64,000 bases of DNA from Siphonodentalium dalli (taxonomy: Eukaryota > Mollusca > Scaphopoda > Gadilida > Siphonodentaliidae): assembly GCA_032622095.1 (NCBI GenBank), contig CP136067.1, positions 177,540,556 through 177,604,555 of the forward strand, in the 5' to 3' direction. The position numbers and the translations under genes were made by a program. How positions within the stretch are numbered: position 1 is the first letter of the stretch; every line of letters begins with the position of its first letter. Positions 1-64,000 of the stretch are shown here, piece after piece. The notes under the pieces were generated by a model. That model saw only the letters and a program-made list of their open reading frames with translations. It was not told where the DNA came from and did not search any database.

Positions 1-439
1 AGAGTATTACACACCGAACATATACAATACATGCAAACGAGTACAGTACTAAAAATACAGATATCTTATTTTCGTTGAAACATGGGGCTTAGATCTTAAT
101 CAGCCTTTATATGTGTGCCCTGATTATAGGAAATGTTTCAAACCTAGTTTTATAAAAAATGCCAAATTGTTCAATATCACAGGGCTGGTCGAGCTAAGAA
201 TTTCGAATAAAAGTTCTCTCGACGGTGCGTCATTACATGACTTCGGAATATATTTCTCGCGCAAATCTTTGAGTTGCGGATACATAAATATGAAATGAAA
301 TTCATCAAATATCATTGCGTTGCAAGGGAGAAAGAACTGTATTTGTTATTAGATTTATGTTTGCTTTTCCGTTTTCTCCACCTACCGGTCTCAATTCCCA
401 ATTTATGATTACAGGTTCGTATTTTCTGAACGTGGATCA
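1..439. other. No gene or repeat recognised
   Basis: AT-rich sequence. Only short chance open frames are present on either strand, with no splice-bounded exon, terminal repeat or known motif that I can see. It ends at the TA that flanks the first MITE. Confidence 0.5.
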
Positions 440-550
440 TATGTGACCCGCCATATCAAATCCAGTCGTAAGTCGGGATTTTTTTTACCCTGTGCCAATG
501 CATTCTCTTATATATGCGAGTCGACCATAGGTCGCCTCGCATATATATAT

Positions 551-1629
551 AGGTTATCACCACCATGTGTGTTTCTGAGATCCGTATTCAAGTCGAGCTG
601 CCTTCTCTGGGCAGTCTATCGACGAGTCCGTAGGACGAGTCGATAGACAGCACAGAGAAGGCAGCGAGACTTGAATACGGATCTCGGAAACACACAGGGT
701 GATGATAACCAATTTATCTTACAATTCGTCCCATAAAAATGCAATAAAACTCAATTTAAAACAGGAACTATTTTATTACGCGCAACACACAACGTACACA
801 ATATTCTCAGCACGCGACGTTGTGATAAGTCAAATTATGAGAAATTCACGTCACTATTCAAATTCACTTTGGCTGGAATCCGATTCAATGAAGATCGAGG
901 CGACGATATTTTCGTCACTTTTAACAGGATAATTGTATTATTTTATGGTGCAATCTCCTTGGATAGTAATAGTGTTGGCGAGAGGCATTGCCGGAGATCA
1001 CTGTCCATTCAGAGTTTTGGTGAATTTTGAACTTTCCGACACTTCAACAATCGAGTTCTGACTCGCACTAAAATAACCCATTAAACTTCATTTAGAGGAA
1101 ATGCACTAAATCACGGACTTTTCGTAAGTATTGTGTTTTATATCCTTAACATAAGATAAAATTAATTTGAATTTCCATTCTGTATTTTATCGAATAAAAA
1201 ATGCGTTCAGTAGCTTTTGATCAAGACCGTACTGAATTACGGGGAATTCCCTACTTCGCTAAAATAGAAATTGTCAAAATAGTCCGTATTCGTGCGCGCT
1301 GTAAACAATGTGTAAATTTCGTGACTTTTTCGATGTCCAAACATTTTTGGGTGGTTATTTTGAGCTTTTTGGGCCCTGTCTCCATATTTTGTCAACTTTA
1401 TTGAACTAATTATTGATTATTTTACATTCGTAGCACACGAGTATATTATTTTACGACTTTTAGTTGGTTATTTAGACGTTTTGTTTTGAAAACAAGCCAG
1501 TTGTCGAAACGCACGTGCACCAGCTGTTGCCATCGAAGATATCCTTGTTGCCATCCAGGATACAAGATCGGAAACCGCCTAGGCGTTTTCGCGTGTATTT
1601 GATGAAATATAGCTATATTGTAAAATAAA
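551..1629. mobile_element. Unclassified insertion inside MITE copy A1
   Basis: About 1.08 kb sits between the two halves of an otherwise normal MITE hairpin. Its left end is a 159-bp hairpin (552-710) and its right end is A-rich (GTAAAATAAAA). No coding domain is recognisable; the open frames inside are short. A target duplication cannot be told apart from the surrounding TATATA. It may be a young non-autonomous element of unknown class. Confidence 0.55.
552..710. repeat. 159-bp near-perfect hairpin with a GTA triloop
   Basis: Arms of about 75 nt begin GGTTATCACC at 552 and end GATGATAACC at 710, with few mismatches. The tip has an outer stem (614-623 with 639-648), a tandem GA/GA internal loop, a four-pair GTCC/GGAC stem and a GTA loop (630-632). 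It resembles the stem II region of a hammerhead ribozyme in outline, but the catalytic core is not present. Confidence 0.85.
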
Positions 1630-1981
1630 AGAGAATGCATTGGCCTAACAATTTTTTATCATTTTTTTAAAATAAATGTTTCTCACAATTTTTAGGACAT
1701 AAAATAAAAACATCCATTACCCTGCAGGGAGCCCCACACATATATAGAAGCATATAGAAGAGTGTCGTCTGCTCATGTTTGTCTGGGGCTCTGTATGGGT
1801 GAAATTATAAAATTGTTAAAGAATACAAGAAAAAATTAATAAAATTGTAAAAAATTGTTAGGCCAATGCATTCTCTTATATATGCGAGGCGACCTATGGT
1901 CGACTCGCATATATAAGAGAATGCATTGGCACAGGGTAAAAAAATCCCGACTTACGACTGGATTTGATATGGCGGGTCACA

Positions 1982-2106
1982 TATGTCAAATGGTGTGTTC
2001 GTATAGTGCCAACTAAATGAGGGTTGTGATTTCAGATGTTTAACGGTGAACTTGTGAAGAGCGGATTAATATGAATCAACATAAATCCTAGAGACTCAAC
2101 ATGGCT
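1982..2106. other. Short spacer between the MITE and a minisatellite
   Basis: AT-rich sequence with no identified feature. Nothing coding is seen. Confidence 0.4.
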
Positions 2107-2348
2107 CAACTACAAATCACCTCGGAACGATGCGAATCGACGTAACATACCGACAACTACAAATCACCTCGGAACGATGCGAATCGCCGTAACATACCGA
2201 CAACTACAAATCACCTCGGAACGATGCGAATCGCCGTAACATACCGACAACTACAAATCACCTCGGAACGATGCGAATCGACGTAACATACCGACAACTA
2301 CAAATCACCTCGGAACGATGCGAATCGCCGTAACATACAGACAACTAC
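2107..2348. repeat. 47-bp minisatellite, five units
   Basis: Units start at 2107, 2154, 2201, 2248 and 2295, each beginning CAACTACAAATCACCTCGG, with a partial sixth. They are nearly identical; the main variable base is in GAATCGACG versus GAATCGCCG. The low divergence implies recent amplification. Confidence 0.95.
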
Positions 2349-3469
2349 ATTACTTTACGCCATTTCAATTTATTTTATAAAAGCATAAAGTAATTTTTTA
2401 TAATTGTTTTGTCGTGATTTGCTAAAACTGTTAATGATCGCGAAAATGGCCTTTTTTAAAACTGCATATATAAAACAAAAATCTGCATGTGTACAGCTAT
2501 AATCAAAGTAATTTACTTGAAAAACGTGGTGATACCCGGGTAATAATAACCACGGTATTACCGGTAGTATAAGGTACAGGTACATGTATCCACAGCAGTA
2601 TCGATACGGTCACTATACGGTGGAGTTAAGATACCGTTTGGTTATGATACCGTGGTCAGTTAGTGGGTCGTCATACAAAAAGTTGAAGAAAATAAAACGT
2701 CCATGAGGATCTTGTTAAAGATACGATAAGCGTTGGTGGTGGGTAATGCTGTTAAAATAGTCACATCCGTTAAAAACGCCATAAACAGAAATAATATTAT
2801 ATTCTAGACAAATTGTTTTGTATACATGTACCAATCATAAATATCGCGTAAATTGCAGCATGTCATGATAGCAGGGTTGGTCGATTTAAATCAAGTGTTT
2901 TAAATCATTTAAATGCCATTCATTTTGCATATTTATAGAAGGTTCGTGGTGATTACCGGTGATCCATGATGTGCGTTCTCACCGCGTTAGTTGCACCATA
3001 GCGCTCGCTAATTCTCGCCTCTCAAAATGTCAGTACTGAGTTGGTCACCGTGAATCACTATCCCAGAAAAAATCGCCCCGGTGTTAAGTGTTTTGCTTAT
3101 CGCACACTCTTTATGGACTGTAGAAAAAAAATATTTTCCCCGACAGACGCCATCAAGTGTGACACGACAGAAAAGCTGCTTAGTAAGTCAGTCTGCACCA
3201 GATGTGTGTGGAAATCTGTTATCTTCACGCCACATGGACTGGTATGTAGAATTAATATACATACTTAGTGGGAGACATTATACTCTAAATACGCACTATT
3301 GTCGCCATGAATGTTAGAGATGACGATCCTGCGTATAATTATGTCTTAATTGTTTTGATAATTATGTCAAGTTCAAGATATCAGTCTTATCCGTCATATA
3401 ATATTTAACGGGTTGATGCTTTTAAATGACGCCACGTCACTATTACGAGGATAACCGATCAAGAGAGAA
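2349..3469. other. Upstream region of gene 1; no gene seen
   Basis: No convincing exon. An imperfect inverted repeat joins ACCACGGTAT near 2549 to ATACCGTGGT near 2655, amid repeated GATACCG-like words. A CRE/ATF-like word, TGACGCCACGTCAC, lies at about 3427-3440, some 30 bp before the gene 1 start codon. It could be a promoter element, but this is only a motif match. Confidence 0.35.
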
Positions 3470-3521
3470 ATGGACCATATTAAAGTTATATTGCTTGTGA
3501 TAGTCTGTTCTGTCTGCAATG
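3470..3521 (+). CDS. Gene 1 exon 1: signal peptide of a predicted GPI-anchored Cys-rich protein
   Basis: The ATG at 3470 opens 17 codons rich in Ile, Leu and Val ending in VCSVCN, a typical secretory signal peptide. The donor G|GTAAGT follows at 3522, leaving phase 1. The five exons I assign (3470-3521, 8653-8863, 12293-12392, 14350-14450, 15207-15456) join without a phase conflict to give 237 residues. The mature part has 16 cysteines and N-glycosylation sites NWT (57), NST (68), NIT (108) and NCT (198). The protein ends in a hydrophobic tail suited to a GPI anchor or a single membrane span. I do not recognise the family; GFR-alpha/GAS1-like Cys patterns were considered but not established. 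Confidence 0.72.
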
Positions 3522-5686
3522 GTAAGTTGTTGACCCATACTGGTCAAATTAGCTAATTACATGTATCTAGATCGGAAAAAAACACACATGCACGTGTGAA
3601 GATGTATATTCTGTGTATGCATGTGGTCACAAAACATGCGTGATTTATATCGCAATTAGAAAATAAATGCTGCGACGTTTAAATAAAAACCGACATCTAC
3701 GCGTATTTACATGCATGGTAATTATGTTATTATACTATCTTTTGGCTAGAAATACAATTCACGATTTCGGAGAGAAACTTAATTTCGGTTGTAGTCGGTA
3801 GGAATTATATCCCGCCGAAAGGTAAGTAATTTCTCTTAGACAAACAGATCGATCCACTGAAAGTCGATATTACAATGTAAATGAAATATTATATTGTAAT
3901 TAAATACCACGTGATTTCAATTTGAGTAATTATCGAAGAAAGTACACAATATATTACGTCACCGGTAGTGAAAGAGACGATGAGTGGATGGGTGGTTTCC
4001 GTGAGTTTGTTTGAATGGGTGTGTGAAAGAGAGAGAGTGCAATATTACAAATGTTTATAATGATGTCTATGTAATTTTGATCAATAAATACATTAAAAAA
4101 CAAAAACAAAAACATTCAGCGCTTGTTTTATTTGTCGCTCGGAAATGGTGAAGGATTTCTCATCTCCACTTTGAAGCCCCGTTGCGATTTGTTGAAGCCC
4201 CGTGGCGGGTTGAGGCTCGTGTGAATCTGTTAAATTACCATGACTTTTATATTATAAATTATGTAGGTCGATAATACGTATATTTATCGACCTATTATTT
4301 TCCTTCTCACTTGATAAAAAGTACAGACTAAATGCAAATTGATTACATGATCCTATCCTTTCTCCATTCAATAAACCCATTCTATAAATTGTGATATTAA
4401 ACGTTCGTTTAATAACAGGAAATAGTGCCAGGCGACATTTGACTTCCGGTTTGTCGTCTGCTTACATGCCGTACGCTACGTCTCAAAAATAAAATGGCTT
4501 CCAATATTTTTCCAACAAACTATAATGAATAAAGAGTTTGAAATGTTATGTCACTAAATATACGCCACAAAATGCCAAAGAGTCTTTATTTAACTGGAAC
4601 TCTTTCTTTACGCTGGCAAAAGAACGCATAGTTACATGAAATGTCATCGCATGCCTTATTGAAGCCGATGTTAGTTTCGCGTCACATTTGTTGATTTAAG
4701 TATGTTTTATCGAGGTTTTGGATCATGTAATAAACAGAATCTACCAACAACTCGTCTCCAGTTCATAGTGGAAATTACAAAACTCGTCCAGTAAATTAGG
4801 TCTGGACCTTGCCAAAGGCTCGATCTAGACCGAATGTACTGGACTCGTTTTGTAAATTCCGCTGTAAACTGGGGACACGATCTTCTGTATACTGACCATA
4901 TAGACTTATTTAAGTGATATAAATTTATTGATTTTTTCGACTTTCCGCCCATAATTGAAAATCACCGATCTAATTTTATCCGTACCATATATGGAATAAC
5001 ATCTTATGATCCAAGACAGGAATGTGATACGAGCTGGCATTAAATAGGCAACCTACGAATAATCAGGTTTTAGGGTACATTTCGCAAGTTTGCACGGTAC
5101 ATGTATGAAACTCATATGGTGCTATGCATAATATGAACGGAAACACGCATACAAAAGGCATCTTTACCGAAGCTAAATGTATGAATGAATATTTTATTAG
5201 TGCAATAAATCTTGTCAATATACAAATAATCAGAATATATAAATTATTATTGCACAGGGGGCGAATGGCCAATACAGGCCCTCTTCATGTTGTCCCCTGA
5301 GATAATAAAGGAATATAATGTATATGACGGTTATCCGTATTGGTTCAAGCACCTCAGTTGATACCACCTATTAATTCGCCTGTTCTAATGCAATCGTGTT
5401 ACCATCGAAGCAAGAATTTAGCCAGGAGAAAGGTGGAAAACACACATGTCTGAGGGTGTGTCCGAGTATGTATATAGTATATGTATTTACGCGTTTGGTT
5501 TACTTGTCGCTCTATAAGCGTTGATGTACATGGAACGACATGATAAGTAAAATTAATATAGTTCCACACTGAGAAACATCGGGTCAATATGACTAACTTA
5601 GGGTTAGTCGCAAGCATTTATAGTCACTTTGACTAACCCTCACCTTTGAGCGAGTCGCTGCGACTAACTCTGGTGTTAGTCATATA

Positions 5687-6145
5687 TGTGACCCGTCATA
5701 TCAAATCCAGTCGTAAGTTGGGATTTTTTTTTACCCTGTGCCAATGCATTCTCTTATATATGCGAGTCGACCATAGGTCGCCTCGCATATTTAAGGGAAT
5801 GCATTGGCCTAACAATTTTTTATCATTTTTTTTAAATAAATGTTTCTTACAATTTTTAGGACATAAAATAAAAAACATCCATTACCCTGCAGGGAACCCC
5901 ATACATATATAGAAGCATATAGAAGAGTGTCGTCTGCTCATGTTTGTCTGGGGCTCTGTATGGGTGAAATTATAAAATTGTTAAAGAATACAAGAAAAAA
6001 TTATTAAAATTGTAAAAAATTGTTAGGCCAATGCATTCTCTTATATATGCGAGGCGACCTATGGTCGACTCGCATATATAAGAGGATGCATTGGCACAGG
6101 GGGAAAAATCCCGACTTACGACTGGATTTGATATGGCGGGTCACA
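5687..6145. mobile_element. TA-flanked double-hairpin MITE, complete copy A2
   Basis: A 459-bp element with long terminal inverted repeats starting TGTGACCCG, flanked by TA (5685-5686, 6146-6147). Just inside each end is a hairpin of about 67 nt built from CCAATGCATTCTC arms. The two hairpins are reverse complements of each other, with loops ATA and TAT. The centre carries a stretch bounded by CCCTGCAGGG and GGGGCTCTGTATGGG. There is no coding capacity. It interrupts a GTTAGTC-rich repeat next to the 2-kb palindrome. Confidence 0.93.
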
Positions 6146-6180
6146 TATATAAAGTGACTCAGTTACAGCAAGACTAACTC

Positions 6181-8207
6181 TAACTAGAATGCACTCAGAG
6201 AGATGCCAACGTGCGCAAAAATGTAATAAACAATAATTAAAAAAATAATTTCACTGTATTTTACTTAATTTATTTAATTTAATTGAATGTTAGCAAAAAA
6301 AGACAATTACCATTTCTCATTTCTCATTTCATCACAGATAAAAGGCAAATTACTATATTAATCATTTAAGTAATTAAAACCAATTCCATGTTGCCGAAAG
6401 GATGAGACTTTAATATCGATTACATTTTTTTCAGCGGCATATTTTCATTTTCATTTTCCGATAGTCAAAGTTGACCAAAGGAGCATTATAAGAAATAATT
6501 AATACCATTTGTGTAAATATTGATAGCAGCCAATATGCAACAATAAATATCAATAAATAATCAATAATTAATCAATAACGATCATTTTATGTAATAATAA
6601 ACTCTTCAAATGGTGTTTGTGTCAACAAATGCGTTTTGTTTTGTGTTACGTCATTCGTCGTATTTGACCCGGAACTCGGCTGAATGTTAGGCTATTCAGC
6701 CTATTGCGTCGAATTACGAAATCGCGTTTTGAATGTCTCTCTTTTCCCGCACGATAATAAGAGATCTTCGCACGAACCAAAAATGATAAAACTTCCCAAT
6801 TATAAGTAAAAATACCCAAATGAAGGAGTCTATGTAGGTCCCGAAGGAGTCTATAGATTCTTTGATGTAGAGTTCTGATGGAGAAAATGTAGGTCGATCT
6901 ATTTTTGTCATAACTCTGAAGTATTTTGACCTGGGAGAAAAAATCGTAATCGAGGCTCACTACGAGCATGCCAGTTTTAAATATAGAAACAGGGAATCCT
7001 GACAAATGGCGATATCGGCGACAAACAAATAATCGAAAACAACACATAAAATAAACATAGCAGAAACGCGGCACAGTAAAAATGTCAGAACGCCACGAGG
7101 TTTTACGTCGTTTTTGGTGACGTCATGGAGTGTGACACCAAGCTACGAACGAATCTGTCTGATCGCCATACTGTTGCGCGAGCGCACGTAATTACGTGCG
7201 CTCGCGCAACAGTATGGCGATCAGACAGATTCGTTCGTAGCTTGGTGTCACTCTGTTCCGTTTCACTCCACGACGTCACCAAAAACGACGTAAAACCTCG
7301 TGGCGTTCTGACATGTTTACTGTGCCGCGTTTTTGCTATGTTTATTTTATGTGTTGTTTTCGATGATTTGTTTGTCGCCGATATCGCCATTTGTCGGGAT
7401 TCCCTGTTTATATATTTAAAACTGTTATGCTCGTAGTGAGCCTCGATTTCGATTTTTTCTCCCAGGTCAAAATACGTCAGAGTTATGACAAAAATAGATC
7501 GACCTACATTTTCTCTATCAGAACTCTACATCAAAGAGTCTATAGACTCCGTCGGGACCTACATAGACTCCTTCATTTGGGTATTTTCACTTATAATTGG
7601 GAAGTTTTATCATTTTTGGTTCGTGCGAAGACCTCCTTTTATCGTGCGGGAAAAGAGACATTCAAAACGCTATTTCGTAATTCGACGCAATAGGCTGAAT
7701 AGCCCAACCTTCAGCCGAGTTCCGGGTCAAATACGACGAATGACGTAACACAAAACAAAACGCATTTGTTGACACAAACACCGTTTGAAGAGTTTATTAT
7801 TACATAAAATGATCGTTATTGATTAATTATTGATTAATTATTCATATTTATTGTTGCATATTGGCTGCTATCAATATTTACACAAATGGTATTAATTATT
7901 TCCTATAATTGCTCCTTTGGTCAACTTTGACTATCGGAAAATGAAAATGAAAATATGCCGCTGAAAAAAATGTAATCGATATTAAAGTCTCATCCTTTCG
8001 GCAACATGGAATTGGTTTTAATTACTTAAATGATTAATATAGTAATTTGCCTTTTATCTGTGATGAAATGAGAAATGGTAATTGTCTTTTTTTGCTAACA
8101 TTAAATTAAATTAAATAAATTAAGTAAAATACAGTGAAATTATTTTTTAAATTATTGTTTATTACATTTTTGCGCACGTTGGCATCTCTCTGAGTGCATT
8201 CTAGTTA
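6181..8207. repeat. 2.0-kb near-perfect palindrome (foldback element)
   Basis: The left end TAACTAGAATGCACTC (6181) is matched by GAGTGCATTCTAGTTA ending at 8207. The arms, about 1.01 kb each, meet at 7191/7192 in GCGCACGTAATTACGTGCGC with essentially no loop. The arms differ by scattered substitutions and small indels, and the right arm has an extra CTCTGTTCCGTTTCA-like segment. The same 60-140-codon open frames appear in mirror image in both arms and resemble nothing known, so I do not call them genes. A foldback transposon or an inverted duplication are both possible. Confidence 0.92.
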
Positions 8208-8328
8208 TATATCTTTTTGGTTTCCGTTCATATTCTGGCACCATGTGGGTTTCTACGACGAAATGCCTGTAAAATATACCATGGAATCTGCGAGTATGTG
8301 AACGTATCATAACAAGTTCAGACATTAA

Positions 8329-8586
8329 CCCTTTTATGAGGTTTATGACGGGAGCTGCGTTGGTGCAGCATTAAAGATCATGTGTCAGTGCATTCTATTA
8401 CACATGCGAGTCTCTCGGAGGGAGCATCATATATACGATAATGCGCTGACTTACAAGGTCAATGTAAATATTGTTAGGCTAATGTATTATCTTATATATC
8501 TGAGGCTCCCTATGGGAGACTCACATATATAAGAGAATGCATTGGCTCAGGGTTTTCGCAACATTTCTGGAAGCTCCAGAAAGGGT
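8329..8586. mobile_element. TTAA-flanked CCCTTT MITE with diverged paired hairpins (P1)
   Basis: TTAA at 8325-8328 and 8587-8590 flanks a 258-bp element with ends CCCTTT and AAAGGG. TTAA duplication and CCCTTT-type ends suggest a piggyBac-like non-autonomous element; this class is inferred. Inside lie two diverged hairpins of the CCAATGCATTCTC family with loops around TCTCGGAGGGAG and TCCCTATGGGAG. Confidence 0.85.
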
Positions 8587-8652
8587 TAAATCCCGCCCAC
8601 AATAATTACCTGTAACTTTCTAGTGAATAAATTCGTCCTTTCATATTGTCAG

Positions 8653-8863
8653 GTTTTGCTCGAGGATACATGTCCGATGGTTGTGGACACCCACTACATA
8701 TTATGGATATGGTAAGATCTTGTCTGCCGGAAGAATTCACCCGTGAGACACAGGCAACCAAGATGGCTAACTGGACGCTGCTAGATGTTCTATCTTTCCT
8801 GAACAGTACAAACGCACATATGCATTTCCGCATTGACTACGAGAGGTTGAGTTTGGCTTGCGA
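8653..8863 (+). CDS. Gene 1 exon 2
   Basis: Acceptor TATTGTCAG, donor GA|GTAAGT. The 211 nt enter in phase 1 and leave in phase 2. It encodes residues 18-88, with cysteines at 28, 41 and 87 and sequons NWT and NST. If unspliced, the frame would stop at TAA only one codon past the donor, which supports the exon boundary. No domain was recognised. Confidence 0.75.
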
Positions 8864-11800
8864 GTAAGTAATACCATGCAGGGCCACGAATCATTCGTTT
8901 TTTCCCTGTATGATCCGAAGATACCAACAAACTACATGAAGATTTGTTTTTAATGATATTTTTCACAACCCCGGAAAATTCGGACCGAAGTCACTTCAAC
9001 ACCTATATCTTCTCAATCATCATATTACTATGGGGGCGGGATTCACAGTGAGCTAGACAGTGATACATAGCTCATTCGCTATAATTGTTGGTTGAGTTAT
9101 TTATACATGTGTACAGGTGACGAACACGATGAATATTCGATGTTAGACAACTTGCCGCATTTCGAGCAAATTACATGTATGACGTAGGTTCCCTTCTCGC
9201 GTACGGCTGCATTAGTCTGGTCGTTGAGACTCGATTTTGAGGTGAACCTAGAACAAATTGTTTACAAGCTGTTTTCGGTGTCATTCGACGCGGAAAAGCA
9301 TCAGGAACAACATATCCAAAATCCGCGTTGGGGAAACTTTGTTATCCACGATGGCGTCCAACATGGTTGTCTATACTACATCAGTTATCGATATAAGTCA
9401 TTATACGATATATAGTGGCATCATAATTATGCCGTTATATCAGTTTGTGTTAAATTAGAATGCGGGAGCGAGTAGAGTGACATGGACAGAAAATTATACA
9501 ATCGTGGCCACGAAATGGCTGTCAAAATGGCCGCAACTCCAAACCATACCACGTAGAAAGCAACACATTGGGTAACCACATAAGAGTGAAATACGTATTG
9601 GCAATATACAAGTCGGTTGTTAAATATCTTTAAAGGTACACACATCATTAAAACAGATCAATCTGAAGGATCATCGGTCACTGCACAGCAAGTCAACCCC
9701 CCCAATGATTTACGTCTTTAGCGTTTGGGTGTTCTGCTTATCCAACATCCAACTGTTGGGCAAAACAAAAATAGCTCGTGCATGCAACACACGAACTAAT
9801 GTTTCGCCTCACAGTGCATGGTAGTTTCATTCGGCATGGTGATTAAATATTGAATGCAACGCCGAAATTTAAGTGCATACTCTAGAAGTATAAATACTAG
9901 TTATATTTCCGGAATTGTCAACACTCCCGGTGATAATAAACGATACACGTATGACGCAATGGTTATTATACTGTAAAGAAACACTCATATCTTCAATGGA
10001 TTAGCACCGAATCTCACCAGGTCAAAGAGAGTGTACATAGTACATTGTGTGTAAGCCTAATTTTCATTCTGCTACCAACCCGGTTTCTTAGTAGACAATT
10101 TTGTTAAAATTACTTCAGTGGCCACTTTACAGAATAAGCTACAGTGCAATACACACTATTAGTTTTCAATATATTTTTGTTTGAAAAAATATTACCATTA
10201 CCACCCACGTAATCGTGCTAAATATCAGGTGATCATCGTTTAAGATGTTATTCCAACGTTGAACATTCACCCAATATTGTTAGTTGTGGTTCTGTATGCA
10301 ACAGACATGTGTAACATTATGGAAAATGGGTAAACGCAGTGATGCGGTTGAAGACAACGTAGTAAGTTTCGCGTAGATGTGGCCTTGGTGAATTCAACCA
10401 AATATAATTTCCAGGTATAAACACAGTCTCTGTCACAGATTATGTAGGCAATTTTGGTCAAGTTTTGAATTTATTGAAGTCATTCTATGGTAGTCATTTG
10501 TGATTTAATAAATTTAGTTCATGGTACACCATCACGAATTCTTGTGATAAAAGCGAAATATTCGTGTTTTATCTCTTGATCTGAGGCAACTATAACTACT
10601 ATATTGAGACACGTACAATAGGATCTACGCATTCTCCCCAGTACAATATGAACATAATTCATACCGTTTTATAGCAATTAATTTTTTAAGGTTTTATACC
10701 GTAGACATCAAAATAAATGGTGATCGGTCTCATTCGTGAGACTGCTCTGAATACATATATTTCTGCTTCTAGAGAAAGGCCGCATAGTCAATACATCCCT
10801 ACTAAATCCCATTTAGCTGTTTAATTACACATATATCACACGGTACAGATAAAACTGCGTCATTTTTCCGTTTCTGGATGCCCAAAAGTCCAGATTTAAC
10901 CGTTCCACAAGACCCTGATTTCGCTTGTAAACAATGTGTTCTAGGTCCAATGCTTCAACGACCAGACTACATGGGAATACACCAGCTATGCTTTTGGTGA
11001 TATATATTCTGCAGACAATATCCCGGCATAAATTGCGATAATGCCATATGTATACATGCGTCATATACCCAGGTATATGTGGACTGTTAATTTACGATTT
11101 TGAATTTTTCCTGGTATCGAAATAAGTCGTTATATACTTGAGTCATAACCGAAAGTGTCAATGACACTGTAGCTCAACCGGAGAGGGGATATATATGTCA
11201 TGTATTACAGTCAATGGCGCGATTTAAATGTTAAAAAAATTTAGTGATGCAAACAGTAAAATCCAAGATGGCTGCCGGTAGCTATGTTTATTTTTTCTTG
11301 AATTTCGTTCAAATTCGATAGTTTCCATCTAGACTTATCCTGAACATGCCTGTAAAATTTAATAACATTTCTCCTATAAATAAATCTCCTACAGGATGTG
11401 CCGATGGAGTCAAAAGTAAAATCCAAGATGGCCGCTAGCGGCCATGTTTTTGAACGAGATTGGAAAAAAATATGGCTTCCATCTTGTGGTCACCCCGAGG
11501 ATCCATTTGAAGTATTTAGTGACACTGGGACGAGGGTGTGATCTGTAGTGTATGGCGAACGAACTAGTCATGCAATGAGTAATGACTGGCGGCAATGTTT
11601 TTCAACTAAATTCAGACAATGTCATGGATTCCATCTAGTAGTAATGAACCCAGCCGATCCTTATTATTATTAAGTTTGGTGCTGATTGAATGAGGGATGT
11701 GGTATATAGGGTATGCCCGGTGAATTAGTCAGCCGCTGGCGACCATGTTGTTCAACACAATTCTGAAATATTGCATAGCTCCCATCTAGTAGTAATCCGA

Positions 11801-12292
11801 AATGCCATTTGTAGCTTGGTGACGATCGGATGAGGGATGTCGTGTGTATAGGGTTTTGCAAATGATTTAGTCATGCAAAGAGTAAAATCGAATATGGCTG
11901 TCGGCGGCCATGTTTTTCATCGAAAATCGTTCAAATTTGATAGCCCCAATCTATAGGTGATCCTAAACATACCTGTAAATTTTCAAAACAATTCTCCAAT
12001 AAATGCAGCCTACTGGGTGCGTCGATGGATTCAATTTTGAAATCCAAGAAGGGTGCTGGCGGCCATGTTTTTAAACCAATTTTGATAAAAAATCACTTAC
12101 AATCATTCAAAACGTGATAAAACTTCCTATTTTGAAAATCGATATATTGTCATCAAAACCTCATATTAATGGGCTCATGGATCCCATCAAACTATTTTCT
12201 GGTATAGAACACGTACAATATGTAATGGTGATTTTGTCAAATCGGATGGCTCATATTTAACTTGATAGCCGGACCTTTCTGTTATCTTACAG
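8864..12292 (+). other. Gene 1 intron 2
   Basis: A 3.4-kb intron. Besides the tandem array listed separately, it has diverged copies of one sequence in opposite orientation: one around 9205-9360 (TAGTCTGGTCGTTGAG, ACAAATTGTTTACAAGC) and one around 10880-10990 on the other strand. They may be the ends of an old foldback element. Nothing coding is seen elsewhere. Confidence 0.55.
11258..12115. repeat. Tandem array of roughly 155-bp units rich in GGCGGCCATGTTTTT
   Basis: Six diverged units start near 11258, 11418, 11579, 11729, 11882 and 12038. Each holds a version of AAAATCCAAGATGGCCGC followed by GGCCATGTTTTT, then CATCTAGT, then GATCGGATGAGGGATG-like words. Two further units occur at 32885-33225, so the repeat is dispersed as short arrays. 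It is non-coding. Confidence 0.8.
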
Positions 12293-12392
12293 GATTATTA
12301 CACCGGAAATAGCTCAGACCTGCGTAGAACTCAAGATGTTTTCGACTTGTAACATTACAGCATCTCCTCAAGATTCATACAAATATGTCCAG
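12293..12392 (+). CDS. Gene 1 exon 3
   Basis: Acceptor TTATCTTACAG, donor CAG|GTATAC. The 100 nt enter in phase 2 and leave in phase 0. It encodes residues 88-121, with cysteines at 98 and 107 and the sequon NIT at 108. It is needed to restore phase between exons 2 and 4, which is independent support for it. The donor is weaker than the GTAAGT donors of exons 1 and 2. Confidence 0.68.
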
Positions 12393-12841
12393 GTATACCG
12401 TTCTTTGTGCGGACATGCATCGTGTGAGTAATATCATTGCAAAAAATAACAAGCATTCACAGACGGTTGTACCCCCCCGCCTAGGTGGGAACAGTTGGGG
12501 ATGGTAATTTTTTAAACATGCTAAACAATAATTGAAAAAGTTAATATTTATTTTGAGATTGGTTAATATTTAAGTTCGGGCTTAACAACTTAAATTGCAA
12601 AATAAAATAAAAATATAATCAAAGGGCCGTAACTCTGGTAAAACTGTACGACCGGGCCTAGTTTGCGAACTCGTTTCAGACATTCCCCTTGTGAACTCAT
12701 ATGCCAAAACTCTTTGAAATCCGTTGATATTTGTTCGAAATAACCCCCGGACAACTTTTCGGCACGGACATACATGTATGGACGGACGCCCCGACAGAGG
12801 GTTGGACTCCAATGCTATATCCCCCGCCGAACCATTTTCGG

Positions 12842-12860
12842 GCGGGGGGGGGGGGGGGGG
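12842..12860 (+). repeat. Poly-G run
   Basis: An uninterrupted run of about 18-19 G follows GGGC. Similar G or C runs occur near 18104, 20743, 21262, 25229, 38040 and 57498. Such a run could fold into a G-quadruplex, and its exact length is unreliable in any assembly. Confidence 0.9.
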
Positions 12861-13911
12861 GTAAAAAGGCAACTCATAGCAACTACGGTCTTTCTTTAAC
12901 TGCCAACGTTTTATTCTTAACTTGTACATATAGACTGTATATTATACAGTGCACATGTATTTACAATTTTATGAAATAACAGGACACCAACATGTGAAGG
13001 GAATCGAATTTCTAATGGAATTACACGAAATTGATAACAATAATACATAAATGCACAAACACAAACATGAATCCAAATAAATACAGCTAGATAATAAAGT
13101 ACTTTTATTATTCTAATGTACCTATTCTCCAACTCATTGAATATTAGTTGGATTACAATTGAAGTACCATGAATTATCTTCATTGCTATTATTAGTATTA
13201 TAGTTGTACCATATGAGGCAAACATACCACAACATATGATGGAGCATAATTATATATTCACAACATATATGTAAGCAAACATCATATCAGGGGAGCATTG
13301 AGTAAAAAGTCGGTTGATAACGGTGGGTAGGGGCAGGAAGAAGGCCATATGGTCATGCCTTACCCAACAATGTACATCATTTTGTTTTCATTAATCCAAT
13401 TTGTAAATAATTTACTGTGGTGTGCATTACTGAATAAAATATACACTAATATCGAAGGCTGCAAGCAGCATCCACCGCATTCCTTATGCTGTTGACAATA
13501 GAAGTGCGATAACTCGATTGTTTGGTGAATTGACGCCGCACATCGCCATTATTTTCAGACCTATCGCGTAGTTTTATTGTCTGGTTGTTCGCTCAGAATG
13601 CATAGGAATGCTCTTGCTGAATATATTACCAATGTTCTATGCATTCAGTTACAACACCGTAAGATTTATTTAAAAGTGCTTTGCTTTCTTCATATGGAAA
13701 CAAAATGACGAAAACCATACCCAAATAAAATGTAAAATTTAACAAAATAATTATAAATAATTACAAGCATTTGATGTGACGCGATTGTAAAATTAGAACA
13801 GCAGGTGCGAATTTGAGCTGCATGGCGGCATGACAAACGACCTGCATGGCGGCATGACAAACCAGTGACAAGGCGGCATGACAAACCAGTGTACTAACTC
13901 AATTTGTTTAA

Positions 13912-14294
13912 CCCTTTACCCAAACAGAACGGCCCTGTGCCAATGCATTCTCTTATATATGCGAGTCGACCATAGGTCGCCTCGCATATATAAGAGAATG
14001 CATTGGCTTAACACATTACAAATTATAAAATTGTTAAAGAATGTAAGAAAAAATGGTAAAAAGTGTTTTTTTTTAGGCCAATGCATTCTCTTATATATGC
14101 GAGGCGACCTATGGTCGACTCGCATATATAAGAGAATGCATTGGCACAGGGCATAACTGTAACTATCACAATGTGGTCAAGGAGCCGGTTCCAATGATAT
14201 CCATATTTGTATGGTTCTATTGAGACAGACCGAAGATATTTTAGGCTATTGAAGCTTTATTTGGCCGGTTTTGGCCGGTTTGTTGGGTAAAGGG
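13912..14294. mobile_element. TTAA-flanked CCCTTT MITE with intact paired hairpins (P2)
   Basis: TTAA at 13908-13911 and 14295-14298 flanks 383 bp with ends CCCTTTACCCAAACA and TGTTGGGTAAAGGG. The inner module starts CCCTGTGCCAATGC and ends GCATTGGCACAGGG. Its two hairpins match those of the TA-flanked A family almost base for base, though the termini and target site differ. The segment to the right of the module is unrelated to the A family. Confidence 0.9.
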
Positions 14295-14349
14295 TTAATA
14301 CAATTTTGTAACAGATAAATGTTTATCATTTACAGATCTAGCTTCTCAG

Positions 14350-14450
14350 GACTGTTGCCTGATCAATGCATATAAACTGCAGGTGCCTTGTTATATTGAA
14401 GAGATCAAGATTGTCCGGACGTCCACTCCTTCTATCAATTCGCTGTGCAG
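14350..14450 (+). CDS. Gene 1 exon 4
   Basis: Acceptor CTTCTCAG, donor CAG|GTACTA. The 101 nt enter in phase 0 and leave in phase 2. It encodes residues 122-155, starting with a vicinal Cys pair (123-124) and including cysteines 135 and 154. A second AG at 14335 (TTTACAG) would put the frame out of phase with exon 3, so I prefer 14350. Confidence 0.68.
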
Positions 14451-14459
14451 GTACTACCA

Positions 14460-14464
14460 ATATA

Positions 14465-14489
<25 letters not shown>
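14460..14489. repeat. (TA)n/(CA)n microsatellite
   Basis: About eleven TA units pass into ACACACA, right after the exon 4 donor. Confidence 0.9.
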
Positions 14490-14496
<7 letters not shown>

Positions 14497-15206
14497 ACGT
14501 ATCGCAGTTACAAGAAGTCCCGATTGTAGTTTGTAACTTGGAGGATTGAACTTCCTTTTTAGGAATAAGTCAATGCACGATCAGATTTAACACCGAAGTT
14601 TCTTAAGCCCATATGCTACTGTAGCTATATATGGCTATTGACGATGGGTGGATCTGGTCGAAGAGAGATAATCCAATCCAACAAACACTCATCAAAATAT
14701 TCCAACAGTGTTACTTTTCTTGACAACTGTACCTAAATAGAAGAATAATATATCATATATGAATGGATCTGAGTCCCGTATCACATAGCATAACCAAGTT
14801 CTCAACATATGTATGTGCTTAGCCTTGCTTCTCGGATATTCCGCAAGCTGGTGCAAGCGAAATGTCATCGGCAGTAGTTTCATAAGTGGTAACAACATAC
14901 ATGTAATACCCCTCACCCGTAGTTGCAACAGCTCGCGGTAATGCTTGCATACACTACAAATTGGTAAAATATTGTTTTACGATAGTCAAAGATAGCTACA
15001 ATAGCTACATATATAGCAATTGTAGCTATACTTGGGAATTGCCAGACCTGATGATATGCCACTGGATTGTTTGCGCGCCTGATGGAACGTGCACAAACAT
15101 CTTTTTTTGAAAGTAAATGGCTGACCATAAAAAACATAGTGGTTGTGTATGGTATCAAATGTGGCTTCCGAAGATTCGAGAGTAATACACACTTCTTATT
15201 TTCCAG

Positions 15207-15456
15207 GTCACAGCTTTGTAATATCCATTGCCATGAGGAGTCGATGCGACTGGCCGGATGTAGCCGTAAAACAATAGATGCTGTCATGCAGACTGACCTT
15301 CGTACACAAACTTGCGCTCAATTTACTGCTCTGAACTGCACCGAACCTGTTCTAAAACCGGACATTGTAACCTGTGGATGTCGCGGAAACTCCGTACCTT
15401 TCATATTTGGCTTTGCAGTGTTCGTTTGCGCACTCGTCTTGTTATTAAGCAGTTGA
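15207..15456 (+). CDS. Gene 1 exon 5 (terminal): Cys-rich segment and GPI-type tail
   Basis: Acceptor TTATTTTCCAG; the 250 nt run from phase 2 to TGA at 15454-15456. It encodes residues 156-237, with cysteines at 159, 163, 173, 191, 199, 211 and 213 and the sequon NCT at 198. After TCGCRGNS comes a hydrophobic run of about 17-20 residues ending LVLLLSS at the C-terminus, with no cytoplasmic tail. That is the usual layout of a GPI-attachment signal, with Gly/Asn/Ser as plausible omega sites; a tail-anchored form is the alternative. Upstream sequence stays open in the same frame, but the strong pyrimidine tract and phase agreement favour splicing here. Confidence 0.75.
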
Positions 15457-17304
15457 AACGAACGGCACGGTAGATAGATCTGACATCTGGTGCCATACTG
15501 TAGAACGTACACACGTCTGATTTACAATATGGTACAATTTAAATAACTCTACAGGTAGCATTTGCTTTGTTATGATGGGGTTATTGTTAGTAAATTACTA
15601 ATAGTAATACTTTATCTTCGCAAGATAATAATGGCAGCGATCTATGGTTATAAACCACTGACTTCCATGTTTAGAGTCTTGTAAATTGCACGTTTAAACT
15701 TTTGAAGGTATTGGTCCCTGGTAACATTTGGGATGTTAGGAGTGGAAATGTATACCTATTGCTTCCACACTATTTAAAACTTTAAACAAAATGTAAAAAA
15801 GTGGAACCAAGCATAATTCATGTATGGACTCCCAGGTATCCCATAACATCACTGATTGATCGGACGATTTTTACGGCACATGTAACTATTTGGCAACCAA
15901 AGTATCAAAACACGCGATGATTAATAAGGTCACTGGCAGGATTCCTATGTGCATAACAAATTTGACAGGTGCGCGCCAGATGGGAACTTACATTTTTTCC
16001 TGTCAAACTTTTCTCCACGTTTCTTGATATAATTTGTTATTCTTGCGAAAATAAAATTGGGGGCCACCTGAAAAAGTTTTTGTTTTTTAAATGGCCGCCA
16101 GAATCCAAGATGGCCGCCATTTCATGCGAAAATACAGAGTTTTAGTAATGTTGTCCACAATAACTACAGTCTATTTTATCACCTCCATGTTATGAATCAA
16201 TTGCGAGTTTCCTAACTATCTAAAATGTTTAATTACAATATGATGGTTTAGTCCCGCATAAGCTGTTCTAGGGTATTCAAAATGCCTGCCAATATCCAAA
16301 ATGGCCGCCATTTCACGCGAAAATAACAAGCGAGTTTTGGTAATTTTATACATAATAACTATATTGTGTTACATCCACATTAAGTACAGTTTGTCTCCTA
16401 AACTATCAAATCTGTTGTTTCATAACAATATGATGTTCTCTCACCCAAAACGGCACCAATTCTGAGAAACGAACATGAATTGGTCAGTACAGCAATTTAA
16501 ACTCTCCTGTAACTTATACACTTGGATGATCAGGTTCATATACATCAGTCAGTAACCCTTGGAACAAACGTCACACTACTGTGGTGTCGTAGTACGTGAT
16601 CGAACGGTGTCATCCAGGTCGAAGGGAATAACATCACATTACTGTCCATGGTACACTACGATACGTTGGTGCTAGCCTTATCATCACCACATAGCCACTG
16701 AACCTACACAGTAGTCAAAGACACCCTCTCACCTATTTTAATCGATATATCTCTCCAGTGTTTTTTAATTCTAGTGGAAAACAATTGTGCCGTTCTGATC
16801 ACTGTCACCTATCGTGACTTTAATATCAACTGACCGTTTACATCTCATTGGTTAACAATAACATAATGTATTTTAAAACAAGTAGTTCGTGATGGTAGGA
16901 AGCGTACGGGTGTGTTCCGATCTCTCATGTGGCCTGAATCCATTGGGGACCATAATGGAAATAAATGGTCTTAGGACTGTTTTCTTATGCTATCACCGAT
17001 GGTTTATGGTCACCTGTTAGTGCCGGACAACTCCTTTACAGGCTCATACCCTATATAAATGCCATACTCATGCTGGGCATTGGTCAGCTACGGTGGTGGT
17101 GATGTACCACATGGTACAATACATCCTTCCGTAGATGACCAATGTCCAGTAATAACTCAAATAATTTGATATTCTAATTTCTATTTCTTCACAATCTGTG
17201 TTAATCTGTCACTTGTCACATGTATATCACATATATACCATGTATTCCTGTTTTTATCTATACATGTAGGTTGTCCTAGAAAAAGTATCTTATCTTATCT
17301 TGTC
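15457..17304. other. 3' flank of gene 1; dispersed repeats only
   Basis: No exon is seen. AATAAA occurs near 16051, but whether it is the gene 1 polyadenylation signal is unknown. Two units of a roughly 193-bp repeat start near 16090 and 16283, each with CCAAGATGGCCGCCATTTC or a close variant. The remainder is unassigned. Confidence 0.45.
17076..17145. repeat. 70-nt imperfect hairpin
   Basis: CATTGGTCAGCTACGG pairs with CCGTAGATGACCAATG, and GATGT/ACATC pair closer in. The length and bulges resemble a pre-miRNA, but nothing shows it is transcribed or processed. Confidence 0.6.
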
Positions 17305-17359
17305 TTACGACGACTCGAATTCAATTCGAATTAGACTCGAGTTTAATTCTAAATTCGTC

Positions 17360-18368
17360 TGTTGAAACAAACGTCGCATTTAATTCAAGACGAATCTAAA
17401 TGATTTCTTAAAAGGGCACAAAACGTTCATGAGGGTTTTGTTCAAAACGGCTAAATTATGAAGTTATACTGTATAATACATCAATGGAACGGTTATTTAA
17501 ATATATGTAAACAATTTCTCGATACATATCAATTCTAAAACGTTAAATTTTGTGAGAAAATGTGGCTTTCCATGACTTCCAATCGACGAAAGACCCTTGT
17601 TAATATTTTGAGGAGTGGAAATTATTGGTTTTATATCGCTATTTCTTAGGTATTTGACACATATTTTAGGTCGGAAATGATGCTATGGGTGGTATTTTGC
17701 TCTGAACTTGTCTGAAAGAAATCAGGTCCAGTTTTTTTTTATACGAAAGCGTTGTGCCTTTTCAATTTAATATCAAGTTGAGGTCAACGCGGGATAACAC
17801 TACATGCATATTGCGCCAGTAGGCCTATCTAAAACCGCGTCGTAAAATAAACATGGCCGGCAGGGACGAGCAGGGTGAGCATTTCCCACTGATGGCTATT
17901 TCAGTCAAAATTTTGGACCAAAGTTGGAAAATATGCAAATGTTGGTCTAAAAACAACAAATTCCCCACTAATTAATTGTTGGAAAATCAAATTACAAGAA
18001 CAGTTTCAACCTATTGTTGGTGTGTAATTTCCAACTAATAATGTTGTTTCCAGTATGAACTTTCAAAATATTGAAAATTGTTACCAAAGTTGAGGGTGAG
18101 ACACCCCCCCCCCCCGATCGCCACGTCCATAGTAGCGGTCATATCCAAACGGAATACAATTTTATTTAGTGCGTGTCTACTCGCATTTAAGTTGAAACAA
18201 ACATCGCACTTTTGTCGACTCGAATTCAAATGCCACTAAATTACGTCACGCTCGTTGGGGTTTTCTAGTTTCAATTGGAATTCCCTAATTAGCATATCAT
18301 TATGCAGATCGTTTGCATTTCTCCGATATAAATTCGAGTCGACGGAGATGCGACGTTTGTTTCAAACA
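17360..18368. mobile_element. Possible 1.0-kb TIR element
   Basis: TGTTGAAACAAACGTCGCAT at 17360 and ATGCGACGTTTGTTTCAAAC at 18348 are close inverted copies. A third copy in the left orientation lies near 18190. Both ends are rich in GACTCGAATT words. No transposase frame and no clear target duplication were found, so the boundaries are uncertain. Confidence 0.4.
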
Positions 18369-18429
18369 CGGCACCGACCGCACCTCCCCTAGCTGACTGT
18401 CGACGGAAAGGGACATAATATCATGTAGC

Positions 18430-19110
18430 GAATTGCAACTTTGGTACAGACTGGTCTATTCTGCACGGTAATGGATCTCGCTCGATCACCTGGTGATGGT
18501 GCGGTCCCTGTGTGTTGTTTTCGGCGTTTTGCGTACATTCATAGCGAATTCGACAGCAGCGTATGGGTAAAATGTATTCAATTTGCTACAGTTAGCCGTC
18601 TTGTCCGATCGCCCATGGATCCAGAGGGGAAATTCGCCACACGATATGATGTCCATGTCGGTGGTCAGCCGTATTTGACGGTGACGGTCGCAAATTAGGG
18701 ATTAACAGTTTCGTTTACGCTCATGATATCGAATTGGGGATTGATACTTGGTACACACTATAGTCCATTTTATACGATAATGAATGCCCAAATCTCGCTC
18801 GTCCCCCTGGTGGCGGTGCAGTCGGCATGTGTTATATTCGGCGTTTTTGCGTACATTCATAACGAAATCGACAGCAGCGTATGTGTTAATTTATTCACTT
18901 CCGATACAGCTACCTACTTGCCCGATCGGTAGCTGGATGCACATGGGTATTCTCTGCATGACACGATGTCTCTTTCAATGGTCAGGTAGCTAGGGGAGGC
19001 ACAGTCGGTGCCTTTTTGAATTTTGCGTACCTGGTGGAACCGGCGCAAATTAGGGGTTAACAGTGCCGTTTCCACTCAAGCTGTCGACGTGGGGAATAGA
19101 ACTTGCGATA
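18430..19110. repeat. Tandem copies of a roughly 300-bp repeat
   Basis: Two full units and part of a third share GGCGTTTTTGCGTACATTCAT, GACAGCAGCGTATG and CTTGTCCGATCG words. The same repeat recurs at about 37490-37930. Open frames of 70-85 codons across it are not conserved between units, so I treat them as chance frames. Confidence 0.7.
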
Positions 19111-19149
19111 CGACAAGCGCATTCTCTGGGCACGGGAAGAGGAAACCTT

Positions 19150-19663
19150 TTGACATGATAGTGACAAGTAGCGAAATGTGTCGCACTATGCAGCAACATG
19201 GGCAAGCCATTAATGCCGATGATGAACTCCCCGAATCCTGTCATAAATGTGTACATGTATGTGCCCTATATGGTAAACCAATGTGCAGTCTTGTTGATGA
19301 ATTGAGATATACGATCTTTTGTTCTAAGAAGAAAACACAAACACATATTCTCCCATCAACTGCAGATTCCTTGAAACATCACGTTCTGCGTTCAAACTAC
19401 CAAGCGATTATTTTTGCGTTATACATTAACTCCCCAGCCTGGCATACCATGCCCTCATGGTAATGGATGGTCGCTCCGTGATGGAACACTGAAGATCACA
19501 CGGATGGCTACTGTACTGGGGCTGCAAAGGTTCTTTTGAGTCTAATAAATGCTCTTGTTTTGCAGCAGACCTGCCATGCACCGATGCTTGTAAATGCGAA
19601 GTTGGCTGCAAGAACAGGAGTGGTGTAAATGTTGACTTAAATGAGGATTCTGAGAGCGATTGA
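19150..19663 (+). pseudogene. Decayed coding fragment with a Cys-rich (CXC-like) tail
   Basis: The first part is open to 19463 and includes LPSTADSLKHHVLRSNYQ. The reading then shifts to a frame with GWSLRDGTLKI, and again to one with NKCSCFAADLPCTDACKC and GCKN, ending at TGA 19661-19663. The order of leucine-rich lead, GW-DG motif and CxC/C-C tail is the C-terminal layout I associate with an uncharacterised protein group that is multicopy in many invertebrate genomes and ends in a tesmin/TSO1-like Cys-rich tail. That family link is from memory. At least two frame changes mean it cannot make that protein as it stands. Confidence 0.55.
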
Positions 19664-20700
19664 TAATTTAAGAAACATATTTACTGATCAGAGTAAACTA
19701 ATTGAGACAGAATTAGGGTTTGTCTACGAACACCAGTGAATCCATAGCATAATTAAATTATCCCCTAAAAACGCACTCAATCACATTTGTGATTGAAATT
19801 GGGAGAATCTTCTATTTGGTGGCCATTTTGGGTGCCATTTTATAATATTATCAAACACGATGCAGATGCATTGTGCAACTATCGTCAGTTTTTATCATAT
19901 GTCAAAATACGCGCCACAATAATGATAAAATACATACCTGTAAAGCGTGAGTTTCATCGATCCGCTCTTGGTGTAGCCACAGATGATCGGTGTTGAATTG
20001 TAAACAATAATTGCAACTTGTTCACCGAATTTCAAATCAAAATTTAAATATATATAAAATATATTATGGAAATGTGAATTTGTGATCAATTGGCAATTGC
20101 TACTTCTAGTTGGTGCTCGCATGCGTTTTTCCACATTCTTATCGAAATTTAATCACAATATTCTCAATTTTTCTGAAATTAGTAAACAATACCATTTTTT
20201 ACTTAATTTCTGAAAAATATAAATTTGGTCCGAGGTTCTGACAGCGTTTTCATAATTTAACTTCACCTCTCTCAACATTTGTTGCATTGTATGTCCGTAA
20301 AACATACTTGATGTGACGTTCTAAGTGTAAACAATGTATTTATGCTTCGTATTTATGAGAAAATCATATCTTGAGGGGTGGGATAATTTTATGCCCAGTT
20401 CCCATTTCTAGAGACATCGTATTGGCATCCCATGTTCTGACAGGTCTTTTGAGAAATTTTTGAGACATTTTGCGGGTCAATAGCTTATATTATGGACAAG
20501 TTACATACAATTCTTGTTATTTTTTCGCAACTTCAAAAATATTTATCGAAATTGTTTCGAACTAGCTTATACATTGGTCTAGTGTTGCATCTCATGTTGA
20601 TTTATGATTATTTCTAATTAATATATACCACATCTTGTTCAGTTCAGATCTTCCCTGAAAAAATCTATTTTAGGACACTTTCTGAACCGGGCAACAAGCA
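19664..20700. other. No feature recognised
   Basis: AT-rich sequence with short frames only. No exon, terminal repeat or duplicated block is evident. Confidence 0.4.
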
Positions 20701-20708
20701 AATTCGGA

Positions 20709-21780
20709 TTAATTTGGTATATAAAAACCTTTGTCGGAGGGAGGGGGGGGGGGGGGGTGTAGCCAATTCGAAAAATATATTTTTGGACCACTGACTTGGA
20801 TTGTTGAAACATAAGAATCAATATTGCAGAACCGACATTATTACTTGGCAAATATACTTTATTCTAAACAATATTTAAATCGACATGGCGGTTTACGCTC
20901 CAAAAATTCACATAATATTATTAGCTTTTGATTTGTTCTCAATGTCGAAATAGGTCGATAAATATCTGAACAACCTTTCTACGAGCATTATGTAACCCAA
21001 AAATACGCACTGAAGTCATGGAAAGTACAACTGTGAATACTGTGTTTGGGTCCCTATTGTGTTTGACCCAAACACAACATGGTCCCAAACACAAACTGTT
21101 TGCCATTTGCACGACATGGAACATAAAAGAGCGTCCCGTGGTAGTTTATTCCTGATATAACAATAAAGAGCGTTTTTCTTACTTCTGGCGAAAATTTGTA
21201 AACGGCCGAAAATTCGGATGCGCTGATGACCTTTAATTTGGTATATAAAAACCTTTGTTGGAGGGGGGGGGGGGGGGGTGTAGCCAATTCGAAAAATATA
21301 TTTTTGGACCACGAACTTGGATTATTGAAACATAAGAACCAATATTGCAGAACCGACATTATTTTTTTTTTGCAACGAATTTGGCAAACATACTTTATTC
21401 TAAACAATATTTAAATCGACATGGCGGTTTACGCTCCAAAAATTGACATAATATTATTAGCTTTTGATTTGTTCTCAGTGTCGAAATAGGTGGATAAATA
21501 TCTGAACAACCTTTCTACGAGCATTATGTAACCCAAAAAGACGCATTGACGTCATGGAAAGTACAACTGTGAATACTGTGTTTGGGTCCCTATTGTGTTT
21601 GGGTCAAACACAAAATGGTCCCAACCACAAACTGTTTGCCATTTGCACGACATGGAACACAAAAGAGCGTTCCGTGGTAGTCTATTCCTGATATGGTAAT
21701 AATAAAGAGCGTTTCTCTTACTTCTGCCGAAAATCTGTAGACGGCCGAAAATGGCTGTAACCTTTGCAAGTGTTTTTCAG
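20709..21780. repeat. Tandem pair of roughly 525-bp repeats with an internal G run
   Basis: Two units start near 20711 and 21234 at AATTTGGTATATAAAAACC. Each has a poly-G run (near 20743 and 21262), then TGTAGCCAATTCG, CTACGAGCATTATGTAACCC and AAAGAGCGTTTCTC-like words. Partial copies without the G run occur at 26205-26420 and 27210-27555. The MITE inside the second LINE (55839-56329) shares some of the CGCTCTTTAT/ATATCAGGAAT words in reverse orientation. Confidence 0.85.
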
Positions 21781-24763
21781 AGCATATGAAGCCGGTATAT
21801 CAATAGTTCGTGTATTATCGACCTATCGAAAACTCAAATTAGCTATATATGGGCCTAATGCAGATACAATAAGTAGGAAAGGAGTTATATGTATCGGAGG
21901 AAAAATGAATGTTCAATTAACGGCATATGAAACACCAACCTGTGACCGTTTGTTGAAGTTTTAATCTGAACATTTCCTAAGGAATAACTACTCACCAATA
22001 ATGAGTATTGAGTATAAAGGGTTTAAACGTGACTGTGTCAATTGTTAACAACTTTATCAATCAATTTATAACCGTATCCTAAAACTTCAGTCCCGATAAG
22101 CATTGACCATTATACTGAGCCATTTGGCACACAATTTTGTATATTACTGTATCTGGTGGCATAACTAAATTGTTTTTAATTTTTGATTGTGAAATATTAT
22201 CAACAATCACCAACAGACTAGTGGTCTGTATCCCATGTTCCTACATTGCCCGGATGGTCATATTTTAAATTGAGCATATGTTTCGATTCACTTTTTCACT
22301 ATAGTATACTAGCGATAACGCGGAATCTCATCAGGAAACGCGTGATAATTTAGATCGGCATAGTATGCCTATTTTAAATGTAGTTGGCCTGATTTTTCTA
22401 GGCCTGAAGCACCCAATATTTTTGGGCATGCACGATATGTGCCAATTTTATAATTCGGCATATGATATGACACTTTAATGAGTATTCTGAGCTCGGAAAT
22501 TATAGATTCCATCGTGCTGCTTATTTCATTAGAGCAGTCGGTCGTATCACACCCAAGTTTTGCACTTTGAGTCAAATGAGTTAGTAATGTGACAGTCATA
22601 GTTTAAACCAGCATAGTTTATGCCTATTTGTTGCATTTTAGATGCAGAAATTGTTATGTATTTGCATATTATATGCAACCTAGAATGGATTGACCTGTCT
22701 TTACAACAGCGCTTTACTAGGGCTGATGCATTGAGTGTGAAGTATATCAGTTTTCCTATATGCTATATACCCAGAGCACATGTGGTCTGGAAGGAACTGG
22801 TTTAATCTTGTTCAGACAGTTGCATGCCATAATCAGCATGTGGTGGGCATTGTGCCCTCTGTAACTTTAATGATGGGAAATTGATATCCCTACTCTATTG
22901 GAGTTGGTGATTAATGACGTGATTTGCTTGTCATGGTGTTTACATTGCATAATCAGCCACTGTGATGTGGAAATACTTCCAGGTATAGCTTGTATCTCTT
23001 GTGAGAATATATTATAGAGATTTCGAAATTTTGGTGAAGTTTTTATGTTTGTAGATTGTGGGGATATATGCCCAACAGTTCAATAGTTTTGTTTTTCGAT
23101 GTTTTGACACACCAAGCATATACATTTCCAGATAAATTTGTGTATAGTACGCCATATTTGATGGCATCTGGTATTACATGTATATGTTAATTCCAAAATA
23201 GCGTGTAAGAGCATAGAACACACCGCTCTCCATGGCTATATGCTTTGAGATAATGGTGCATTCCAGTTGGCTCACATGTGTATATAATCAGGCAAGACAG
23301 AGCATAATATCAAATAATATTAGTGGGCTCTATATGTGTCTTACAGATAAGTTGACCATGTTACCCAATGAATTTCCCAAATAAATGGATGAATTCAATT
23401 TGAATATCAGTGGGCCCTCGTTTATATACAAAGCACACGCATAGGTAGTTGGAAATGTTTGCCATTTCGATAGCTAGAGTAGACCAATTTAGCAGGTCAC
23501 TTGAGTTTGGAATTTTCAGGTTTGTGGATGAAGAGTTTATACTGCGAGACAACGTCTCAGTACATTAACATGTACAATTAGTTTTAACACTATTTATCGT
23601 GTGTAATCACGGGAAGATTTAAATCTTCTAATTGTTGTAAGCTTATTCGTTTAGAATTTTCCAAACACCAAGGCTGGCGCAAACCCGGTGGTAAGCGGGT
23701 CCTTGAAATGTTACATATACATGTAGAGTATATTTATTTTCCATGTATTTTGAATACATTTTGTTCAGTTTGTATATAAGATGGTGTATGTACACCCAAC
23801 CGAAAGCCATTAACTGGAGGTAGCGTATGTACCGTGGTGCCCGACACTATGCTATGAATTTGGATAGTCACTATAAGCTAGTGTTTCGTGTCTATTTTTA
23901 TTCGCCGACTACTCACCAGGGACAGGCGATTTAATTAGATAAGTCGACATTTTATATGTCTGTTAACATGTAGTCCATGTGTATATAGTTTGTGCCACCT
24001 CGTGTGGAATTGTTGGATTTGCAAATTTCATGCAATCAGTCTGTATCTTCGGAATGCATAGGATTCAATATTAGTCTTTGCCACGTTTGTAGTATGTTGG
24101 ATTTGCACGTATCTAAATTGTTTGTTGCTGTATGAAATCACTCCTAGTTACAAGGTTACGTCAGAGTCCGTGTTGTAGTTTTATTGTTTTAGGCATATCG
24201 CGAAAATCTCCATTCGGTTTCAGTGTTAAATATCGGTCACAATTGTACCCATAAAAACTTTATCTGATGACATTGGAATTTTGAACAATATGTCACAGAG
24301 TCATACTTATTGTATATGCGAAATTGCAAATATCACATGCCATGGTAATATTAACTGCGACGATTATTATTCTCAATACAACGAAACGCTCTTTTCATTC
24401 TGAAACTTAAAAGGGGCGTTAAAACGAAATTTCAGCTTGGCTTCACATCTATAATTAACAAATGTGTGAATATGTACCTATGTTAAAAATTCAAGCTACA
24501 GTCATAAAGTGAACTATTTTGGTTCTAGTCTACTCCACAAATAAGATAGGATGGTTCAGATTGTCATAGTCATGCGAAAACGACCAATGCAGTGCAAGTA
24601 AATGTAACTCACAATTCATGTACGCTGCACTGACATCTTAGCACACGATATTCTATGTATACATGTGCTGGGGTATTATCTAATGTTGACTTTGATACAT
24701 GTCAATTGATTACAGCAGATATAGGGACACACGCTGAGCTGTATGATGTAGTTAATAAACAGA
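21781..24763. other. Long intergenic stretch, nothing recognised
   Basis: About 3 kb without a gene, tandem repeat or terminal repeat that I can support. Open frames are under 80 codons and lack splice context. It includes the region just upstream of gene 2, so its promoter should lie at the right end. Confidence 0.4.
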
Positions 24764-24957
24764 ATGGAGGCTGCTAATTTCTCAACTTATTTTCAAATAT
24801 GTGTATTTGTTTGTATTTTCTTGCGAGTGCATTCTCAGGTAGGGACACAGTGTACGAAAGTCACTAATTGTATCTGTAAGTTCAAACCTGTCACTGGGTC
24901 GAATGCTGCTACGGAGTATATCGATCTGACTCCATTAGCAGGGACTGGGACACCAAC
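24764..24957 (+). CDS. Gene 2 exon 1: signal peptide and start of an MRH-like domain
   Basis: ATG at 24764 begins a signal peptide with a hydrophobic core ICVFVCIFL and a probable cleavage near VHSQ (residues 22-25). A Cys-rich segment with TNCICKF and then YIDLTPLAG follow. The donor AC|GTAAGT leaves phase 2. The pattern of CxCxF, then I-D-L-x-P-L, then an FxYSWNPCxPF box and YYSLGTQ in later exons matches the mannose-6-phosphate-receptor homology (MRH) fold of secreted or lysosomal-pathway proteins. It is not a named orthologue. Exons 1-3 agree in phase; exons 4-5 are less certain and the 3' end was not found. Confidence 0.75.
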
Positions 24958-25226
24958 GTAAGTATACCGATGACAACTATACACGAGCGCTTTATAATGA
25001 TATATACAGAATATCCATGTATTACTAGCTCAGGCTTGCCTATAAAATGGCTACAGTGAACTACGGTTTTGTTATTTCATTGTGGCCTTTTCTTATTTCA
25101 CTGTAGCTTGCCGAATGAAGTTATGGCGACATCACTTGAAAGCGGTTAGCAAACTTTCGGTCAGCCAGGTGATGTTTCCGTGTATTTAATTTGCTGTGCT
25201 ATTAAAACTGAAAATGCTGCCCAATT

Positions 25227-25746
25227 CAGGGGGGGGGGGTCGGAAAAAAAATTCAGGCACGTATGGCATTTTTCCCCTTTCGATCATTTTTTGTACCCAC
25301 CCACCCCCACCGCCAATTTTTTTTCCGTTTTCGGCAGTTTTTTCCGACCATTTTTTGACAACACTAAAGCAGAGATTTGCGGGGGGAAATTCACTGTAAA
25401 CAGCTGTATATGAATTTCTGTGCATACTATTTATCATGGATGTTAACATGGACATGTAAATAGGAATGAGTCATTTTGAGGTCATTCGGCCAAAAAAACA
25501 TGGCTGCCAGCGGCCATCTTGGATTTCAAAATTTGCAACAAAATACAAGACGATAACTGCCTGCAGTCAGTTTACAGTTAGAATTACATTATTTATTCAA
25601 AGTGGGTTTTAAGCCCAACTCATTGCCAAAACACTAAAAAACAAGCAGGAAATTTTTTTTTTAGTTGCGGAAAAAATTGCTTGTTGGTGGCTTTGACCAC
25701 CCACCCATCCCGGCATACGTGCCGGAATTTTTTTTTCACCCCCCTG
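25227..25746. mobile_element. hAT-like non-autonomous element with poly-G ends
   Basis: The 520-bp element starts CAGGGGGG and ends CCCCCCTG. The subterminal parts are inverted copies (AATTCAGGCACGTATGGC on the left, GGCATACGTGCCGGAATT on the right). CCCAATT directly flanks both sides (25220-25226 and 25747-25753). CAGGG-type ends with a 7-8-bp duplication point to the hAT superfamily, though hAT usually gives 8 bp. There is no transposase. Confidence 0.8.
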
Positions 25747-26670
25747 CCCAATTGAGTATTAATAAGGCGCATATAATAAAAAGAACCATTACAGTTTTTT
25801 TCTGAATACCTGAAACATCTCATTCGTGTCTAGAAAGAAATATCGAGTTTGTTGTGACGCGATGGTAAAACGAGAACCGGAGATTCGAGTTTTACCTCGG
25901 GGGACGACAAACGAGTGCAATAACGTTAACATGATGTTCACAAAACTGTTTTGTTCTATGCTTACTGTATACTCTGAATATTGCAGCTTGTAACATACTA
26001 ACATTGAGGTTGATATTGTTGTATTTAATGGAACAAACATGTGCTTAATGTAGACTATACCCCATCATGTTAAAGTTGACGTCGCCAGTGACGTTGTTGA
26101 CTTAATAGGTTTGTGTTGTTCAAGAACAATACACATTTTGTTATTGAACGTTTCAATTCTTCTGTATTTTGGTGTATTTCGCACAAATAAGCCATTGGGT
26201 GTGCAATAAATATCTTAACTTCCTTTCTACGAGCATTATGAAACACAAAAAGACGTATTGAAGTAATGGAAAATACAACTGTGAATACGTATGCATCAAT
26301 GTCAGAGTGAAAAAAAACATCAAGCAAGTCGATGAAGATATAACAACAGTCGTCAAACAGGGATTATTGAAAATAAGACTCAATATCTCAGAACGGATAT
26401 TATTTTTGCAACTTCTAAGTAGGTAACGCTTTATTCTGAACCAGGTCATGGTACACGAGTAAGCATATATATATAATGTACACACGAGAACGCTCCGGCC
26501 TATACATTTAAAAATACACATGCAAACAGTAAATACAGAAAAATAATCGTCACACACGCAAATTCAATACAATGTAATATAAACAAAAATAACATTAAAC
26601 AAAAACAAAACAAACAAATAACAGGAAATCTCCTATACTAAGCGCAACCATTGAATCCGTGGTCCGTGGA

Positions 26671-27051
26671 GCTCCGTGGTCCAGTGGTTAGCGCGTTGGA
26701 CTTGTCTTCGCTGTCAACACAACGAGGCGAGTTCGCGGCTGGCTGGTGGTCTATTGTGAGTTTGAGCGATCTGCAATTGTTGAATCTCGCGCCAAGTTGT
26801 GACCCTTGAGCAAGGTCGCTCGTACTGTGTCTGCTTTGCTTTGCCATGCGTTACAAGGGTACCTGATAATGAGCAGTGAAAGATCTTGCCATATGGTATC
26901 CTGGCATACTCCCGGCTGTACCTCCCCCCCGTCCCGGGGAGCAGTAGATGGTTACTGAATGTTCAGGCTCATCAGGGTAATAATTGTAAAACATTGAGCG
27001 CTTTGGGCCTCATGGGAAAGGCGCTTTACAAATGCTTTACATTATTATTAT
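26671..27051 (+). mobile_element. tRNA-derived SINE
   Basis: The head has a pol III A-box-like stretch (GTGGTCCAGTGGTTAGCGCG, 26676-26695) and a B-box-like GGCGAGTTCGCGGC (26726-26739). The tail has GAGCGCTTTGGGCCTCATGG and AAAGGCGCTTTACAAATG, then ATTATTATTAT. This is the common layout of invertebrate tRNA-SINEs with a LINE-derived tail and an ATT-type end. The tail ends about 10 bp before the exon 2 splice acceptor of gene 2. Confidence 0.85.
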
Positions 27052-27061
27052 CTGTTTCCAG

Positions 27062-27152
27062 CTTCGACAACGTAAAGGATCCGTCGTCAGCTTTTGAATA
27101 CTCATGGAACCCGTGTAATCCATTTACAGAAGGAAGATGTTCGAACGTCGCT
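27062..27152 (+). CDS. Gene 2 exon 2: MRH core
   Basis: Acceptor CTGTTTCCAG, donor GCT|GTGAGT. The 91 nt enter in phase 2 and leave in phase 0 (residues 65-95). It encodes FEYSWNPCNPFTEGRC, the most recognisable MRH block, with two cysteines expected to form disulphides. Phase agrees with both neighbours. The acceptor's branch point and much of its upstream context must lie in the SINE. Confidence 0.8.
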
Positions 27153-27209
27153 GTGAGTATATGGATGCCTACATATACCAGTCTGTTCTCGTGATAATAC
27201 AATACGGGC

Positions 27210-27555
27210 TGAAAGTCACATGGCTGTTTGCGCTCCAAAATACACATAATAGTATTCGCTTTTAAATGTTCTCAGTATCGAAATAGGTCGATAAATATCG
27301 TAACTATCTTTCTACGGGCATTATGTAACCGAAAAAGACGTATTGAAGTAATGTAAAATACAACTGTGAATACGGTGTTTGGGTACCAAACACAAAACAG
27401 CCATTTGCACGACATGGAACAGAAAAGAGCGTTCCGTGGTAGTCTATTCCTGATATGGTAGCAATAAAGAGCGTTTCTCTAACTTCTGGCGAAAAGTTGA
27501 AAATGGCTGAAAAATGGCTGTGACTTTGGCAAGTGTTTTTTCAGAGCATATGAAG
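27210..27555. repeat. Partial copy of the 525-bp repeat
   Basis: It matches 21440-21780 through GCTCCAAAA, the AAATAGGTCGATAAATATC word, and ATTCCTGATATGGTA to CAGAGCATATGAAG. It lacks the G-run end. It starts soon after the exon 2 donor. Confidence 0.75.
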
Positions 27556-28103
27556 AAAAAAAATTCGAATGAGCCATGTCTGTTTAAATTAAAATTGCGC
27601 GAAATAAGCTCAGAAAAACAAATATGAAGAAAAAGTATATGAAAAATTATGTGGAAGCTCTTTTCATCTAAAACGGGTCGGTGAGGGGGACTCTGTAGGG
27701 GCCTTGGAGCGATGAGAAACTCGCGGGTGTGACCCATGAGAATTTGAAGGGACATGCGACCCTCTCCTATACTACTTTGGTACTGTTGTAATGCTACCGA
27801 ATAAAGTTTGTATAAAGTGTGTATTTGATTATTGTGTATGGAGTGCGTACCACCGCGACGTGGAACAAAGTGATGGGGTGAACAGGCAGAAAGTTATATA
27901 TCCCATATACTATACTCATAATATCTCAATCCACGGAATGCTATAACACCATTGGTTGTCACACATTTAGCCATATAGCAGAATGGAGTGATATATTCCG
28001 ACGACGCTACCCCGACACAAAGAAAACTAACAAAATCTGATTATATATAATTCCACATATCTATTGATTATTTTCCATGTGCATTTCTTGTGTATTTATA
28101 TAA

Positions 28104-28179
28104 TGTGTAAAGCGCTTAGGGCCCCTTGCGGGGGATAGGCGCTATATAAATATTATTATTATTATTATTATTATTATAT
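28104..28179 (+). mobile_element. SINE/LINE 3' tail fragment
   Basis: GTGTAAAGCGCTTAGGGCC and GGCGCTATATAAATATT are followed by about ten ATT units. The same kind of tail ends the SINE at 27051. No tRNA-like head is visible upstream, so only the 3' part remains, or it belongs to a related LINE tail. Confidence 0.7.
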
Positions 28180-28797
28180 AACTCCGCCTACCTAAAATGC
28201 CGATAACCATACTGCAAACTAACCCTCAAAATTTGTCTTCTAACTTCTCGGTTATAACTGTATAACATTAGTCAAAACAAGAGTTATTTCCCAATTACAT
28301 ATAACAGACAAATCAATTAGGCGGCAGTGATAAAACAATAATCACCGACGTGAATATCCGATTAGGAAATGACAACTATAAGCGTATACAGCTGATGGCT
28401 GATGGTCTGTACATGCATTAAAGGTTTTCCCATACGGACTTAGTGACCCCCGATATCCCCACCCATACATATATACATATACATACACGTACTTTATTAG
28501 CTTTTCTCACGAAACCATTTATATTTAGAAAAGAAACCGATAATTTTACAAACGAGGAAGTCTGAACGTCGAAAAAAAAACACCAAACAAATTATTCGTT
28601 TCTGAATAGACACAATCCCCATAGAATACCGTTTTTTATAGCAATCACCCACATGCTTCACTCCATTCCATCTTCTGTAACTTTCTCTTCCCCTCTTTGT
28701 ATCTATGTTCTGCCTAAAACATCTCTCCATCTCTCATATAGAAACCTAGAACAATTTACCATTTATTTTTGTTGTATACCTTGTCTTTCGGTATTAA

Positions 28798-29030
28798 CCC
28801 TTTCAGTGCCAAGTCCGATTTTTGTATCAACCCATATACCCTGTGCCAATGCATTCTCTTATATATGCGAGTCGACCATAGGTTGCCTCGCATATATAAG
28901 AGAATGCATTGGCCTAACAATTTTTCATCATTTGTTATTATTTTTTACAATTTTTTACAATTTTAATAATTTTTTCTTATATTCTTTAACAGACTTATTT
29001 AAAAAAAAAAAAAATAATAATAATAAGCTT
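28798..29030. mobile_element. 5' part of a TTAA-flanked CCCTTT MITE (P3)
   Basis: TTAA at 28794-28797 is followed by CCCTTTCAGTGCCAAG. The first intact hairpin of the paired-hairpin module (CCAATGCATTCTC arms) is at about 28847-28913, and an AT-rich centre follows. The second hairpin and right end are missing; sequence changes near 29000-29030. Confidence 0.75.
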
Positions 29031-29059
29031 ATACAGCTTAATGTCAGATCTCTTCCTCA

Positions 29060-29630
29060 TCGTTATATATTTTTGGAAGATATGTCTGTGTGTGTGTCTG
29101 TGTGTGTGTGTGTCTGTAATCGATGGACTCGAAAACGGCCGAGCCGATTTCGATGAAACTTGGTATGTGGGGGTATTTTCGGCCGGGGAGTGACCTTGAA
29201 ATCGGGTGATTTCAAGGTCAAACGCCCGAACATCACGGGATTTCGATGAAACTTGGTATGTGGGGGTGCCTTCGGCCGGGGAGTGGCATAAACCTATTAA
29301 TTTGCCCTTGCGACGTGACCTTGAAATCGGTCAATTCAAGGTCAAATCGCGAATTTTGATGGGATTTCGACGAAATTTGATACGTAGGGTTACTTTTGTC
29401 CACTGAATGTATTGGCCGGTAGAGTCGGGACCCCGACCTGACCTTGACCTTCAAAATGATCAATTCGAGGTCAAATCGGGTAAAACCGGATGGATTTCGA
29501 CAGGTACTTTTGCCGGGTACTTTTGTCCGGGCAGTGTTTTGGACGGGTCAAATCGTTACCCCACCTGACCTTGACCTTCAAAATGGTCAATTCATGGTCA
29601 AAGCCCGGACGAAGTCGGGTCACCTTCTAG
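29060..29630 (+). mobile_element. Helitron-like non-autonomous element H1
   Basis: The 3' end is a hairpin, CCCGGAC-GAA-GTCGGG, followed by TCACCTTCTAG (CTAG at 29627-29630). This fits the Helitron rule of a hairpin a few bases before CTRR. The 5' end is probably TC at 29060 (TCGTTATATATTTTTGG). The body is built of repeated CTGACCTTGACCTTCAAAAT and TTCGACGAAATTTG words and a GT microsatellite (29084-29117). There is no coding domain. Confidence 0.6.
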
Positions 29631-30081
29631 TCTATTATATAAGATCTGTCTGTAATCGATGGACTCGAAAACGGCCGACCCGATTTCGATGAAACTTGGT
29701 ATGTGGGGGTATTTTCGGCCGGGGAGTGACAAGGGCCTATTAATTTGCCCGTGCGACGTGACCTTGACTTTAAAATCGGGTCAATTCAAGGTCAAATCGC
29801 CAATTTTTATGGGATTTTGACGAAATTTTATACATAGGGTTACTTTTGTCCACTGAGTGTTTTGGACGGGTCAAATCGTGACCCCGACCTGACCTTGACC
29901 TTCAAATTGACCAAATCAAGGTCAAATCGGGTAAAACAGGATGGATTTCGACGGTTACTTTTGTCGGGTACTTTTGTCCGGGCAGTGTTTTGGACGGGAC
30001 AAATCGTCACCCCAACTGACCTTGACCTTCAAAATGGTCAATTAAATGTCAAAGACCGGACGAAGTCGGGTCACCTTCTAG
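29631..30081 (+). mobile_element. Helitron-like element H2, directly abutting H1
   Basis: It starts TCTATTATATAAGATC right after the CTAG of H1 and ends with a hairpin and CACCTTCTAG (CTAG 30078-30081). The body is close to that of H1, including CGATGGACTCGAAAACGGCC. This is head-to-tail tandem arrangement. Confidence 0.65.
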
Positions 30082-30487
30082 TCTAATATATATTTTGGGA
30101 CTTCTGTTTGTTTGTCTGTTAGCTATGGCCGGGAAAACTGTCGGACGGATTGAGCCCAAACTTCCTATCTAAGGGTAAAATCCCAGCTGGAATGTCATCG
30201 CACCGCGTCTGAGAACGTCAGAACACTCATTCTCCAATCCCCCGCCACCGCAATGGTTAGTTCATGGGTTAATCGCGTGATAGCTAAAGAGCGTTCGTAT
30301 CCGCAGAGTCGTTGATAAAGGGCGTTTATGTGTCCATACATGAGCGTGTTGTGTCTGTGTACAGACATGAGCGTGTTGTGTGATTCTGTGTTCGTACTTA
30401 GGGGTTCCTGGGAATGGGGGAGATTTTCAACGGGTCAGTTTTTCCGCCCGAGGTGACCTTCACCTTGAAACGGGTACCCACAAATGA
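30082..30487 (+). mobile_element. Helitron-like element H3, 3' end missing
   Basis: It starts TCTAATATATATTTTGGG after the CTAG of H2. GTTTGTTTGTCTGTTAGC follows, then unrelated sequence with GAGCGTGTTGTGT words. It has no hairpin/CTAG end before the next TC at 30488, so it is probably truncated or interrupted. Confidence 0.5.
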
Positions 30488-30699
30488 TCTAATATATATT
30501 TTGGGACTTCTCTCTGTTTGTTTGTCTGTTAGCTATGGCCGGGAAAACTGCTGGATGGATTTCGACGAAATTTGATATCTACGGGTAGTTTTGTCCGGGG
30601 AGTGTTTTGGACGGGTCAAATCGTGACTCCGACCTGACCTTGACTTTCAAAATGGTCAATTCAAGGTCAAAGCCCGGGCGAAGTCGGATCACCTGCTAG
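30488..30699 (+). mobile_element. Helitron-like element H4
   Basis: It starts TCTAATATATATTTTGGG, as H3 does, and ends CCCGGGCGAAGTCGG plus ATCACCTGCTAG (CTAG 30696-30699). At 212 bp it is the shortest complete member here. Confidence 0.65.
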
Positions 30700-31101
30700 T
30701 CTCATATATACTGGAACAAACTTGCTGACATTTTGTGATATATGTTTGGTATGGCAAATTATCTATATTTATAATCATGTGTTATTGAGGCTGAATGAGG
30801 TCACTTTCGCCAACAAAACTGTTGAAGGGTACATGTTTTGAAAATGTGCTGAGCGGTACACATGAGCGCCTACAGAGTCCCCATCACCGACCCGTTTAAG
30901 ATGATAAGAGCTTCCACATAATTTTTCATATACTTTTTCTTCATATTTGTTTTTCTTTCAGTCGTAAATATGGTAACATATATCCTCATGAGTGAGCACG
31001 AGAAATAAAAGTTGGTGAGACTCGTTCCGTGAAATATATGCTATAACATGATATATCATGTTTATGGAGGAATGGACACAGTATATATGAGCGTTTAAAT
31101 A

Positions 31102-31552
31102 TGTGACCCGCCATATCAAATCCAGTCGTAAGTCGGGATTTTTTTTACCCTGTGCCAATGCATTCTCTTATATATGCGAGTCGACCATAGGTCGCCTCGC
31201 ATATATAAGAGAATGCAACAATTTTTTATCATTTTTTTAAAATAAATGTTTCTTACAATTTTTAGGACATAAAATAAAAAACATCCATTACCCTGCAGGG
31301 AGCCCCACACATATATAGAAGCATATGGAAGAGTGTCGTCTGCTCATGTTTGTCTGGGGCTCTGTATGGGTGAAATTATAAAATTGTTAAAGAATACCAA
31401 TTTTTTTTATTAAAATTGTAAAAAATTGTTAGGCCAATGCATTCTCTTATATATGCGAGGCGACCTATGGTCGACTCGCATATATAAGAGAATGCATTGG
31501 CACAGGGTAAAAAAATCCCGACTTACGACTGGATTTGATATGGCTGGTCACA
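31102..31552. mobile_element. TA-flanked double-hairpin MITE, complete copy A3
   Basis: A 451-bp copy of the family at 5687-6145, with TGTGACCCGCC termini and TA on both sides (31100-31101, 31553-31554). The right arm of its first hairpin has lost a few bases before CAACAATTTTTT; the second hairpin is complete. Confidence 0.92.
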
Positions 31553-32229
31553 TATGTTTGATTTTGTGAGCGTGAACAAATTCTCCATTTCTTATCGAAA
31601 TGGCCATATTCCGCGAAATATATGATATATGCCATATGTAATGATATGTTATATATTATCTATGTAACACATAGTGTGTCTAATAACATTACAACCTTAC
31701 AGTAATGAAATTATATGGCACCGACTATATTCATTACCCAACGACCTAAGCTCGATCGCTCACTGTTGGTCAACAATGGCTGCAGCCACACGTACCACAG
31801 TAGCGGTAGCATTATAGGAATCACTGAACTAAATGGTTTCCCATAGGCGACAGTGTTAACGTTTTGGCCAAATTCACTGAATTGAAGCCTGCAGGCCATA
31901 CCAGTGATGTTTATCCGGTAGATTGACACCAGTTGATCACGAAAATGCAAGAAAAATCATAGGTCATGTGTTTACTTTTTTTAATAAATCCCCAAGTCTA
32001 CGAAAGGGCTATCTCACAGCCAAATTTGATCTGGAAAAACCCAGAACTACAGCAGCTAGTTAAATAAATTTCCCGCTCACAAAAATCCATTCCCCCATTC
32101 ATTCACCAGTTTAAATTATTTAGATATTATGTACAAATCAAATAAACGCGATGTCATCCTTTAACAAGAAAACTAAGATGCATGCATCAGGTCGCCCGTG
32201 AACTATTTATCATATAATTCTTGTAGCTA

Positions 32230-32595
32230 TCTATTATACATTTTGGAATATCTGTATGCATGTATCTATGTGTGTTATAGACTCGAACACTGCTCGACCG
32301 ACCCGACTCGGATTTGGTATTTAACTTGTCAACTTGACCTCGCTCATAGGCATGTTTCTGGACCTTGACCGATCCGACTAAACTTTTGTGTGTAGGACTA
32401 CTTTGATCCCGGGAGCAATATGGACGGGTCCAATTTCACGTGGGACCATGTCATCGAACGTGCTGATATAGGCATGTTTCTGGACCAATTGAACAATAGT
32501 TTGTCCAGACGCTGTATATACCGGGCACTGCCCAGATGGAGGCGATCACAAAGAAATCCCTAAATAGCCCGAACGAAGTCGAGTACATCAGCTAG
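32230..32595 (+). mobile_element. Helitron-like element H5 (diverged)
   Basis: Probable TC start at 32230 (TCTATTATACATTTTGG). The end is a CCCGAACGAAGTCGAG hairpin followed by TACATCAGCTAG (CTAG 32592-32595). The body keeps GACTCGAACACTGCTCGACC and TTGACC words of the H1-H4 family but is more diverged. Confidence 0.55.
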
Positions 32596-32884
32596 TATTA
32601 TATATTTCTAGATTTAGTTACAAACTATATACCTGTATATTGTACAAAGAAATGTTTGACAAATGTATCTATATCAATATTACCATAGGGGTCATTAAAA
32701 ATAGATACGACGAAACAAAATTTTGAAGGATGCATGTGATTGTGAGGAATAGGATCATAGGTAAATTTAATTTATGGACGCTTGTTAATTTTCATTTTTC
32801 AAATGATGACAGGAATGCGGAAAGTTGAACTGCCTAAGTAATACTGGCTATCAGCATGAAGAGATATACATGTATATAAAAACC

Positions 32885-33225
32885 AAAATAGAAGATGACT
32901 GCTGGCGACAATGTTTTCCAAAGAAATTCAAAGCATTCGATAGCTCCCATCTAGTGGTCACCCCGAAGATCAATATGAAGTTTGGTGACTATCAGATGAG
33001 GGATGTGGTCTGTACAGGTGCTAAAGAATTCAGTCATGCAAAGAGTAAGATACAAAATTGCTGCCTGTGGTCATGTTTTTTAACGAAATTCGGAAAAATT
33101 AGATTACTCTCATCCTGGTTATCCAGAAGATCATTGTGGAATCTGGTGACGATCGGACAAGGGATGTCGTCTGTAGGATCAACCAAATATTTAGCCATAA
33201 AAATAGTAAAATTCAAGATCAACTG
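32885..33225. repeat. Two units of the GGCCGCC-type 155-160-bp repeat
   Basis: Units start near 32885 and 33044, with a stub at 33206. They share the CATCTAGTGGTCACCCCG, GACGATCGGA and GTAAAATTCAAGATC words with the array at 11258-12115. Confidence 0.7.
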
Positions 33226-33876
33226 ATAGAAAGTGTTCCGTAACGCGACACACATCGGTGGTTTTCACTTCACAATATTCAATCAGAATAAATGTATTTG
33301 CAAAGTCGCGCGGTCGGCCATTTTAAATCTAAACAATAATGAGTCAAGTTAGGCAACAATTTCTCTCCACGAGTTCCTATACCAAATATGAACTATCATG
33401 TCTATTCAGCAAATTACATTGTGCACGGTTCGTGGATATTCGTTCCCGATTTGATTCTATAAATTCTAGCACATTGTAAACTATATAGTTAATCTATAGT
33501 TTACAAATATAAAAGACTACCATTAACAAAAGAGTGTGGGGGTTTTTCATGGTTACTTATGATAGTGCAAGTTAAGATAACAAACAAGCGGAACTGTCAA
33601 ACATTTCGACATTCAAGGACTATTTGTAGGATGATCTAATGCAGCTCATATATTGACTGTGACATTTGACCATTTTAATAAATATTTGTTAGCACAAGTA
33701 GCAATATTGGCTGTGGAAATATAAAAATGTACATTTGTGGCACGTGAAAACCAAGTTAGGAACGTGCGATATGATGCTACCCGGTCGTAAAAGGGTGTAA
33801 TCGAAATGCCTAATTTTTGCATACCAGTCACAACTAGTTATCTTGCACTTTAATTGTTAACACCTCTCCTTGTTCA

Positions 33877-34235
33877 ACCGATTTAGGTTGTCTTTTGTCT
33901 ATAAAATGATGGGATTGAAAAAATTGTTGTTAAGGGCATTTCCGCCCCGATAACTTTGAGACATGTATATTCGATCGATATATAGTTTCATCATTGTGTG
34001 GTCTTTTTTCAATCCCGAAATTTATACCCAATTTCGATATATACACCAGATTTATCGATGTTTTAATGACATTTGGCAAGTTATCTCCCTTTTTGCTGCA
34101 TTCTATACATAACAAATACAAAACCAGAAAAGTTGATTTTTGTAAGACTGCTGTGGATGTTTCGACCGCACAATGATGAAACTATATATCGACAGAATAT
34201 TTTATTTTTATAGACAAAAGACAACCTAAATCGGT
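33877..34235. mobile_element. 359-bp MITE with 30-bp TIRs
   Basis: ACCGATTTAGGTTGTCTTTT at 33877 is matched by AAAAGACAACCTAAATCGGT ending at 34235; the inverted match extends over about 30 bp to CTATAAAA. No coding capacity and no clear target duplication are seen, so the superfamily is unknown. Confidence 0.8.
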
Positions 34236-34694
34236 GACAACAATATATATGAATAATAAAGTTTATATTTAAAAAAAGTAAATTAATAATATTAATTAAT
34301 TAACAAAATTGACATAATAATTTCAATAATATTTTTATATTTAAAACAGTAAATTAATAATTGCCACTTTTAAATTTAAATTTAATTAAAATTTAATTTT
34401 ATCGGCTTCCTTAAAAAGATTCTTACCTTAATATTTGTATGTGCACTTTATAAACTTCATTGAGTCATCTTTGTCATGTATTGAGTTTGATATCTTTTGT
34501 TAACAGTTTATAAATCATGTATGTCTCATGTTTGTTATTATATTTTATGTGTTTATTATGATTAAATAAAGTTATCATTTAAAATAAATGTATTCACTTT
34601 CTAAATTATTATTTCACAAAAAACCTCAAATACCCCAAAACACAATAGTTTAGAGTCGCCAATTAGTTAATCCGATTACCTATAACACTAAGCA

Positions 34695-35130
34695 CATAGG
34701 CCGCTTACCCCTTTTAAATGGAGCCGGCCGCTTACACTTTATAGAAAGAAAGAACGAAAAGTTGAATAAAATCAACAAATTTGTGAATTTAAAAACAATT
34801 CAAACGTTTATGTTTTCCATGTCATAACCCAGACATATGTACTAAATTTCAGTCATGTCCAATTATAAACAAAGAAGATAATTAATGCGACATCAAGTCC
34901 GCTTACACCTTTTATTTTGGAGCCGGCCGCATACACAGTGTGTTTCAGAACGAAAAAGTTGAATAAAATCAACAAATTTGTGAATTTAAAAACAATTCAA
35001 ACGTTATTGTATTCCATGTCCCAGTCCGGACATATTTCAATAATATTCATTGAGAAACAAAGGACCAAACGCCATATAACACCCCGTATACACCTTTTAT
35101 TCCGAGCCGGCCTCGGCATACACTTTATAG
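34695..35130. repeat. Diverged tandem repeat, roughly 190-200 bp
   Basis: GAGCCGGCCGCTTACAC-like words recur near 34721, 34920 and 35104, with AAAATCAACAAATTTGTGAA shared between the first two units. Confidence 0.75.
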
Positions 35131-36363
35131 TGTGTCCCGAGCTGGCCCAGGTCGACTGGGGCGAGTTTCCGGTACCTTTTATAGGTAGCGCCATTATCGC
35201 GAGCAAGCTTCCTTAATTTGCAGCAGGTATCCGTTGTGCGTAGTTTAATTTATAAGTTCCCCAATTAATATCGTAAATAGAGCGACTGTATTTGACAGAG
35301 AAGGCCTCTGTTGTTGATTATCAAGTTGCTATACATTAAAAAACGACAAATGCACATGCCCGTTCAAGCGTAGTAGTCTATTTTCCCCATGTTAAACGCC
35401 AATACCAAATAACGCTAACCTACTGCAAATGTTTTACATGACAAATGTTAATATATTTGGGCTGAATTCATCTGATGTGGTATGATTCCTCAAAATAAAC
35501 AACAAAACCATCGTTACTTGGAAATGTAGTTTGGGCTAACATTTACAGAAATCCTCCACCTCATTTATTCCGACACACACATCAGATGAAAAGCCACCAT
35601 CATACAACCGCCCAAATTTGGTCGAAATAACGTGTCGCATGTATCAGGTGAAGGTAATTCTTCAGTTACCTTCACCTTTAGTATTCCACGGTGTACTCGC
35701 TCCCCGACTCTAGAACACATTTAGCTCCCTGATTCCAGTATGTGTGACAGTTTATTATGGTGTAGTTTGCTGACAATTGGTCGTCACAATTAATATGCCA
35801 TTGGTGGCAATACACGATTTCCAGCACTTTTGCCAACCTGGGAGGGGGTACTGTACGTCAAATCAATGCTGAACCATTACCATAGGTCCCATCAAGCATG
35901 TTTTAATTTCGATAAAAACTGTTGAAGGGTACATGTTTTGAAAATGTGCTGAACGGTACATATGTTTTGAAATCTCGTTCTAAATGACGTTTAGTTTTCG
36001 CGTCTGCCACCATTTCTATAGGTTACACTAGTAGCTAATAGCTGTGGAAATTAACAGATCAATACTCGTCAATAGTTATATCTGAAATTTACGAGTACTA
36101 TAGGTATGTATTGTGACCCGATTTTGAACCTCAAACATTTAATAGATGGCCGTACAATCCCTTTCAACCATAAGTACAAAAAAATTCGAACAACTCCCTA
36201 GCTCATTCACTGCATGACCCTGCATGAGTTCAGCTATCCGAATGCCTGGAGCGACGGTTATATTATATCTAGAGATTATATTATTGACGCAGCTTCTTGG
36301 AACTGGGACCCTAAATTCAGCAATCTTCGCTCTATAATATTTTGTGGGAAATATGTATTTTAG

Positions 36364-36509
36364 GCCTGCCAGATAGACCCACAGCAAATACCACTCTACT
36401 ACTCACTCGGAACACAGGACAGCTCAAGCTTCATCACGGACACGACGGGGACAACGATCCAATATTCAGCAGACACCGTGCGGCACGAGAACGGTTCTAA
36501 AACGCTCAG
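36364..36509 (+). CDS. Gene 2 exon 3: MRH domain, central part
   Basis: Acceptor TATTTTAG, donor AG|GTAAGT. The 146 nt run from phase 0 to phase 2 (residues 96-144). It begins ACQIDP and contains YYSLGTQDSSSF, a typical MRH stretch, then a Thr-rich turn and a charged segment ending SKTLR. The frame stays open across the exon and fits exons 1 and 2 in both phase and domain order. Confidence 0.78.
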
Positions 36510-36649
36510 GTAAGTGACGAACACGGTGTTGCGATTCGTCATCTACAGTTTAAAGTTATATGGCATACTCCGCCAATAAACTAGCTCAAAGCAGGTACAT
36601 GTATGTTAATGAATTTGGTATCTCAATTGCTCGCACACAACGGCTGCAG

Positions 36650-37428
36650 ACACATGTATCACAGTAGCGATGGCATAGTAGGTGTGACAATTTATTATGG
36701 TGGAGTCTGGTGACAATTGGTTGTCATAATTAATATACCATAGCCAGCCATGTTACCCGCTGAGTTTCCGCAAAATGAGTCGACTCCCCCAATTAACACA
36801 TTGCGTTTCGCCAAGGTTGATCTCTACTCATTACGTTTTGCTAAATGGTATTCGCTACGATATAAATAATTGCACGATCGATCGTCCAGAATTGTGTTTG
36901 ACCGTGGCCTGGTGGCAATTGCTCATTGACTCACATATAATGCACGTGGTACGTTGTTTTAATGATATCTCAATGCATGCATGTTTATCTACTTATATTA
37001 AGACAGTTCCCCAATTGCGTATTAAGACAGTTCCCCAATTGCGTTTTTTATTTTGCGACGTTTAGTTCTACGCACAAGGTTTTACGCACTTACATTTGTT
37101 GAGAAATTACATGGGCGATTTAAGAACAATCATGGCTGTTGATAGAAATGGGTTATTCATTAAGTTATCAAGTGGACTTGTGTGTTAGCATGCAAAATAT
37201 AACATTGCGTGCGTTGGGTAAAGATCAACGGCGACAAGACATTCAGTTAGATACATCCTTGAGATATCGACCGTCGCTGTTAGAGCTTGGTAGACTCATT
37301 TTGCGAATTTGCAGAGGGCGACATGGCTTGCTATGGCATATTAATTATGACGACAAATTGTCACCAAACTCCACCATAATAAATTGTCACACCTACTATT
37401 CCATGGCTACCGTGACACGTGTGTTGGC
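36650..37428. repeat. Foldback (inverted-repeat) element of about 780 bp
   Basis: The left arm at 36653-36765 (TAGGTGTGACAATTTATTATGG and onward) is inverted at 37330-37428 (CCATAATAAATTGTCACACC). Inner blocks with CGCAAAATGAGTC are also mirrored. Related single-arm sequences occur near 31775 and 35750, so it is a dispersed family. Confidence 0.7.
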
Positions 37429-37489
37429 ACACAACGGCATTCAATCGCATCAATCAAAGTGATTCTCGTTGGGGGAATCATTCTGGTTT

Positions 37490-37930
37490 GTTTATCGGCG
37501 ATTTGTTCGGTACGCAAACCCCATCTCGCTCGAACCCATGGGGGCGGTCCGGTCGGCGGGTGTTAATTTCGGCGTTTTTGCGTTTATAACGAATTCGGCA
37601 GCAGCGTATGGGTTAATTTATTCACTTCCGCTGCAGCTAGCGACTTGTCCGATCGCCCATGTATGCATATGGCTATTCACTTCATGATATAATGTCCATT
37701 TCCGTGGTCAGGCAGTCAGGGGAGGTGCGGTCGGCGCCTTTTTGGATTTCCCGCACCTGGCGGAAACGGCCGCCAGTCAGGGGTTAACAGTGCCGTGTCC
37801 GCTCGAGCTATCGACTTGGGGATTGGAACTTTGGTACATTCGGGTCCATTCTACACGATAGTGCAAACCCCATCTCGCTCTGACCCCTGGGGGCGGTCCG
37901 GTCGGGTCCGGTCGGGTGCGGTCGGGTTTT
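37490..37930. repeat. Second locus of the 300-bp repeat
   Basis: It shares GGCGTTTTTGCGT, GGCAGCAGCGTATGGGTTAA and CTTGTCCGATCGCCCATG with 18430-19110. The right edge has a short GGTCCGGTCGG tandem. Confidence 0.7.
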
Positions 37931-39602
37931 AGTAGGACCGTTTGGAAATAGGTACACGCCTATATGTTATAATTTCATAGCACATGCATATGTGGGGTGA
38001 CAAAAGTTATTATGGTTTTGTGGAAAATCGAATGACCCCACCCCCCCCCCCCTTTGAGACCCCACATGAAGTTTTCTGGAGTTGTGGATTTTGCTTGGTT
38101 TGATGATTTGTGGTGTATATTAGGTTGCTAAACTCACAGATGTGCATGTGGGGACATGGGATCCCCAGCCAACTATGGTCAATGTTTTCAACAGTTAGAA
38201 ATTCCATACTAACAATGGGTTGAAATTGTTCTGGTAGTATGATTTTCCATCCAGTAATGTGAGTGTTTTGAATTATGTGATCTTGGGAGTTTGGCCTGTT
38301 TCAAGGATGGGGGTGCAGTTGGAAATCCCACATGGACATCCTCAATCAACAGAAACCCTCAAAAGATATACGTCCCCACACACACACACATCCATATAAT
38401 ACTTCAGCGATTGTGTCAACCAATCTGAAATGGGATTACGAAGTCAATTGTTGAAACAGGCGATACTATGTGATAGGTCATAACTCGAGTGAGTGAACGG
38501 TTACCAGTGTATCCCTTAGAGATTATTTAGCGGATACCAATGACCACCAATAAAGGTGAACACATATCACATACCACTGCACTGCTTCCATCGGATATTT
38601 TCCTGTATCATTTTTTCATTGGTCAATTAAGTCACATGGGGAATACCTGGTATTTTCTTGCCTATCTTGTGGACGCGCCATTATAGTATGACAATTTTGT
38701 GACTGACATTGCTACTGAAAAAAATTTGAGAAAGTGAATTGGAAGATCATTGAATTCAAAACAATGGTGTTATTAATATTTCCCCCACAATGCCCACATT
38801 TGATATTGGATGAGCATAGCTGTAGACGTAAGTGGTAATATTAGTAATAACATGATTTTGTCGGGCTCATGATTTATTAACATAAATAAGATTGCAATAC
38901 CTTTATAGACTTGTGACATTTTTATTTAAAATTTCACAAGTCTATTGAGGTGTTACAATCTTGTTTGTATTATCAATTCTGGAGACTTGTACGGCGCATC
39001 ATATACTTAATGATTTATTAACGGTTATCAAGGAATGATAAACAGCTAATATGCACCTCGGGCTGTTAATCATTCGCGGAGGGCCGGTAATAAACCATCA
39101 AACCAAACCATGTTACATTATACAACTGATATATGTCTGAAATTAGTCTGCAACTATATATCGTTGGAATCAATCGTGCAATAACTGGTGACATTTCCCC
39201 GCCACAATAAGTAATAAAAAGAATCAACTATAAATAGTCTGTCACTCCAGAATTTATCAATCGATAGTGTGTATAGAAGCCATATATGAAGAATTTCATG
39301 AAGTTTAACATTTTTTCTAGCTGTGTGGTAGTATACACTATTGGTAAGGGTACCGTAATCGCTAATTATCATATATTACATAGGTGATCGTTTAAATTCT
39401 TGGGTGCCAGACATAATGACAGAACTGTACCTTTTTAGAAAGTCGAGGTCCAGCAATAAGATATAGTTTCATAGACACTGCAATATCTAAACTACATGTA
39501 CCACGAAACATATTTTGCGATTCTTTCATTTTCGCCAACAGAGCTTCCAACTGACGAGTAAATACGCGTGTGTTAGAAGAAGAGCTGTTCATCCGAGCCC
39601 AG

Positions 39603-39651
39603 GAGTTTCGTCTGGTACATGTATCTCATCAGGGACCGTACTGTGCATACT
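39603..39651 (+). CDS. Gene 2 exon 4 (tentative)
   Basis: The 49 nt between CCCAG and ACT|GTAAGT run from phase 2 to phase 0, as needed to join exon 3 to exon 5. It starts RSFVWYMYL, which could be the RSxxVxL strand of an MRH domain, but the cysteine that normally follows is absent. A second acceptor at 39631-39632 (TCTCATCAG) is in the same frame and would shorten the exon by 30 nt. It is short and the call rests mainly on phase and a strong donor. Confidence 0.45.
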
Positions 39652-39726
39652 GTAAGTATTGCTTAAACCAACTATATGTATAATGCGAGCATTGCTTAAA
39701 CGCAAAATATGTATAACGAGCGTAAA

Positions 39727-40145
39727 TGTGACCCGCCATATCAAATCCAGTCGTAAGTCGGGATTTTTTTTACCCTGTGCCAATGCATTATATTATATAT
39801 GCGAGTCGACCATAGGTCGCCTCGCATATATAAGAGAATGCATTGGCCTAACAATTTTAATAATATTTTCTTGTAATCTTTAACAATTTTATAATTTTAC
39901 CCACACAGAGCCCCAGACAAACATGAGCAGACGACACTCTTCTATATGCTTCTATATATGTGTGGGGCTCCCTGCAGGGTAATGGATGTTTTTTATTTTA
40001 TGTCCTAAAAATTGTAAGAAACATTTATTTTAAAAAAATGATAACAAATTGTTAGGCCTATGGTCGACTCGCATATATAAGAGAATGCATTGACACAGGG
40101 TAAAAAAATCCCGACTTACGACTGGATTTGATATGGCGGGCCACA
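39727..40145. mobile_element. TA-type double-hairpin MITE, copy A4 (reverse orientation)
   Basis: TGTGACCCGCCATATC at 39727 and its inverted match ending at 40145, with TA on the right but AA on the left (a probable mutation). Its centre is in the opposite orientation to A2 and A3. The arms of its second hairpin are partly deleted (GTTAGGCCTATGGTCGAC). Confidence 0.88.
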
Positions 40146-40270
40146 TATATTACTTAAACATACTCGGTCCGATTAACGACGCTTGTATATTACAGTCACC
40201 AAACATATAGTCAATGGGATGGTAGGACCCCTGGTGCACCCCCATAACGTAAATTCTTGGGTATTTTCAT

Positions 40271-41205
40271 TAGTGATACGGACCGGACCGGACCACCTTG
40301 GTTGGTCCGGTCCACTGCCAAGGCGGTCCAGTCCGGTCCGGTCCAGGCCAATCCGGTCCGGTACACATGCCTGGACCGGTCCAAAACGGTCCGGTCCACC
40401 TAGAATAGGCTATATGTTAATGAATTCTCTGTTTTCTCAAAGTTTTTACTCTGTATAGTACAAACTATAAGTTACTGAGTTCAGTGCATTGCAATGAGTC
40501 CATATATGTTAAAACTGACATTGTTTGCCGATGGTATGCATCATTGTCTGTCTCTGGCGGGATATTCTGGGAACGATGCACGGTAATAGTATTTCTAGTA
40601 ATGTACTAATTAAATGTATTGGACAGATAAAAAGCTAGGGCCAGAATGTGTCACATCCAATCTAACATGGCACTCAACTGATCGTATACGCATGATTCGT
40701 ATCATACTTATTTTCATTAAATTGAAATTTAAACGAAATAACTATACTGATGACAATTATACAAATGTGTACTAATATGACTACTACATTAATATTGGAG
40801 TCTTGGAGATTGTGATGGCTGATTGTATAATCCTAACAATTACAGTTATATACCTAAGTACAACTATACTATTGGATTAATGTGACTGTCTTGTCTTTCA
40901 TTATAAGGAAATTGACATGTACAAAGTACATCTATACATTGTTTTCGTGGCATCAAACGTTTAATAGATATTAACCACTTGAATGCGTCAATACATCGTT
41001 GCTAATTGATAGGACGGCAAATACACAATAATATTCGCGATAGTTTATTATAACTGAAGTAAAATAGTGGACCGGACCGGAGAGTACCGGACCGGCGGCA
41101 AAAAGCGGTCCGGTCCGGTCCAGTGACACCAGGTCCGGACCGGACCGCGGTCCACCCCTGGACCGCGGACCGGACCGGTCCAAAGCGGTCCGGTCCGCAT
41201 CACTA
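40271..41205. mobile_element. hAT-type element with GGACCGGTCC-rich ends
   Basis: A 935-bp element beginning TAGTGATACGGACCGG and ending CCGGTCCGCATCACTA. It has a perfect 8-bp duplication ATTTTCAT (40263-40270 and 41206-41213). Both ends, about 140 bp each, consist of degenerate repeats of GGACCGGTCC and mirror each other. TAGTG-type ends with 8-bp target duplications are diagnostic of the hAT superfamily. The centre (40420-41060) has no transposase, so it is non-autonomous. It lies in the putative intron between gene 2 exons 4 and 5. Confidence 0.93.
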
Positions 41206-41399
41206 ATTTTCATGTACCCTAAAGTGTATTGTTCATGAAAAATGAAGTTAACAGCAAATATTTTGGACCCTAATGTACATATTGGGTCAAAGTTTAACCT
41301 TACTCAGTTACCATTATTTTCCGATTATGATGGGGTGAGCGAAAATGTATATGTCATGTCATTGTGACTGAATTTATCAGGTGATGTGCCACCTTGTAG

Positions 41400-41491
41400 G
41401 TAATGGAATACTCTATCCACCGGAAGCCAAACATATATGACGTTGTCATTGATGACTGGAACCCTGATCACATATTTAAACTTACTATCAC
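41400..41491 (+). CDS. Gene 2 exon 5 (tentative)
   Basis: Acceptor CACCTTGTAG, donor AC|GTGAGA. The 92 nt run from phase 0 to phase 2. It encodes a segment with NIYDVVIDDW and HIFKLTI, which fits the last strands of an MRH domain (hydrophobic-aromatic, then FxLT before a Ser-x-x-Cys). It does not join exon 3 directly without a phase conflict, so exon 4 or another small exon is required. The next exon, expected to carry the final cysteines, was not found before 46900. Confidence 0.5.
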
Positions 41492-44400
41492 GTGAGAATA
41501 GCATGAATATAATATTGGTATAATTTGAATTTGTTGAAACCGTACTATTATAACGTGAGCATTATTTAACCCTTTATTTGCTGAATGAATTCTCCCTCCC
41601 AGTTATAGCACGAATGTCGGAATATTATATTATTTATTTGGGGGTATGTTAGGGAAATTTGAGCAGACAATAGACAACCACAGCGATCATAAGAGTGCAT
41701 TTGGATCGGCACTGGTGGGGAAAATTCGGATTAGTTCAACTAATGTGACCCTGCCTAAACCAACTATAGGGCTATAACATATATAATTGGAGTATTGCTT
41801 TAGCCTACTATGTACAATGGTCATGTTTTAAACGGTATTATAATCTAGGTAGCGCTTAAACCGTGTTATCAGTGGAGACCAAAAGGAGATGATCCCATAA
41901 ATGGCCGGATGTAGTGTACAGTGCCCCTTTAAGATTTATATATCGTAATAGTGAGCTCTATGGGCGTATACGGTACACCATTAGGTATTTATATACTTAT
42001 ATATCAGGAGATGATCCCATAAATGACCGGATTTAGTGAACAGTACCCCTCTAATACTGAACTGACCGCGGGCACAACACGGTGATTACATTGACGAAAA
42101 TATTCAGAAATTAAACACAAATAAAACATACATTTAAAAAAGCAAAATACACTCATGTGCTATGTGAACGATTTAATAAACATGGTAATTATAGTGAAAA
42201 TGAGTTAATTACTAGAGCCATAAACTCATTTTCATTATAATTACCGTGTTGTTTTACATCGTTGATAACGTAAGTGAGTGCATTTTTCACTCATCTATGG
42301 TTCATTTGTTGCATATATTCTGTTGAGTATAATAGGATAGGGTCACATAAATGGCCGGATTTAGTGTAGTCCCCCTTTAACAAGAGTCTTCTTTTCGACA
42401 TTTAAAGTGACTAAATAACGGATATATTCAGAACTGATTTTTTTTATTTAAAGAGCGTGTTTTAACGAGCGTTTTTTTCCCTTGAAGACGTGATTTTTAA
42501 GAATCGAGAGATATTCAGAACTGGCTATTTTTCTATCAGTGGGTTCTATATGGGTTATCACCCTACCGATACTGCGTCCGTAGTAAGTCCATTACTAAGT
42601 TATATATAAATTAATGGTGGGTTCGATGGGCGGATACGGTGCACAATCAGGGTTCACGCTGCCGCTTGCCAAATTTTCCAATGGCAAAACATATTTTCAG
42701 TTGGCAAAAACAATATTGATTTGGGAAACAATTTGGCAAGTGGGTTTTCCGGAATTTCGTTCAGATATTTATTGCTATTTTGATATCAATTAATAAAACT
42801 AACTTACTTTACTAGTTCATTTTATCTGCGACTGTGGTCATTTGTTTTTTTTTTACATTATATAGCAATGAAAAAAAATAGAATTTCCTTCAATTTTCCC
42901 CAATTATGCCCACAATTAATTTGGCGAATCATTTTGTAATTTGACAGAAAGATTCATTTTGCAAAACAAAATGGCAAGATGCCAATCCTGTGCACAATTA
43001 TCTATAGATGGAAAAATGACCGTCATTAATAATCTATATATGTTGGTGCTGTGTGGATCGGGTGTTCTGGGACGGTGGTATGTAATAAGCACTAAACGGC
43101 ACGTGTGTATGTATATATGGGTTTGCGTCTCGACTTCTATCCTTCCGCACTGGCACTCGATCCGTATCTACACATGAAACCACTCACACACTCGTGTCAT
43201 TTTGTGTATGTATTCACTATTGACCGACAATTAGTACAAATAACATCATATACATATGACACATATAAGCAAAATAGAAGTGCTAATATAAGGACACGAG
43301 AATCAGACAAGCCCGAGTGCTTATATGAAGTCTTCTCCTGTTTGGCTACATGCCCCGTCCCCAATAAGTGAGGGAGGGGTATAGTTGACGGGAAGGGTAG
43401 GAAATTATGATTTTTTTTGAGAATTGGAGATGTATAACATAATTTGAGTTAGGGATGGACAAAAGAAGATATTGTTATTGACATCAGGAGGGATATACAG
43501 AGAGAAAGAGAGGGCAAGGGGAAAATAGTAGACAGAGGGACACGTGAAGTCGTGAGATGATGACGGTGGTGGGGAGATTCAATGACTGTGTTGTTGCGTG
43601 ATTAAAAATGATGCTAGTATATAGTAATCGTCATTCGCCATGGAAGGGGGTCAATCACACTTGCTCACATACAATTGGACGAGCTCTTCCCCACATATGT
43701 TGAATGTCGTTGTCTGTAAGTTAGAAATTCAAATTAGGGAAAATAGGCGGCGATATATACTTAGTGTAAACAATATTTATTTGAACGATAGAACAGAACA
43801 TCACATTGACAATTATACATATAGAAAAAAAAACAAAGTTCAATTGAGGATTGGATAACAAGCCATGAGCCTATGGCTTTTATAAAAATCCTTTCCTCTA
43901 GAAATGTTACCCCGAGTGTCAATACAGACAGCTACATGGTAAAGAGGACGGGGCAGACAGTCGGATATGACCGAACACAAGGTGCAGAAACGCGACTTAC
44001 ATATTTATACAAACACCTCATGTTCGCATACACAACCCCCTGCACACGATAGATACTTCAATGTTTGAATTTTTTTCTTTACAGCGCTCTACGACAGCTT
44101 GGCGTTCTTTACCAGCACCTCATGTAGTGGAGTTTGAAATAAGACTTTTATTGATCAGTAAAAAGTTTTGTCTTCTACACACGGAAGGGGTTAGATGGCC
44201 TCGGATATCACATTCTTAACTCTAAGAAACATTGACACCCCCTCCTGAGTTGGAATTTACATTTGATATTCAAACTCGTCGAACAATTACACATCAACAA
44301 CACACATGTGTTTTGAAAATTTCACATTGATTGTCATTTAGTCTGTTTCCAATAATAGTGGGGAAATCTTTACACTATATATTGGTTAGAAAATAAAAGT

Positions 44401-45429
44401 TCGGGGTGGGCGATGCAATCCAACACCAGATGACCACGCCCATGCTACTCCAACATATATGAACTCACTTGGAACGTAGAGGGTGTCGTCTGACAATTGA
44501 ATATATAAATTGCGTTGTACTGAGTCATGCGAATTATATATATTATTACGGGCTCCCATTACCCGAGGTGTCACCAGAATGGGGAATTTCAGCGACCGCC
44601 ATATTAATATAGCCTAGGTTTGCTAATTTAAGGATCTCATTTTCCTCATGCTACCCAACCATAGTTTTTGCATTTTTCGTGGTAGTTCACGTGATGTTAT
44701 CAGTCTTAAGCTTCTTGATTTATTTACAATTTAACTGTTTCTTCCTTTGATTTGTGAGACAGTTGTGTCAGTGGTATTGAAAATGGTGAAAAGTGAAACT
44801 ATTTTGCCCTCTATACTCATACCGCAAAAATCGGATCCTGAAAAAAGAATAGCTAGGATATATTAATATAGTGGTCGCTGAAATTCCCCTTTCTAGTGAC
44901 ACGTCGGGTAATGAGAGCCCATACTATATAGTTCAAGTTTTGAAACTTGAACTATATATTAAGGACTCTCATTACCCGAGGCGTCACCGAGTCGACATCC
45001 TTGTCAGAGTAAGAGAGTAATGCGGAATCGAACGGTTCTTCGGATTCTGAAGACACCACGACGAAGCAACAAGTGGCGGAAGCAGCAGTCGGCAGGCGTG
45101 ATATATCTAGGCGTCGGTGTCGAGAGAAGAACACAGATGTAGACGCACATGATCCATTCCCTTAAAAGTGTTATTGCATGTATAGCCAATGGCCCCTTCT
45201 GTCCGTCAGAACTTATCACCTTGTAACTCCGCTGTAAATTATCGGATTTCATTGTCCTTTGGCGTATTGATAGCAGAAGTTATCAAGTTAACAAGGTTTC
45301 GTCCATCATATCCACATTATTATATGATTTATATCCGTAATAATCTTTACCAGAGTTTTGGCCCTTGTTTGACTTGGAAATTGTGAATTTTGTGTCTGTC
45401 CAAAGATATCACACTGTAACTCCGGTGTG
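41492..45429. other. No gene recognised (possible remaining intron of gene 2)
   Basis: AT-rich sequence with one imperfect 140-bp palindrome at about 42150-42290 (GGTAATTATAGTGAAAATGA mirrored). A TTAA-CCCTTT end at 41572 lacks a partner. Short repeated words (GATCCCATAAATGGCCGG near 41891, 42008 and 42343) suggest an old tandem repeat. An inverted pair near 44525-44585 and 44915-44990 shares CATTACCCGAGG. Confidence 0.45.
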
Positions 45430-45433
45430 TTAA

Positions 45434-45650
45434 TCCTTTCATGAATGTAGCTGCGCTGGTGCAGCATTAATGGTCCTTCGCCAATGCATTCTCTTATATA
45501 TATATGTGAGTCCCAGAGGGAGCCTCACAAATATAAGAGAATGCGCTGGCTTAGAATGTCATGGTAAATATTGTTAGGCCAATGTATTCTCGTATATACA
45601 AGAGAACGTATCGGCACAGGGTTTTCGCAAATTTTTAGGAAGCTCCAGGA
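45434..45650. mobile_element. Truncated TTAA-type MITE with diverged paired hairpins (P4)
   Basis: TTAA at 45430-45433 is followed by TCCTTTCATGAATGTAGCTG. The first hairpin (45481-45550) has loop GTCCCAGAGGGAG; the second is collapsed (45580-45615). The right AAAGGG-TTAA end is missing after GGAAGCTCCAGGATT. Confidence 0.75.
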
Positions 45651-46906
45651 TTCCGTTGTCCTTTGGCATGTTGATAGCACAGGTTGGAGGAAAGGATACC
45701 ACATACTACGGGTTTTGTCCATTTTTTTTTTACTAGAGTTGCAGCCTTGTTTGACTTTTGTGTATTTTTTTGCGTACACACATTACAGCTTGTTTTGAAT
45801 GCTAATAGACCAGGAATCTAGGATTAATGCCAGGATACTGACAGGTTTTGTCTGTGATGTGAATATTATCTATAAATGGAATGAAGGCGAATGTAATTAA
45901 GTGCAATTAAGTGCACATTGTTTGCGGCCAACTCCGCTATAAAATAATGTGACAGTATTGTAAGAAATAATGAATCCAATAAGCAATTGCATTCACGTAG
46001 CTGAAGTTCAATATATATGCACCTTTACATCAGTCTTACAATGCTTCGGTGGTCTCTGGTATAGCTTAGTCGACGAGTGTTTGTATGTGTGGTCTGTCAT
46101 TGGTGTCATAATATATTTTGGCGAAAAAGAAGTGTGATCTGTTAAAGTAATAAGAATGATATAATACGAATAAGGACAGCCGATTTCGAATAGAATACAA
46201 TCAGTTGAAAGATTCTGAATCGCATTGATTCGCAGGGCCCTATGGCGGTGATGAAATATGAGTGATGTGAGTGATGCTGCATCATGCATCTGCGGTATTC
46301 GTCGCAACGGGTGTATTCTGTTAACTTATCATATGTTGGTCAATTTAACCTATGTATATAACGTCAAAAGGGCAAATAATATATAGAGTTTAATCAAGAA
46401 ATGAATGTAGTGCGCATGTGTTATAAATACTATTATTGAGGGATACAGCGCTGCGGTCGATGGGCACACTGTGTAAACCGCAAGGTGGTTAACATCTTTA
46501 CACTAAATGTGCCCCAACGACTACAGTTATTTTGAATTAAAACGGGTGACCCAATTGGCATTTGACCAATCACCGAACAGGATTTAGTGTAACACAGACG
46601 GCCTATGTAAATAAACTACATGATCACATCGGAATAAGATTAGATTATTTATTGGTAATGATACAGATATCTATACAAAAGTTGACACATGTATACAAAT
46701 TGAATGAGCAATATTATGATTATGGATGGAACTGCGGTCAACATTAACATATATATGTTAGTGAGTGATAAAAGAGCTCACTATTTAGATGTATAAAATC
46801 AAAAAGAGATTTAACCAATAACGTTTTAAGATGGTTAGTCGGTAATATTATTATTAATAAATGTTATTATTAATACTGGTCAGCCTCTATAATTAAATAT
46901 ATCATT
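45651..46906. other. No feature recognised
   Basis: AT-rich sequence with short frames only. It ends where the left long direct repeat begins. Confidence 0.4.
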
Positions 46907-47888
46907 ACCAGGAATACCACTGAAAGAAGGACACAAAAATCCCTCTTATTTCCATACTGGTCCTTATCTTATTTCCATAGTGGTCCCTAAGCTGTTAAAC
47001 AGAGAGTAACGACCAGTGCTTATTGACATTACAAGTGCGTTGTTTTATAATCTTATATATTCAAGTTTATAAATTTTCCACCGAGTATTTGACATTGTTC
47101 TTTTGTTTTCCTGTTGCAAATGATTCATTGAGCCCATTATTAATTACATGGATTTATAAATGGTTGAATCATAAATATCGAGTAAATAGTATGTTATTGT
47201 CAAGTTCATACACTTTGTTATGTAAACAAAAGCCAAAAATGTTACAGAACCTGTCGTTTGTTTATATAACACAGTGTACGATCTTGACAATAACGTACTA
47301 TTTATGCGATATATACATGTATGATTGCTATGAGAACGAAATTGTCTATATTTTAATATTATTTCTTGTTTATGATCTTTAACAGGTGTCCCTCTTTCAG
47401 CAGCAATACCCACCGCGATGGCCATCGTGCCTTTAACCCTTTAATGCCTGGAGCTTCTCGAAATATTGCGAAAACCCTGTACCAATGCATTCTCTTATAT
47501 ATGTATATACGAGTCTCTATTATGGAGCCTCTTATATATAAGAGAATACATTTGCCTAACAATATTTACATTGACTGCATTCTCTTATATATGCCAGGCT
47601 ACATATGAGATAATCGCACATATAAGAGAATGTACTGGCACAGGATATTCAATGCTGCACCAGCGCAGCTCCCGTCATGAAAGGGTTAATTTGCTAATTG
47701 ATTTATGCCTCCATCATATATATTGTTATTGCCTGATAGCCCAACCCTCCCCAATAAAAGCCCAACCCTCCCCAATAAAGCACTACGATCACATACCACC
47801 TCTTGCCCACCGGTTTGCCTATAACTGGGATCGGCCCTTTGTGGCCGAATCCTATTGTAATGATTAATATTATGACTTATCGGGCAAG
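46907..47888. repeat. Left copy of a direct repeat of about 950-980 bp flanking the LINE
   Basis: It matches 52454-53403 from ACCAGGAATACCACTG to ATCGGGCAAG at very high identity. This copy is 982 bp against 950 bp; the difference is one short deletion in the MITE end and one extra CCCAACCCTCCCCAATAA unit. The repeat itself carries an AGGCACG-type MITE end and MITE P5. It stops exactly where the LINE poly-A (T on this strand) begins. Confidence 0.93.
47437..47685. mobile_element. TTAA-flanked CCCTTT MITE (P5)
   Basis: TTAA at 47433-47436 and 47686-47689. Ends are CCCTTTAATGCCTGGAGC and GCTCCCGTCATGAAAGGG. Two diverged hairpins of the paired module lie inside. Its left TTAA is also the right TTAA of an AGGCACG-type MITE end (CATCGTGCCT), so two TTAA-type elements share one target site. 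Confidence 0.9.
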
Positions 47889-50800
47889 AGTTTTTTTTTT
47901 TTTAAATGTTTATTGAAGAAACAATCACATTGAGGAATGTCAAATACAGAATGTTCAATAGCATTGATAAGTGTATACAGATATGGCATTCCTCGCGTTC
48001 ACACATATCTCTTTCTTACTGCACGCACTCGCCTGGCTCACAGCATTCGCACACCAGTGGTATAAAGTTATACAATACATAAATATATGCATATGCTTAG
48101 TATATATATAGTAAATGTATTATAAATATGTCGGATGTTTCGGATGGACTCAACTCTCAACATAGAGGCTATCGTGGAGATGGTGGTAGATATTATATGT
48201 TTTAACTGACTGCGTGATAATCGATAGGAGTCTCAAATATTAAAGTAAATTTTTATTAAGTCGCCTGTTTGTTTAAAGCTTTTTCTATAAGGAACCAGTT
48301 TTTCAAGAATTCTGAAAGTTTCGATTGACATCGTGCTGTATATTTTTCGCAATCGTATCTATATGCCAACTCTTTGAGGAAAACATTAACAGACAAAGTG
48401 ATTGGTTTAAATTTAGACCGATATATATATTGTTTAATTAGGAGCCAGAGCAAGTTTGTAGTATAGTTTTTACTAATGGGTGGTGTGCCAAGAATCATCG
48501 TCATATTTGTGGGATAAAGATTTATATCATTATTTTTACCCCAATTACAGATATCTCTAACAAATGTCTGCACATGACAACAATCCCAAAAAAATGTGGT
48601 TGATATCTTCCTTTTCACTTTTACACCTATCACATTTGCCATCTTGTCTTATATTAGAAATGTGTAGAAAGTTATTAGTTGATAATATTCTAGAATTTAT
48701 TCGGAATTGTAGCCATTGTAGCTTGGTGTCAGGCGTCGTGAGAAAGGGTAGTTTATCATATGTAAATAATGTACTTCCCATATCAGGAAACTGTGATTGC
48801 CATTTTGTGCGCGCTTTAGTCATAATTTGAGAATCGTTCAAAGTTTTGTAAAAATCTTGTCCTCCCCGCGAATTTTTAAGCAAAGTGATGAAGTTAGTGG
48901 GTAGAATGGGGTAAGAAACTCGAGTTATCTGTTGGCCAAGCTTTTTTGCTGTTGATTTTATTTGCTGCTGTATAGTGTTTACAGTGATGAAGTCTGTGCG
49001 TATATTAAATGTCTTATGTATGGCTTCTTGTGAAAGAAAAGAACCTTTACTATCTAGCATATCATTTATATACATAATCCCTTTTTCGCGCCAAGAAGTG
49101 AAGTTTATTACCTTTCCATATTGTTTTATATTTGAATTATTCCACAGCGTACATGTGGATATATTGCAATTGTTCACATTTTGTTGTAAAAATTTGACAA
49201 ATGATAACAAAACGTCATGCCAGAATGGATTTGTGAATTTCTTTGCCTGTTTCTCTAAATAACCATGCTCATATGTAAGGAACATGGGGTCTTCGCATAA
49301 TGGAATATCTGTGAGGGGCATCCACTTGGCGCTCTTTGTTATGAGGCGTCTCACCCAAGTTATTTTCATTGACAGCATAAAATTATTGACATTAACCATT
49401 TTCAAGCCACCGTTTTTGTAATCTTGGCATACAACTTTGCGTTTCACTCGATCACGTTTTGAATTCCATAGATAATTATAGAGCATAGTGTCCAATTTTT
49501 TCATAAATGTTTTATCGGGATTTGGAAGTGACACGAAAAGGTGTGTTAATTTTGGGAGTATAAGTGATTTTATTACAGTTATTCGACCAATAGGTGTCAG
49601 TAATCGGTGTTTCCATGTCTCAATCAGTCGTTTCACATCAGCAAATTTTGTATCGTAGTTGATTTTCATTTTGTCAAGATGTGTATCAAAATGAATACCT
49701 AGAAGATCAAATGAGCTATCAAATCTGATACCAAGATCTGAGCATATACCATCTCTACGCCCAGTATAACTACCTATCCACGATGCCTGACACTTGCTAG
49801 GGTTAATTTTTAAACCGGAAAGATTTGCGAACAGTGTTAATACATTGTATACTTCCCTTAGGCTTTCTTCTCTGCCGTCTAAAATGAGAGTTGTGTCGTC
49901 TGCATACTGTGTGATTTTGTATTCAAAATTGCCGAGGTTTATACCTTTGATGCGTTTATTAGATTTAATCATGATAGCTAAGATTTCTGCGCATATCAGA
50001 AAAATATAAGGCGAAATTGGGTCACCCTGCCGACAGCCACGGTTTAGTTGGAAACTCTGAGATATATGTCCATTTATCAGAATATATGAGTTGATATTTG
50101 TGTAGAAAGTATAAATCCATTTTTTTATGTCATCACCAAAGTTAAAAAGGTCAAGGCATTTATTTATAAATTTCCATGATACTGAGTCAAATGCCTTTTC
50201 AAAATCTAGCAGGAGCAGAAGACCAGGTTTATCAGCTAATTTTGTCTTATGGATAATATCATAAATTAATCTAGTGTTGTCTCCAATATACCGATTTTTA
50301 AAGAAACCAGTTTGATCATCGCTGATTATATCGGGTAGAACATTTTTCATTCGTTCAGCTATACAAGAGGAAGCTAGTTTATATGTTATATTTAACAGAG
50401 TTATCGGACGCCAGTTCTTTAAAAGATGTCTCTCTTTATCTTTTTTCGGAAGAAGGGTAATAAGTCCTTGTTTTTGGGTTATGGATAATTCACCAGTATC
50501 AAATGCTTCACGAAGGGACTCACAAAGAATTAGACCTAAGTTTTGCCAAAAAAATTTCCAGAACTCATACGGAAATCCATCCAGACCGCTGCTCTTATCA
50601 TTTTGTGATCTTTTCAATGCGTTTGTTAGTTCGTTTAGAGTTATTGGCCCTTCTATGCTATTTGCAGTATCGTTTGTTAATACTGGATAAGTTTCTTCAC
50701 TGAGGATAGTGCTAATATCAAAATCGTTTAATTTTTTAGATGCATATAAAGTACTGTAAAATGTTCTTGCTTCGTTCATTATGTCCGACTGATTATCAAT

Positions 50801-52453
50801 GTTTTTACCAGTGGAATCGGTGAGCATCGATAGAGTTTTAGAAATGAAATTGCGCTTTTCGAGATTCAAGAAATATTTTGTGGGTTTTTCTCCGTTTTCA
50901 ATCCACCTGGCTCTAGATCTTATCATTGCCCCCCTCGTGTCTTCTTTTCTAATTTCATAGAGCTCCGAGTCTATTTTTTGTAATTTTTCCAATAATTCAT
51001 CTCTTTCTGTTAAACATTGGTCCATGTTATCGACCGTTGTTTCCAATTTTACTTTAGTTTTGTTTAATTCGTCCTCTTTCTTTTTGCGTTCTCTTTTTCG
51101 TTTTGCTGCGAAATTTATTGTTTCACCTCTTATATCCAATAAGAGGGTGTCTAAAAATAGGCGTTTACTAATTTTACAAGTAACATTACTTGTATTTTCT
51201 TCACGTATATTCAGTTTATAATCGTATCTTAGTTTATTTCTTTCTATAATAGAATGTACTAATACTGCATATTCATTGTCACGAAGTAAGGAGGTGTTAA
51301 ATTTCCAATAACCTCGACCTCTCACAATTGTATTTAGTTTCAATGTGAGTGATATTATGGAATGATCAGAGCGGTATCCTGGTAATATATCGGTCCCTGT
51401 GCCAACTAAGCTTAGAAGATCTTCAGATATCATAAAGTAATCTAGTCTAGCCATTTTTATTGGAGATTTTTTCTCTCCATGTATATCGTTTTTTGTCTTT
51501 GTTGTTAACTCTCCAAGCATCCACCAGTTCGAGTCTGTCGACAAGGTCGCCCACCGATTCTTTAGCCCGGGGATTGTTAATATGTTTATAATTTAAAGTA
51601 TCAGCGGACTGATTTTGTACCATATTCCAATCACCACATATTATTATTTGGGTGTTACCCATGTTAATAATCTTAGTTTTCAGCTGTTTGTAAAATTCAG
51701 GGTTATCTTCGTTTGGGCCATATATGTTAACTAAAGTCATTCTCAATTTGTCTACGGTTACATCGATTATTATAAAGTTTCCAGATTCATCTTTGATAGA
51801 ATTGTGTATTTGAAAGTCGAGGTTCTGCCTAATAAAAAAAATGATTGCGTGGTGAAGGGTGCCAATATTGTTTTGAAACCCCATTCTGAAGAAATGTATC
51901 TTTCCATATCTTTGGTGAAATGTGTGTCTTGTAGACAGTATATTGAGGCATTTTGTGCTCGTAAATATCGGAACACGTCGCGTCGTTTCTCTGACTGATT
52001 GAGACCTCGGCAATTTGAAGACAGTATCTTTATAGACATAATCGACAACTAGCATGCAGACTACCGAAACATCGACATAGAAGTACATAGGAGATCATGA
52101 TTATATATTTAGAAAATACAGCACAATAATATATTACGCCACTGGAATAAGAATCAACCATACAGATCATGCATACTGACATACAAACATACTGAATATA
52201 TAACAAAAACAAAACAAAATTAAGTGAAATCCGATACGAAACCTCCATGGTTGAGGTTATGAGCGACCGCCCTGGGTCCGGTTCAACATTGTGTATGTGT
52301 TATTACAGTCATCTGATCATATTTCTTTGGAGTCATGAAACTACATACGAGAAATCGAAGAAAGATTTTTTTTACTTTTTTAAAAGAATTTTTTTGAAAT
52401 TTTGAAAATATCTTCAAATGTAATTTACTCATGTATTATTTAACTTAAGGACC
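47889..52453 (-). mobile_element. 4.6-kb L1/Tx1-like non-LTR retrotransposon
   Basis: Minus strand. The 3' end is a poly-A tract of about 12 nt (47890-47903 on this strand as T), abutting the left direct repeat. The 5' end meets the right direct repeat at 52453. It encodes one endonuclease-reverse transcriptase frame with three frameshifts (see the CDS entry). No ORF1 is visible in the 400 bp upstream, so the copy is 5' truncated or of a type with a single frame. Confidence 0.88.
48256..52048 (-). pseudogene. LINE ORF2: APE endonuclease and reverse transcriptase, frameshifted
   Basis: The reading starts near 52048 with an APE endonuclease N-terminus (SSNCRGLNQ, then LQDTHF where QETH is usual). 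It moves frame at an A run (51833-51841), passes GDWN, moves again at a T6 run (51467-51472), then runs open for over 950 codons. In that frame are SDH (end of the endonuclease), RT motifs LLDFEKAFDSV, GCRQGDPISPYIF and the active-site YADD, then a C-terminal CDRC-type zinc-knuckle-like part. A third shift at A7 (48588-48594) leads to the last 100 residues, ending at 48256. All catalytic boxes survive. The long open frame and only homopolymer breaks suggest a young copy. Confidence 0.88.
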
Positions 52454-53403
52454 ACCAGGAATACCACTGAAAGAAGGACACAAAAATCCCTCCTATTTCC
52501 ATACTGGTCCTTATCTTATTTCCATAGTGGTCCCTAAGCTGTTAAACAGAGAGTAACGACCAGTGCTTATTGACATTACAAGTGCGTTGTTTTATAATCT
52601 TATATATTCAAGTTTATAAATTTTCCACCGAGTATTTGACATTGTTCTTTTGTTTTCCTGTTGCAAATGATTCATTGAGCCCATTATTAATTACATGGAT
52701 TTATAAATGGTTGAATCATAAATATCGAGTAAATAGTATGTTATTGTCAAGTTCATACACTTTGTTATGTAAACAAAAGCCAAAAATGTTACAGAACCTG
52801 TCGTTTGTTTATATAACACAGTGTACGATCTTGACAATAACGTACTATTTATGCGATATATACATGTATGATTGCTATGAGAACGAAATTGTCTATATTT
52901 TAATATTATTTCTTGTTTATGAGTTTTAACAGGTGTCCCTCTTTCAGCAGCAATACCCACCGCGATGGCCATCGTGCCTTTAACCCTTTAATGCCTGGAG
53001 CTTCTCGAAATATTGCGAAAACCCTGTACCAATGCATTCTCTTATATATGTATATACGAGTCTCTATTATGGAGCCTCTTATATATAAGAGAATAAATTT
53101 GCCTAACAATATTTACATTGACTGCATTCTCTTATATATGCCAGGCTACATATGAGATAATCGCATATATAAGAGAATGTACTGGCACAGGATATTCAAT
53201 GCTGCACCAGTCATGAAAGGGTTAATTTGCTAATTGATTTATGCCTCCATCATATATATTGTTATTGCCTGATAGCCCAACCCTCCCCAATAAAGCACTA
53301 CGATCACATACCACCTCTTGCCCACCGGTTTGCCTATAACTGGGATCGGCCCTTTGTGGCCGAATCCTATTGTAATGATTAATATTATGACTTATCGGGC
53401 AAG
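52454..53403. repeat. Right copy of the direct repeat flanking the LINE
   Basis: See 46907-47888. Sequence left of 52454 (LINE) and right of 53403 is not shared with the flanks of the left copy. The arrangement is therefore flank, repeat, LINE, repeat, flank, as for a target-site duplication. Confidence 0.93.
52984..53221. mobile_element. TTAA-flanked CCCTTT MITE (P6), duplicate of P5
   Basis: TTAA at 52980-52983 and 53222-53225. It is the same insertion as P5, copied with the direct repeat, with an 11-bp deletion in the right end (CACCAGTCATG). Confidence 0.9.
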
Positions 53404-53700
53404 GGTTGGTGTGTTCTACACGCGTGCAGTAAGTACAAAGGGAAATAAACTAAATATGTTGTGTTCACTTAGCCTTCTGTCATTCCTTACACTACGTTCC
53501 ATTGGTATAACGCAAAACTTGACTTTCCTCATTGTTCTGAAGTATTATATGCTGAATAACGATAGTATTCTTCCCAAATATATTTTTGATAGGAATAATT
53601 TCAGAGTCACTGCAAACTTTCCTTCAATGTTGCAATAAACACAATATCTCGATCATCACTAGTAACTTTATCACAATTATGTCGTGCAATTTATGAAATA

Positions 53701-56700
53701 ATGAAAAGTTTATTAATGAAATCTGGGAGCGTTCACCCAAATCCTGGACCAAACGCACATACACTATCGATTATGTGCCTCAATGTACAAAGCCTATTGC
53801 CAAAGATTGACACCATTATTGCCGAATGTCAAAATTATGATATACTTGCATTTACTGAGACCTGGCTATCAGATTCAACCTCGGACGAGGAGTTGACTAT
53901 ACCGGGATTCAACAGCCCTGAACGACTTAATCGTCCTACTCTCGGTGGAGGTATTGCGATTTATGTCCGCAACTCACTTCATTTCAAAAGGCGAAAAGAT
54001 ATAAAAATACTCGGCCTTGAACATATGTGGTTAGAAATCTTCACGCATACGAACAGTTTCCTTTTTGGAACCTTCTATAGACCTCCGAATTCACCTGTAG
54101 AACTCTGGGATAAAATATACACTTCACTTGATTGAGCGATGGATACAATAGAATCCAGAAATCACACAATTGTTACCGGAACTTTCAATTGTAACCAACT
54201 GTGCACTGAACCAAAACAAACAAGATATATATGTGGGAAGTTTGGTATGAAACAGCTTATAGAACAACCTACCTACTTCACTGAAAATTCCCGATCACTC
54301 TTAGACCTGTTTTTTTCAAATAAACCGGATTTTGTACAGTCGTGTGAGATTTTAGATCCTTTATTTGCAGAATTGGTTCGATATCACTGCCCAATCGTAC
54401 TTACTTTAAATATTTGTAAAGGGACATCGAACCGATTCATCAAAAGAATATGGAAATACGAGGCAAATTTCAGTGCAATGAATGAAGAATTGCAAACGTG
54501 GGGCTCCGAGAATCCGTTGAAACATGTGAATTATACAGAACTTGCGACGGTGATAACTAACAAAATAAATGAAGTCGCGATAAAACACATTCCCAACAAA
54601 TTTGTTACAATTAGAACAGATGAACCCGAATGGATGTCAGGCCACATTCGTCTCCTTATGAGGCAACGCAAACGATTATATGTCAAAGCAAAAAAGAATA
54701 CGACATTAAATGCATGGGCTAAATATAAAACCAAGCGAAATGAAGTAATATCATCTATCAGAACTGCCAAGCGACTGGAAATGGAAAAAAAACAAAAACT
54801 CCTCGGCAGTTCTTTTACTGATTCCTCGGTGTGGTGGAAAACTCTTAATAGACTCATGGCCCCAGACCACAAACCTATTCCGTCACTTTGCGAGGACAAC
54901 AACGTATACACAGATAACAATTCCAAATCGGAAATATTAAATAATTATTTTTGCTCTACATCGTCCCTACCCGAATCTGACAAAAAAGAACCACCGCTAT
55001 TATCTAGATCTAAAAATTGTACATTGAAACTTATTAAGATTACACACAAAGATATATTGGAATCCCTGACAAGTGTTAAATTAGCAAAGGCCAGTGGCGA
55101 TGACGGTATCAGCCCAAATATTCTAAAGAATTGCGCAACGGCCCTAGCAAGTCCTATGTGCTATATATTTAACGAATTGTTAAAACATTCCTATTTCCCT
55201 GATGAGTGGAAGAGAGCAAACGTTTGTCCCATCTTTAAAAAAGGTGATCCAAGTATGCCATCGAATTATCGTCCGATTTCATTGCTAAGTTGCCTCTCAA
55301 AAATATTTGAGAAATGTATCTTTCGACATTTATCAAAATACTTATACGAAAATAAGCTCCTAACAGATTTACAATCGGGTTTCACTCCAAATGACAGTAT
55401 TGTATTCCAACTAACAGACATATATCATTATCTTATTTCATCTTTAGACGAAGGAAAAGAAATAAGTTGTCTTTTCTGTGACATCAGCCAAGCTTTTGAT
55501 AAAGTTTGGCATAAGGGATTATTGTCCAAATTAAGTAACCTAGGTGTGTGTGAAAACACATACGACATTTTGAAAAATCGATAACAAAGAGTCATTTTGG
55601 AAACTATCCAGTCGTCTTGGAAATCTGTAGAATCTGGTGTCCCCCAAGGGTCGATACTGGGTCCCCTACTATTCTTGATATACATCAATGATATAGCAGA
55701 CGATATAACAAGTAATATCCGACTTTTTGCAGACGATACCTCCCTTTTTCTAGCAGTAGAAGATCCCATAACGGCTGCTGACGTCCTAAACAAAGATATA
55801 TCGAAAATACACGATTGGTCTAACAAATGGCTTGTTAAAGGCACGTGCGGCCTTAATTGTCAAAAATATTCATAGTTGTTCCAAACACCGTAACCAGAAA
55901 AACATTAAAACGCATACAGTTCCGTTCATATATACCATGACCATCGCGTAAACAGCATGTTATCATAAAGACCTACTATATTTTACCTAAGCAAGAGCCT
56001 GATTGTGTTACAGAAGACAGCACAATGCTGCTGGCTAATCACACACAAATGGCATAAACGCTCTTTATTCGTTCCATATCAGGAATTCACCCACACAGAA
56101 CGCTCTTTATGTTTACCATCATAATATAAACAAACACCAGAAAAGTAACTTTTTATGCCTTTGTTTACATAACAATGGTCAAAAATATGACAATAACATA
56201 CTGTTTATGCGATATTTCTTATTTGTATACGGACAAAGTCTGTCTACATTTTGTTCTTTCTGTTTGTGGCGGATTTTGACGGGTGGAAATATTTTCACAG
56301 GATACCCACCGCCAAGGCCAACCGTACCTTTAAATTTAACCCATCCAAAACTGAATCCCTCTTAGTTAGCAGGAAAGAAATTAAACCTAGCCACCCCCAT
56401 CTCAAAATGGCAAATCAGCCAATATGCGAAGTAGCGACACATAAACACCTAGGTCTAACCTTTAGTTCCGATGGTAAATGGAAATACCATATCGCAGATA
56501 TTGAAAAACGAGCTTATAGTAGGCTGTCCCTGCTGAGGAGGCATAAATTTAACCTTGACAGGAGGTCACTAGAAAGAATATATTTATCATTTATTCGTCC
56601 TGTCCTGGAGTATGCCTCCTCAGTTTGGGACAACTGCAGCAACGAAGAAGCTAATGAATTAGAAGAATTCCAATACGAAGCCGCAAGAATCGTAACTGGC

Positions 56701-57385
56701 GCGACAAGAAGCTGTAGTAAAGAGGGCTTGCTCCACGAAACTGGGTGGGAGACACTTACGAATAGACGCCGAAAAACCAAGCTAACTCAATTTTTCAAAA
56801 TGGTGAAAAAGTCAACACTCGCCTACCTATACATATATGTTCCCCCTATATCAGGGAGTCTAACAAATTACGACTTCAGACCTAAAGACATAAAACCGGT
56901 TTTTTTGTAATACTGAATCATATAAAAAATCCGTTTTACCTGCAGCTGTGAGTCTATGGAATGATCTACCACCGGAGGCTAAAAATTGTGAAACCATATC
57001 GGACTTCAAATCTTTTCTTAATACTGACCTCGTCGTGAGCCCCCGTTACATGGAATTTGCTTACAACAGACGAAGTCAAATTTTTTATTGTCGACTACGA
57101 CTAGGGTGTAGCAATCTGAACTACGACTTATATCTCAATCATTTGCAAGACAATCAATATTGTATATGTGGCGAAGTTGAAACAGTATCACACTTCTTGC
57201 ACTATTGCCCAGTCTTTGAAGCCGAGAGAGATATATGTCTCAGCAACCTTAATAATTTGGAAACAAAAACACTCTTAGAAGGTTCAAAATCACTTCCCTT
57301 ATCCAAAAACATTGAGATATTCGCTAACATTCAGAAATATATAGAACTAACTGGCAGATTCAAGCCATATTATGCACAGACCTGA
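53701..57385 (+). pseudogene. CR1/jockey-like non-LTR retrotransposon ORF2, inactivated
   Basis: Order: 2A-like SGSVHPNPGP (53722-53751), APE endonuclease, RT, then a C-terminal SLWNDLPPEA block and HFLHYCP Cys/His motif. RT boxes [23 protein letters not shown] and FADD are kept. Breaks: TGA at 54133, TAA at 55582, a 490-bp MITE at 55839-56329, and a frameshift at a T7 run (56899-56905). The endonuclease motif GDFN reads GTFN, and SDH before CPI reads RYH, so the nuclease is predicted dead. The frame continues upstream of 53701 without an ATG, so the 5' part extends left. Clade assignment is by motif style only. Confidence 0.88.
55839..56329. mobile_element. TTAA-flanked AGGYACG MITE inside the RT of the second LINE
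   Basis: It splits the codons for WLVK and FNPSK. TTAA flanks it (55835-55838, 56330-56333). Ends are AGGCACGTGCGGCC and GGCCAACCGTACCT. With its duplication it adds 495 bp, a multiple of three, but contains a TAG stop soon after the left end. The right half matches the sequence before 47433 (GATACCCACCGC and TATGCGATAT), showing a second, independent family copy there. Confidence 0.88.
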
Positions 57386-58758
57386 TGTATACGACCTTAG
57401 GCTATGTATGGAACAAATTAAAAACGCATTAAAATCAAAATTAATCTAAGTGTAACATCAATCCCAAAAGTACCCTGCCAAAACCTGCTACGATTGAGGG
57501 GGGGGGGGGGGCTATCAGGCACATTATAATTAACAATAACAATAAGTAATTTCTTGAGCTGTATACATTCATATACATCGAAATGTACATTCTAGTTTTG
57601 TCTGTATGAAACGGTCACCATTCATTATTTCATACGTGTAGGAGATGGCTTAAGATAAGCATTATGCTTACTGCCAAATCCCATTATAACCATCAATATC
57701 TCTCATCATCATACCGTGAATTTTGTACATTATATTGGTTAACATAAAATATGTTTAAACTAAAGGGTTAATGACACATAACATAACAAGTCTGCACACC
57801 TACTCAAAACTTTATCGCTAATCCGAAATCTTATGAATGAGTAATTCCAGTAATATTCTTGATATTAGTTATATAATTTGATAATCGATAAGCATTAAGA
57901 AATCAGATTACACCATACAAGAGCCCAAAATATCAAGTCGCATTAAAGTTTTATCATATCGTGAAAAAAGTACATGTAACACGAAACACTTCATTATTAT
58001 GTACTTGAATTGCCATGGGTTATATGTTCCATTGCAGTCGCTCTAGTGTACACAGAAACTTTGCTTCAATCCTGTGAACATGTTTTACCAGAGATATGGC
58101 TCTTTGTTGAAATGTGGGCTCAAATTTTGTTTCCGAATAACATCAGTTAATTTCAACTGAATAGAATGAAATTTGGTATTGAGGTTTACAATCATAAAAT
58201 ACAGGTCAAGTTTGATTTTGCGTTTGGAACTTCCGTCCTGGCTTTTCATTTCCAGATGATAACTGCATGCATGTTAACTGAATGTGCTGAAATTTAGTAT
58301 GCATGTTTACAACCATAAGTCAAATTGATTTTGGGTTCCGTCCTGTTATTTCTACCTGGGTTACAAACCTTTTTCAACTCAATCCGTTTTACTTGGTTTC
58401 GGATGATAATTGCATGCGATATGCTATCTTAAAACCATACAATAAAGACCAAGTTTAATCTTTGGATTCTTCCACTCATTGTTATGTGTAGCCATACCAT
58501 AGTATGGTACATAGTGTCGACGTCCGATTGACCACTCGTCGTTCGTCTGTACATAGACACTTTACGCATAATGCGATAACTGAAACATTTTCAGAAACAA
58601 ATGTTGTATATGGGTTTCTAAGCCCAAAATACAGATCGAGTTCGAATTTGAACCGATTTATTTTCAAGGAGTTATGACTTCTTTTTAAAAAAATAAAAAT
58701 AATAAGATTGTTTTTAGATTGAACTTCTTGCCCAAGACAGCTATATCGTGGAACTAAA
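57386..58758. other. No gene recognised; poly-G run
   Basis: It begins as the 3' flank or 3' UTR of the second LINE, with a G run of about 16 at 57497-57512. The rest is AT-rich with no feature that I can support. Confidence 0.45.
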
Positions 58759-58760
58759 AA

Positions 58761-58858
58761 AACAACGATGTATACCCCTCCAGTAACCAGTGGTTACTAA
58801 CCACTACCGTACATAACAACTCGAAAATAAGCACATACGCAATATCGACTGTAACTGC
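58761..58858. repeat. Left 98-bp direct repeat flanking a Harbinger fragment
   Basis: It matches 59367-59464 with a few mismatches (CGATGTATACCCCTCCAG versus CGGTGTATACCCATCCAG). The repeat contains AACCAGTGGTTACTAACCAC, itself partly palindromic. Confidence 0.85.
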
Positions 58859-59366
58859 CGGTCGTCCAGGTATCCTCAATGTTATTGGGGGCCTGGACGG
58901 CAGTCACATCCCAATTGTTCGTCCGTCTCAAGGTCCTGATGATTTATTCAACCGGAAGCAGTATCATTCAATTGTGTTACAAGGCGTTTGTGATGACAGT
59001 TGTATGTTCATAGATTATTGTTTACTTGGTGATGTTGCCTATACACTGGTCGATTGGATCATGACACCCTATCGGGATAATGGGCACCTGCCTACGAAAG
59101 AAACTAAGTTCAACACAGTGTCAGGTAATAGAGAGGGCATTTGGTTTTCTGGGGAAAAAAACGTTTTAATAGGTTAATGCACTGTGTGAACATAACGGAT
59201 TTGTCCGAGTTATCAGAATTTGTGTTGGCCTGTTGTATTCTGCACAACTTTCTTAAACAAAACAATGATGATGTATGTTTGGACATGCAGCCAGTCACCT
59301 CCGATAGCCAGCCATCGGAATCTGTTCTAACTACCTTCCCAGAGGCAGAGATGGTGGCACTAAAAC
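58859..59366 (+). pseudogene. HARBI1/PIF-Harbinger transposase fragment, copy A
   Basis: It encodes GGLDGSHIP (first catalytic Asp), then after an internal deletion GDVAYTLVDWIMTPYRDNGH (second Asp), then HCVNITDLSELSEFVLACC and HNFLKQNND. The region of the third acidic residue reads GNREGIWF instead of an EREFGFLK-type box, and the frame changes there. It lacks the N-terminal third. It is bounded by the 98-bp direct repeats. Confidence 0.85.
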
Positions 59367-59464
59367 AAAAACGGTGTATACCCATCCAGTAACCAGTGGT
59401 TACTAACCACTACAGTACATAAAAACTCGAAAATAAGCCCATACGCAATATCGAGTGTAACTGC
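59367..59464. repeat. Right 98-bp direct repeat
   Basis: Second copy of 58761-58858. Sequence to its right is unrelated to the left flank of the first copy. Confidence 0.85.
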
Positions 59465-61207
59465 ATGGACATCCGCCATACATAAAGGTAATAATTTACA
59501 TTTTTAAAACAAGTTATTTCGTAAAACACGATCGAGAGCTTATGTATTATTTTTAAGAAAACAAGACACAATCTGCCTTATTCTAGAACATAAGACCAAA
59601 GATGGCGAGTTTTCATGGTTTTTCTCGAGAATGCGATATCGACCAGGATGGACGAAGTCAGTACAACACTAACATATAATGACTGCCTGGCATATATAAC
59701 CCTGTCGCTATAGTTGACCCAAACCAACTAAAGCGAACACAATCATAAGAAAACTATTCCGTCTCCAATTTTATGGCGCTATGTACTGATATTAAATCAT
59801 AACATACATGAACATTGACAAACCACTCAGATTCTTCTCGATTTTTGCGGCGATATTTGGAAGAGGGAACTGTAGCCTAATACGTTATGTGTAGTAAGAA
59901 CAGAAGCATCTGGAAAACGGAAATGTAACATTCATGTGATGTGTAAATAACACATTATCCATCACTTACAACGCAATATATGGAAACAATTAATAACCAA
60001 AGGAACTTAATGTATATTTAAATATAATTGTTTGCACAGTATTTAGAAATAGTTTGTTCACAGAGAAACTATTTTTGTGCTGGGTATTTGCAAAAAAAAA
60101 AACAACCCCACCACAATCGACAGTAATTAAGGTGATTAATGATTATTACGTCGCATTCCATACACCTGTCTATATTTCCGTGATCCATACATCATCGCTA
60201 ACACTGTCCAAGCATATGTACCAATTGTGCCGTGTAGCATTTATTGGAAAAGCGGCATTTCTCGAGTATCAGATGAGCCCCCGTTAAATTTGTTGTTGCA
60301 ACATACATAATTTGTATTCATTGTGTGTGGAAAACAATTATGTTAATGTGGTCACCCTTATGTAGCCCAATGGCACTGCGGGGTTTCCTTAGTCCCACTG
60401 GGAAAGGCCCTGCTCTAGCTTCTTGTTACCGTTACAAGTTGCTGTTTGTGTAAAACATGTCTCTCCTGTGAAGCCAAATCAGCTGTATGGTTTTCATGCA
60501 ACACTAAAAATGGCAGGACTAACTTATCCAGATCTAATGACTAATAGTTTTGTTAACAGCATGCTATTTCGTTGGTAACAAATAATTTGAGCACAACTGA
60601 CTTCTGAGTTCTATATGCGTAGTAAAATTGTACATTTTTTGTATCAGACCTAACCACTTTCCAGCTTACCTGAAACAAAGTTTCTGGTGAAGTTGTGGTC
60701 ATTTTCCACGGATACAACTCTATCACTCTTTTGAAATATAGCTTACTGTGAGACAGATTTCCATGTTATGAGGGGGATATTGAAATTGTCAATAGGGTAT
60801 GCTGCAACGTTTTATTTTATAAATTTAATTTGAACTTCACAATCAAGTTAGAATATTATTGCTGACAATTTTGTTCTGCCTGGAGTCTTTGTCAAAATGG
60901 GAAATAGGCTAGAATTTTTAGCCTGTAAAATCTTCGCTTTTGTGATCACAATAAAGTTTGCAGTTATATATTTATAACCTACTCGGAGATTTCTGGGTTT
61001 AAATTTCACTGTATGAGTCAGTTCGAGCTGATATCTATATACATGAATGTCAAACATTTATTTTAATTCCAGTTTTTGTATTCTTTTATTAACAGTGTAA
61101 TGTCGTCTCAGAATTCTAGTGAGTGTATCAACAGTCATTTACTGTCCATTTTCTTTTGATGAGTTCCTTTGATGAGACTTACACATTAGTCTCCTTTAAA
61201 CTCTAAT
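59465..61207. other. No gene recognised
   Basis: AT-rich, with short frames only. It forms the upstream flank of the tandem Harbinger copies; no terminal inverted repeat or TWA target site was identified. Confidence 0.4.
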
Positions 61208-62241
61208 TTGAAAGACAATTTATTACATACCGGTAGGATTTCTTTTTTCAGTCTTCATGAAGACCATACAGAGGTGGTTGGCTTCTGGCCCAGAAGTTCT
61301 GGGAGTCGGTCGTCCCAGTTCACTCAGAACAAGTTTTTGAGATCTTTCAGGGTATCTCCCGATACCTTCGAAAAGTTGTTTAACAACTTGCAGGATCACT
61401 TCTCAATGAGCCAACTCCTTCTGCGAAACCACCCACTGAACCACAGAAGTTGGCCACATTTTTAAAATATACTGGGTCCAATGAGATAATCAACCAGATT
61501 AGCACACTCTTCAGAGTAACTGAGTCATCTGTGGTTAGAGCCTGCAGAACGGGGTTATGAATGCTATTCTTGAAACTATGCGTCAGAAAATGATCAGATG
61601 GCCGGATACTTGTGATTATGCGGACATCAGCGACAGATTAGAAGCTGTCGGTCATCCAGATATCCCCAATGTTATTGGGGCCCTGGACGGCAGTCACATC
61701 CCAAGTGTTCGTCCGTCTCAAGTTCCTGATGATTTTTTCAACCGGAAGCAGTATCATTCAATTGTGTTACAATGCGTGTGTGGTGACAGTGGGTGTTCAT
61801 AGATGTCAGTGTTGGTATGCCAGGACAAATGCATGATGAGAAAATCTTTACTTGGGGATGCTGCTTATCCACTGGTCGATTGGATCATGACACCCTATCG
61901 GGATAATGGACACCTGTCTACGAAAGAAACTAAGTTCAACATAGTTCATTCATCCATCAAAGCGTCAGGTAATAGAGAGGGAATTTGGTTTTCTGAAAAA
62001 CCATTTTAATAGGTTAATGCATTGTGTGAACATAACGAATTTGTCTGAGTTATCAGAATTTGTGTTGGCCTGTTGTATTCTGCACAACTTTCTTAAACAA
62101 AACAATGATGTTTGTTTGGACATACAGCCAGTCACTTCCGATAGCCAGCCATCTGAATCTGTTCTAACTACCTTCCCAGAGGCAGAACTAGGCAGAGATG
62201 GTGCAAAGTGTAAAAGGAAGACACTGACAGATAAACTTTAG
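61208..62241 (+). pseudogene. HARBI1/PIF-Harbinger transposase, copy B
   Basis: The most complete N-terminus here: a FRVSPDTFEKLFNNL segment follows a TTTTTTCAG acceptor-like site. Then come LATFLKYTGS in a second frame, a stop at 61558, ALDGSHIP (first Asp), a stop at 61800-61802, GDAAYPLVDWIMTPYRDNGH (second Asp), and LSELSEFVLACCILHNFLK. The third acidic box is broken (GNREGIWFSEK). HARBI1-like proteins are about 350 residues, so this covers nearly the whole length but in several frames. Confidence 0.87.
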
Positions 62242-62633
62242 TTTGTTTATGCTGGTGGAATCCGTTGCAATGCATGTAGCTTCGACCTCCTGAAGTCACC
62301 ATGTCATGTCATCTTTTAATAAGTTGATAATTAATCGTGTGCTTTATATCGACATTTAAATATATCCACATAAACTACATTACTCACAGCTGTGTATCTT
62401 CACACTTTCCTATTTAAAAATCAATGACTCCCTTATCAACACATTTCGTTGTAACCGTGAATGTATAAGCATATTTTGTATTCATCACATGTTTGTCTAT
62501 GATTGGAAAATAATCACAATTTAATTTGTATCTGTGTAAACAAACTGAGTCTGTCATAGCCTTTCATGTAGTTTAGAATGCCTCAATAATTGTCATTTGC
62601 ATCGTTTTCCCAACTCACAGTGATATGGACATC
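62242..62633. other. Spacer of the 1.31-kb tandem unit
   Basis: AT-rich sequence repeated almost unchanged at 63532-63942 (TAATAAGTTGATAATTAATC and others). The second copy has an extra TACAGTAAATATGTGGAACT-like segment. Confidence 0.8.
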
Positions 62634-63510
62634 AGAAAAAGTTTTTGAGAACTTTCAGGTTATCTCCTGATACCTTCGAAAAGTTGTATAACAACGTGAA
62701 GGAATCACTTGTCAATGAGCCAACTCCTTCTGCGAAACCACCCACTGAACCACATAAGTTGGCCACATTTTAAAAATATGCTGGGTCTAATGAGACAATC
62801 AACCAGATTAGCACACTCTTCAGAGTAACTGAGTCATCTGTGGTTAGAGCCTGCAGAACGGGGTTATTAATGCTATTCTTGACACTATGCGTCATAAAAT
62901 GATCAGATGGCCGGATACTTGTGATTATGCGGACATCAGCGAGAGATTAGAAGCTGTCGGTCATCCAGGTATCCCCAAGGTTATTGTGGCCCTGGACGGC
63001 AGTCACATCCCAAGTGTTCGTCCGTCTCAAGGTCCTGATGATTTTTCAACCGGAAGCAGTATCATTCAATTGTGTTACAATGCGTTTGTGATGACAGTGG
63101 GTGTTCATAGATGTCAGTGTTGGTATGCCAGGACAAATGCATGATGAGAAAATCTTTACTTGGGGATGCTGCTTATCCACTGGTCGATCGGATCATGACA
63201 CCCTATCGGGATAATGGACACCTGCCTACGAAAGAAACTAAGTTCAACACAATTCATTCATCAAAGCGTCAACTAATAGAGAGGGAATTTGGTTTTCTGA
63301 AAAACCGTTTTAATAGGTTAATGCACTGTGTGAACATAACGGATTTGTCCGAGTTATCAGAATTTGTGTTGGCCTGTTGTATTCTGCACAACTTTCTTAA
63401 ACAAAACAATGATGATGTTTGTACATACAGCCAGTCACTTCCGAACGCCAGCCATCTGAATCTGTTCTAACTACCTTCCCAGAGGCAGAAATGGTGCAAA
63501 GTGTAAAAGG
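62634..63510 (+). pseudogene. HARBI1/PIF-Harbinger transposase, copy C
   Basis: It begins at the point equal to residue ~40 of copy B and continues to the C-terminus. ALDGSHIP and GDAAYPLVDRIMTPYRDNGH give the two Asp. This copy alone keeps the third box intact (LIEREFGFLKNRFNRL) with the catalytic Glu. A T5 run, where copy B has T6, shifts the frame between the first and second Asp (near 63043). Confidence 0.87.
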
Positions 63511-63942
63511 AAGACACTGACAGATAAACTTTAGTTTGTTTATGCTGGTGGAATCCTTTGAAATGCCTGCAGCTTGGACCTCCTGAAGTAACCATGTTAT
63601 GTCATCTTTTAATAAGTTGATAATTAATCGTGTGCTTTATATCTACATTTAAATATATACAGTAAATATGTGGAACTTTAACTACATTACTCACAGCTGT
63701 GTATCTTCACACTTTCCTATTTAAAAATCAATGACTCCCTTATCAACACATTTCGTTGTAACCGTGAATGTATAAGCATATTTTGTGTTCATCACATGTT
63801 TGTCTATGATTGGAAAATAATCACAATTTAATTTGTATCTGTGTAAACAAACTGAGTCTGTCATAGCCTTTCATGTAGTTTAGAATGCCTTAATAATTGT
63901 TATTTGCATCGTTTTCCCAACTCACAGTGATATGGACATCAG

Positions 63943-64000
63943 AACAAGTTTTTGAGAACTTTCAGGGTATCTCCTGATACCTTCGAAAAGTTGTATAACA
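63943..64000 (+). pseudogene. Start of Harbinger tandem copy D, cut by the window edge
   Basis: GAACAAGTTTTTGAGAACTT through CCTTCGAAAAGTTGTATAAC repeats the start of copy C, 1309 bp downstream of it. Confidence 0.85.

Follow-up and report, generated by a model that had tools for sequence, protein, structure and literature searches.

Why does the same pair of hairpins lie inside MITEs that differ both in their ends and in their target sites? The question arises from a 64,000-nucleotide stretch of Siphonodentalium dalli DNA, called the window here (C7:177540556-177604555 in a nine-contig genome of 2.23 Gb). A first-pass annotation had described two inverted hairpins bounded by CCCTGTG and CACAGGG, each with long arms, one mismatch and a three-base loop, and had proposed that this module moves as a unit or has a function of its own, with nested insertion as the plain alternative. 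The paired hairpins are indeed present, near-perfect and 69 nt each, the described shape is seen in both hairpins of the element at 13908-14298, and all elements named in the annotation were found where it had placed them (Table 1). The description mostly holds for the hairpins and their places, but the flanks, the number of hairpins and the grouping into families had to be corrected.

Table 1. Hairpin-bearing elements of the window and the parts of the element at 13908-14298 (positions are those of the window)
Feature	Position	Strand	Remark
Family (a) element, GTGACCC ends	443-1980	+	first hairpin interrupted by another inverted-repeat insertion
Family (a) element	5688-6144	+	cargo between hairpins
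Family (c) element, TTAA ends	8325-8589	+	older hairpin lineage
Family (b) MITE, whole	13908-14298	+	391 bp; TTAA and CCCTTTACCCAA ends
Core, CCCTGTG-hairpin-spacer-hairpin-CACAGGG	13933-14151	+	inverted arms 104 nt, 89% complementary
Hairpin 1	13939-14007	+	T.C mismatch; inverted-repeat analysis and folding
Hairpin 2, inverted relative to hairpin 1	14077-14145	+	G.A on + strand; inverted-repeat analysis and folding
Right outer arm of family (b), CATAACTGTAACTATC...GGGTTAA	14152-14298	+	copies found genome-wide
Family (d), left part	28794-28913	+	TTAACCCTTTCAGTGCC arm, CCCTGTG and one hairpin
Family (a) element	31103-31551	+	
Family (a) element	39728-40144	+	interior inverted relative to 5688-6144
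Family (c) element	45430-45621	+	left end to end of second hairpin region
Family (c) element, TTAA ends	47433-47689	-	
Family (c) element, TTAA ends	52980-53225	-	near copy of 47433-47689

The element at 13908-14298 ends in a perfect terminal inverted repeat of 16 nt, TTAA counted in. Both of its hairpins have 33-nt arms that are 97% complementary, with a single mismatch and a loop of 3 nt. Folded as single-stranded DNA, they give -35.4 and -37.8 kcal/mol, with z values of -15.6 and -16.0, respectively. In the window the boundary word CCCTGTGCC is found 12 times, where 0.16 occurrences are expected, and CCAATGCATTCTC with at most one mismatch 24 times, where 0.12 are expected. At the gathering score the window has no match to a structured RNA family of Rfam. 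The window also contains reading frames resembling those of non-LTR retrotransposons, with RVT_1, at 48557-51544 (-) and 53701-55584 (+); an endonuclease-family domain precedes the latter set.

In which elements does the core occur? It belongs to a very large complex of short, non-coding MITEs. A half-hairpin pattern of 44 nt with at most two mismatches has 156,294 matches genome-wide, while its reversed control has none; such searches give lower bounds, and copies may hide in masked stretches. Four main end types were found around the core. Family (a) has GTGACCC ends at AWWT-like sites and reads GTGACCCGCCATATCAAATCCAGTCGTAAGTCGGGATTTTTTTTA directly before CCCTGTG on both sides, while families (b), (c) and (d) have TTAA/CCCTTT ends. 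In family (b) the left end reads TTAACCCTTTACCCAACAGAASGG before CCCTGTG, and on the right CACAGGG is followed by CATAACTGTAACTATC. Family (c) has arms of its own and is older, its scored matches being 83-88% identical to the window copy. In family (d), TTAACCCTTTCAGTGCCARGTCCGATTTTTGTATCAACCCATATA and CCCTGTG are followed by one hairpin and a different interior. Twelve of the (c) matches and eight of the (d) matches were taken. One hairpin, i.e. half a core, was found in each of 12 (d) copies examined, and the window element at 28798, previously read as carrying two hairpins, has a single one. The core was present in all 20 of the (b)-arm loci fetched (of 40 scored among 264 candidates), with shortened hairpins in some, and the right arm at 14152-14282 was 100% identical in 27 of the 40 scored, including the window copy (the same 264 first-look candidates). 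A sample from chromosome 1 (20 of 100 listed places among the 156,294 matches, at C1 0.96-4.1 Mb; non-random like the other samples of loci, since it left out an 11-kb tandem array and the places listed first) comprised 5 loci of type (a), 11 of type (b) and 4 of type (d). A right flank is common to two of these (d) loci; in the sample, L001 and L003 share theirs. In the automatic classification of ends, inner hairpin sides and (c) left ends fall under "other", and the outward-facing classes alone are usable.

Several assignments in the window were revised. The elements with TGTGACCC ends had been called TA-flanked. TA stands on both sides in 5 of 10 family (a) elements with both ends, but the family is not simply TA-flanked: the flanks are AWWT except for one ATGT, and the rest lack TA on at least one side. 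The 4-bp flanks match in 7 of the 10, where re-paired flanks would give 4.4, and a target duplication in family (a) is accordingly no more than possible. The elements at 442 and 39727 do carry the module, but with the interrupted hairpin and the inverted interior given in Table 1. The sequence inserted in the former has inverted ends GGTTATCACC.../...GGTGATGATAACC, and inverted cargo as in the latter is also found in L013 and L085. The elements at 8329, 45434, 47437 and 52984 are TTAA elements as described, but they belong to the diverged family (c), which has a different inner stem.

Do the families share one core by descent? The similarity scores of the between-hairpin spacers of (a) and (b), and of (a) and (d), were reached by none of 500 shuffles. 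The same holds for (b) and (d), at a score of 41 that is near the best shuffle, 39. These homologous spacers indicate that (a), (b) and (d) have one ancestral core. One (c) spacer was compared with those of (a) and (b), and 99 and 225 of 500 shuffles reached the scores, i.e. there is no significant similarity; (c) would be an older relative through its hairpins.

The hairpins themselves were compared in a set of 134 from L001-L100 and the window, collected before L101-L148, of which 116 are of the (a)/(b)/(d) class and 18 of the (c) class. Comparison of the majority hairpin of one class with that of the other gives six differences in 69 positions (5, 30, 31, 39, 40 and 65). These form the pairs 5-65, 30-40 and 31-39, all compensated and still paired. 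The T.C mismatch is kept in 113 of the 116 and in 15 of the 18 hairpins, respectively. In 3,712 cells of individual (a)/(b)/(d) copies, 69 changes are one-sided and none is compensated, which means that copies decay freely, uncorrected, after insertion. In 576 cells of (c) copies, 98 changes are one-sided, 10 are compensated and 2 are two-sided but unpaired. Six of these ten compensated changes are at pair 5-65. This pair is mixed within (c), so the difference of (c) is partly one between its own two hairpins. Pairing was kept in the source elements, by selection for mobility or by fold-back copying, and the two are indistinguishable because there is one lineage split only. Templated correction of hairpins within copies was also considered and rejected: besides the lack of compensated changes in (a)/(b)/(d), the mismatch is corrected in 1 of 116 hairpins.

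Does the hairpin pair then have a function of its own, such as binding of a transposase or host factor, cruciform formation or small-RNA production, so that selection would retain it in every successful MITE? That the majority differences amount to exactly three compensated pairs, and that the mismatch is retained in both classes, speaks for it. However, a single lineage split is concerned, and one fold-back copying event could alter pairs 30-40 and 31-39 together; the preponderance of one-sided changes in (c), with most of the compensated ones at the mixed pair, and the lack of an Rfam match in the window also count against it. We regard such a function as possible and on balance unlikely. 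A more specific suggestion is that the hairpin with its T.C mismatch is a helper independent of the termini, at which stalled replication or repair would lead to template switching and so to new ends. This is rather improbable in our judgement. If it were true, one non-autonomous lineage would ride successive unrelated transposases, of the AWWT type and the TTAA type. Given the compensated evolution of the hairpins, whether the fold has a role in mobility can be tested directly.

Could the core move alone? All 20 chromosome-1 loci fall in end types (a), (b) or (d). The pattern CCCTGTGCC...GCGAG with C or T before CCCTGTG has 1,045 exact matches, where about half of all would be expected to have C or T from random flanks; the ratio to the 156,294 matches is rough, since that count belongs to a different, longer pattern with up to two mismatches. 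Twenty of these odd-flank loci were taken among 100 listed of the 1,045: in 18 a known context has been altered by mutation, and the other two, L084 and L086, are truncated (a) elements that lack their end on that side. Exact searches for empty sites, defined by outer arms that meet with no more than 30 intervening bases, gave no match for family (a) and three for family (b), all three with core remnants; diverged empty sites would be missed by such searches. At C4:98343564-98343618 there is a (b) copy in which the whole core is shrunk to CCCTGTGCCAACGCATTGGCACAGGG, as if the hairpins had been deleted to their bases. No common duplication at the core edges was seen in the loci examined. The proposal that the module moves as a unit is therefore not borne out by the context samples, and the sites missing just the module, by which it was to be checked, did not appear in clean form for (a) or (b) in the exact searches. 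We reject the core as an independent mobile element on these two grounds: neither unrelated flanks in the samples nor clean empty sites in the exact searches were found.

A related account is that the core is a transposable unit with CCCTGTG ends which entered (a), (b), (c) and (d) in separate insertions. It would explain why the CCCTGTG boundary is sharp beside several outer sequences, and the spacers are homologous across (a), (b) and (d) as it would have them. On the other side, a free core is absent from the 20 chromosome-1 and the 20 odd-flank loci, exact matches preceded by C or T are few even as a rough ratio, neither a common edge duplication nor, in exact searches, a clean empty site was seen, and the (d) copies examined have half a core only. 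Separate insertion is thus very improbable.

Are there elements that join parts of different families? The (b) left end is not followed by C at 98 matches, all of them listed. In 51 of the 98, by hand count, a T-run like GGGATTTTTTTTA of family (a) stands between the (b) end and the core. These are not 51 separate events, as at least 15 are alike and four fetched of these share one flank; the 15 or more are probably copies of one duplicated locus. Twenty of the 98 were fetched, and TTAA is found at both ends in 16, so the (b)-end chimeras moved as TTAA elements. L119 and L120 among these 16 share flanks, and the other four, L101-L104, have one common flank and lack the right TTAA. In L117 the (b) end is joined to AAGTCGGGATTTTTTTA of (a), and in L118 to the (d) arm, followed by the (b) interior and right arm. 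A second search, for (a) subterminal sequence with (b) interior, gave 22 matches genome-wide and none for the reversed control. Twenty of them were fetched. Eleven begin with TTAACCCTTTACCCAACAG joined to TCGGAAGTCGGG at CAG, a word found in both parents (L137, L138 and L147 among them have one common flank), and L144 has a different junction, joined at CAACA. A complete (a) left end with (b) sequence on the right is present in L131, L133 and L142; the (b) right end is complete at TTAA in the latter two, while L131 has the (b) left end reversed. L132 and L148 are damaged (a) elements, and L136 and L143 are truncated. In L129 a (b) end stands ahead of a complete (a) left end, and the CAGTTATG there could come from the right arm of (b) itself. 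An (a) element with both ends inside a TTAA element was not found among the fetched loci, L129 having the left end only. In the chimeras read, the sequence switches from one parent to the other either at short matches immediately beside the core or inside it.

For family (d), a relative without hairpins was found. The (d) arm is not followed by C at 216 matches; of the 100 listed, the majority have a point mutation at the core edge. Twelve of these 100 read CATATATCCTTGATC, i.e. the (d) arm continuing into TCCTTGATC. Eight of the twelve were fetched; the core is absent in all eight, and a long palindrome was seen by eye in six. This element, P, is a hairpin-free palindromic TTAA MITE with the same arm as the left end of (d), in which the P arm is followed directly by CCCTGTG and half a core. 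The junction of P reads CCCATATATCC and offers ATAT, the commonest flank of (a). Insertion of (a) at this ATAT, followed by loss of the 45-nt (a) arm, would give the (d) junction, CATAT joined to ACCCTGTG. In their subterminal sequences (a) and P resemble each other weakly, with 8 of 300 shuffles reaching the score.

What scenario do these observations give? We observe the chimeras, the relative P, the homologous spacers of (a), (b) and (d), and no clean empty site in exact searches. Probably the module was passed down as the core of a single MITE lineage rather than being a mobile unit, and the (a)-type core was joined to pre-existing TTAA MITE ends, after which the chimeras multiplied. TTAA (piggyBac-like) MITEs would have supplied the ends and an (a)-type element the core-bearing DNA; each product that multiplied with its new ends would then have become a family. 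The likeliest route is that (a) inserted into a TTAA MITE and the (a) arm was lost, while recombination or template switching inside the common hairpin core would have accompanied nested insertion; the order of these events and the DNA-repair pathway are what we infer. Nested insertion, the annotation's own alternative, comes close to the pattern of the chimeras, but it seems to require recombination and end trimming in addition: nested insertion with trimming suits P/(d) and the graded (b) forms, and recombination within the core suits the forms with mixed ends. The exact start of the core at CCCTGTG in (b) and (d) is unexpected under random trimming and counts against the joining account, an objection that the T-run remnants soften for (b) only. 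It may be that some of the chimeras formed late, by recombination between finished (a) and (b) elements, and are not ancestral to (b).

One may go further and let recombination or gene conversion of finished families at the hairpin alone make all chimeras, with no nested insertion ever. The combination of (a) left ends with (b)-type right sides in L131, L133 and L142, the mixture of (b) and (d) in L118, and exchange points in the core or at adjacent short matches fit this well. Yet it leaves unexplained how (b) and (d) first acquired the core, the P junction has just the ATAT that most often flanks (a), and the graded T-run remnants in (b) resemble deletions. We hold recombination alone to be unlikely. 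Descent of all families from a single element, with point mutations accounting for the different ends, is hardly credible. The weak likeness of (a) and P is in its favour, but the arms of (a) and (b) have no similarity (288 of 300 shuffles are as good) while their hairpins are near identical, P exists without a core, and the junctions are abrupt.

Which transposases would have moved these families under the preferred reading, a joined and inherited core? The target duplication that characterizes piggyBac, TTAA, is found in (b), (c) and (d), whose ends start with CCCTTT. In (b), the left TTAACCCTTT and the right GGGTTAA are both present in 18 of 20 copies; by eye, TTAA was seen in 6 of 8 copies of (d) and in most of 12 of (c), several of which are decayed. 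Kolobok was rejected: its termini are 5'-RR..YY-3', in contrast to those of piggyBac (PMC9587614), and the termini here begin with CCC. Judged by the ends, the transposase of the TTAA families would be of piggyBac type. The genome has many piggyBac transposase genes (PF13843) with open frames (128 matches; 116 candidates scored of 649). Many of the matches have a 562-aa frame with one internal TGA, as in a large family of broken relatives. In 20 transposase loci taken of the 128 listed, the TTAACCCTTT end or TTAACCCTTTATCTGC occurs in four, and the hairpin core is absent from all 20 (the domain and 1.4 kb on each side). L076 has one near-match, to the arm word alone. No (b), (c) or (d) end was recognised in the 20 loci, in which the TIR scan left most ends undefined. 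With the same limit on the ends, a hairpin-bearing piggyBac transposase as autonomous parent was rejected, there being none in the 20 loci.

Sequences related to these elements also occur in arrays. At C2:52629733-52631666 and C1:21726521-21726729 there are tandem arrays with 27- to 32-bp units of the outer hairpin arm (CCCTGTGCCAATGCATT...AAA), apparently satellites derived from the MITE end. At two places the core matches are evenly spaced, about 11.2 kb apart at C1:820017-920866 and about 7.9 kb apart at C1:94237018-94292256; these seem to be long tandem arrays that contain the MITE. At L083:258-701, a (c)-like element contains a tandem array of whole hairpin units (104 bp x 4.3, 98% matches).

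How does the case compare with known systems? Families (b), (c) and (d) are like piggyBac-type MITEs in having TTAA at both ends, 5'-CCC termini and short TIRs; the difference is that the core is common to a non-TTAA family. Chimeric and nested MITEs are already known. Bacterial REPINs consist of two inverted hairpins and are non-autonomous and of high copy number, and REPIN-like elements have a Y1/RAYT-type transposase as partner; here, in contrast, the genome is eukaryotic, the outer ends are of TIR type, and there is no sign of independent movement. Titles and abstract openings in one open-licence library gave no account of this case. Pack-TIRs, as outlined in Nat Commun 2021 (PMC8277862), are TIR elements that gain sequence at microhomologies, by gap filling or FoSTeST, and then multiply; in that outline the interior is filled with other duplicated DNA, whereas in the present families the core stays constant and it is the ends that are exchanged. 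Highly conserved domains of SINEs, such as the V domain in MER6, are summarized as one piece found in elements with different machinery (PMC6887750), while the hairpin pair here is common to MITEs and known from one genome. The pearl-type MITEs of bivalves are sketched as modular, with internal satellite-like repeats and palindromes at the repeat junctions (PMC5139131), and by that description the modularity, palindromes and repeat arrays here, including the (c)-like element with 4.3 hairpin units, resemble those of pearl elements in layout. Subterminal palindromes of piggyBac, 19 bp long, are reported in brief to be bound by the CRD of the transposase (PMC11707139); palindromes lie near transposon ends in both systems, but those here measure 69 nt and are found with AWWT-type ends as well. 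Because so much sequence is common to such families, repeat libraries built de novo may merge or divide them wrongly. What the present genome brings together is one core with two target-site classes and surviving hybrids, and thus the change of transposase by a non-autonomous element becomes traceable junction by junction.
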